NCBI GenBank assembly: GCA_024636855.1
Contig: JAGXGG010000086.1
Coordinates: forward strand, 1-37,397
Length of the DNA stretch: 37,397 nt
Direction: 5' to 3'
Origin: Ignavibacteriota bacterium
Lineage (GTDB): Bacteria > Bacteroidota > Ignavibacteria > Kapaibacteriales > UBA2268
The notes below the pieces were generated by a model, which was given only the letters and a program-made list of their open reading frames with translations, made no database searches and had not been told where the DNA came from. The position numbers were made by a program, and so were the translations under genes. Below, piece after piece: positions 1 to 37,397 of this stretch. Position 1 is the stretch's first letter, and each line of letters opens with the position of its first letter.

Positions 1-696
1 ACCCGCGTTCAAATAATCTATTTTAATACTCTGTTCCATCTGAGGAGCTAGGTCTTTATTTGATAATATTTCCTTACCATTTAGGTCTAGTATTTCTATT
101 GAATTAATCATCTTGTCATAGCTGATATTAATCTCTTCTTTCGCTGGGTTAGGGTAGATGCTAAGGTTTTGGTCTTCGGTTTCAATGTTAGATGTTACTG
201 CAAACCATCCAATAAAGCCACTGTACTCCACGCAACTAAATAAATCTAGTCTTTTTTCAACAGTATCAATATTAACATATTCATCGAAATGAATTAAAAA
301 TGATCGTGTCCACAAATTTGAAGTATCTGGAAAATTGGGGAATTTTTCTCTAAATCTAAAATTGCCAAATTCAGTTTCTAAAGCTTGGAAATCACTTATT
401 GCTTGTGTATATATAGTATCTATTTCGCTTAAAGTATATTCGACAACGGAGTCCTCTGGAAATACTCCTGTTCTCGGAATTATATTATAGTTGAAGTTGG
501 CGGTAAAGAATCTTTTTCCATAAAATTCCGTGTATGTGCTTGATTCTTTACAACTATCTACTCGAACATCATCAGGATTCGAGAAAGTCGAATCTTCTGG
601 TACATCAAACGTTTTTAGACAGCTGTCTGGTGGAGGATAAGAATGGGCTGTAAATGCAAACAGTACCAAAAGTGAAAATAGTAGAACCCGTTTCAT
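1..696 (-). CDS. Secreted protein with T9SS type A sorting domain (C-terminus cut by window edge)
   Basis: The frame runs from an ATG at 696 to the window edge without a stop (232 codons), so the last part of the protein is missing. It begins MKRVLLFSLLVLFAFTAHS, a clear Sec signal peptide, followed by an acidic region of about 160 residues that I do not recognise. The C-terminal part reads SIYPNPAKEEINISYD, then IEILDLNGKEI and YLNAG. This is the start of a type A T9SS sorting domain; the closing GxYFvxi..KFIK strands lie outside the window. The protein should therefore be exported through the Sec system and then across the outer membrane by T9SS. The passenger function is unknown. It is transcribed divergently from the membrane protein at 883. 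Confidence 0.85.
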   Translation of the reverse strand, partial: MKRVLLFSLLVLFAFTAHSYPPPDSCLKTFDVPEDSTFSNPDDVRVDSCKESSTYTEFYGKRFFTANFNYNIIPRTGVFPEDSVVEYTLSEIDTIYTQAISDFQALETEFGNFRFREKFPNFPDTSNLWTRSFLIHFDEYVNIDTVEKRLDLFSCVEYSGFIGWFAVTSNIETEDQNLSIYPNPAKEEINISYDKMINSIEILDLNGKEILSNKDLAPQMEQSIKIDYLNAG

Positions 697-789
697 AAGA
701 AATCCACAAAAAATTAGTAATACTGCTTTTTTTGTAATCAAAAAGACATATTAGTCTATAAACACACAAACCAATCAAAAGTTACACAC

Positions 790-814
790 GTATAGATAGT
801 TTACAAATCTATAC
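790..814. repeat. Inverted repeat between divergent genes
   Basis: GTATAGAT (790-797) and ATCTATAC (807-814) form a perfect 8-bp inverted repeat with a 9-base spacer. It overlaps the candidate leftward -7 box at 804-811, so it could be an operator or a leader hairpin. Only the symmetry is seen; the role is inferred. Confidence 0.4.
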
Positions 815-833
815 ATTAGCTCGTATTTGCGAA
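804..833 (-). promoter_or_regulatory. Candidate Bacteroidota-type promoter for the left-edge T9SS gene
   Basis: Read leftward, TAGATTTG (811-804) matches the -7 consensus TAnnTTTG. An imperfect TTCG (833-830) stands 18 bases upstream in place of the -33 TTTG. It would give a leader of about 100 bases before the ATG at 696. The imperfect -33 box lowers confidence. Confidence 0.35.
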
Positions 834-882
834 CTATTGATTAAATTGCTTTTTTTGATTCCAACAAGCTAAGATCTACTTA

Positions 883-2571
883 TTGAATATTAAATCATAT
901 ATAGAAAAACACCCATTTTCGATAGTCATTGTTTTCTTCATTTTTATATACATTTGGCAGCCATTTTTCGCTGGTATGTATTCTGATGATTGGGTGTTTT
1001 TGATAAGCTATTTCACTGAAACTCCGCATATATCTGCACCATTTTCGCTGGATAGATTGACCCATTTCATGACAGTATATGCCAATAGACCTATGTCGGG
1101 CATTATGTTCTATTTAGTGAACTCTATTTGTGGGCATAATATAGCTTTGGTGCAAACATTTATGCTCAGTTGGATACTCACAGCTCTGTACACTTATTAC
1201 TTGTTTGCAAGTGAGTTCTTGGAGTTTCTTTCTATCAAAAAAGCGAGTATTGTAGCTGCAATTACAGCACTTATTTGGCTCGTTTCGCCTTGGACTTTGG
1301 GGGTAACGGCATGGTTTTCTAGCTCAATTAATCTGATTTCTTTCATATTCTTTTCGCTAACATTATACTATCTTTTTCGAGGGTTAAGATTGGGCAAACA
1401 TAGCTATGCAAAAGTGGGATTGTATTACCTGCTTTCTGTGCTTACTTATGAGAGCTTTTTCTTCCAGTACTTCATATTTATAGCTATAGCTTGGCTCTAC
1501 ATAAAAGAGAAAAGAATTGACAAAAAAGTGCTAATTAATCATAGCATAATACTCTCAGTTATAGTCGTGCTGACAGTGGTTTGGAACAGATTAGCTCCAA
1601 CTATATTTGACGCTGTTATCAATAAAGTAATAAACCCTTATTTCTTGCAAACACTTGTAGTAAATATAGTCTCTTTCCCTTATCTGCTAATAGCTAGTTT
1701 TGGGATGTTCGAGTTATTAGCTTTGGTCTTTTTAGTTCCGACTTTTATCTATTTATTTATTAAGCTGAAGAAAAAATCGGGTAGCTATAAACAGCTCTTC
1801 CGAACGAAAAGATTCGCTATTATTCTACTATTAGTGTCAGGTATATTCGCGGGATTTTTCTTGTACTCAGCTGCCGGTTATACTATGTGGGGCATGGGTT
1901 CTCGGAGCAGAACTATGTTTGTAGCCTCGTTCTATATACCACTGATTGTAGTGATAATAGGAGAAAGAATAGCTCAGCTAAACAGTATAAATACTAGTAT
2001 AAAGAAAAGAATTGCGATTGCTATTTTCACGCTTTCATTTGCTGCACTGTTAGTGAATAAATTTGATTGGATAGAAGCAGAGAGAATACAAAAAGACGTG
2101 ATAGAGAAATTCCCAGCTGAGCTAGTTTCTCATCTCGACACTAACGATATGGTCGTAGTAGTGGCTCCTTACCGCTACCAATGGATTTCTCAATTCGATG
2201 CACCTTGGTCTATCAAAAACCAAATGCGTTACGGCAAATCATTCTATGATGGAGGTGAATTAGTACGAGCTACTGATGCCAAATTCGTAGTAGGTAGAGG
2301 TGTAGTACATCCTGTAAGTGGTCAACATTACCAAATATATTGGGATGGTGAATTGCTCTATCAAGGATATGGTCTGGAAGAGGAAGCAAAGAAGATAGAC
2401 AAGAATTTCTTCTATAATAGAGCCGAGAGTTTCACAGCAAAGCGTCTTTTTATATGGAATTACTATGACGGTTCACTAAAGCAGATAACAGAGCCACAAG
2501 TATTCGAATACGCACCGTACTATAACTACGACTATTGGGTAACGTGGGTATATCACAATTGGGTACTATAA
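883..2571 (+). CDS. Polytopic membrane protein, possible GT-C-type glycosyltransferase
   Basis: This 562-residue protein has about ten hydrophobic helices between residues 13 and 391 (for example 13-30, 122-140, 148-166, 178-205, 220-235, 255-290, 311-330, 345-362, 376-391). A soluble C-terminal region of about 170 residues follows. After the first helix comes MYSDDW, with adjacent acids D35 and D36. An acidic pair in the first outer loop is typical of GT-C glycosyltransferases, which use polyprenyl-linked sugars, so that is the best guess; it rests on topology and one motif. A stop at 856-858 closes the frame upstream and the only usual start codon is TTG at 883, so I keep it. A cupin gene follows after 13 bases and is probably co-transcribed. 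Confidence 0.75.
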   Translation: MNIKSYIEKHPFSIVIVFFIFIYIWQPFFAGMYSDDWVFLISYFTETPHISAPFSLDRLTHFMTVYANRPMSGIMFYLVNSICGHNIALVQTFMLSWILTALYTYYLFASEFLEFLSIKKASIVAAITALIWLVSPWTLGVTAWFSSSINLISFIFFSLTLYYLFRGLRLGKHSYAKVGLYYLLSVLTYESFFFQYFIFIAIAWLYIKEKRIDKKVLINHSIILSVIVVLTVVWNRLAPTIFDAVINKVINPYFLQTLVVNIVSFPYLLIASFGMFELLALVFLVPTFIYLFIKLKKKSGSYKQLFRTKRFAIILLLVSGIFAGFFLYSAAGYTMWGMGSRSRTMFVASFYIPLIVVIIGERIAQLNSINTSIKKRIAIAIFTLSFAALLVNKFDWIEAERIQKDVIEKFPAELVSHLDTNDMVVVVAPYRYQWISQFDAPWSIKNQMRYGKSFYDGGELVRATDAKFVVGRGVVHPVSGQHYQIYWDGELLYQGYGLEEEAKKIDKNFFYNRAESFTAKRLFIWNYYDGSLKQITEPQVFEYAPYYNYDYWVTWVYHNWVL

Positions 2572-2584
2572 ATCAGGTAATACT

Positions 2585-2947
2585 ATGCTAGAAGTAAAAA
2601 AACTAAACGAAATCTTTTCTCAGATAAATGAGTATTGGCAACCCCACATAGTCGGCGAGCTAAACGGTCAGCATATAAAGGCAGCGAAGTTTAAAGGGCA
2701 ATTTCCGATGCACAAGCACGATAACGAAGATGAGATGTTCCTAGTTATCAGTGGACAGATACAAATCGAATTTGCTGACTATACTAAGACTATCAATGAG
2801 GGCGAATTCATAGTAATCCCCAAAGGAGTTGAACATAGCCCAATCGCAACAGAGGAAGCTCATGTACTACTATTCGAACCAGTTAGCACTCTAAACACAG
2901 GCAACACAGAAAACGAATACACACACCGAGATTTGAAGAAGTTGTAG
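2585..2947 (+). CDS. Single-domain cupin protein
   Basis: This 120-residue protein is a small cupin barrel. Motif 1 is H43-K-H45-x4-E50-x6-G57, and motif 2 is G73-x5-P79-x-G81-x2-H84. H43, H45, E50 and H84 are the expected metal ligands. Single-domain cupins of this size include isomerases, dioxygenases and small-molecule binding proteins, and nothing here decides which. There is no signal peptide, so it should be cytoplasmic. It starts 13 bases behind the membrane protein gene, with a weak AGG upstream, so the two are likely one transcription unit. Confidence 0.85.
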   Translation: MLEVKKLNEIFSQINEYWQPHIVGELNGQHIKAAKFKGQFPMHKHDNEDEMFLVISGQIQIEFADYTKTINEGEFIVIPKGVEHSPIATEEAHVLLFEPVSTLNTGNTENEYTHRDLKKL

Positions 2948-3028
2948 CTAACTAATAATTTGTGAAATAGAAAATATTTTCATAATTTAATCTTACACAA
3001 TTTCATCATTAATAAGGGGTTAATCATA

Positions 3029-3328
3029 ATGGAAGATGTTCAACAAGTTTATAGTCGTGTAGAAGATACTAGTGTAATGAGTATCAAAGATTGGGTGATA
3101 ACACTTATCATCACTGCAATTCCTCTAGTCGGGATAGTAATGCTATTCGTATGGGCATTTGGTTCAGATGCCAATTTAAACAAACGGAATTGGGCGAAGG
3201 CCGCTTTGATAACAGCCGCAATTTTTGCAGTACTATACTTTGTAGTATTCATATTGTTTATGGGTCTTATTTTCTCAGGTGGTTCTGAAATATCAGAAGG
3301 TTTACGAGAACTAGAGAATATGAATTAG
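3029..3328 (+). CDS. Small two-helix membrane protein of unknown function
   Basis: This 99-residue protein has a polar N-terminus, a hydrophobic helix at about 22-43, a basic loop (NLNKRNWAKA), a second helix at about 57-84 and an acidic tail. The pattern of W near the first helix, IPLVGIVMLFVWAFG and then N/K-rich residues before WAKA recurs in many short uncharacterised proteins of Firmicutes and Bacteroidota, from memory. No enzymatic motif is visible. It converges on the lipoprotein gene at 4828-5529, and an IS now separates the two. Confidence 0.7.
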   Translation: MEDVQQVYSRVEDTSVMSIKDWVITLIITAIPLVGIVMLFVWAFGSDANLNKRNWAKAALITAAIFAVLYFVVFILFMGLIFSGGSEISEGLRELENMN

Positions 3329-3352
3329 AAGATTCGAGCAAACATTATAAAA

Positions 3353-3368
3353 AAAAGGCAGCTGTTAA
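3353..3368. terminator. Left arm of a terminator split by an IS, with target duplication
   Basis: AAAAGGCAGCT at 3353-3363 is the exact reverse complement of AGCTGCCTTTT at 4805-4815. Bases 3364-3368 (GTTAA) end with TAA, one copy of the 3-bp IS target duplication. Removing the IS and one TAA leaves an 11-bp stem with a 5-base GTTAA loop and T-rich flanks on both strands, a typical bidirectional rho-independent terminator between two convergent genes. Confidence 0.8.
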
Positions 3369-3392
3369 TGGACTGAACCCCAAAAGTTGGAC
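3369..3392 (+). repeat. IS terminal inverted repeat, orfB-side end
   Basis: TGGACTGAACCCCAAAAGTT followed by GGAC matches the opposite end at 19 of 24 positions by hand alignment. It starts with TG, as IS3-family ends do, and is preceded by the TAA duplication. Confidence 0.85.
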
Positions 3393-3406
3393 GGTTAATT
3401 AAAAAT

Positions 3407-4186
3407 TTAATTTGTATAATGAGCTCGATATTCTATCGGGCTCATTCCTTTTAATGCTGAAGAAATTCTATTATTATTATAATAATAAATATATTCATTT
3501 ATATCTTTTTTTAACTCTTCAATAGATTTGTACTTTCTAAGATAATAAAGTTCTGACTTCAAAGCACCAAAGAAGTTTTCTATTACTGCATTATCAAGAC
3601 AGTTTCCTTTTCTTGACATACTCTGTTTTATATTGTTTTGTTTTAGTATCTTTTGATACGAAGACATCTGGTATTGCCATCCTTGATCTGAGTGTATCAG
3701 TAAATCCTTTTGCTTAGGTAATGTTTTAAATGCTTTATTCAACATATTAAATACTTGTCTAAAATTGGGACTTTCCGATAGCTCGTAGCTAATTATTTCT
3801 CTGTTATAAAGATCCATTATTGGTGATAGATAGAGCTTTTTACCAGACACTTTAAATTCAGTAATATCAGTTACCCATTTTTCATACATATTGACTGCTT
3901 TAAAGTCTCTTGAAAGTATGTTGGGTGCTATCTTACCTTGCTGCCCCTTGTATGATTTATACTTCTTTACTCTAATAAGAGACTTTAAACCTAATCCAAT
4001 CATAAGATTCCTTACGGTTTTATGATTAATTAAATGTCCAATTTTTCTAAGTTCTGTTGTTATTCTTCTGTAACCGTATCTTCCAAAATGTTTATTATAT
4101 ATCTCTTGTATTTCGTGCTTAATATGTTGATACTTATCTACTCCATTAAGAGCTTTTAAATGGTAGTAAAAACTGCTTCGTGCCAT
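3407..4186 (-). CDS. IS3-family transposase OrfB, DDE catalytic part
   Basis: This is the catalytic half of the transposase. It has an N-terminal HTH_21-like region (RSSFYYHLKAL, then YGYRRITTEL) and an RNase H-like rve domain. The catalytic triad is D107 (WVTDITEF), D167 (HSDQGWQY) and E203 (DNAVIENFF), with 35 residues between the second D and E as expected for the family. The ATG at 4186 gives 259 residues. The same frame stays open upstream across the end of orfA, so the functional enzyme is most likely an OrfAB fusion made by -1 frameshifting. Length and motifs are complete, with no sign of decay. Confidence 0.93.
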   Translation of the reverse strand: MARSSFYYHLKALNGVDKYQHIKHEIQEIYNKHFGRYGYRRITTELRKIGHLINHKTVRNLMIGLGLKSLIRVKKYKSYKGQQGKIAPNILSRDFKAVNMYEKWVTDITEFKVSGKKLYLSPIMDLYNREIISYELSESPNFRQVFNMLNKAFKTLPKQKDLLIHSDQGWQYQMSSYQKILKQNNIKQSMSRKGNCLDNAVIENFFGALKSELYYLRKYKSIEELKKDINEYIYYYNNNRISSALKGMSPIEYRAHYTN

Positions 4187-4223
4187 TGTTGTATGCTGTA
4201 ATAATAATGATAGTTGATAATCT

Positions 4224-4288
4224 TGCCTTAGCTCTTTAATGGCTATTGATTTTTCTTTCTTGCTTGAGCTAAGGCATGCAACTTTTTT
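4224..4288 (-). promoter_or_regulatory. Programmed -1 ribosomal frameshift signal of the IS
   Basis: In the orfA frame, read on the minus strand, A AAA AAG (4288-4282) is the classic IS3-family slippery heptamer. Five bases later comes TGCCTTAGCTC (4276-4266), which pairs perfectly over 11 bp with GAGCTAAGGCA (4234-4224). The 31-base loop contains the orfA stop codon (4245-4243). I read the -1 frame from the heptamer through to the orfB ATG and found no stop. The heptamer and downstream stem match the established mechanism for IS150 and IS911. Confidence 0.88.
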
Positions 4289-4758
4289 AGCAAAGCAAGC
4301 TCTGCTCTTAAAGATTCGTTCTCTAATAACAGTTCTTCTTCTCTAGTTAGTGGCTTCTTATTGTATTTTCTTTGTGTCTGTTTCTTCATAGTTTTAGGTC
4401 TTCCTCTTGATTCAGTAAACAACTCCATTGCACCTTTCTGTTGATAAATACGATACCAGTTTGTTACTGTAGCAGTACTTGGTACATTATATCTTAAAGT
4501 TGCTTCTCGTAAAGATAAGCCTTCTTCGTCGATACTATGAATAACACTTAACTTGAAGTCATTAGAATAAATCGTATTTTTAACTCGTGGTTCTAATCCA
4601 GATATACCGTACAGCTTATAATAACTAATCCATTTTCTTAAATCAGTTCTATTAATAGCTAAATTATCACAAACTTTAGTAATACTCAAATTGTTTTTTA
4701 ATACACTTTCTACCGCTTTTAACTTAAAGTTAGTTGTGTATTTATTTTCTCTTGACAT
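4243..4758 (-). CDS. IS3-family transposase OrfA, DNA-binding part
   Basis: This 171-residue protein has two helix-turn-helix units in its first ~110 residues (TNFKLKAVESVLKNNLSITK and SNDFKLSVIHSIDEEGLSLR). A basic linker follows, then a leucine-rich segment near the C-terminus (LTREEELLLENESLRAELAL) that should act as the oligomerisation zipper. Two HTH units and this length are usual for the IS150 group. It binds the IS ends and is the N-terminal half of the OrfAB fusion. Transcription from the lipoprotein gene upstream (5529-4828, same strand) could now enter orfA, because the terminator between them is broken. Confidence 0.92.
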   Translation of the reverse strand: MSRENKYTTNFKLKAVESVLKNNLSITKVCDNLAINRTDLRKWISYYKLYGISGLEPRVKNTIYSNDFKLSVIHSIDEEGLSLREATLRYNVPSTATVTNWYRIYQQKGAMELFTESRGRPKTMKKQTQRKYNKKPLTREEELLLENESLRAELALLKKLHALAQARKKNQ

Positions 4759-4777
4759 AAAAATGCCCCCAAATTAT

Positions 4778-4801
4778 GTCTAACTTTTTGGGGGCAGTTC
4801 A
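4778..4801 (-). repeat. IS terminal inverted repeat, orfA-side end
   Basis: Read on the minus strand it begins TGAACTGCCCCCAAAAAGTT followed by AGAC, the partner of 3369-3392. It is followed on the plus strand by TAA at 4802-4804. Confidence 0.85.
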
Positions 4802-4815
4802 TAAAGCTGCCTTTT
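4802..4815. terminator. Right arm of the IS-split terminator, with target duplication
   Basis: TAA (4802-4804) is the second copy of the target duplication. AGCTGCCTTTT (4805-4815) is the second stem arm, now about 1.4 kb from its partner at 3353-3363. The lipoprotein gene ending at 4828 has therefore probably lost its terminator. Confidence 0.8.
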
Positions 4816-4827
4816 GTATTTTTATTT

Positions 4828-5529
4828 CTAGTTAAAATGCTTTTTCAAGGCCTTTATAGATTTATGTATATTCTTTTCTATATCTTTCCAGTTATCTTCT
4901 GTAGGCTTGATTATAACTCCATCCTTAACGAATAAAAGCTCTGGAATAATGTCTAAGTCAATATGGTTAACTACATCATCATTCAACTCAAGCATTGGGT
5001 CAAACTTTAGAGATATATTTTCAGTCTTCTTACTTTTGAATTCGAATGAGAATTTCTCTCCATCTTCATAATAGAAACCATCTATTAGAAAAGTATATTT
5101 ATCATCAGTAGCAAACTCTCCGAATAGAGTATCGCCAACATACATCACTCTTTCAGATTCAGGGAATTTATGAATTTCGAATTTGATCTTATCATAATCG
5201 CCCACCGGTACAGTATTTTCCGATAGATAGTAGAAGCTACCTGTAGAATCAGCTTTTAATACATAGGGTCCAGTCTTAAAAGACTCATGTTTATCATCAT
5301 TATCATTATAACCATGTAATTTGATTGACGATATCAGAACTCTGAAATTTGTCACAACCAAAGAATCAACTCCATGCTCCAGAAAACCACTCACATTAGA
5401 AGAGTATACACTTCTATTGTTCATCGAAGAAACGACTTGTACTTGTGCCATCCCATCTGGGGAAGTTGTGTCATCTTGACAAGCGATTATCGAAACTAGC
5501 AAAATCAATAACAATACTTTTTTTATCAT
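4828..5529 (-). CDS. Lipoprotein, DUF4382-like, with surface-export-type N-terminus
   Basis: This 233-residue protein has a lipoprotein signal peptide ending LLVSIIAC, with the lipidated Cys at 17. It is followed by QDD and a flexible T/S/P linker. The body (VVTNFRVLISSIKLHG, then GTGSFYYLSENTVPVGDYDKI-like strands) resembles the beta-rich DUF4382 lipoprotein domain common in Bacteroidota; I hold that at moderate confidence. Acidic residues just after the Cys resemble the lipoprotein export signal that sends lipoproteins to the outer face of the outer membrane. It converges with the small membrane gene at 3029, with an IS between them. It probably has its own promoter, because a terminator at 5600-5632 separates it from the operon upstream. 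Confidence 0.7.
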   Translation of the reverse strand: MIKKVLLLILLVSIIACQDDTTSPDGMAQVQVVSSMNNRSVYSSNVSGFLEHGVDSLVVTNFRVLISSIKLHGYNDNDDKHESFKTGPYVLKADSTGSFYYLSENTVPVGDYDKIKFEIHKFPESERVMYVGDTLFGEFATDDKYTFLIDGFYYEDGEKFSFEFKSKKTENISLKFDPMLELNDDVVNHIDLDIIPELLFVKDGVIIKPTEDNWKDIEKNIHKSIKALKKHFN

Positions 5530-5599
5530 AATATATTCCAGTTAATTTGTTTTACATACACTCTATATACGTTTGTATATACATTATGGATTTTTTACA

Positions 5600-5632
5600 A
5601 TAAAAGGAGAATCAAAATGATCCTCCTTTTAT
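5600..5632. terminator. Bidirectional rho-independent terminator
   Basis: ATAAAAGGAG (5600-5609) pairs with CTCCTTTTAT (5623-5632). Inside this stem are an A-C mismatch and a further ATCA/TGAT stem closing an AAA loop. It ends the three-lipoprotein operon read leftward from 6958. Confidence 0.85.
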
Positions 5633-5694
5633 TCTGTAAATTTTACATATATACTATTTAATAGTTATTAACTACCTAGATAGCAGTCACTTAT

Positions 5695-6084
5695 CTAATC
5701 AATATATTTTTCCTTTACCGTCTTAGATATATCAGGAGAAGCACCACTGATTTCAGATTGCGAATGATTGGCTATTTGATATGGGAAGCCCCAATAGACA
5801 AGTTTATCATTTTGAAATAGAAAGACATAATAAGAAGATTCACGATAAGCTGCTCGTTCAGTAACTAAGTATTTTATATTGTTGCTTGTATATATATCTT
5901 TTTCTATCTCATCGTTAATCAAGGCTATACCATAACCGAAATCTTCACTTTCTATAACATTTTTCAATTCATCGATTTTCATTCCTTTATGAATATGTGC
6001 TAATTCCTCATAGAAGAAATGCGAAGAGCAACTAGTTAAAAGTAAAATTATTGTTATTATCATTATTTGTTCTGAAACTTTCAA
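5695..6084 (-). CDS. Small lipoprotein, third gene of a three-lipoprotein operon
   Basis: This 129-residue protein has the lipobox LLTSC (Cys at 19) after a hydrophobic stretch. The first part of the mature protein, HKGMKIDELKNVIESED, resembles the opening helix of SmpA/OmlA-like lipoproteins (GMs..ev...lG), which is only suggestive. A YVFLFQNDKLVYWGFP segment near the C-terminus matches the two upstream genes. The start used is TTG at 6084, which overlaps the previous stop as TTGA, suggesting translational coupling. An ATG seven codons in would leave a signal peptide without a basic residue. The residues after the Cys (SSHF) are not acidic. No function is recognised. Confidence 0.65.
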   Translation of the reverse strand: MKVSEQIMIITIILLLTSCSSHFFYEELAHIHKGMKIDELKNVIESEDFGYGIALINDEIEKDIYTSNNIKYLVTERAAYRESSYYVFLFQNDKLVYWGFPYQIANHSQSEISGASPDISKTVKEKYID

Positions 6085-6551
6085 TTCATAACCTCCTCTT
6101 CTGCTTGTGTAAAATCAATCAACTCAGTAAGTAATTTTCTATTATGGTTTATTTTTGCTTCATATCCATACCCAGAAAAAACATAATTTTGCCCATCGAA
6201 AATAAGATAAAAATTAGTTTTTGTTTCAAACTTATTGGTTTTGGTGTCGGTACTAGTACCTTGATAAACACTTCTACCATTATAATCAGTGCTATATCTT
6301 GAGCCTGAATTGACTTGATAAGTCTCTTTCTTAGCTGATGTAACTCTTTTTAAAATAATAATAGTATAATCTTTATTTTTTACTTTAGTTTTGACAACAT
6401 CTTCATCACTATCGAATAAATCACTAAATAACTCTTTAGCTTTATCTAAAGTTAGTTTAGTACTGATCATTGACAATTCATCTGAGGTCACTACTGAAGA
6501 GCCACAAGATGAAAGAAATAAAGCAGCAATTATAATTATTATATATTTCAT
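6081..6551 (-). CDS. Small lipoprotein, second gene of the operon
   Basis: This 156-residue protein has a short signal peptide and lipobox FLSSC (Cys at 16). A helical region (LTLDKAKELFSDLFDSDEDV) is followed by beta-strand-like segments and a Tyr/Ser/Gly-rich stretch. The C-terminal FYLIFDGQNYVFSGYGYEAKI looks like a diverged version of the YxxLFxNDKLxxxGxP segment of its neighbours. Its ATG overlaps the upstream stop by four bases (ATGA), and its TGA overlaps the next start. I recognise no family. Confidence 0.65.
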   Translation of the reverse strand: MKYIIIIIAALFLSSCGSSVVTSDELSMISTKLTLDKAKELFSDLFDSDEDVVKTKVKNKDYTIIILKRVTSAKKETYQVNSGSRYSTDYNGRSVYQGTSTDTKTNKFETKTNFYLIFDGQNYVFSGYGYEAKINHNRKLLTELIDFTQAEEEVMN

Positions 6552-6958
6552 AACTCCTCATCAGTAGTTCTTATTAATTTTGCTAATTTTAATCCAAGTG
6601 TATTAATCTTTTCATCATCATCTTTTAGAAAATCCTCAGGTAGACCAAAGAAAATAAGTTTATCATTTTCAAACAGATAAGCAACATAAGAATAAATTGA
6701 AATCTTCGAATAGCCGTTATCTGACGAAATGTAGAGTGGTAATATATACATCAAAACACGATATTCTTTATCTCCAGAAACATCATTCAGTATATTATTC
6801 GAAAGGTAATCAATATGAAAAGTTCCATTTTCTATTTCATATTTGGAGTATGGATCTCCAATATTAGAGCCACTCATTAAATTATAACTCATATACTTCT
6901 CTGTACCACATGACACAAATAGAATTGGTATGAGTAATAAGAATAATTTTTTTGTCAA
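6548..6958 (-). CDS. Small lipoprotein, first gene of the operon
   Basis: This 136-residue protein has signal peptide MTKKLFLLLIPILFVSC, with lipobox Cys at 17. Its C-terminal half contains SYVAYLFENDKLIFFGLPED, nearly the same segment as YVFLFQNDKLVYWGFP in the third gene, so the two are likely distant paralogues. The start is TTG, supported by a strong GGAGG five bases upstream. It is transcribed divergently from the lipoprotein gene at 7100. No enzymatic motif is visible. Confidence 0.65.
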   Translation of the reverse strand: MTKKLFLLLIPILFVSCGTEKYMSYNLMSGSNIGDPYSKYEIENGTFHIDYLSNNILNDVSGDKEYRVLMYILPLYISSDNGYSKISIYSYVAYLFENDKLIFFGLPEDFLKDDDEKINTLGLKLAKLIRTTDEEL

Positions 6959-6963
6959 GGTTT

Positions 6964-6968
6964 CCTCC
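6964..6968 (-). promoter_or_regulatory. Strong Shine-Dalgarno supporting a TTG start
   Basis: On the minus strand GGAGG lies five bases before TTG at 6958-6956. Such a full Shine-Dalgarno is unusual in this window, where most genes have weak ones, and it fixes the start of the first lipoprotein gene. Confidence 0.7.
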
Positions 6969-7099
6969 AGTTTAACAATAATTTGTATTTAATTTATGAA
7001 ATAATATGATTTCCTAAAAACCTATTCTAGAATTAGTTTATTTTATTTAATTGCAGTATATTGTATTAGTTTATTAACATTAACTAACCGGAGAGTTTT

Positions 7100-7612
7100 A
7101 TGAAAAAAGTATTAAGTATTTCAATTTTATTTTTTGTGCTGCTATTAGCTAGCTGTAGCGATGATGATTCGACAAATCCAAGCACAGAAAACAATCCACT
7201 TACTAAAGAAGGGTTTCAATATAAAATCGGTGGAGCTCCTTTCGTTTCTATAGATTGTAATGTATTATCCCATACTCCTGTTCGTGACTATTTCACTATT
7301 GTATCACCAAATTCTACAGGGATACAATTGCGAACTTTACCGGACGAAGTAGGCACTTATCAAAACACAGTCGGTGATAACGAATTCAGAAGATTCAATG
7401 TCTGGTTCAAAAGTGGTGCTAAAACATATTATGCAGACAACGATAGAGGAAATGCTAAAATTACTCTAACTGAAGTAGGTAAAATGGGTGAAAATGGTGC
7501 CTATAATGGAGTAGTAAAAGGTTCTTTTAGTGGTACTTTTGTAGCTGATGATAAAACTGAAATAGTAGTAACTGACGGATATTTTTGGGCAGTTCAGCCA
7601 AATATAGAATAA
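7100..7612 (+). CDS. Lipoprotein, DUF6252-like, with C-x-D-D surface signal
   Basis: This 170-residue protein has a signal peptide with lipobox LLASC (Cys at 19), then SDDDSTNPSTENN. It has a GTYQNT turn, a GNAKITLTEVGKM strand, a GVVKGSFSGTF strand and a TEIVVTDGYFWAV strand. This resembles the DUF6252 group of Bacteroidota lipoproteins (IT-x2-D ... GTF ... ItdG-F), a call from memory at moderate confidence. The lipoproteins at 13919 and 15808 have the same overall plan. GGAG precedes the ATG. A rho-independent terminator follows at 7642. Confidence 0.7.
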   Translation: MKKVLSISILFFVLLLASCSDDDSTNPSTENNPLTKEGFQYKIGGAPFVSIDCNVLSHTPVRDYFTIVSPNSTGIQLRTLPDEVGTYQNTVGDNEFRRFNVWFKSGAKTYYADNDRGNAKITLTEVGKMGENGAYNGVVKGSFSGTFVADDKTEIVVTDGYFWAVQPNIE

Positions 7613-7641
7613 TAGATACTATTTTTTAATCTTTAGAATTT

Positions 7642-7680
7642 ATCCAGTTGTAAAACCATTATTTACAGCTGGATTTTTTT
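7642..7680 (+). terminator. Rho-independent terminator
   Basis: ATCCAGTTGTAAA (7642-7654) pairs with TTTACAGCTGGAT (7662-7674) over 13 bp with one G-T pair. A run of seven T follows to 7680. It ends the lipoprotein gene at 7100-7612 and touches the stop codon of the convergent metallophosphoesterase gene. Confidence 0.9.
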
Positions 7681-9058
7681 ATCTAATAATACTTATAGTC
7701 TGAGCGTAGCTATTTGTGTTAGTAGTTATCTCTATTATATAGCTACCTGAATCGACTTCGCTCACATCTATACTACCATAATTCTGTACTACAGGCTCAG
7801 TACTTACTATTCGTTTACCCATAATATCATATATTATAACTGAATGGTTTGATTTGGATTCTGGTAGATTATAGTAGATTATATCGCTACTAGGATTAGG
7901 ATAGATTTCGATTTTTGGGTTTATATAACTTTCTGAATTCGAAGTACCACCACCTATTCCAACATTATCTAATATCACGCCATTCGTATCTACTACAGTT
8001 ATATTAAATTTGTCTTTGGTTAAGGAAATCCGACCATAATTAAACTTAGAAATAGATTTAATTAACCCTTCCCCTGTTCCGCTAACTGGGTGCAATTCTG
8101 AACCACCCCCACCAAAAGTGAAATGGTTCACACCATTAACTTCGCAATGAGCATAGAAGTGATTATGTCCCGAAAATACAAGCTTTATTCCATATTGCTC
8201 ACATAAAGGTTGAAGATATTTTTGGGCATTTTCATTATTAGGTCTTTTCCCTAAATCAGAATAAGCTGGCTCATGGAATAAGAGTATTTTCCATCTTTTT
8301 GCGCTGCTTATAATATCATTTTTTAACCAATTATACTGAGGCGAATCAACAGAGTAATCTACATACTGATCAACCACTGATACATGTGCAAATCCGTAAT
8401 CAAACGAATAGTAGCTTTTCCCTGTTTCTACGTAGGGGTATCTATAGTATTTATTGAACTGAATAGCTTCACTTTCATGATTGCCTCTTGTTCCCATTAT
8501 TGGAATAATTGACAATAATCGTTTAGTAAAAACATACTCCGAGTTAAAGTGCTCCTTGTCCCATGTTATTTCTTCATCATCCGAATTCCAATCACCACAA
8601 TGTAGTATCATTGTTTGCCATATTGGATTTTCCTCTATAAAGTTATTAATACTCCTTGCTATTTTATTATAATTAACAAGTAGAGTACGTGTATCACCAT
8701 ATACAAACATCCTAGTAGTATCATCACCTGCACCATCTCCAGACATAAATGTACCAGAGTGGAATGTTTCATTTTCCTTTATTCTATAATAATACTTTTG
8801 GTTAGGTATCAGCTTGTTGATCGTGAATCTATGAATGTGACCATTTTCACCAGGTACTATTTCTTTAGTATTAGCAGTTCCATCAGAATAAGATACATCG
8901 CGTCCCCAATCAATTGTACATTCGGTTTCATTTCTAAGTTGCCATAGTACAGACATTCTAGTGTCACTATTAGGATATATAAGATATGGTCCTTTTCGCA
9001 TTTCCGCATTGAGTAAAGCACCACTCATGAGAATCAGGGTTAGGATATAGTACTTCAT
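7679..9058 (-). CDS. Secreted purple-acid-phosphatase-like metallophosphoesterase with T9SS domain
   Basis: I start at the ATG at 9058 (MKYYILTLILMSGALLNA, a clean signal peptide) rather than 33 bases upstream. Numbered from that longer frame, a fibronectin-like N-terminal domain covers about 32-118. The calcineurin-like phosphoesterase core then has D133 (GDTR), D167 (CGDW), N204-H205 (GNHES), H273 (FHEP) and H309/H311 (GHNH), a full dinuclear metal site in the purple acid phosphatase arrangement. The first motif is GDxR instead of the usual GDxG. The C-terminus (about 393-470) is a type A T9SS sorting domain starting EIYPNPSSD. It should hydrolyse phosphate esters outside the cell. It lies about 70 bases behind the TonB-dependent receptor on the same strand and may share its transcript. 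Confidence 0.9.
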   Translation of the reverse strand: MKYYILTLILMSGALLNAEMRKGPYLIYPNSDTRMSVLWQLRNETECTIDWGRDVSYSDGTANTKEIVPGENGHIHRFTINKLIPNQKYYYRIKENETFHSGTFMSGDGAGDDTTRMFVYGDTRTLLVNYNKIARSINNFIEENPIWQTMILHCGDWNSDDEEITWDKEHFNSEYVFTKRLLSIIPIMGTRGNHESEAIQFNKYYRYPYVETGKSYYSFDYGFAHVSVVDQYVDYSVDSPQYNWLKNDIISSAKRWKILLFHEPAYSDLGKRPNNENAQKYLQPLCEQYGIKLVFSGHNHFYAHCEVNGVNHFTFGGGGSELHPVSGTGEGLIKSISKFNYGRISLTKDKFNITVVDTNGVILDNVGIGGGTSNSESYINPKIEIYPNPSSDIIYYNLPESKSNHSVIIYDIMGKRIVSTEPVVQNYGSIDVSEVDSGSYIIEITTNTNSYAQTISIIR

Positions 9059-9131
9059 AATACTATTATTTGCTATAATTTGGTAAGTCATAGAATTAAT
9101 ATACCAAAATAAATCCTAATTGAAAATAATT

Positions 9132-11450
9132 CTATATCGGTTTTACTCTTACTCCTAAGAATAAAGTTCTTGGTAAACTAGGACCATAAATATAATTACT
9201 ATCACGGTTTTTATTTATATCAAAATCTTGTTGGTAGGCATCGAATATATTCTTGACTCCTCCAAATAACTCTAACCCAGTTTCTATATCATTCAATTCA
9301 ATAGTATGCCCGATTCTCATTCCCATATCAATAAACGTTGGTGATATGAAATACTCATCATTAAGCTGACCTGTATTTTCTCCACCGAAATGAGCTAGTT
9401 CCATAGTACCTGTGTAAGTCATGTTTGCACTGATATTCCAATACTTACTAGGGTTGTATGTCAGAGTAGCATATCCGTAATCATTAGGTGTACGAAGAAA
9501 TTCACGTTTATTTGGTAATCCTTTTATGTTTTCTATTGCTTCGTCGAATAGACTAGATTGTATAGTAAAGCCAGCATCTAGTTCTAGTATATAATCAAAA
9601 TTTGCTCTTGCTTCTATAGTTATTCCTTTTACAGTTGCACCACTTCCGTTTCTCTTTTCGAATCTTTGACCATATTCATCTTCACCAAGTGGGAATTGGT
9701 AAAACGCATCATCGAGTGTTGTATAGAAACCTTCGAGAGTGAACCCAGCTATGAAATGCTCAGTCGCCTTATCATAGTTGACAGATGCAGTGAAACTATT
9801 CGAGCGTTCCTCTTTCAGATTATCAGATAGTGATATACGCGATACACCTCCTCCAGCGAAGGCAATATGCAAATCAGTATCGAAGGCCTGTGGTGCTCGG
9901 AAGCCGGTACCCCAACCCAATCTAAATTGTGTTGTGCCTTGCCATTTATAAAGTAAAGAAACCCTAGGGCTCAATATAGCTCTATCAACTAGGTTATGTT
10001 TGTCTAATCTAACTCCAGTTAGTATGTTGAACTCGGGTACTAGGCTCCAATCGTATTGGAGAAATGCACCGATATCTCTAGTAGTTTGATCTATTTTATA
10101 TTTGTAAGACTCTATTTCGTCATAAACATCATCTATTATGTACTCTGCACCAATGCTTAGTATAGCGTTCCCATATATAAAATCATCTAATCTATTATTA
10201 AGTTGAAATCCTGCTTGATGGGTTATTACATCTGAAATACCGTAAGGTGCATTTGATAAGAAATCATTTAACATTATACTGTCATCTGGCATTATACCCG
10301 TGTAGTGATCTCTATCAGTTTTCTGTCCACCATAGTATATTGCAAGAGTGTTTTTATAATTATTGAAATCTAATTGATAGTCTAAGCTACCCATGAATAC
10401 GTTATGTGTACGCTCCTCAGATTGCTGAGACAGATATGCTGGTCCTTCTACCATCTCTCCACCGTAACGATATTCGTATATGCTACTCAAGCTAAGTGAT
10501 AGTTTTTGCTCATTTGTAAACTGGTAAAAAAGATTAGTACCGAACGAATTGTCTTTTAATTCTGGTAGTTCGGAGAAGTTATCGCCATTAGCATCATACG
10601 CACCTCGAACTCTATTACTAACAAAGAAAGTAGCACCAGCTGTCTCATTATCATTTATAACAGTGGCATTAGCAGATATGATATTATCCATCACGCTTCC
10701 TCTTATACTTTGAAGTGTATTGGTTACATTGTAAGTATTCTCACTCGGAATTTTGGTTATCACATTAACAGTACCACCAATAGCACTAGAGCCATAGAGT
10801 GCAGAAACTCCCCCTCTAACAACTTCTATCCTTTCAATCATGTTCACTGGTATTTGTTCTAGACCGTATAGTCCAGTTAGTGGGCTGAATATAGGGCGAC
10901 TATTGACTAGTATCTGAGAGTAACCACCTTGCAACCCATTCATTCGAAGCTGAGTATAATTACATGTTTGACAATCGGTCTCCACTCTCAATCCAGGTTG
11001 ATATTTAAGTCCCTCCGATAAGTTGATTGCTACTGCATGGTCTAATTCTTTGCTATCAATCAGATTAACTATTACTGGTGAATCAGTTCTTCTCTTAGCT
11101 GTACGTGTTCCAGTTACTACAATTTCATCTAATCTAATATTGCCTTCTTCTAATTCTATTCTTACTTCATTAACTCCCTCACTTATGTCTTGTATGAAGA
11201 TAGTATCTTTGTATCCTAATGAGCTAATTTTGAATGACTTTTTACCTATTGGGATATCTTTGATTGTGAAACTTCCTTTCGGATTAGTGTAAGTACCGAC
11301 TTTAGTTTCTAATAGATGCACTGTAGCTGAGATTATAGGCTCACCATCAGTCGCGGATATCACACGGCCTGAAATTGTTCCAGTCTTAGCTATTAGATTG
11401 AGATTACAAAATATAATTAATAAGATAAGTAATAATGGTGATTTAAACAT
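9132..11450 (-). CDS. TonB-dependent outer-membrane receptor
   Basis: This 772-residue protein has a signal peptide (1-21) and a carboxypeptidase-regulatory-like domain (about 24-102: GTISGRVISATDGEPIISAT). A TonB-box-like stretch (DEIVVTGT) comes next, then a plug domain (about 117-235, with IERIEVVRGGVSALYGSSAI) and a 22-strand-type barrel to the end. The plug contains a CQTCN pair (C160, C163) before the mobile loop, a recognisable subtype of Bacteroidota receptors. The substrate is not determined; siderophore, haem, cobalamin or metal are all possible. An exact TTTG-19-TAAGTTTG promoter lies upstream, and no Fur box or cobalamin riboswitch was recognised. The metallophosphoesterase gene follows closely. 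Confidence 0.92.
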   Translation of the reverse strand: MFKSPLLLILLIIFCNLNLIAKTGTISGRVISATDGEPIISATVHLLETKVGTYTNPKGSFTIKDIPIGKKSFKISSLGYKDTIFIQDISEGVNEVRIELEEGNIRLDEIVVTGTRTAKRRTDSPVIVNLIDSKELDHAVAINLSEGLKYQPGLRVETDCQTCNYTQLRMNGLQGGYSQILVNSRPIFSPLTGLYGLEQIPVNMIERIEVVRGGVSALYGSSAIGGTVNVITKIPSENTYNVTNTLQSIRGSVMDNIISANATVINDNETAGATFFVSNRVRGAYDANGDNFSELPELKDNSFGTNLFYQFTNEQKLSLSLSSIYEYRYGGEMVEGPAYLSQQSEERTHNVFMGSLDYQLDFNNYKNTLAIYYGGQKTDRDHYTGIMPDDSIMLNDFLSNAPYGISDVITHQAGFQLNNRLDDFIYGNAILSIGAEYIIDDVYDEIESYKYKIDQTTRDIGAFLQYDWSLVPEFNILTGVRLDKHNLVDRAILSPRVSLLYKWQGTTQFRLGWGTGFRAPQAFDTDLHIAFAGGGVSRISLSDNLKEERSNSFTASVNYDKATEHFIAGFTLEGFYTTLDDAFYQFPLGEDEYGQRFEKRNGSGATVKGITIEARANFDYILELDAGFTIQSSLFDEAIENIKGLPNKREFLRTPNDYGYATLTYNPSKYWNISANMTYTGTMELAHFGGENTGQLNDEYFISPTFIDMGMRIGHTIELNDIETGLELFGGVKNIFDAYQQDFDINKNRDSNYIYGPSLPRTLFLGVRVKPI

Positions 11451-11492
11451 TTAGTGATTTAACTATATATTAGATTATAAATTTACGCAATA

Positions 11493-11523
11493 CAAACTTA
11501 CATAATTATATTTATCTAACAAA
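11493..11523 (-). promoter_or_regulatory. Bacteroidota-type sigma-A promoter of the TonB-dependent receptor
   Basis: Read leftward, TTTG (11523-11520), a 19-base spacer and TAAGTTTG (11500-11493) match the -33 TTTG / -7 TAnnTTTG consensus exactly. The start codon at 11450 is about 40 bases downstream. Confidence 0.7.
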
Positions 11524-11633
11524 TAAAGTTAGCTATAACTAATAAATTAGAATTTGTAATTCCAATACAAGAAGTTATCACATCTTAAACTTTATATATA
11601 GATGAAAACAATATCAAATAAATAAATGAGTTT

Positions 11634-12359
11634 TTAAATTTTAACGGATTTAGGAATTAGTTTTTCTATACCTTTTATAACTAGATTTTCGTCAAAGATA
11701 ACACTAGGGTAATAATTGAGTAATCTTTTCTGAATGATTTGTCCATAGCCACCAGTTACAAATACATCTGGGACTGAAGAGAATGAGGAATGATCTATAG
11801 TTGTTTTGATACCGCCAACAATTGCATTGAGTATTCCGTAGCGAATAGCATCATCAGTATTTTGTCCGAAATACCCTCGATTATTAAGCTCTTCGACAAG
11901 TGGTAGATTAGAAGTGAAATTATGCAAGGCTTTGCTCTGAGTAAAAAACCCAGGTAATATTACTCCTCCTAGACAAGTATTGTCTTCGTCTAGTAGATTG
12001 ACTGTTACTGCAGTTCCACAGTCGATAGTTACTAAAGGTGAGTCTGTCAATCTTTGTACTGACAATAAGCTTAGCATCCTATCGGTGCCCATTCCCGTTA
12101 TATTAGTAAAGTCTATTGGGCTTTTGAAATCGATTAGATTATGAGCATTTTCGATTATATCGATTTTACCCTTTAGGTTTTCTATTATAAATTTTTCAGC
12201 ATCTTTATTGACCGAAGAATAGTAAAAGGAGCCCCAACTTCCTTTCTCGATAGAATTAAGAAATTTAGTCAAATCATCAGTAAAGTACTCATACGCAATT
12301 ATAGAATCATGCGTTTTGAACTTTACTCTGCTATTACCAATGTCGGCTATAAGTGCCAT
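11634..12359 (-). CDS. coaX: Type III pantothenate kinase
   Basis: This enzyme phosphorylates pantothenate, the first step of coenzyme A synthesis, in the cytoplasm. Counting from an alternative ATG four codons upstream (12371), the ASKHA-fold motifs are D10-I-G-N-S (phosphate loop), GTDR at 95-98, D117-CGTAVTVN, GGVILPG at 135-141 and a GGYG near 208. Length (about 241-245) is normal. I prefer the ATG at 12359 because MALIADIGNSRVK is the usual family N-terminus and it follows the birA stop directly (TAA-T-ATG). The upstream ATG would overlap birA by 11 bases. It is co-transcribed with birA, linking CoA and biotin cofactor metabolism. Confidence 0.93.
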   Translation of the reverse strand: MALIADIGNSRVKFKTHDSIIAYEYFTDDLTKFLNSIEKGSWGSFYYSSVNKDAEKFIIENLKGKIDIIENAHNLIDFKSPIDFTNITGMGTDRMLSLLSVQRLTDSPLVTIDCGTAVTVNLLDEDNTCLGGVILPGFFTQSKALHNFTSNLPLVEELNNRGYFGQNTDDAIRYGILNAIVGGIKTTIDHSSFSSVPDVFVTGGYGQIIQKRLLNYYPSVIFDENLVIKGIEKLIPKSVKI

Positions 12360-12360
12360 A

Positions 12361-13092
12361 TTAGAGTTCATATTTTATTGAATCTCCATTGTTGATAGAT
12401 ATAGACCCATTTTGATTACTGGCCAGAAGTGAACCATCTTTGTTTATACTATCAACTTTGAAATGTGAATTTTTGTCCACGAGTTCGATTGTTTTATCAA
12501 TCAAATTTATTTTATCTTTCCAATTTTCGAATATAGTATTCTCATCTATTTCAAGTAATCTAATTAGACTATCTTTCAGAAGTTCGAGTACTTGGTCAAT
12601 ATCACAATTGATGCCAAGTTTTTTGAGCGAAGTTGCTTTATCTTCGAAATCGAAACCAAATTCCAACTGGTTCACATTGATACCAATCCCTAGTATAGAT
12701 TCTTCGCAGATTTTACCTGAGTAGCTATGCTCCGAGAGAACACCTGATATTTTACGGTACTTCTCCCCATCACTCACATATACGTCATTCGGATATTTTA
12801 TTTTTATCCTCGATGAATCTATGAAACTACTTAGAGCTTCCTCAACTGCTAAACAACCGATAATTTGATATAGAACTTTATTCTCGAGCGATTTTCTCTT
12901 TCGCTCATTGACACCATAAGTTAGATATACGTTCTTATGACTTTCGCCTTCCCATATCCTACCTTTGCGGCCTCTACCCTTATATTGATAGTCAGCCGAA
13001 ACGAAAACACTATCATGATTCGTCAATAACTCCTTAGCAACATCATTTGTAGAATCAACTCTTTCGAAATGATAGTGTGTAATTTCCATCAT
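12361..13092 (-). CDS. birA: Biotin--[acetyl-CoA-carboxylase] ligase, monofunctional
   Basis: This 243-residue protein activates biotin to biotinyl-AMP and attaches it to the biotin carboxyl carrier protein. The motifs are DSTN (13-16), GRGRKGRIW (39-47, the biotinyl-AMP loop), KYPND (99-103, usually KWPND), K114-ISGVLSE and GIGINVN (135-141). A small C-terminal SH3-like domain follows. It lacks the N-terminal winged helix of E. coli BirA, so it is the non-regulatory group I type. The frame begins ATG ATG and either could start. It heads a two-gene unit with coaX and is divergent from the lpxH-like gene. Confidence 0.93.
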   Translation of the reverse strand: MMEITHYHFERVDSTNDVAKELLTNHDSVFVSADYQYKGRGRKGRIWEGESHKNVYLTYGVNERKRKSLENKVLYQIIGCLAVEEALSSFIDSSRIKIKYPNDVYVSDGEKYRKISGVLSEHSYSGKICEESILGIGINVNQLEFGFDFEDKATSLKKLGINCDIDQVLELLKDSLIRLLEIDENTIFENWKDKINLIDKTIELVDKNSHFKVDSINKDGSLLASNQNGSISINNGDSIKYEL

Positions 13093-13193
13093 AATTTATT
13101 AACGTATTGGCTTTTTTGTTTTAATATATTTAACTTGGAATATAATATTAGATTATCTTAAATTAGTAAAAATTACAGAAAATTAATAATTAA

Positions 13194-13916
13194 ATGATAT
13201 ATTTTATCTCCGATTTGCACTTAGGTGTTTTAGAAAGAACAGAAGATAGAAAAAGAGAAGATCTTTTTTTATCTCTATTAGATAGAATCAAACCTGACTG
13301 TGAGAAACTCTATCTAGTTGGGGATGTATTCGACTATTGGTTTGACTACAAGACTGTAATACCTAAGAATTTCTATCGCACATTAGCAAAGTTGCGTGAG
13401 TTCACAGATGCAGGAATAGAGATAGAGTACCTAATGGGGAACCACGATTTCGGTCACCGTAGCTTTTTCAAAGATGAGTTAGGCATAGAGGTAATCTCCA
13501 CCGACATAGAACGAGTACACAACGGCAAAAAGTTTTACATTTCGCACGGAGACGGAAAAGCAGATAATGACACTGGCTATCTAATATTACGCTCCTTACT
13601 CCGCAATAAAGTGGCGAATTTCATTTATAGAATTATCCATCCAGATATAGGAATTGGTTTAGCAAGTGGTAGCTCTAAGAAAAGCCGCTCCTATACAGAC
13701 ACCAAAGACTATGGCGAAAATGAGGGAATGGTAAAGTTCGCTAAAAAGAAAATAGACGAAGGTTTCGACTATGTAATAATGGGGCACCGACACAAGCGAT
13801 TAGAGCTAAAGCATGGTAACGGCACTTACTTCAATCTCGGTGAATGGATACACGAACCCAGCTACGGCACTTTCGACGGCAAAGAGTTTAAGTTAGAGAG
13901 GGTTAAAAATACCTAA
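13194..13916 (+). CDS. lpxH: UDP-2,3-diacylglucosamine diphosphatase (LpxH-type)
   Basis: This 240-residue protein is a calcineurin-like phosphoesterase. The metal motifs are D7-x-H9 (SDLHLG), D44 (GDVFDYWF), N83-H84 (GNHD), H118 (SHGDG) and H198/H200 (GHRH), all in the LpxH order. LpxH removes UMP from UDP-2,3-diacylglucosamine to give lipid X in lipid A synthesis at the inner membrane. GDVFDYWF and the long insert rich in S and K (about 158-172) fit LpxH of Bacteroidota. No signal peptide is present. The stop lies two bases from the stop of the convergent lipoprotein gene, with no terminator between them. Confidence 0.88.
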   Translation: MIYFISDLHLGVLERTEDRKREDLFLSLLDRIKPDCEKLYLVGDVFDYWFDYKTVIPKNFYRTLAKLREFTDAGIEIEYLMGNHDFGHRSFFKDELGIEVISTDIERVHNGKKFYISHGDGKADNDTGYLILRSLLRNKVANFIYRIIHPDIGIGLASGSSKKSRSYTDTKDYGENEGMVKFAKKKIDEGFDYVIMGHRHKRLELKHGNGTYFNLGEWIHEPSYGTFDGKEFKLERVKNT

Positions 13917-13918
13917 CC

Positions 13919-14500
13919 TCAATATTCATCTTCATTTATTAAGAATGGAAGTCCTTCAAATCGAACTTCAACTGATATTTCATCTGGTATTGCTTTGGGA
14001 CTATCATATATCAAATCCATACTACCATCACAATAATACGTTCTTATACCATCTTCACTAATTTCATTAATTTTTGTAATTGTCATAGGACCTGATACAA
14101 TAAAATAAGGTAAATCAGACAAATTACCGTTACTATATGTTGCTCCCGATTTATCCGCATTATAAATGCCAGCTGCAAGAGTGTCAGCGGGGAAAGCGAC
14201 ATAAAAACTAAAACGCGGGGTTAGTGTATCTCTGTTAACTATATTGAATACTATGTAGTTCAATTGAGAATGAAAAATTGATGATACTGAGAAACTGTCA
14301 GGTTTAAAAGAATTAGTATTCAATGATTTAGTGATTATAGTTGTATCGGATCTTCCGTCATCAAATGTAGCTATTATCGTTAACTTAGTATCAGGTATAT
14401 TATTTGTCTCATCAGTAGGGTCAGTAACACCATCATCACTACAAGCCATCATCACAAATGCCATTATCATTGCCAATAGGCTTAGTTTTAGTATTTTCAT
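13919..14500 (-). CDS. Lipoprotein with C-x-D-D signal, paralogue of the 15808 gene
   Basis: I start at the ATG at 14500, preceded by AAAGGA, rather than 27 bases upstream. The N-terminus is then MKILKLSLLAMIMAFVMMAC, with the lipidated Cys at 20, followed by SDDGVTDPTDE. The body is beta-rich: GxYNADK turn, PMTITKINEISEDGIRTYY strand pair, GSMDLIY, then ISVEVRFEGLPFL. The gene at 15808 has the same spacing and endings (ITLVITKVQY ... YYITGTLNMEL ... VSVKLEFENMEIL), and both signal peptides place Cys at 20, so they are paralogues. The acidic pair after Cys suggests surface exposure. The fold is similar in outline to the DUF6252-like gene at 7100. Function unknown. Confidence 0.72.
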   Translation of the reverse strand: MKILKLSLLAMIMAFVMMACSDDGVTDPTDETNNIPDTKLTIIATFDDGRSDTTIITKSLNTNSFKPDSFSVSSIFHSQLNYIVFNIVNRDTLTPRFSFYVAFPADTLAAGIYNADKSGATYSNGNLSDLPYFIVSGPMTITKINEISEDGIRTYYCDGSMDLIYDSPKAIPDEISVEVRFEGLPFLINEDEY

Positions 14501-14565
14501 AATTTCCTTTATTATATATGTCATCACTCAATTTAATTAAAACTTTCACTAATAAAAAAAATAAT

Positions 14566-14596
14566 TATGAAATAATAAAACAATAATATAATTTTG
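14566..14596 (+). promoter_or_regulatory. Candidate promoter of the small orphan gene
   Basis: TAATTTTG (14589-14596) matches TAnnTTTG. TATG (14566-14569), 19 bases upstream, is one mismatch from TTTG. The -7 box lies inside the left arm of a long inverted repeat. Confidence 0.45.
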
Positions 14597-14620
14597 TCTT
14601 GGTAAAAATTATATTATTGT
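14580..14620. repeat. Perfect 16-bp AT-only-core inverted repeat just before a start codon
   Basis: ACAATAATATAATTTT (14580-14595) and AAAATTATATTATTGT (14605-14620) are exact reverse complements with a 9-base loop, GTCTTGGTA. The hairpin ends two bases before the ATG at 14623 and overlaps the candidate -7 box. It could be an operator or a structure controlling translation. Confidence 0.75.
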
Positions 14621-14622
14621 AA

Positions 14623-14988
14623 ATGTCTAAAAACTTTAAGATTAGCATATCAGCATTACTAATTGCAATTAACTTATTAATAGCTTTTAGTTATACTTCT
14701 ATTACTAACAATCTTGTTAATGAAGCTGATTCAAGTACAGTATTAAATAATTATGTCAATAATAATCCTACCCTTTTTGATGTAATTATTACTGATTACT
14801 CTTCTTTTAAAATCAGTAATGGTTTGGATAATTATTCCAAACAAAATAATTTATTACAGATACTTGCTTACATAGACATAGAGTTTAGTATAGACTCTAT
14901 TACTTCCTTTATTTACAATCAAATCAAAAGTAATTTATCTCTCCAGAGAAAAACTAATATTATTTTCCCTTTCCACGATTATAGTTAA
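14623..14988 (+). CDS. Small secreted or membrane-anchored orphan protein
   Basis: This 121-residue protein has one hydrophobic segment at about residues 6-24, preceded by lysines. That is a signal anchor or uncleaved signal peptide, because no lipobox or clear cleavage motif follows. The rest is rich in Asn, Ser, Ile and Asp, with no Cys and no motif that I recognise. It lies between two paralogous lipoprotein genes that point toward one another from either side. The start is just after a perfect 16-bp inverted repeat. The low-complexity composition leaves some doubt, but the promoter and clean start support a real gene. Confidence 0.5.
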   Translation: MSKNFKISISALLIAINLLIAFSYTSITNNLVNEADSSTVLNNYVNNNPTLFDVIITDYSSFKISNGLDNYSKQNNLLQILAYIDIEFSIDSITSFIYNQIKSNLSLQRKTNIIFPFHDYS

Positions 14989-15099
14989 TCAATTCTTTAA
15001 AATAAATATTTTAAGAAGCTTAGAAAATGTGGCTCTAGTAAAGTACTAGTAGCTATATTAATTACATATTGATCAACTAAAAAAAAACTGGAACAAAAA

Positions 15100-15612
15100 A
15101 TGGAAATGAAAACATTAATCTTGGTGACTATTACCGTATTAGTAGTAGTGATACCTTTTGTATTTGTATATATTAAAAATCAAAAAAAGAATAATAAGAC
15201 AAAATCAGTATTGACTAAATATGCTGATAGAGATAATAGTAAAATAGATGAGTCTGATACTCTTAGTAATATAGCTATTGGTATTGATTATGATCAGAAA
15301 AGATTATTCTTTATAAAGCATTATAAAAATCATGAATCAGAACAAATTATAAATCTGAATGATATAAAAAATGTAAAACTGATAAATGAAAAGAGATCTG
15401 TAAAAATTGGGAAGTCAAGCACTTTAGTTGTCGAGAAAATTGGAATTGTTTTGACAAATAACAAGCCAATTAATCAAGATTATACTCTTGAATTGTATAA
15501 TGAAAACATTAACATGGTACTAAGTGGAGAAGTTCAATTAGCAAATAAATGGTTAACAATAATTGAAGGAGTTTTGAAGCAAAGTCAAAGTAAGACTTTA
15601 GTTACTCATTAA
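15100..15612 (+). CDS. Membrane-anchored protein with a small cytosolic beta domain
   Basis: This 170-residue protein has a single N-terminal membrane helix (about 4-24), then a basic stretch (KNQKKNNKTKS) that places the rest in the cytoplasm. The domain at about 54-160 has regular strands (AIGIDYDQKRLFFIKHY, QIINLNDIKNVKLI, TLVVEKIGIVLTN, YTLELYNENI). It resembles PH-like domains of membrane-bound Bacteroidota proteins, but I cannot name the family. Two possible starts are three codons apart. A strong terminator follows at 15633. It may share a transcript with the orphan gene 111 bases upstream. Confidence 0.6.
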   Translation: MEMKTLILVTITVLVVVIPFVFVYIKNQKKNNKTKSVLTKYADRDNSKIDESDTLSNIAIGIDYDQKRLFFIKHYKNHESEQIINLNDIKNVKLINEKRSVKIGKSSTLVVEKIGIVLTNNKPINQDYTLELYNENINMVLSGEVQLANKWLTIIEGVLKQSQSKTLVTH

Positions 15613-15632
15613 TAGTTAAAAAATAACATAAA

Positions 15633-15668
15633 AAAAGCTCAGGAATAAATATTTCTGAGCTTTTCTAT
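15633..15668 (+). terminator. Rho-independent terminator
   Basis: AAAAGCTCAG (15633-15642) pairs with CTGAGCTTTT (15655-15664). Four more inner pairs, GAAT with ATTT, close a 4-base loop. The T-rich end continues to 15668. It terminates the gene ending at 15612. Confidence 0.9.
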
Positions 15669-15755
15669 TTTCATAAAGCATTGAATTTTAATATTAGATA
15701 GGGAAGTTGAATATGTCATAATATCACACTGACATAAAAGATTTGGGCTAATAAA

Positions 15756-15784
15756 CAAAAAGCCCCTAGCTATTATTAAAGGCT
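15756..15784 (-). terminator. Possible weak terminator for the 15808 lipoprotein gene
   Basis: Read leftward, AGCC (15784-15781) and GGCT (15764-15761) form a short stem, followed by five T (15760-15756). The stem is only 4 bp with a long loop, so it is doubtful. Confidence 0.35.
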
Positions 15785-15807
15785 AAAGAAACACTCTCAA
15801 TAAATAA

Positions 15808-16386
15808 TTAAAATCCAGTGATTCCTTTTAGTATTTCCATATTTTCAAACTCCAATTTTACACTAACATTAGGGTTTTCATTATATTCATTTTCTAATTC
15901 CATATTCAAAGTTCCAGTAATATAGTAACTACCTACTAGTTCCGTTATAGCTATATATTGGACTTTTGTTATAACGAGGGTTATACTACTAGCACTATAT
16001 GAATCAGACCCATATTGGCTGTTTCTGTAACTCCCAAAATTCTGGTCGTCAAAATCTGTAAAGTTATAAGTTCCCGCCTTTAACTCATTCAATACCGCCA
16101 TTAAGTTCACACTAAACTCATCATCTGTGTCAACAATAATCATATTAAAAAGACCATTTGCGTTGACATAATATCCTTGTTGGCTATAGTTACTTGGGAT
16201 AAATTCATCGCCCTTTCTCTCAATTACTCGTCTGTCTTGCTCTACCCCATCTACCGTAGTTACAATAGTTACTTTCCCATTAGGAGTATCAACCTCCTCA
16301 TCAGGGTCCGTAGAACTATCGTCCCCACAAGCAACCATCATCATAGACAGTAAAAACACTAAAAAGCTAAGTTTTACTAACTTCAT
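15808..16386 (-). CDS. Lipoprotein with C-x-D-D signal, paralogue of the 13919 gene
   Basis: This 192-residue protein has signal peptide MKLVKLSFLVFLLSMMMVAC, with the lipidated Cys at 20, then GDDSSTDPDEE. The signal peptide pattern MKxxKLSxL ... MMxAC matches the gene at 13919. The body has a GTYNFTD turn, a Gly/Tyr/Ser-rich loop (about 116-130), ITLVITKVQYIAITE, YYITGTLNMELEN and VSVKLEFENMEIL. AGGAG lies six bases before the ATG. It points toward the small gene at 15100, with terminators between them. It is a probable surface-exposed lipoprotein of unknown function. Confidence 0.72.
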   Translation of the reverse strand: MKLVKLSFLVFLLSMMMVACGDDSSTDPDEEVDTPNGKVTIVTTVDGVEQDRRVIERKGDEFIPSNYSQQGYYVNANGLFNMIIVDTDDEFSVNLMAVLNELKAGTYNFTDFDDQNFGSYRNSQYGSDSYSASSITLVITKVQYIAITELVGSYYITGTLNMELENEYNENPNVSVKLEFENMEILKGITGF

Positions 16387-16453
16387 ACTAATCTCCTATA
16401 GATTGTTAATTATATAGCACAATATAAGACAAATTAAATTATTAAAGTAAACT

Positions 16454-17185
16454 TTATTTCAGTGCAATTATAACTATTTCCCTTTCCTTCAGACCCAGGT
16501 GATTATCATTCTTTTCGATGAACTCCTTGACTTCTGTACTAAATCCTGCTTCTACTAATCTTGATTTTAATCCATCTGCCGAATAGATACGCAAGTGGTC
16601 ATTCTGTCCGAAATGTTCTAATCTTCCTTCTGGGGTTGTTATACTATCGTCCTCGTATATATCCCCATCCTTGAAAGGGGTTTGAATAAAGCATACTCCT
16701 CCAGTTCTCAATACCCGATAGAGTTCACTCATTGCTTTTCTATCTTCTGGTATATGCTCCAATACGTGATAGCATATTATAATATCAAAGCTATTGTCCG
16801 GCTCATCTATGGCTTGTATGTCATGTCTTTTATCTGCTTCGAATTCATCTTCGTAATCTGTGGTGACGTAGTTTTTTAGATTGCTTTTTGCTATTCTATC
16901 ACTCATACTTTTGGAAGGAGAAAAATGTAGTATTTCTTTACCCTCTATTTCAGATTCTATTAACTGCCAGAGTCGTCTAGTTCTTGGTAAGCTGCCACAT
17001 TTGGGACAAAGCTTATTGCCATTGCTTAGCACTATGAATTTGCTCATAGTAAAGCCACACACATTGCATTCGTATTCATCTCCTCTATAGGAAATCGATA
17101 CAACTTTACGTAATAACTTGTCGTTCTTCCTGATGAAAGAAGTTGGTACTATACTCTTTACTAGCTTTTTGATTGATTCGTACAT
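16454..17185 (-). CDS. Zinc-ribbon SAM-dependent methyltransferase
   Basis: This 243-residue protein has an N-terminal zinc ribbon (C40-x2-C43 ... C60-x2-C63: CNVCG, CPKCG) before a class I (type 11) methyltransferase fold. Motif I is degenerate (ILHFSPSKSM), with D/E at the strand 2 end (TTDYED). The post-motif FDIIICYHVLEHIPEDRKAM and the strand 5 region VLRTGGVCFIQTPF are typical. Relatives with this ribbon often occur near surface polysaccharide genes. The substrate is unknown. A second zinc-ribbon methyltransferase at 25892 belongs to a different subgroup. The gene is divergent from the toxin-antitoxin operon. Confidence 0.85.
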   Translation of the reverse strand: MYESIKKLVKSIVPTSFIRKNDKLLRKVVSISYRGDEYECNVCGFTMSKFIVLSNGNKLCPKCGSLPRTRRLWQLIESEIEGKEILHFSPSKSMSDRIAKSNLKNYVTTDYEDEFEADKRHDIQAIDEPDNSFDIIICYHVLEHIPEDRKAMSELYRVLRTGGVCFIQTPFKDGDIYEDDSITTPEGRLEHFGQNDHLRIYSADGLKSRLVEAGFSTEVKEFIEKNDNHLGLKEREIVIIALK

Positions 17186-17237
17186 TAGGTCAATTGTTTA
17201 TTTTTTGTTGTTCAAATTAAAAAAAAATGACGATTGT

Positions 17238-17268
17238 TTTGAAGATTAAAAAGAAAGCTGTATATTTG
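17238..17268 (+). promoter_or_regulatory. Bacteroidota-type promoter of the toxin-antitoxin operon
   Basis: TTTG (17238-17241), a 19-base spacer and TATATTTG (17261-17268) match the -33/-7 consensus exactly. The antitoxin ATG at 17304 lies about 28 bases after the expected transcription start near 17275. Confidence 0.75.
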
Positions 17269-17286
17269 TCGTAATAATTATGACAA
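17266..17286. promoter_or_regulatory. Candidate antitoxin operator
   Basis: TTGTCGTAAT (17266-17275), A, ATTATGACAA (17277-17286) is a 21-bp palindrome with one mismatched pair. It overlaps the last three bases of the -7 box and the expected start site. Repression of the operon by the Xre antitoxin through such a site is the known mode for this family; the site itself is my inference. Confidence 0.65.
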
Positions 17287-17303
17287 TTATACGTTAGGTA
17301 AGT

Positions 17304-17723
17304 ATGGATTATGAAGTAAAAAATATAAAAAAAGTAGTCAGAGAATATAGCGATTCTTATACCTACATAGATGTAATAAGAGAAGGGCTAGCATTCAATA
17401 AGTTCGATGCCTTGACGGAATCCTTACCGCTATCAAATGCTGACTGGTCACAGTATCTGCACTTATCAGAGCGTACTTTACAACGATACAACAAAGAAAG
17501 CAAATCATTCGATATGCAACAAACAGAACGCATAATGCAAATTCTTATACTCTTCAATCTCGGGTTCGATGTATTCGGTAAACCAGAAAAGTTCTTCAAT
17601 TGGTTAACTAAAGAAAACATCGCAATAGGTGGCAAAGCACCAAAAGACTTACTCGATAGTAGTTTCGGTATTGACCTCCTAAAAGACGAGTTGAACCGAA
17701 TCCAATACGGCGTATTAGCGTGA
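17304..17723 (+). CDS. Antitoxin of RES-Xre type II toxin-antitoxin system (DUF2384)
   Basis: This 139-residue protein has an Xre-like helix-turn-helix (LPLSNADWSQYLHLSERTLQ, about 41-60) and a C-terminal MbcA/ParS/Xre toxin-binding domain (about 90-139). The latter has the hallmark FNWLTKENIAIGGKAPKDLL and then GIDLLKDELNRIQYG. It should neutralise the RES toxin encoded next and repress its own promoter. Its stop overlaps the toxin start by four bases (GTGA). The promoter and palindrome just upstream support autoregulation. Confidence 0.92.
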   Translation: MDYEVKNIKKVVREYSDSYTYIDVIREGLAFNKFDALTESLPLSNADWSQYLHLSERTLQRYNKESKSFDMQQTERIMQILILFNLGFDVFGKPEKFFNWLTKENIAIGGKAPKDLLDSSFGIDLLKDELNRIQYGVLA

Positions 17724-18175
17724 TTTGCTACCGATTGAGCAAGGCGGAGTTTGCCGATGATTTATCTGGTCATGGGGCTGAGCTGAGCGGTGGCAGATGG
17801 AACACCAAAGGAACGCCATTGCTCTATACTTGCGTGTCCCAATCGCTTTGTGTACTAGAAATTGCTGTTCGTTTATCTGTAATTGATATCCCGGATGACC
17901 TGAAGCTAATCACTCTAAAAGTAAGTGATAACATAATAGGAAAAGTGGGTGTAAATCAGCTTCCGCACGATTGGCAGAAATTCCCTCATTTACGTTCTAC
18001 TCAAGTGTTCGGTGACGAACTTCTAAAAAACTCCAAACATAAAGCATTCCTTATTCCTTCGGCAATAGTACCTTCGGAATATAACCTAATAGTCAACCCG
18101 AAGAAGGTGACTAAAAAAGAAGTTGAGCTAATTTCAATAGATGATTTTTGCATTGATGAAAGGTTGATGCGGTAG
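17720..18175 (+). CDS. RES-domain toxin (NAD+-depleting) of the RES-Xre system
   Basis: This 151-residue single RES domain starts with GTG overlapping the antitoxin stop. The family's key residues are visible: YR at 4-5, GGRWN at 24-28 (R26), Y36, E47 in the LCVLEIAVRL helix, and S114 in LIPSAIVPSEYNLIVNP. RES toxins such as MbcT and ParT consume NAD+ or use it for ADP-ribosylation, and are held inactive by the DUF2384 antitoxin. The domain is complete, so the toxin is probably functional. Base composition around 17701-17760 is about half G+C by hand count, higher than its neighbours, which fits horizontal transfer. Confidence 0.92.
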   Translation: MICYRLSKAEFADDLSGHGAELSGGRWNTKGTPLLYTCVSQSLCVLEIAVRLSVIDIPDDLKLITLKVSDNIIGKVGVNQLPHDWQKFPHLRSTQVFGDELLKNSKHKAFLIPSAIVPSEYNLIVNPKKVTKKEVELISIDDFCIDERLMR

Positions 18176-18183
18176 ATTAGAGA

Positions 18184-19344
18184 TTAGTCTAAGAACTCTA
18201 TTTTGATGTAAGAATTTGCTTTATCGAAAGTACCAAATTTAGTGTATGTGTAATGACCTGGACAGTAGTTTTGGTATACATATTCCTTATAATATTTAAA
18301 TGAAAATACAACTTTGTTCAAGTAAACTTTCAAAAAAGTTTTATTGTTTTCAAAGTATTTTTGACTGCTATCAAATGCAAAGCTTAACTCTAATTCGTCC
18401 ATGTAGAATGTAGCATAATTACTTGAACCCATATCTCGATAATTTCGACTATAACTTAAGTTTGAGACAGTTTTATTTACTGTATCTATAGAAAATTTTA
18501 GGTTGTATGAATGATATATACCGTCACTTGAATTTCCTTTAGCTTTTATCATCTCAATTGAGTTATTTCTGAAAATTAGAGTATCTTCATAAAACATAAC
18601 TCTGTCCTCAATTTTTACTTCACCTTTTTCTTCACCTTGTGAATTATGTGCTCTGTATTCATAACCGACATTAACATCTTTTAAATTAATTTCAAATCGA
18701 ATCTTCTTTCCATATAAAGATAAACTGATTGCATCCATATCCAATTCAACTACTGTATCCTTTGTAATAGCTTTCGTGTAGTAATTCTTAGGTTTAAATC
18801 CCTCAGAATAAATAGTAAAACGGTAATCAAATTGTGATTGAACTTCATTTTCTTTTACTAGTGGATTAGGTAAATATGATGATGATATTATGCTAATATC
18901 TTGCCCATTGCTTGATGTGTTTTTGATGAAAGTTTGTGTTTGATGGCCACTTCTGATAGCGTATAATCCCTGTGGTAATCCAGCTACATTAAGCGTTAAA
19001 TTACCAGAGATTGCAGTTGATGATTTGAAGTGGACTCTACCACTAATATCAGAAATTATTATATCAGAACTCTTCGAATTTACATTCAGAATATCTTCCA
19101 CAGGATTAGGATATATATGAAGACTATTTGATTGTGATTCTATATCAACCGAACTGACTGTTTCGAAGTATATCGAATCAGAAGCGTATAGTTTCTCCTC
19201 ACCAGTGTTCATATCATGCACTAATATGCTATCTATTGGTACTACTTTATCATAGTATCTATCCATAGCTACGAATTTGATGGAGTGCGACCAAAGTGGC
19301 GTAGTGATAAACAGTAATGTAAATATGATTATTAGCTTTTTCAT
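18184..19344 (-). CDS. Secreted protein with an internal T9SS-type domain, tandem paralogue 2
   Basis: This 386-residue protein has a signal peptide (1-19), a short region (IKFVAMDRYYDKVVPIDSIL) and a type A sorting-domain-like module at about 74-141 (HIYPNPVEDILNV, IIISDISGRV, LPQGLYAI, QTFIK). Then, unusually, about 245 more residues follow. Residues 1 to ~205 are nearly identical to the upstream paralogue, while the last ~180 differ except for the ending NSYIKIEF(L/I)D. Its ATG overlaps the upstream stop by one base (TAATG), so the pair is translationally coupled. A normal T9SS signal is C-terminal, so this module may be structural here or use a different processing. Function unknown. Confidence 0.78.
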   Translation of the reverse strand: MKKLIIIFTLLFITTPLWSHSIKFVAMDRYYDKVVPIDSILVHDMNTGEEKLYASDSIYFETVSSVDIESQSNSLHIYPNPVEDILNVNSKSSDIIISDISGRVHFKSSTAISGNLTLNVAGLPQGLYAIRSGHQTQTFIKNTSSNGQDISIISSSYLPNPLVKENEVQSQFDYRFTIYSEGFKPKNYYTKAITKDTVVELDMDAISLSLYGKKIRFEINLKDVNVGYEYRAHNSQGEEKGEVKIEDRVMFYEDTLIFRNNSIEMIKAKGNSSDGIYHSYNLKFSIDTVNKTVSNLSYSRNYRDMGSSNYATFYMDELELSFAFDSSQKYFENNKTFLKVYLNKVVFSFKYYKEYVYQNYCPGHYTYTKFGTFDKANSYIKIEFLD

Positions 19345-20495
19345 TAGTCTATGAACTCTATTTTGATGTAGGAGTTATTTCGATCACATGATTGAAAATC
19401 CCAATTTTTATAATGACCTGAACAATTATAATTGGAATATTTCTGATTCTTTGACATAAAAGTGGCAGTTAGTTCATTAAAGGACTCCACTAGTTTAAAA
19501 TCATCAGTATTGTTATAGGAAACAGATTTCTCAAAGCTAAATATAGATATTTGTGTTTCGTCATGAAATTCATTTATGTTATTAGTCCTTTCATTAGATT
19601 CTTTAGTTAGTTTTAAATTGCTAATCGTTCGATTTAAAGTATCAATGTCAAATTGAATCGTATGCATTTCGAAATTCTCATCACTTTCTTTTTTATAATA
19701 TTTCTTTAAATTTATTTTACCATTTCTTATTACAAGAGTATCAATGAATAACTCTGTAATATCATCAGTACGAATATATTTAATTTCAGGATCAATATGA
19801 ACTTTTATTCTGTAATTCGTTATGTAATCTTTAAAGAATAAAGTCACTTTTATTTTATTCCCATCAAAACTACTAGTTAACGTGGACATATCCAATTCAA
19901 CAACTGTATCTTTAATTAGAGCTTTCGAATAGAAATCCTTAGGCTTGAAGCCTTCAGAATAAATAGTAAAACGGTAATCAAATTGTGATTGAACTTCATT
20001 TTCTTTTACAAGAGAACTAGGATTATACGAAGATGATAAAATGCTAATATCTTGCCCATTACTCGATGTGTTTTTTATAAAAGCTTGAGATTGGTTTCCA
20101 GTTCTTACAGAATAAACACCTTGAGGTAAACCTGCTAAATTAAGTGATATATTACCAGAAATTGCAGTTGATGATTTGAAGTGGACTCTACCACTTATAT
20201 CAGATATTATTATATTAGAACTACTCGCATTCACATTTAGAATATCTTCCACAGGATTAGGATATATATGAAGACTATTTGATTGAGCTAAATTCTCAAC
20301 CGAACTAACTGTTTCGAAGTATATCGAATCAGAAGCGTATAGTTTCTCTTCTCCAGTGTTCATATCATGGACTAATATGCTATCTATTGGTACTACTTTA
20401 TCATAGTATCTATCCATAGCTACGAACTTGATAGAATTCGACCAAAGCAGCGATGTGATGATTAATAATGCAAAGAATAATAATATGTTTTTCAT
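19344..20495 (-). CDS. Secreted protein with an internal T9SS-type domain, tandem paralogue 1
   Basis: This 383-residue protein has the same plan as its downstream neighbour: signal peptide, VAMDRYYDKVVPIDSILVHD, an internal YPNP module at about 74-141 ending AFIK, a linker (QFDYRFTIYSEGFKPKDFYS), then a divergent C-terminal region of about 180 residues. That region is rich in charged and polar residues and ends in a CSGHYK motif and NSYIKIEFID. The neighbour has CPGHYT at the same place. It is the first gene of a coupled pair. A conserved intergenic element (20509-20565) lies directly upstream. I recognise no catalytic motif. Confidence 0.78.
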   Translation of the reverse strand: MKNILLFFALLIITSLLWSNSIKFVAMDRYYDKVVPIDSILVHDMNTGEEKLYASDSIYFETVSSVENLAQSNSLHIYPNPVEDILNVNASSSNIIISDISGRVHFKSSTAISGNISLNLAGLPQGVYSVRTGNQSQAFIKNTSSNGQDISILSSSYNPSSLVKENEVQSQFDYRFTIYSEGFKPKDFYSKALIKDTVVELDMSTLTSSFDGNKIKVTLFFKDYITNYRIKVHIDPEIKYIRTDDITELFIDTLVIRNGKINLKKYYKKESDENFEMHTIQFDIDTLNRTISNLKLTKESNERTNNINEFHDETQISIFSFEKSVSYNNTDDFKLVESFNELTATFMSKNQKYSNYNCSGHYKNWDFQSCDRNNSYIKIEFID

Positions 20496-20508
20496 TTTGT
20501 GTCTCTTT

Positions 20509-20565
20509 TATATTTATAAAGACACATTAACAGCAAAAACGTCTCAAGAATGACAAAGTTTTTTT
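20509..20565 (-). repeat. Conserved intergenic element, copy A
   Basis: Read leftward it contains AAAAACTTT, then GAGACGTTTTTGC-T-GTTAATGTGTCT (20545-20520), then TTATAAATATAAAA. Copy B at 32446-32505 has the same order with about five differences in the ~38-base core. It sits between a stop codon (20583) and the start of a T9SS-related gene (20495). GTGTCT can also pair with AGACAC at 20499-20504 region of the leader, close to the start codon. Confidence 0.7.
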
Positions 20566-20582
20566 ATCAAATGAAAATACTA

Positions 20583-21695
20583 TTAGTCTCTAGGTATGTT
20601 TTTATCATCTACTTTTGTGGAAGTTTTCAGCTCATGATTAAACCGTAAATCGTAGTAATGATCGGCCTTAGGAAGAGGTATTACCATAGCACCAGTTTTA
20701 TCTATGAATCCAACTTGTTCGCCATCTACTGCCCAAGCTAACCCATTTTCTCCAAAACCTTCTGCATAATCAAAGTTCTTACTGAACAAGAATTGCCCTG
20801 TGGAATCTATATACCCCCATCTGGAATCAAACATAACGACTGCTGCACCATTTTTGAAGCTCTTAGCATGGTCAAATCTAAAATCTGTTAATTTTAATCC
20901 TTTCTCATCTAACATAGCCCATTTCATAACATAGTTACCATCATAAAATCCAGCCATAGTCCTGTTATCGTTGATATTATAAGCTTCGTCATATATCTTC
21001 TGTATAGTCACTACACCATATTTGTTGATGAAGCCAATTTTACCAGTAGCTGTATCTGCTACCCTAGCAACTCCATTGCTGAAGTTAGAAGGTATATCCA
21101 AGATAAAATCTATTTTCTGATTTCCTTGTTTATCTATGAATCCAACTTTGTACTTATCATTTGATACAGCGGCTAGTCCATCGCTGAAAGCATAACCGAC
21201 TATATTATCATCCAAAGGAATAACCATCTTACCCGTATGGTCTATATAACCTCTCTCCCCTTCTTTCATCACATAAGCAAGACCTTCGCTGAAACTAAGG
21301 GCATCACGGTATTGTATATTTTTGAATATTTTACCCGTTGAGTCTATGAATCCAAACTCATACATTTCCTCTTCCGGATTCACTGGATTGAATATAACTG
21401 CCTTACCTTCATTGAATGGAACACCTTGTTCAGCATTCGTCTTTATCTTTATTTTTCCCTTCTTATCAAAATAGACCCATGTCAATTTTCTATCGAGTAT
21501 GACTTGAGCACCTATCAGCCCATCAGAATATCCTCCAACTTCAGTTATACCTCCAGCTCTGAACATTTGCTTGCCTTCCGAATTGATGAATGTCCATTCC
21601 TCACCTTGTTTGTAAGCGACCAAAGGCGTTTGAGCGATAGCATCAAAAGTAAATAGAGTATATAGTGCAATTAATAGAGTAAATTTCAATTTCAT
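20583..21695 (-). CDS. Secreted WG-repeat protein
   Basis: This 370-residue protein has a signal peptide (1-22, ending DAIA) and about seven WG (KWG) repeats across residues ~25-345. Each has the pattern F..G.A.V......GYID..G....: FSEGLAYVMKEGERGYIDHT, FSDGLAAVSNDKYKVGFIDK, FSNGVARVADTATGKIGFIN, FKNGAAVVMFDSRWGYIDST and others. WG repeats form beta-rich repeat surfaces; their role is usually structural or binding. There is no T9SS tail or lipobox, so it should be periplasmic or held elsewhere by partners. Intergenic element copy A follows the stop codon. Confidence 0.88.
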   Translation of the reverse strand: MKLKFTLLIALYTLFTFDAIAQTPLVAYKQGEEWTFINSEGKQMFRAGGITEVGGYSDGLIGAQVILDRKLTWVYFDKKGKIKIKTNAEQGVPFNEGKAVIFNPVNPEEEMYEFGFIDSTGKIFKNIQYRDALSFSEGLAYVMKEGERGYIDHTGKMVIPLDDNIVGYAFSDGLAAVSNDKYKVGFIDKQGNQKIDFILDIPSNFSNGVARVADTATGKIGFINKYGVVTIQKIYDEAYNINDNRTMAGFYDGNYVMKWAMLDEKGLKLTDFRFDHAKSFKNGAAVVMFDSRWGYIDSTGQFLFSKNFDYAEGFGENGLAWAVDGEQVGFIDKTGAMVIPLPKADHYYDLRFNHELKTSTKVDDKNIPRD

Positions 21696-21805
21696 AGTTC
21701 AATTTTTATAAGTTTTAGAATGCTGATTTATACGATAAAACTAACAAATAGTTAAGTATTATGCTATTTACGAATATAAGACTTCTAAATTGATAAAAAA
21801 TTCGT

Positions 21806-21813
21806 TAATTTTG
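21806..21813 (+). promoter_or_regulatory. Candidate -7 box for the GT5-surface operon
   Basis: TAATTTTG matches TAnnTTTG and lies 33 bases before the ATG at 21847. No good -33 TTTG is present at the usual distance. Confidence 0.4.
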
Positions 21814-21846
21814 CAACTTACGTACATTTAAATATATCAGAAAGTT

Positions 21847-23322
21847 ATGGCAAAAGAATTAAGCGTTTTGTTTGTTACTCCCGAGGTTTATCCTTTTTCA
21901 AACGAAACTACTATAGCGGATTTTTCTTACTCATTCACTTTAGCCTTACGAGAGCTAGGACATGACGCAAGAATTATGATGCCCAAATTTGGGAACGTAT
22001 CGGAAAGAAGAAATAGAATACATGATATCAACAGGTTGAAAGAATTAACCTTCGATATGGGTGGCGAACAAATAGTTGGTTCGATCAAATCCTCCTCTAT
22101 AAGTAACTCTAGAAATAAAGTTCAAGCATATATAACTACTAACCTCAATTATTTTGACTCTTTCAAAGGAGCTTACCATGATCAAAAGACATGGGAAAAG
22201 CATCCGGATAGCTTAGAGAGATTTATATTTTTCAGCAAAACAGTAATAGATACTTGTGTACTACTCAACTGGTTTCCACAAGTTATTCACTGTTTAGGTT
22301 GGCAAACTGCTCTTATACCGGCTTATGCTAAGACTCTTTACCCTAAAGAATTCAAAAAAACGAAATTCGTATTTACTACGAATGATTTTGCAGACCAAGG
22401 TGTAGATAAGATTGCCAAATATAAACTATTGGGTTTACCTGATAGTATGAAAGATGATTTCACTCACAACAAAGATTTGAATCTGCTGAAAGGTGGGCTA
22501 ATCCACGCAGACAAAGTAACTGCTATTAGTACTAGCTATGGCGAAGAGGTACTAAAAGACGATGCTTTATCTGATGGTCTATTCAAAAAAGTAAAAGATG
22601 TGAAGAACAAATTCGCAGCTATAGATAGTAAAGTAGATACTTGGACGTGGAATCCTTCACAAGATGATACATTAGTTGCTAAGTATGATGAAGAATTTGT
22701 AGACTTCAAGTACCACAACAAAGTTGATTTGGTCAATAAGTTTGGTTTAGAATTTCATCCTAAAACTCCATTGATTGCTATCAATGTAAAAATAGATAAT
22801 AAACAAGATTTGAAACTTTTTATCGATTCAGCCGATACTCTGTTTAAGGAAAACTTACAAGTTGTATTATTAGGTCCTGGCGACAAAGATTTGAAAAAAG
22901 TATTAGATGGAATTGAGAAAAAACATCCGTCAAAATTCAAATTCAAACTAGGTTTCTCAGAAGCGCTGAACTCGGAAGTAGAAGCAGGTAGCGATATGTA
23001 TCTGATAACTGCTGAAAAGCCAGCTACTGCAGCTAAGTTTATGCAAGCATGCTTGTACGGCTCTGTGCCAATAGTACATAATGCTGGTGTGATAAAAGAA
23101 ATAGCTGAACCATTCAATGATGAAGAGTTTGAAGGTAATTCAATAATATTTGATGATTACACTACAGAATCGATGATGGTTGCAGTTAAGAAAGCATTAG
23201 AACTATTCACTGATAAAGATGACTGGATCACATTAGCTAGAAACAGTATGTTAGAAGACTTTAGCTGGAAAGAAAAAGCTAAAGAATATGACAGTTTATA
23301 CAAAAAGCTTTTTAAAGATTAA
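21847..23322 (+). CDS. Degenerate GT5 glycogen/starch-synthase-like protein
   Basis: This 491-residue protein has the length and fold order of glycogen synthase: VLFVTPEVYPFS at the N-terminus, VIHCLGWQTALIPA at about 145, LNLLKGGLIHADKVTAIST at about 212-230 and WNPSQDD at about 270, then a second Rossmann domain. The catalytic signatures are lost. K-x-G-G-L after EVxPF is replaced by NETTIAD. HCHDWQ has become HCLGWQ. The second-domain PSRFEPCGL is replaced by ITAEKPATAAKF, and xTGGL by NAGVIKEI. It is therefore probably not an ADP-glucose-dependent synthase. It is translated just before a surface lipoprotein and an outer-membrane barrel. A GlgA-like gene next to a DUF4270 gene recurs in Bacteroidota, from memory. 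I leave the symbol blank because activity is doubtful. Confidence 0.8.
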   Translation: MAKELSVLFVTPEVYPFSNETTIADFSYSFTLALRELGHDARIMMPKFGNVSERRNRIHDINRLKELTFDMGGEQIVGSIKSSSISNSRNKVQAYITTNLNYFDSFKGAYHDQKTWEKHPDSLERFIFFSKTVIDTCVLLNWFPQVIHCLGWQTALIPAYAKTLYPKEFKKTKFVFTTNDFADQGVDKIAKYKLLGLPDSMKDDFTHNKDLNLLKGGLIHADKVTAISTSYGEEVLKDDALSDGLFKKVKDVKNKFAAIDSKVDTWTWNPSQDDTLVAKYDEEFVDFKYHNKVDLVNKFGLEFHPKTPLIAINVKIDNKQDLKLFIDSADTLFKENLQVVLLGPGDKDLKKVLDGIEKKHPSKFKFKLGFSEALNSEVEAGSDMYLITAEKPATAAKFMQACLYGSVPIVHNAGVIKEIAEPFNDEEFEGNSIIFDDYTTESMMVAVKKALELFTDKDDWITLARNSMLEDFSWKEKAKEYDSLYKKLFKD

Positions 23323-23324
23323 GA

Positions 23325-24569
23325 ATGACTAAAATATTATTACAAGTACTATTTGTAGTACTTTCACTTTACTTTATAGGTTGCAACGAGCAGCCAACTG
23401 AGTTAGGTTATAAAATAGATAGTGTTACATTCACTGCTATATCTAACAAAGATAATAACCTAATAACTGATGGTGCTTCACAGAAGTACTATCTAAGCCC
23501 ATTCAACCAGGGTGTATTCCATGTTGGGAATTCTGGTGAATATGCTTCGTATCCTATTATCAGATATGGTGAGGTTTTAAAATTAGCTGATGCTGAGATT
23601 ATCTCTGCTACTTTACACTTGATAAATAGTAACTATGTATTGGGAGATACAAACGCACTCCAATCATTCGAAATTTACGAAGTTCAACAACCGATATTAC
23701 CATCTTCTACTTACGAGACTGTATTCAAAGCAAATGGTGTAGAAGCCGTTTACAAGGATGAGTTGATGGGTTCGTTCGAAATGATTTCCAAAGATATAGA
23801 AGATACAACTAGAATAGATCTAAAAACTCAATTAATCAAAAATTGGGTAGCATTTTCTATACTAGATACTGGCAGTACATTAGATACTAATGATATTAGA
23901 CGAAAGTACAGTTACTCTATAGGACTAAAGCCAACGGCTAACTCAAAAGTGATTAACGGTTTTCTCTCAGATAGAATTGGGAATAGTGGACTAGATGCCC
24001 CAAACCCATATATACAAATCGTATATAAAATGAAAGACAGTACGACTAACGACACTATGAATCTACGTTCTAATATAGCAGCTTTCTACGCTGAAGGTCC
24101 TACACCAGAAGCAAAATCGCTAACTGTTCAATCTGGACTTAGTGTTCGTTCTTTACTTAATTTTGACATATCATCTTTACCAAAGTATTCATCTGTAGTG
24201 AAAGCAGTACTAAAAGTATATGTCGATGATAGCCGTTCTATCTATAGCTCTATGGGTAAAGATAGTTTCCTATTAGCACAAAAAGATTTGGACTTCGATT
24301 CTGGGTTTTTCCTAGATAATAAGAATATATACTTGGGTCTAAGAGCTGCAGGTACCAATTACTACAGATTTTCGAGTGTGACTTCGGCAGTCGAAGATTG
24401 GGTAAAAACTGGTGAACCAGGTTCATTGTTACTCAATTATTCCCCGAACGGAAATCCTAACGATAGTTATCAAAGATTAGACAGATACTACCTCTATGGT
24501 GGAGAAGCTGATAGCGCTTTACGTCCAGAACTAACAATATTTTACGCGAAAAGACCAGATTTTAAATGA
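23325..24569 (+). CDS. Surface lipoprotein, DUF4270/DNRLRE-like
   Basis: This 414-residue protein starts two bases after the glgA-like stop and overlaps the next gene by four (ATGA). The signal peptide ends LYFIGC, with the lipidated Cys at 20, followed by NEQPTELGYK. Two beta-sandwich-like segments follow. Each has an A.I.SATLHL / SVVKAVLKVYV strand, and the second ends with W-KTGEPGSLLLNYSPNG ... RPELTIFYA, the typical end of DNRLRE or DUF4270 domains. Such proteins are thought to bind glycans or build surface structures. The position behind a GlgA-like gene supports the DUF4270 reading. Confidence 0.78.
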   Translation: MTKILLQVLFVVLSLYFIGCNEQPTELGYKIDSVTFTAISNKDNNLITDGASQKYYLSPFNQGVFHVGNSGEYASYPIIRYGEVLKLADAEIISATLHLINSNYVLGDTNALQSFEIYEVQQPILPSSTYETVFKANGVEAVYKDELMGSFEMISKDIEDTTRIDLKTQLIKNWVAFSILDTGSTLDTNDIRRKYSYSIGLKPTANSKVINGFLSDRIGNSGLDAPNPYIQIVYKMKDSTTNDTMNLRSNIAAFYAEGPTPEAKSLTVQSGLSVRSLLNFDISSLPKYSSVVKAVLKVYVDDSRSIYSSMGKDSFLLAQKDLDFDSGFFLDNKNIYLGLRAAGTNYYRFSSVTSAVEDWVKTGEPGSLLLNYSPNGNPNDSYQRLDRYYLYGGEADSALRPELTIFYAKRPDFK

Positions 24570-25792
24570 AAAAGATAATCACTCTCATTGTTTTTATAGT
24601 ACTTAGCACACCTTTGTTTTCGCAAGGTGGCTCAAACTACTCTATATTTGGAGTAGGTGAACTAAACCATGTGAATGGTGCTAAATATGATGCCTTAGGT
24701 GGCACATCCGTTGCATTCCCACATTCAACTGGTATCAATTTATCGAATCCAGCTATGTGGTCAGAAAATACTGATACTAGAATACAGCTTGGGTACAAAT
24801 TCAACCAGAGTTTAGTTTCGAATTCGAACCAAGATTTATACCAAAACAATGGTGGACTTGACGGGCTACTAACATTATTCAATTTAGATACTGCTATGGG
24901 TGCTTCGGTATCTATGGGATTCTACAGTTATACAAATATTAATAGTTTGATTTCTACCCCTGTAACGGTGACTGCTAATGGCGAAACTCTCTCGGGAGTA
25001 ACTATATATGAAGCTAGTGGAGGAATCACTAGAGTTTATTTTGGCTTTTCAATAAAACCAATTGATATGTTAGCTATTGGCGCACAGATATTTGGTAATA
25101 CAGGATTAATACAAAATAGCGCACAATCAGTATTCAACGAAGCTAATTCATTTGCCACTTATACTGAAGCAAAGGATGGATTAGGTGGAACTGGGTTTAG
25201 ATTTGGGCTTATGTTAGAGCCAATCAATAATCTTAGATTTGGTGCTTACTTCGAACCAAGCTCTTCACTTTCCGTGGATAATGAATTAACTTTCGGATCG
25301 GGATTAATAGATGATACCACTTTCACGTCTAATGCTAATTACGATTTACCTAGCAACTTAGGCCTTGGTGTTTCCTACGAGACTGGCAAATTTATATTTG
25401 GATTAGATTTCAATACTTCAGATTATAGCTCTTTCCAATACAACAAATATGACAATGTACAGTACTCTACTTATAACTCATATTCACTTGGAATACACAG
25501 AGTAGGTAATAATAGTCCTAACGCAAAGGGATTAGACTCTTGGGGATATAGCTTAGGTGCTAATATCAAGAATCACTATTTCCAAGTAAATGGAGTAGCT
25601 ATAGACGAATTCTCTGGCTCATTCGGATTTACAATACCTATCAGAGGAACAGCTGAGTTAGATGCTGCAATTTCCTTCGGACAAAGAGGCACAACTGATA
25701 GCGGCTTGATCAAAGAAAGCTTTGGCAGATTATCTGTGAATATCAGTATCGGTGATACTTGGTTCCAACCATTCAATAGAAGCTACGAATAA
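24566..25792 (+). CDS. Outer-membrane beta-barrel protein, FadL/PorV-like
   Basis: This 408-residue protein has a signal peptide (1-19, ending PLFS) and then GGSNYSIFGVGELNHVNGAKYDALGGTSVA. That is the N-terminal hatch-like opening of FadL-type or related Bacteroidota porins, with asymmetric Gly and Asn-Pro turns (NLSNPAMWSE). The rest alternates hydrophobic and polar residues as barrel strands do, e.g. RVYFGFSIKPIDMLAIGAQI, FRFGLMLEPINNLRFGAYFE, KFIFGLDFNTSDYSSF. The last residue is not aromatic. It is the third gene of the glgA-like operon and may form the membrane partner of the lipoprotein before it. Confidence 0.78.
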   Translation: MKKIITLIVFIVLSTPLFSQGGSNYSIFGVGELNHVNGAKYDALGGTSVAFPHSTGINLSNPAMWSENTDTRIQLGYKFNQSLVSNSNQDLYQNNGGLDGLLTLFNLDTAMGASVSMGFYSYTNINSLISTPVTVTANGETLSGVTIYEASGGITRVYFGFSIKPIDMLAIGAQIFGNTGLIQNSAQSVFNEANSFATYTEAKDGLGGTGFRFGLMLEPINNLRFGAYFEPSSSLSVDNELTFGSGLIDDTTFTSNANYDLPSNLGLGVSYETGKFIFGLDFNTSDYSSFQYNKYDNVQYSTYNSYSLGIHRVGNNSPNAKGLDSWGYSLGANIKNHYFQVNGVAIDEFSGSFGFTIPIRGTAELDAAISFGQRGTTDSGLIKESFGRLSVNISIGDTWFQPFNRSYE

Positions 25793-25820
25793 CATCCCAT
25801 AATAAAAAAAAATTAAAGAT

Positions 25821-25850
25821 AAGGAGTCAGATTAATCGGCTCCTTTTTTT
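25821..25850 (+). terminator. Rho-independent terminator of the glgA-like operon
   Basis: AAGGAGTC (25821-25828) pairs with GGCTCCTT (25838-25845) with one T-G pair, followed by a T run to 25850. Confidence 0.88.
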
Positions 25851-25891
25851 GTGTAGGTTTTAGAATTTCAAATAACTAAAATATACAGTCA

Positions 25892-26512
25892 TTACTTCCA
25901 AAATGTAATTAATCTATTATCAATTTTAACTTTGGAGAAGCCAAATTCGGCAGCTATCCAATGTATAGTTTCTTTCGTGTATATAAATACGTGTGTGAAA
26001 TCATTCTTATAATACCATTTATCGAAGTCAATAGAGTCTTCATATATATGCGTCATACAGTATATCTTGCCTTTCGGTTTGAGTATATTCATTAACCTTT
26101 TGAATTCCTCATGGGGGTTATGCAAATGCTCTATTACCTCACAAGCAAATATGTAGTCATATTCTCTTTCCAATAATTCTGGGAAGTTGTGAAAGATAGG
26201 GTCGTAAAGTAAAGGCTTATACCCACTCTTTTCTAGCATACTAGTTATAACAGGTCCAGAGCCTGCTCCGAAATCTAAACCTAATTCACTTGGTTCGTGG
26301 TTCTCCAGAATAGCGTTCGTAATTGGGGATACGAATTGTTGATACCTTTCATTTTCTATATCATTGTTGTGAGTCTCATATCTCGCTTTCTCAGCTTCTA
26401 ATGTAGGTAATAAATCAAGAGGTCTAAATATACCCATGCAGTTTGTACACAGATAATATTGCTCTTTATAAAAGCTAGTAGAATCGGATTTGCAAAGTGG
26501 ACATAAAGACAT
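25892..26512 (-). CDS. Zinc-ribbon class I SAM methyltransferase
   Basis: From the ATG at 26512 the protein is 206 residues: MSLCPLCKSDS with an N-terminal ribbon (CPLC ... CTNC), a linker, and a Methyltransf_23-type domain. Motif I is LDFGAGSGPV. The strand 4 region is YDYIFACEVIEHLHNPHEEF and strand 5 is ILKPKGKIYCMTHIY. The frame is open to an ATG at 26560, but the codons between 26560 and 26512 are the terminator of the preceding gene, so I reject that start; an ATG at 26521 is also possible. The substrate is unknown; the family acts on small molecules or surface metabolites. Confidence 0.85.
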   Translation of the reverse strand: MSLCPLCKSDSTSFYKEQYYLCTNCMGIFRPLDLLPTLEAEKARYETHNNDIENERYQQFVSPITNAILENHEPSELGLDFGAGSGPVITSMLEKSGYKPLLYDPIFHNFPELLEREYDYIFACEVIEHLHNPHEEFKRLMNILKPKGKIYCMTHIYEDSIDFDKWYYKNDFTHVFIYTKETIHWIAAEFGFSKVKIDNRLITFWK

Positions 26513-26531
26513 TGGATACATCAGTATTAAT

Positions 26532-26557
26532 AAAAAAAGCTCCCTATAAGGGAGCTT
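26532..26557 (-). terminator. Rho-independent terminator of the NHL-propeller gene
   Basis: On the minus strand AAGCTCCCT and AGGGAGCTT (9-bp perfect stem, arms at 26549-26557 and 26537-26545) are followed by a T run at 26538-26532. It also argues against the longest start of the next gene. Confidence 0.92.
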
Positions 26558-26584
26558 CAATTTAATATAAGCTAAGCAATTAAA

Positions 26585-28933
26585 CTATTGCTTCACGAAT
26601 TTTGCGAACTTTATTTCATTATCACTTTCTACCATTAGGAAATATGTCCCTGATGAAAGATCCGATACTTTGATATTCGATTGAGTATAATCAATAGTTC
26701 TAATAGTATTACCTGCTATATCTAGTAGCTTTATACTAGTACTAGCAGTTATCTTCAGATTATCAAACTGCACATAGTCAGTAGTAGGGTTAGGATATAC
26801 ACTAACGGGTTCGTAGCCTGCTAACTCGAATATACCAGTTATATCTTTGTAAGTTAGCCAATCCATTATGCTTTTGAAAATATTTGTACGTTGAGTTAAA
26901 TCTGTTATGTTATACATATTAAAACTTTGGACAACAGATCTACTGTTATCAGTTTCATTTCTAACAGCTATTATAGAATCAGTAGATACTGAATGGTTGA
27001 AAATACTGAAAGAGTTTGCAGTAGGTTTCAGCAATGAAGTTGGCCATGCTGAAGTACCGTTCTGAGTATTGTAAAGAGTTAAACTATTACTAATATTCTG
27101 ATATTCACTCGTTACATCATCGCCAGAAACACCATTCATAATATAAGGTCCACCAGTGCTAAATCCTTGAAATATTGGCCCTTCGTAGTCTGCCCCAAAA
27201 GCATCTAAGTTAAAGTTCAATTCAGGACTAATATTCCCAACTAAAAACATAGGACCATCTCCTAAGTAAAGCAAACTAGTACCATTGTCTCTTAGCTTTT
27301 GGAACTTAGAGTATTCCTGAGCGTTTGTTGTACCAAATGAACCAGCATTCCATATTACTGTTTGTAGTCCTCCAGCATTCATCGCATATTTTTGAAAATC
27401 AATAGTATTCATTTCTATATAATCGCCATAATCTGTTGAATTAAGTAATGAAGCCAAATCGGAATTATTCATATTCTGTTGGGAATCATCATTTACATAA
27501 ATGAGTGGTATTTCAAAAGAACTAGCGGTGAATTTTGAATTTGTAAAGTAATCTTCATTCTCGTTTTGTATTATCATAACTCTTGTATTGACTTCTATAA
27601 TACCATTTCCACTTTGAATATCTACATTTACGTCTAGTTCTCCTTTTTCACCAGCTGCTACTGTTATCGGAACAATAGTTTCAGGAGATGTGACATTAGC
27701 ATTTATCTTTTCAGTCTTGCTTTCCCCTATTACAGAGAATTTGTTCTGTGCTACAGAGATAGTTATTTCGCTATCAGTGTTATTTTCTACCATTATTTTT
27801 ACTTGATTGTCACCAGACGGATCGTAGTTCAGATGTGAAGTAGATGTATAAAAATTAATACCACTATTTCCTTCTAATTTTATTACTTCGTGTCCGAGAT
27901 TATCTACATAATAGATGTCTCCTTCTGCATCGAATTTCACACCCATTATACTAAGAGCGTTAGTTTGGATAGTAGTTACTAAAACAGGACTATCAGTTGA
28001 AATATTATAAAGCAAAATATTACCATTTGCGTTATCACTTACTATCATGTAGTCGCCTTGGATGTCTATACCAGAAGGAGATACAAGTCCTTCGGTAACA
28101 AATTGTTCCCAAGTGCCACCATTCATCTCTGCATATTCTGCCATCTCTTCACCACCATTAGCAGTAGAAGCTAATGATTTACCTTTAGTACCAGTAGTAA
28201 TATCAAATCTATTAACACTTTTAGTTCCTGGGTTAATATAGTACAACCAATTCCCTTCTATTATCATGTGAGCTGGAATTCCAGCATTCATTTCATAAGG
28301 CACATCTTTATATCTATATACTTTTGCATCTGAGTGATCAGCTCCTCCAGATACATGTCCAACTCCAAAATTATACTTACATATTGTTCCATACTCACCT
28401 TCATTCACCCAGTAAGTTAAGTCTTTTTCATATGCGATTCCACTCGAATATGGGCTCTGATGTACCATGTCGTAATGACTACCATTTGCTCCATTAGAGG
28501 GTGGGTTTCCATGAATAGCATATACACTCATATCAGATGGCCACAGTGAAGGCCCGCACCATCCACCGAAGAAACCTCTGTTTGCATTAAAATAATCCTG
28601 AGCAGTAGCCCAAGTAGTATCACCGAATGCTAATGCATCAGCATAGACCATGAAGTGCCATGCATTACCATCTTTTCTGAAATCATTAAACTGGGCTGCT
28701 GTACCAGGATTGTCTATTGTTATAGTTGTTCCACCGTTCTCTAGACCATGGTTGAGTACCCAAAGCTGACCGGGTACTTGTGGGTTGAAATCTACATCCG
28801 TTGGGTATTGCACTTGATTAGTCGAGTTGACTATTACTTTCTTGTTTATATTTCCATCTATTAATTGCTGTGTGTCAGCAAATAAGTTTATTGTACTCAA
28901 AGCTATTAATGAAATTAGTATTTTAAATCTCAT
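26585..28933 (-). CDS. Large secreted NHL-type propeller protein with T9SS sorting domain
   Basis: I start at the ATG at 28933 (MRFKILISLIALSTINLFA), preceded by ACGGAGAAAG, giving 782 residues. The longer frame adds 23 residues with no signal character. The N-terminal half is an NHL/six-bladed-propeller-like region with a well-conserved opening (QLWVLNHGLENGG, then DGNAWHFMVYADALAFGD, HQSPYSSGIAYE, PAHMIIEGNWLYYINPGTKS, SGIDIQGDYMIVSDNANGN), a secreted family I recall from several Bacteroidota. Beta-sandwich regions follow. The C-terminus (last ~75 residues) is a type A T9SS domain (SVYPNPTTDYV ... GTYFLMV ... KFAKFVK). It should be exported and held at the surface. Ligand unknown. Confidence 0.88.
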   Translation of the reverse strand: MRFKILISLIALSTINLFADTQQLIDGNINKKVIVNSTNQVQYPTDVDFNPQVPGQLWVLNHGLENGGTTITIDNPGTAAQFNDFRKDGNAWHFMVYADALAFGDTTWATAQDYFNANRGFFGGWCGPSLWPSDMSVYAIHGNPPSNGANGSHYDMVHQSPYSSGIAYEKDLTYWVNEGEYGTICKYNFGVGHVSGGADHSDAKVYRYKDVPYEMNAGIPAHMIIEGNWLYYINPGTKSVNRFDITTGTKGKSLASTANGGEEMAEYAEMNGGTWEQFVTEGLVSPSGIDIQGDYMIVSDNANGNILLYNISTDSPVLVTTIQTNALSIMGVKFDAEGDIYYVDNLGHEVIKLEGNSGINFYTSTSHLNYDPSGDNQVKIMVENNTDSEITISVAQNKFSVIGESKTEKINANVTSPETIVPITVAAGEKGELDVNVDIQSGNGIIEVNTRVMIIQNENEDYFTNSKFTASSFEIPLIYVNDDSQQNMNNSDLASLLNSTDYGDYIEMNTIDFQKYAMNAGGLQTVIWNAGSFGTTNAQEYSKFQKLRDNGTSLLYLGDGPMFLVGNISPELNFNLDAFGADYEGPIFQGFSTGGPYIMNGVSGDDVTSEYQNISNSLTLYNTQNGTSAWPTSLLKPTANSFSIFNHSVSTDSIIAVRNETDNSRSVVQSFNMYNITDLTQRTNIFKSIMDWLTYKDITGIFELAGYEPVSVYPNPTTDYVQFDNLKITASTSIKLLDIAGNTIRTIDYTQSNIKVSDLSSGTYFLMVESDNEIKFAKFVKQ

Positions 28934-29027
28934 GCTTACTTTCTCCGTTTTGTTGTTATTAATATATGTATTAATGTTTCTATAGCCAATTAAGTTACTC
29001 ATTTATTGTGATAAATTAAAATTATTT

Positions 29028-29035
29028 CAAAATTA
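29028..29035 (-). promoter_or_regulatory. Candidate -7 box for the NHL-propeller gene
   Basis: On the minus strand TAATTTTG matches TAnnTTTG, about 95 bases before the chosen ATG. A -33 box is not convincing. Confidence 0.3.
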
Positions 29036-29072
29036 TGTCGAGTAAATTACACCAATAACTAAACTTGAAGTT

Positions 29073-30035
29073 CTAATATATTATAGCAGTACTTATTTTA
29101 ATTTGTTTTTGTAAGTAATCGACTACTTTCTCGAATGGACTACCACTACCATAATCAACAGAAATATTTTCTCGTAGATTTGAGTTTGAATTTATATCAT
29201 AGAAATATGCCTCACCATCTGCCCCATAAGTAAACTCAACACTAGCTACCGAATGTCCGCTTGCTTTTATTATTCTCTTTGCCATTTCTACTATGCTTGG
29301 GTCTATCTCATTATAAGAATAGAATTCAGGTGCCTTGGTAGAAGGTATTTCACAATGACCTGCCTCGCCATTCACCGGATTACAAATTACAGATGGGCAT
29401 AGATTGAATGCTCCATTTGTGATTATTCTCATTGCATAAAGCAATTCATCGCCAATAAATTCGAGTCTCACAATACCAAAAGACCTATCATATTCTATCT
29501 CATTTTGTAATAAAAACAGATTATCTGGAAACCATATATTGGGGTTGTTATCAAATATTTCTTTGATTTCGGTAAATGAATGCACTTTATATATTCTTGA
29601 ACCACTTCCGCCTTGCTGAGGTTTTAATATTTGTGGAAATTTTATTTTACCTGAGTTTATTTCTAAAGTATTCAGATTATTGAAAAAATGAGTTTTGGGA
29701 TAATTGATGTTCAGATTTTTTAACAGCATCATCTGTGCACTTTTACTTATTTCCAAATCCATCGAATCTTTTCCATTCAGTACTATATAATTATTACTTT
29801 CTAAGTAATTACACAAGGCATAGGCAAAAGAAATGGCATTCTGATTACCTCTATTATAAGCACTTGGGCTAACCAAATTATAATATATTTTAGACCTAGG
29901 CTCATCTTCAATAGTGCAAAAACCATTAGTAAGGTCAATTTTCTCAAATGAAATATTGCGTTTTTCTAATTCACTGAATAGTGGTTCGTGCCACTGTGGA
30001 TGTTCGTAAATAATACCAATATCGTATTTTATCAT
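29073..30035 (-). CDS. ATP-grasp ligase, RimK-like
   Basis: This 320-residue protein has the ATP-grasp fold: a Rossmann-like N-terminal domain (1-95), K138 before the Gly-rich loop QGGSGS (141-146), the acidic QNEIEY hinge (177-182), R203 and the metal-binding end E267 ... D280-x-N282 (FYDINSNSN). RimK-like enzymes join an amino acid or amine to a carboxylate with ATP. The YYNLVSPSAY and NGEAGHCEI segments mark a subgroup I cannot assign to a substrate. It has no signal peptide and no partner gene close by, so its pathway is open. It is divergent from the propeller gene at 30309. Confidence 0.82.
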   Translation of the reverse strand: MIKYDIGIIYEHPQWHEPLFSELEKRNISFEKIDLTNGFCTIEDEPRSKIYYNLVSPSAYNRGNQNAISFAYALCNYLESNNYIVLNGKDSMDLEISKSAQMMLLKNLNINYPKTHFFNNLNTLEINSGKIKFPQILKPQQGGSGSRIYKVHSFTEIKEIFDNNPNIWFPDNLFLLQNEIEYDRSFGIVRLEFIGDELLYAMRIITNGAFNLCPSVICNPVNGEAGHCEIPSTKAPEFYSYNEIDPSIVEMAKRIIKASGHSVASVEFTYGADGEAYFYDINSNSNLRENISVDYGSGSPFEKVVDYLQKQIKISTAIIY

Positions 30036-30308
30036 AGTTTATATTCTCAAATTATTAGATAAATATTCAGTTGCAAAATAATGCATTTGGACTATTTAAA
30101 GTTGATTTATTTTTTCAGAAGTTTATAATTGTCGAATATTGTACAAGTTCTACTTACTCTATGACATGAGTATTATTATTTGTTATTGCCGTTGCTTCCT
30201 GATAATAATCATTGTAAAAAATCCGTACTATTTGTAACTTACTTGTTAATCGGTGTGTTAAGTCATCTAGATATAGTTATTACAATCAACAAATAATGAG
30301 GAAATCGA

Positions 30309-32447
30309 ATGAAAACAATATCTACTATCTTTATAGCTATGCTTTTAGTTGTTAGTTCAACACTTACGTATGGTCAAAATGATAATGCTAGGGAGGGATT
30401 TACAGCTTTTTCGAGCAACGATTCCAATGCAATAATTGTTAGTAGTTTCTATTACGACCATCTACCTTGGGCAACCAACCTGAATATAGCCGAAGGAACC
30501 TCGGAGACCTTCAAACTAGAAATAATGAATAGTTCGGATCTAAGAGACATACAGATGAACTCCAACTCCCGATTAACTTACTATTTTACAAACAACAAAG
30601 TCATTATTTATGAATTTGGTGCTACTAAATCCACAAGAATAATAACTCTAGATAATGGAGGGGATAATTTTGGAGTTTCAAATGATGGTTCTAAAATATA
30701 CTCTTATAGTAACTCACAAGAATATGTTTCCATCTTCGATGCTATGACAGGTGAAAGATTGGATAGGTTTATTGTAAACTCATTCAAAGGGGCTCAACCA
30801 GAAGGCTTTTTCAATTCTGATAAAGATGAGTTTTTACTTCGTAATGGGAATACTCTCTACGTATGGTCTATTGCTAACAAAGTTCAAGATAGAGAAATCA
30901 CACTCCCTAATTCAGTTAAAAATCTTACTATTACAGATAACGGTAATATATTAGCTTATACTGTTGGTGGGGAAGTAATATTAACTAATAGCTCCGATGG
31001 AGAAATCACATATAGAAAGCAATTTGGATACGATAGAATAGATAACATTCAATTTTCTGCTAATATGAATTATCTGATAGTAAGAGATTTTTATTCTTTT
31101 TTAGTTTTTGATGTAGTAAATAAGAAAATAATAACCGAATCGAATAAACCATCAGATGACGGAAAATACATACCAATCTATTATTATGTAAATAATGACA
31201 ATAGCAGAGCTGTAGCTATGGATATTATTGATATATATTGTGGTAGGAATTTTGAAGATGCAGTTACAGATTATATTTACTCTATTTATAAAACAGAAAA
31301 TCTTGATAAGTTAGCTTCAGCACCCTATGGATACATACCTAGACCCGAGAAAGCAATAGTTAGCAAAGATAATAAAGCTTTAGTACTGTCAGGATACAAC
31401 ATAGAAGATGGATTTACTAATGGGCTAGTCGATAATCAAGAGAATTTTATAAAGTACATCAATGTAAATGATTATCCTGTTACTTTCCTCGAAGACAATA
31501 AAAGAATAGCATTTATGGAAGGGGGGAAATTCAAGGTATATAATATTGAAACTGAACAATATGAGCGTGAATTTGAAACAGGAGTGTTAGAATACAATGA
31601 AGTGTACTACTTCGGCTCTGGTGTTGGTAGATTAGTAATCACCAATGACGTCGAGATTAGAGTTTACGACTATGCTACTTTTAATTTACTTTATACTTTC
31701 AACTTTAGCCAGCTAGGAATAGAACCAACTGATATATCGTTTGATAATAATTCGACTATCAGTGTTTATTCACTAAAAAGATTACACAAATTCAATGCAT
31801 ATACTGGTGAGAAAAGCGATACCCCAATCACGAATATTGACCCAACTAATAAGCTAGTTGATATAAGTATAAGCGGTAGATTTCTACTATTCCGCACCAC
31901 TGATAGTGAGTTCATAGTATATGATAATACGCTCAAAGCGGAAGTTTACAAAGAAAAACCTAACTTCGTTGATAATGGGATGGTTTACCTTAGTGCTGGA
32001 TTTTTCGGTAACCACGAAATAATGTGGATTAGATATAAAGCAAACCCAATATTCACAGACCCTTCAGTAGTAATATACGATTTTGTTAATGATAAGACAG
32101 AAGAAATGTTCGGTGACAATGAGCCAATTATCAGCGATGACGGGTCGCTTTACTACTCTCACTATTGCCCTGTAAAATACGAAATAGGAACAATCCGTGA
32201 CCCAAAATCTTCCGTCGAAACAACCGAAGTAATCTCAGGCTCAGTTTACCCCAACCCTGCTTCCGACTTCATAAAGCTAGATTTGAATGCTAGTTCATTA
32301 AACTCTGAAATTGAAATATTCGATGCATACGGTAAGCAAGTAATGAGCGTTATATACACTGGCGAAGTCATTAACATCAGTGGGCTAACAGCTGGGGTTT
32401 ACTTTGTTACAGTGGGTGATAAGTCGATGAAGTTTATTAAATTATAA
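30309..32447 (+). CDS. Secreted beta-propeller T9SS protein, intact member of a three-gene tandem family
   Basis: This 712-residue protein has a signal peptide (1-22, ending LTYG) and repeated four-stranded blades, e.g. DNGGDNFGVSNDGSKIYSYS, ITDNGNILAYTVGGEVILTN, YDYATFNLLYTFNF. These are WD40-like, in the style of quinoprotein propellers. The last ~80 residues form a type A T9SS domain (SVYPNPASDFIKLDL ... GVYFVTV ... KFIKL). GAGGA lies before the ATG. The two genes downstream are paralogues interrupted by TGA; this one has no interruption. Intergenic element copy B begins directly after its stop. Export to the surface is expected; the ligand is unknown. Confidence 0.86.
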   Translation: MKTISTIFIAMLLVVSSTLTYGQNDNAREGFTAFSSNDSNAIIVSSFYYDHLPWATNLNIAEGTSETFKLEIMNSSDLRDIQMNSNSRLTYYFTNNKVIIYEFGATKSTRIITLDNGGDNFGVSNDGSKIYSYSNSQEYVSIFDAMTGERLDRFIVNSFKGAQPEGFFNSDKDEFLLRNGNTLYVWSIANKVQDREITLPNSVKNLTITDNGNILAYTVGGEVILTNSSDGEITYRKQFGYDRIDNIQFSANMNYLIVRDFYSFLVFDVVNKKIITESNKPSDDGKYIPIYYYVNNDNSRAVAMDIIDIYCGRNFEDAVTDYIYSIYKTENLDKLASAPYGYIPRPEKAIVSKDNKALVLSGYNIEDGFTNGLVDNQENFIKYINVNDYPVTFLEDNKRIAFMEGGKFKVYNIETEQYEREFETGVLEYNEVYYFGSGVGRLVITNDVEIRVYDYATFNLLYTFNFSQLGIEPTDISFDNNSTISVYSLKRLHKFNAYTGEKSDTPITNIDPTNKLVDISISGRFLLFRTTDSEFIVYDNTLKAEVYKEKPNFVDNGMVYLSAGFFGNHEIMWIRYKANPIFTDPSVVIYDFVNDKTEEMFGDNEPIISDDGSLYYSHYCPVKYEIGTIRDPKSSVETTEVISGSVYPNPASDFIKLDLNASSLNSEIEIFDAYGKQVMSVIYTGEVINISGLTAGVYFVTVGDKSMKFIKL

Positions 32448-32505
32448 AAAACTTTCATCTTTTGTGAGACGTTTTTGCAGTTCATGTGTCTATATACATA
32501 TGAAA
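32446..32505 (+). repeat. Conserved intergenic element, copy B
   Basis: It has AAAAAACTTT, then GAGACGTTTTTGC-A-GTTCATGTGTCT (32466-32491), then ATATACATATGAAAA, matching copy A at 20509-20565 on the other strand. In both copies the element lies just after a stop codon and before a T9SS-related gene on the same strand. Confidence 0.7.
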
Positions 32506-32576
32506 ACAACACAAATCAAAATACTTACTTATAAGCTAACAGTTGGGATTTGATTTGAGGAAACAAGCAGTGGAAC

Positions 32577-32590
32577 ACACAAATTTGTGT
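32577..32590. repeat. Perfect 14-bp palindrome upstream of the second propeller gene
   Basis: ACACAAATTTGTGT is its own reverse complement and lies 36 bases before the ATG at 32626. It could be an operator. Only the symmetry is seen. Confidence 0.5.
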
Positions 32591-32625
32591 AGTTGTAATT
32601 ATAGAATAAGACAGCAAGGACATTT

Positions 32626-34851
32626 ATGAAACTAATTATTACAAATTTACTTATTGCTATAATAGTGACTAGTTCTCTAGTAGCACAGGAATCAATGGAA
32701 GAGTTCCGAGCGGAATTTGTTACTAACCCGCAAGACGACAAAAATATAGTTGTAACTGGCAGATTTTTAGGACAAAATAGTGATTTTAAAGCAATACTGT
32801 TTGATATTGAGAAAGACAGCCATAAGGTTTTTGAAATTGATATCCCTAATGACACCTATATTTCGAGTATTAGTATAAATGTAAAATCAAATAGAATAGC
32901 ATACCAAAGCTACTATTCTATCACAATCTTCAATTATCTGACCTTTGAAAAAATACAAGAGTTTGAGTTAGATAGTAATATTAAAATGAGCAGTTTTTCC
33001 AAAGATGGTAGCAAATACTTGTTCTATAATTCAACTAATAATCAAGTTCTAGTTTACAATATTGATGATGCACAACTGGTTGCTACCCATAACCTAGAGC
33101 CAATTGATGATGGTTATACTTTCACTGCATTCAATCAATTTGCAGATGAACTAGCATTTAGAAAAGACAGTTCGCTAATCATTTGGTCTTTAGATAGCCA
33201 TAGAATTACTAATACTATTCCGTTCAAAGAAGAATATACATTTTACTCTTTTGAAGATAAGGGTAGAATGTTTTGCTTTTATTATGATATGGAAAAAAAG
33301 GGCAAAAATTTTAGAGTAAATGTAGTTGGAGTTGCTTACACAGCTGATGGAAGTATAAAATATACAAGAGATATAGATTATAGTGAACCAAAAAACTTCG
33401 TGTTTACATCTGACATGAAGTATTTGTTACTAAATAATGAATTAAGATCTCAAAGTATATATGATTTAGAAAACGACACTCGAGTTGATAATATGTTAAG
33501 TGTAGGTAAATATGGAAGAATTAATTTTCTATATATTTCACCTGATTTGGAATATTCTATAATACTAGAAGCAGGAATACAAAGTTGTGGTATAAACTGG
33601 GGGGACAGCCAATGATATAGAGAACGGATTTCTACTTATAACTTTAAAGAAAAATCACAAATTAGGCCTCTTATCAATAAATTTATTGAAATGCCTAGAA
33701 TAGCGGTGATAAGCGACGATAATAAATATGTAGTAGTTAATTCATTGGGGATTATTAAAGAAAACTTGTTAGTTACAATTAATGAAGAATTTGTAAAATA
33801 TCTTGAAGTTACTGATGCTTCTCCTGTACTTTTCATAGACCAATCGGAATATATTGGTTTTCAATATTATGAAAAAATTAAATTTTATAATGTTGGAACT
33901 GATGAATTTGATAAAGAATTTGACATTGGTTTATATTATTACAGAGCTAAGTATTACTATACCAAAAATGGTGGCGGTAGGATAATAGTTATGAATGAAG
34001 ATACTATTAATATATTTAATTATACTGATTTGACTTTAAACAAGACTATTATAATAAGTGAATCTGGAATTGGTAGTAATATTAGGTTTGATGGAGTTGA
34101 AAATCTAATCGGCTATGACGGGAATAAAATCAATAAATATAATATATTTGATGAATCGATTACTTCAGATGTAATAGAGAATATACCTGATGGTTTTATA
34201 TTTAAAAGATTCTCGCCAAATGGAAGATATGTACTCTTTGGGAAATACGATCAATATAAAAATATTAATTATGAAGTTGGCATATATGATATGCAAACAG
34301 ATATCTTTAAAACGAAGGACTTAGCTAGTGATTCACTTAATGAAAACTCTACAGATTTTACTTTTGGTCTTGTAGGCAACCTCCCAATAGTTTGGTATTA
34401 TTACAATTATGCTAAATTTAAAGGTGGACATAGCCTCTATTATACTTATTCTTCTTATGATTTTGATAAAGAAACTATCTCCGAATATGACTTTTCTGAC
34501 CCAAAGTATGTTGATAATAATGATAGATCTTTTCTAAACAACGATTATAACTACTACATTAAACTAAGCTGCCCTTGGTCATACAGCATAACTCAACTTA
34601 GCGACTCACAATCCTCCGTCGAAACAACCACCACTATCACAGGCTCAGTTTACCCCAACCCCGCATCAGACTTCATCAAGATAGATATGAATGCAACTTC
34701 TATTAACTCTAGCATTGAGATATTCGATGCTTTCGGAAAGCAGGTAATGAGCATTATATACACTGGCGAAAATATAGATATCAGCTCACTTACAGCTGGG
34801 GTGTACTTTGTGAAAGTGGGTAGCAAGTCATGGAAATTTATTAAATTGTAG
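32626..34851 (+). pseudogene. Beta-propeller T9SS paralogue interrupted by one in-frame TGA
   Basis: The reading frame is the same before and after a single TGA at 33613-33615. The first part (32626-33612, 329 residues) has the signal peptide and four or so blades. The second, from the next ATG at 33691 to 34851 (386 residues), has more blades and a full type A T9SS domain (SVYPNPASDFIKIDM ... GVYFVKV ... KFIKL). The codons between TGA and 33691 still encode homologous residues (RISTYNFKEK.QIRPL in both this and the next gene). Reading through, 741 codons would be complete. Without readthrough, the first product lacks the T9SS signal and a re-initiated second one lacks a signal peptide. No other disruption was seen. 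A recent nonsense mutation is the plain reading. Confidence 0.75.
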
Positions 34852-34876
34852 GGTATTTAAATAAGAGGAGAACGTT

Positions 34877-37093
34877 ATGAGATTAATAATTATAAATTTA
34901 TTCGTGGCTTTGCTATTTACTAGTTCTGTTTTAGCACAGGAATCTATTCCCTATTTACATATAGATTTCGTTTCTAATCCTCAAGATGATAAAAACATAG
35001 TTGTATCAGGTTGGATAGGACATACTAGTGGGGATATAGCTATTGTTTTCGATATTGAGAATGACAGTTATCAAATCTTTGACATCGACTTACCTTGGGG
35101 CACTGATATTCGGAGCATAGAGATAAATGCTGAATCAAAAAGAATTGCTTACTACACCTCAGATTCTATTACTGTTTTCAATTATATGACTTTTGAAAAA
35201 ATACAAGTGTTTGAGTTAGATACTAATATTAAAAAGAGTAGCTTTTCTAAAGATGGAAGTAAATACTTGTTCTATAATTCAACTAAAAATCAAGTTCTAG
35301 TATATAATATTGAGGATGCAAAACTAGTTTCTATGCATGATTTAGACACAGTAAATGATGGGTATAAGTTTGAATCTTTCAATCCTTACAAAGATGAGAT
35401 TGCCTTCAGACGAGACAGTACACTCCTATTTTGGTCAATAACCAATCAAAAAGGCACGAATATAATTCCATTCAAAGAAGAATATAAATTCCATTCATTT
35501 GAAGACAATGGAAACCTATTTAGCTTTTCTTATGACATCGAAAAAGAGGGAAAATTTAAAAATGTAAATATAATAGGTGTTGCTCATACTTCAAATGGAA
35601 GTATAAAATATACAAGGGATATTGATTTTAATGAACCTGAAAATTTCGATTTCACATCTGATATGAGATATTTGTTACTAAATAATGATTTAAGATTTCA
35701 AAGGATTTATGATTTAGAGGAAGATACTTACGTTTACAATAGGTTAGGTGTGGGTTTACATGATATAATTAGTCATCTATATATTTCAACCAATTTAGAG
35801 TATTCTATAATTTTAGAACACGGAACTCAACGTTGCGGTTGGATAGACGCAGATAACTCAAGTCAAGCAATTCGTATTTCAACTTATAATTTCAAAGAAA
35901 AAAAACAAATCAGACCTCTAGTAAATAAATTTGTTGGTATGCCGCGTAATGCTGTAATAAGTGATAACAATAAATATGTCGTTATTTTCTCGGGTTATCA
36001 AGGAAACGAAAATACTTTATTTACTATAGATGAAAGTTTTGTTAAGTATCTTAAAGTAGATGATGCTAAACCAGTACTTTTTATAGAGCAATCAAAATAT
36101 ATAGGTTTTATGTATGGTCAAACAATGAAGTTTTATAATCTACAGACAGATCAATTTGAAAAAGAGTTTGATACAGGCTTAGAAGAAACATACTTTGGAA
36201 ACACTTATTATTACACTGAAAGTGGCGGCGGTTGAATTATTGTAATGAAAGATGATACTATAAATATATTCAAATATTCTGATTTGAGTTTAAATAAATC
36301 GATAATTATATCTGAATCTGGTATAGGTAGTCAAATTAAGTTTGATGGAAAAGAGAATATAATCGGTTATGATAGCAATAGAATCAATAAATACAATATA
36401 TTTGATGAGTCAATTACATCGGATTTGATAGAAAATGTACCTGATGATTTTATCTTTAAAAGTGTTTCACCAAATGGTAGATATGTACTATATGGGAAGT
36501 ACTTTGATTATCAAAATATTGACTACGAAGTCGGAATATATGATATGCAAACGGACAAATTTAGAGTAAAGGACTTGGCTAGTGATTCACTAAATGATAG
36601 AACTAGAGAATTTGATTTTGGTTTAATTGGAAACCTTCCTGTGGTATGGTACTATTATATTTATAATGGAACTTCGTATGATTTTAGTTATTATGCCTAT
36701 GATTTTGATTTGGACACGATTTCAGATTATCTTTTCTCAGATCAGGAAACCAATTCTAATGACAATCAATCCTACCTTAGTAATGATAATAGTTATTATA
36801 TTAATATAACTTGCCCTTGGGACTACAATATCACTCAGCTTAGTGACCCTCAAACCTCCGTCGAAACTACAACAGCCATAACTGGCTCAGTTTACCCCAA
36901 CCCTGCAAGTGATTTCATAAAGATAGATTTGAAAACAGCAGCTATAAACTCTGAGATACAGATATTCGATGCTTATGGTAAGCAGGCGATGAGCGTGATA
37001 TATACAGGCGAAGACATTGATATAAGCAAGTTAACCGCAGGGGTTTATTTTGTGAAAACCCCGAGCCATAGCTACAAGTTTATAAAGCTGTAA
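34877..37093 (+). pseudogene. Second beta-propeller T9SS paralogue interrupted by one in-frame TGA
   Basis: This gene is closely similar to the previous one over its whole length (signal peptide ending VLAQ, VSNPQDDKNIVVSG, SFSKDGSKYLFYNST, ISTYNFKEKKQIRPL, VSPNGRYVLYGKY, T9SS tail SVYPNPASDFIKIDL). A single TGA at 36233-36235 replaces the Arg of the paralogue (GGGR-IIVM here GGG-stop-IIVM), with the frame unchanged on both sides. The first part is 34877-36232 (452 residues); the second, from ATG 36245, is 282 residues. The position differs from the TGA in the previous gene. GAGGAGA precedes the start, 25 bases behind the previous stop, so the two are likely one transcript. A CGA-to-TGA change would explain it. 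Confidence 0.75.
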
Positions 37094-37108
37094 ATATACT
37101 GAACGCTG

Positions 37109-37396
37109 TTAATCAAGTATTCTGTCCAGCTGCCGATTGATGCTAACCACGAAATCATAATATGACTTAGGGTGTTGTCTATTCATATACAGTAGTAGTA
37201 TCCCAATTATAGAATTACGAATATTACTCATTATCTCTATAGCTTCACCTGGTCTGAATGTACCTTTAGCAATGCAGTATTGTAGTTCCTCTTCGCATAG
37301 TTCATCTATGAACTTGACTACCATATCTGATGCTGAAAGCGATGTGCCATCCGTTGCTATTTTCTCTACATAGAATAAATCAAATATACCTGGGTA
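37109..37396 (-). CDS. Probable TetR-family regulator, C-terminal part only
   Basis: The frame is open from the stop at 37109 to the window edge (96 codons), so the gene continues to the right; an ATG at 37324 inside it is not the likely start. The visible sequence starts YPGIFDLFYVEKIA, then SASDMVVKFIDELCEEELQY, AKGTFRPGEAIEIMSNIRNS and IIGILLLYMN. Helices of this kind, with FDLFY, G-x-F/L-R-P and a G-I/L-L stretch, resemble the ligand-binding C-terminal domain of TetR regulators. The HTH would be outside the window, so the call is tentative. Confidence 0.5.
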   Translation of the reverse strand, partial: YPGIFDLFYVEKIATDGTSLSASDMVVKFIDELCEEELQYCIAKGTFRPGEAIEIMSNIRNSIIGILLLYMNRQHPKSYYDFVVSINRQLDRILD

Positions 37397-37397
37397 T

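What the first reader, a model, noticed from the sequence alone, without database searches (positions are those of the whole stretch)
32626..37093. Two adjacent T9SS propeller paralogues, each with exactly one in-frame TGA at different sites
Each gene is otherwise an uninterrupted frame of about 740 codons with signal peptide, blades and a complete sorting domain, and the sequence beyond each TGA is still conserved. The sites differ (33613-33615 and 36233-36235), so this is not one inherited mutation. Decay usually leaves several lesions, including frameshifts; here there is one nonsense codon each and it is TGA both times. Options are recent independent inactivation, TGA readthrough giving a minority of full-length secreted protein, or a reservoir of variants for recombination with the intact copy at 30309.
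Basis: partly seen in the sequence, partly recalled or inferred. Interest (0 to 1): 0.75.

Follow-up and report, generated by a model that had tools for sequence, protein, structure and literature searches.

The report
Two recently silenced secreted propeller genes
Two neighbouring bacterial genes for secreted double-propeller proteins each carry one premature stop codon that looks young and most likely just switches them off; the more interesting point is that genes of this cluster swap their bodies and their export tails between positions and species.

Summary
B (32626-34851) and C (34877-37093) are each open except for one TGA (33613-33615; 36233-36235), with complete sorting domains downstream. 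The window is one contig of a 3.1-Mb, 110-contig genome of the genus of "Ignavibacteriae bacterium HGW-Ignavibacteriae-4". That species has an open orthologue of B; none of the nine array genes in three sister species has an internal stop. The orthologue has arginine at site B, and 6 of 11 other array genes have it at site C. Sequence beyond each stop is as constrained as before it, so B's lesion is young: at most about 5-19% of its branch. TGA is not special: other T9SS-tail genes of this genome show one in-frame TAA and two frameshifts. No UGA-reading or selenocysteine tRNA was found and RF2 is normal. Best reading: recent, independent loss-of-function lesions, possibly polymorphic. Functional readthrough is unsupported. 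New: array members exchange bodies above a locus-specific secretion tail, also between species. Whether silenced copies serve as donors is open.

The parts
30309..32447 (+). Gene A, open first copy of the array (712 aa; propeller body plus sorting tail)
   Evidence: relative G3_1 at 69% identity
32208..32447 (+). Sorting tail (CTD) of A
   Evidence: PF18962 at 32244-32438; boundary from the alignment
32626..34851 (+). Gene B, double-propeller T9SS gene interrupted by one TGA
33613..33615 (+). In-frame TGA of B, at the junction between first and second lobe; arginine in the orthologue
   Evidence: strand layout of the model, residue 329 by count
34612..34851 (+). Sorting tail of B; synonymous divergence from the orthologue 1.32 against 0.47 in the body, which points to an exchanged tail
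   Evidence: PF18962 at 34648-34836
34852..34876 (+). 25-base gap between B and C with a Shine-Dalgarno-like stretch (read by eye); co-transcription inferred
   Evidence: sequence
34877..37093 (+). Gene C, paralogue of B (65% identical), interrupted by one TGA
36233..36235 (+). In-frame TGA of C, inside the second lobe; arginine in 6 of 11 other array genes (A, B, G3_1, G3_2, G2_1, G1_2), lysine in 2, isoleucine or valine in 3
   Evidence: residue 450 of the model by count
36854..37093 (+). Sorting tail of C; of the type carried by the last gene of the array in G003 and G002 although its body is B-like
   Evidence: PF18962 at 36890-37084

Best explanation
A, B and C form a tandem array of secreted proteins: signal peptide, two WD40-like propellers, and a type IX sorting tail. 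In this genome B and C have each independently acquired one nonsense mutation. Shown: the stops, their independence, the open relatives, and undiminished constraint on both sides. Inferred: translation ends at 329 aa (B) and 452 aa (C); without the sorting tail the fragments cannot reach the surface and are probably degraded, so both genes are loss-of-function alleles, either fixed or polymorphic in the population. Also inferred: C lies 25 bp behind B, so a stop in B may lower C's expression by polarity and relax selection on C, which would explain two hits in neighbours. The array evolves by exchange of bodies above a locus-specific tail, so single copies seem replaceable; that would let such lesions appear and be purged without long decay.
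For: Open orthologue of B in HGW-Ignavibacteriae-4 and no internal stop in any of nine array genes of G001, G002 and G003. dN/dS B vs orthologue: 0.262 upstream and 0.235 downstream of the stop; C vs the same: 0.190 and 0.175. B-lineage N/S downstream 0.73 against a neutral expectation of 3.18, giving a 95% upper bound on time without constraint of 0.19, 0.07 or 0.05 of the branch for prior N/S of 0.73, 1.05 or 1.11; with 1.38 even zero is rejected. Same class, same genome, other lesions: in-frame TAA at C63:29757 (frame 957 aa against 1576 aa in G002 and G003), frameshift near C20:37486 (732 aa against 998 aa in G001 and 1750 aa in G002), frameshift at an A8 run in the middle copy of a C56 trio with open neighbours. 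TGA is an ordinary stop: it ends 47 of 310 sampled ORFs, the two at issue among them.
Against: Two of the three nonsense lesions found lie in adjacent genes. Both are TGA (P 0.034-0.039), and both stand where the compared relatives have arginine (nonsense chances from Arg codons 0.050-0.053 in B and 0.033-0.035 in C, about 0.002 jointly, a posteriori). No sign of relaxed selection was found on either gene, so loss of function rests on the codon, not on an effect. No reads or strains were available. C has no close orthologue among the genomes searched, so its stop cannot be dated.
Confidence: 0.8

Rival explanations
1. Functional readthrough: TGA is suppressed at low level (for example by tRNA-Trp), giving a small amount of full-length surface protein while most product is truncated.
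For: Constraint persists beyond both stops; TGA is called the leaky stop, and bacterial genes with in-frame stops and dN/dS below 1 are reported as widespread (PMC7918605). The tRNA list is incomplete: 29 genes, none for Ala or Ile.
Against: The orthologue of B has a sense codon. None of the 29 tRNAs found reads UGA; the one tRNA-Trp has anticodon CCA, is identical in the four genomes of the genus, and has five anticodon-stem pairs by eye, the outermost G-U. RF2 has its programmed frameshift at TGA. No selB or tRNA-Sec reached its cut-off. A TAA and two frameshifts hit the same gene class.
Confidence: 0.06
2. Assembly or consensus artefact: the genome is a fragmented assembly, and a minority or mixed-strain base at each site was called.
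For: C ends 304 bases from a contig end; 110 contigs. Frameshifts elsewhere sit at an A8 run and a TA-rich stretch, where errors are common.
Against: In the 400-kb sample no gene-internal stop was seen, so consensus error dense enough to hit two adjacent genes is unlikely; frameshifts were not sought in that sample. B and C are too diverged (65% aa) to be collapsed in assembly.
Confidence: 0.08
3. Silent-donor reservoir: interrupted copies are kept as sequence donors for A or for neighbours, so selection maintains them although they are not expressed.
For: Array members exchange tails and bodies; tails of A, B and C are 74-79% identical, against 35-47% for the best-scoring other tails of the genome, while A and B or C are 28-29% identical overall.
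Against: Between A and B or A and C the only shared run of 20 or more bases (22 and 23) lies in the tail. Their bodies are too diverged for gene conversion to be likely. None of nine array genes in the sister species is interrupted.
Confidence: 0.06

Closest known systems
In-frame stop codons in prokaryotic genes with dN/dS below 1 (PMC7918605)
   Same: One nonsense codon in an otherwise constrained gene; that paper finds such stops mostly short-lived, on the scale of population polymorphism (abstract, Results part 1 of 2 and Discussion part 1 of 2 read)
   Different: Here two adjacent paralogues in one genome, with no second strain to show that the stop allele is shared or reverted
Type IX secretion cargo with Por_Secre_tail (PF18962)
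   Same: Signal peptide, all-beta body, C-terminal sorting domain; 150 matches in this genome
   Different: The stops cut the sorting domain off, so export to the surface is predicted to fail
Domain and allele exchange among Porphyromonas gingivalis surface proteins (PMC5266723)
   Same: Surface proteins, gingipains with a conserved C-terminal domain among them, diversify by recombination (abstract and found passages read)
   Different: Here whole propeller bodies move above a locus-specific tail in a tandem array, also between species
Silent-cassette antigenic variation such as vls of Borrelia (PMC11499132; start of abstract in a search listing only)
   Same: Tandem paralogues that recombine, some not expressed
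   Different: No single expression site and no shown transfer from a silent to an open copy

Membership tests
Young pseudogene / loss-of-function allele | A disabling lesion where relatives have an open frame | tested here: met
   Orthologue of B open, 739 aa; nine array genes of three sister species without internal stop, one of them running off its contig. For C only paralogues and more distant relatives could be compared
Young pseudogene / loss-of-function allele | Relaxed selection after the lesion | tested here: inconclusive
   dN/dS unchanged; may be too young to show, bound 5-19% of the branch for B
Functional UGA readthrough or recoding | Stop kept in orthologues under constraint | tested here: not met
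   The one orthologue of B has arginine; no close orthologue of C was found to test
Functional UGA readthrough or recoding | A tRNA or factor that reads UGA, or missing RF2 | tested here: not met
   29 tRNAs found, none UCA, list incomplete; RF2 present with programmed frameshift; no selB or tRNA-Sec above cut-off
Functional UGA readthrough or recoding | Full-length product | not testable with these tools
   Needs proteomics or a reporter
Type IX secretion cargo | C-terminal PF18962 domain above its cut-off | tested here: met
   (A and the downstream parts of B and C)
Type IX secretion cargo | N-terminal signal peptide | tested here: met
   Read by eye and N-terminal helix 2-19 in the low-confidence part of the orthologue's model; no dedicated predictor was available
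Tandem WD40-like double propeller | Two successive propellers | tested here: inconclusive
   Model of the open orthologue (738 of 739 residues), mean pLDDT 66, pTM 0.45: two all-beta lobes. Matches are tandem WD proteins such as Pwp2 (rank 1) and Utp21 (rank 36), E down to 1.4e-17 but TM-scores 0.2-0.4, so blade count is not settled
Silent-cassette antigenic variation | Recombination among array members | tested here: met
   Tail and body similarity unrelated (Mantel r -0.098 and 0.061); body shared between species at 99.2%
Silent-cassette antigenic variation | Silent copies act as donors to an expressed copy | tested here: inconclusive
   No tract between A and B or C outside the tail; needs a strain series

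The most novel reading that the evidence does not exclude
This genus keeps its tandem secreted propellers as an exchangeable repertoire: bodies move between array positions and between species by recombination in a locus-specific sorting tail, and single lesions (nonsense, run-length changes) switch individual copies off while exchange restores or replaces them, so the pool of silent but still constrained alleles is part of how surface propellers vary.
Probability: 0.12. Interest if true: 0.6.

Novelty: new member of a known kind. Interest (0 to 1): 0.28.

Why it matters
For the stops themselves: little. They are a clean example of how a single in-frame TGA in a constrained gene can look like recoding but finds an ordinary explanation once open relatives and the lesion spectrum of the gene class are checked. 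For the array: it shows modular exchange of large secreted propellers above a locus-specific type IX tail, also between species of a lineage known here from genome assemblies, which could explain how such cargo repertoires diversify and why single copies can be lost.

Tried and rejected
Genome-wide reassignment of TGA: rejected, since TGA ends 47 of 310 sampled ORFs (45 without B and C) and RF2 is present. Selenocysteine: no selB or tRNA-Sec above cut-off, and the compared residue is arginine, not cysteine. tRNA-Trp with a 4-bp anticodon stem, shown to read UGA (PMC13092985; abstract and passages): the single tRNA-Trp found has five pairs by eye, the outermost G-U, and is 100% identical in the four genomes of the genus. 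A TAA inside prfB reported by the search is out-of-frame reading upstream of the programmed frameshift (one search had translated the wrong strand). One inherited mutation: excluded, the sites differ. B-C gene conversion: the shared runs of 20 or more bases are only 26, 22, 20 and 20. Lineage test for relaxed selection on B: no contrast significant (Fisher p 0.12-1.0). A scan of genome contigs with the first part of B found no relative; a second with the open orthologue found only HGW-Ignavibacteriae-4. Paper searches for T9SS with gene conversion and with pseudogene plus premature stop gave one paper each. The C88 array was not fully read: one member lacks an ATG where the others start.

Full report
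What was checked. Gene A (30309-32447) is open; B (32626-34851) and C (34877-37093) each have one internal stop, TGA at 33613-33615 and 36233-36235. All three look like T9SS cargo: Pfam finds weak beta-propeller matches, below the curated cut-offs, in the first parts, and PF18962 above cut-off at the ends. In G000 a probe from B found only these three copies.

Relatives. With the same probe 4 of 60 genomes matched, all of one genus and G000 among them; none of the nine matches in G001, G002 and G003 has an internal stop. Each of these three sister species has a tandem array of three such open genes, one of G001 running off its contig. The array of G003 lies on a 73,094-base contig; PGYR01000017.1 of Ignavibacteriae bacterium HGW-Ignavibacteriae-4 has the same length and, for the B-type gene, the same protein; NCBI places it in Ignavibacteriota. 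Its second gene (G3_2) is the orthologue of B: 78% identical over the whole protein, 83% over the second part, open for 739 aa. C is 65-66% identical to both, and no closer relative of it was seen.

The sites. Site B is arginine in G3_2, in a loop where the other array genes differ; site C is arginine in 6 of the 11 other array genes (A, B, G3_1, G3_2, G2_1, G1_2), lysine in 2 and isoleucine or valine in 3. In a model of the open orthologue (mean pLDDT 66, pTM 0.45) site B is residue 329 by count, between the last strand of the first lobe and the first strand of the second; site C is residue 450, inside the second lobe. Foldseek matches are tandem WD40 proteins such as Pwp2 and Utp21, with low TM-scores. 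Both truncated products lack the sorting tail.

Constraint and age. Nei-Gojobori dN/dS between B and G3_2 is 0.262 upstream of site B and 0.235 from site B to the tail; between C and G3_2 it is 0.190 upstream and 0.175 downstream of site C. With C as outgroup, the B lineage has N/S 0.73 downstream of its stop, against 1.33 upstream, 1.38 downstream in the G3_2 lineage, and a neutral expectation of 3.18; no contrast between lineages or sides is significant. The 95% upper bound on the share of the B branch spent without constraint is 0.19, 0.07 or 0.05 for prior N/S of 0.73, 1.05 or 1.11; with 1.38 even zero is rejected. So the conserved downstream sequence is what a young lesion predicts and does not by itself argue for readthrough. 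C cannot be dated this way.

Is TGA special? From the codons of B and C, a random nonsense change is TGA in 18-20% of cases; two TGA by chance has P 0.034-0.039, two of the same stop 0.38-0.40. That both stand where the compared relatives have arginine is a further coincidence (about 0.002 jointly, a posteriori), which I leave unexplained. The genome has RF2, whose gene carries the usual programmed frameshift at TGA. Of 29 tRNAs found none has anticodon UCA; the list lacks Ala and Ile, so it is incomplete. No selB or tRNA-Sec reached its cut-off. tRNA-Trp (CCA) is identical in the four genomes of the genus; its anticodon stem has five pairs with a terminal G-U, read by eye. TGA ends 47 of 310 sampled ORFs, B and C's among them (TAA 176, TAG 87).

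Census of the gene class. PF18962 has 150 matches in G000. The stretches I fetched cover 138; 12 were not covered; 11 frames ran off the stretch or contig, leaving 127. Of these, 108 have a strict signal-peptide-like start and 19 were read by eye: 13 looked acceptable (one without an ATG) and 6 did not. The six are B, C, an orphan tail fragment at C78:10145, and three further interrupted genes: an in-frame TAA at C63:29757 (957 aa against 1576 aa in G002 and G003); a frameshift near C20:37486 (732 aa against 998 aa in G001 and 1750 aa in G002, no match in G003); and a frameshift at an A8 run, followed by TGA in the shifted frame, in the middle copy of a tandem trio on C56 whose neighbours are open. 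So 5 of 127 carry one lesion each: two in-frame TGA, one in-frame TAA, two frameshifts. The filter can miss lesions, so 5 is a lower bound. In the 400-kb general sample plus the window, 37 places have a stop between two open frames of at least 90 codons; by eye only B and C were interior. Frameshifts were not sought in that sample, so whether T9SS genes are hit more often than others is not settled.

What the array does. The tails of A, B and C are 74-79% identical in protein, against 35-47% for the best-scoring others among 138 tails compared (the best eight per query were listed), although A and B or C are 28-29% identical overall. Across 11 array genes of four species (the third gene of G001 was left out, its tail is missing), tail similarity has no relation to body similarity (Mantel r -0.098, p 0.78, and 0.061, p 0.30). 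C has a B-like body but the tail type of the last array gene in G003 and G002 (last 22 codons 0.91 and 0.86 identical; supports 0.946 and 0.991 in the tail tree, 1.000 for the conflicting body clade). B's tail differs from its orthologue's with dS 1.32 against 0.47 in the body. The first gene of G001 and the second of G002 are 99.2% identical in DNA over the body but 87.8% in the tail, where two other stretches compared between these genomes are 71% and 86% identical: a recent transfer of a body between species and array positions. The mosaic is shown by sequence; the mechanism, homologous recombination in the shared tail, is inferred.

Conclusion. The two TGAs are best read as young, independent loss-of-function lesions in a class of apparently dispensable, exchangeable secreted proteins. 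In-frame stops in constrained bacterial genes are known and mostly short-lived (PMC7918605: abstract, Results part 1 of 2, Discussion part 1 of 2). Domain and allele exchange among surface proteins is known for Porphyromonas gingivalis (PMC5266723: abstract and passages). C's closeness to B (25 bases) makes a polar effect plausible, but this is inference. Readthrough is not excluded, since no protein data exist. The tail-exchange pattern was not seen described for T9SS arrays in the searches, of which I saw listings only, apart from PMC5266723.

Noticed in passing
L015:132-2315 (G001) and L014:7328-9511 (G002): Array genes of two species share a body at 99.2% DNA identity but tails at 87.8%, while two other stretches compared are 71% and 86% identical: recent body transfer between species and positions.
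   Followed up: yes
G000:C56 about 2631 (L071): Middle gene of a tandem trio with sorting tail is interrupted by a frameshift at an A8 run followed by TGA; could be run-length switching or a consensus error.
   Followed up: partly
G000:C63:29757 (L157): Large T9SS gene with one in-frame TAA; orthologues in G002 and G003 open for 1576 aa.
   Followed up: partly
G000:C20 about 37486 (L107): T9SS gene interrupted by a frameshift in a TA-rich stretch; relatives open for 998 and 1750 aa.
   Followed up: partly
G000:C78:10145-10372 (L072): Orphan sorting-tail fragment with only 9 codons of open frame before it, directly behind a complete T9SS gene.
   Followed up: no
G000:C88:20500-35500 (L078): Tandem array of at least six similar T9SS genes; the member nearest 20500 has no ATG where the others start.
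   Followed up: no
window 18184-20495: Two adjacent genes of 386 and 383 aa whose PF18962 match lies at residues 77-141, not at the C-terminus, unusual for a sorting tail.
   Followed up: no
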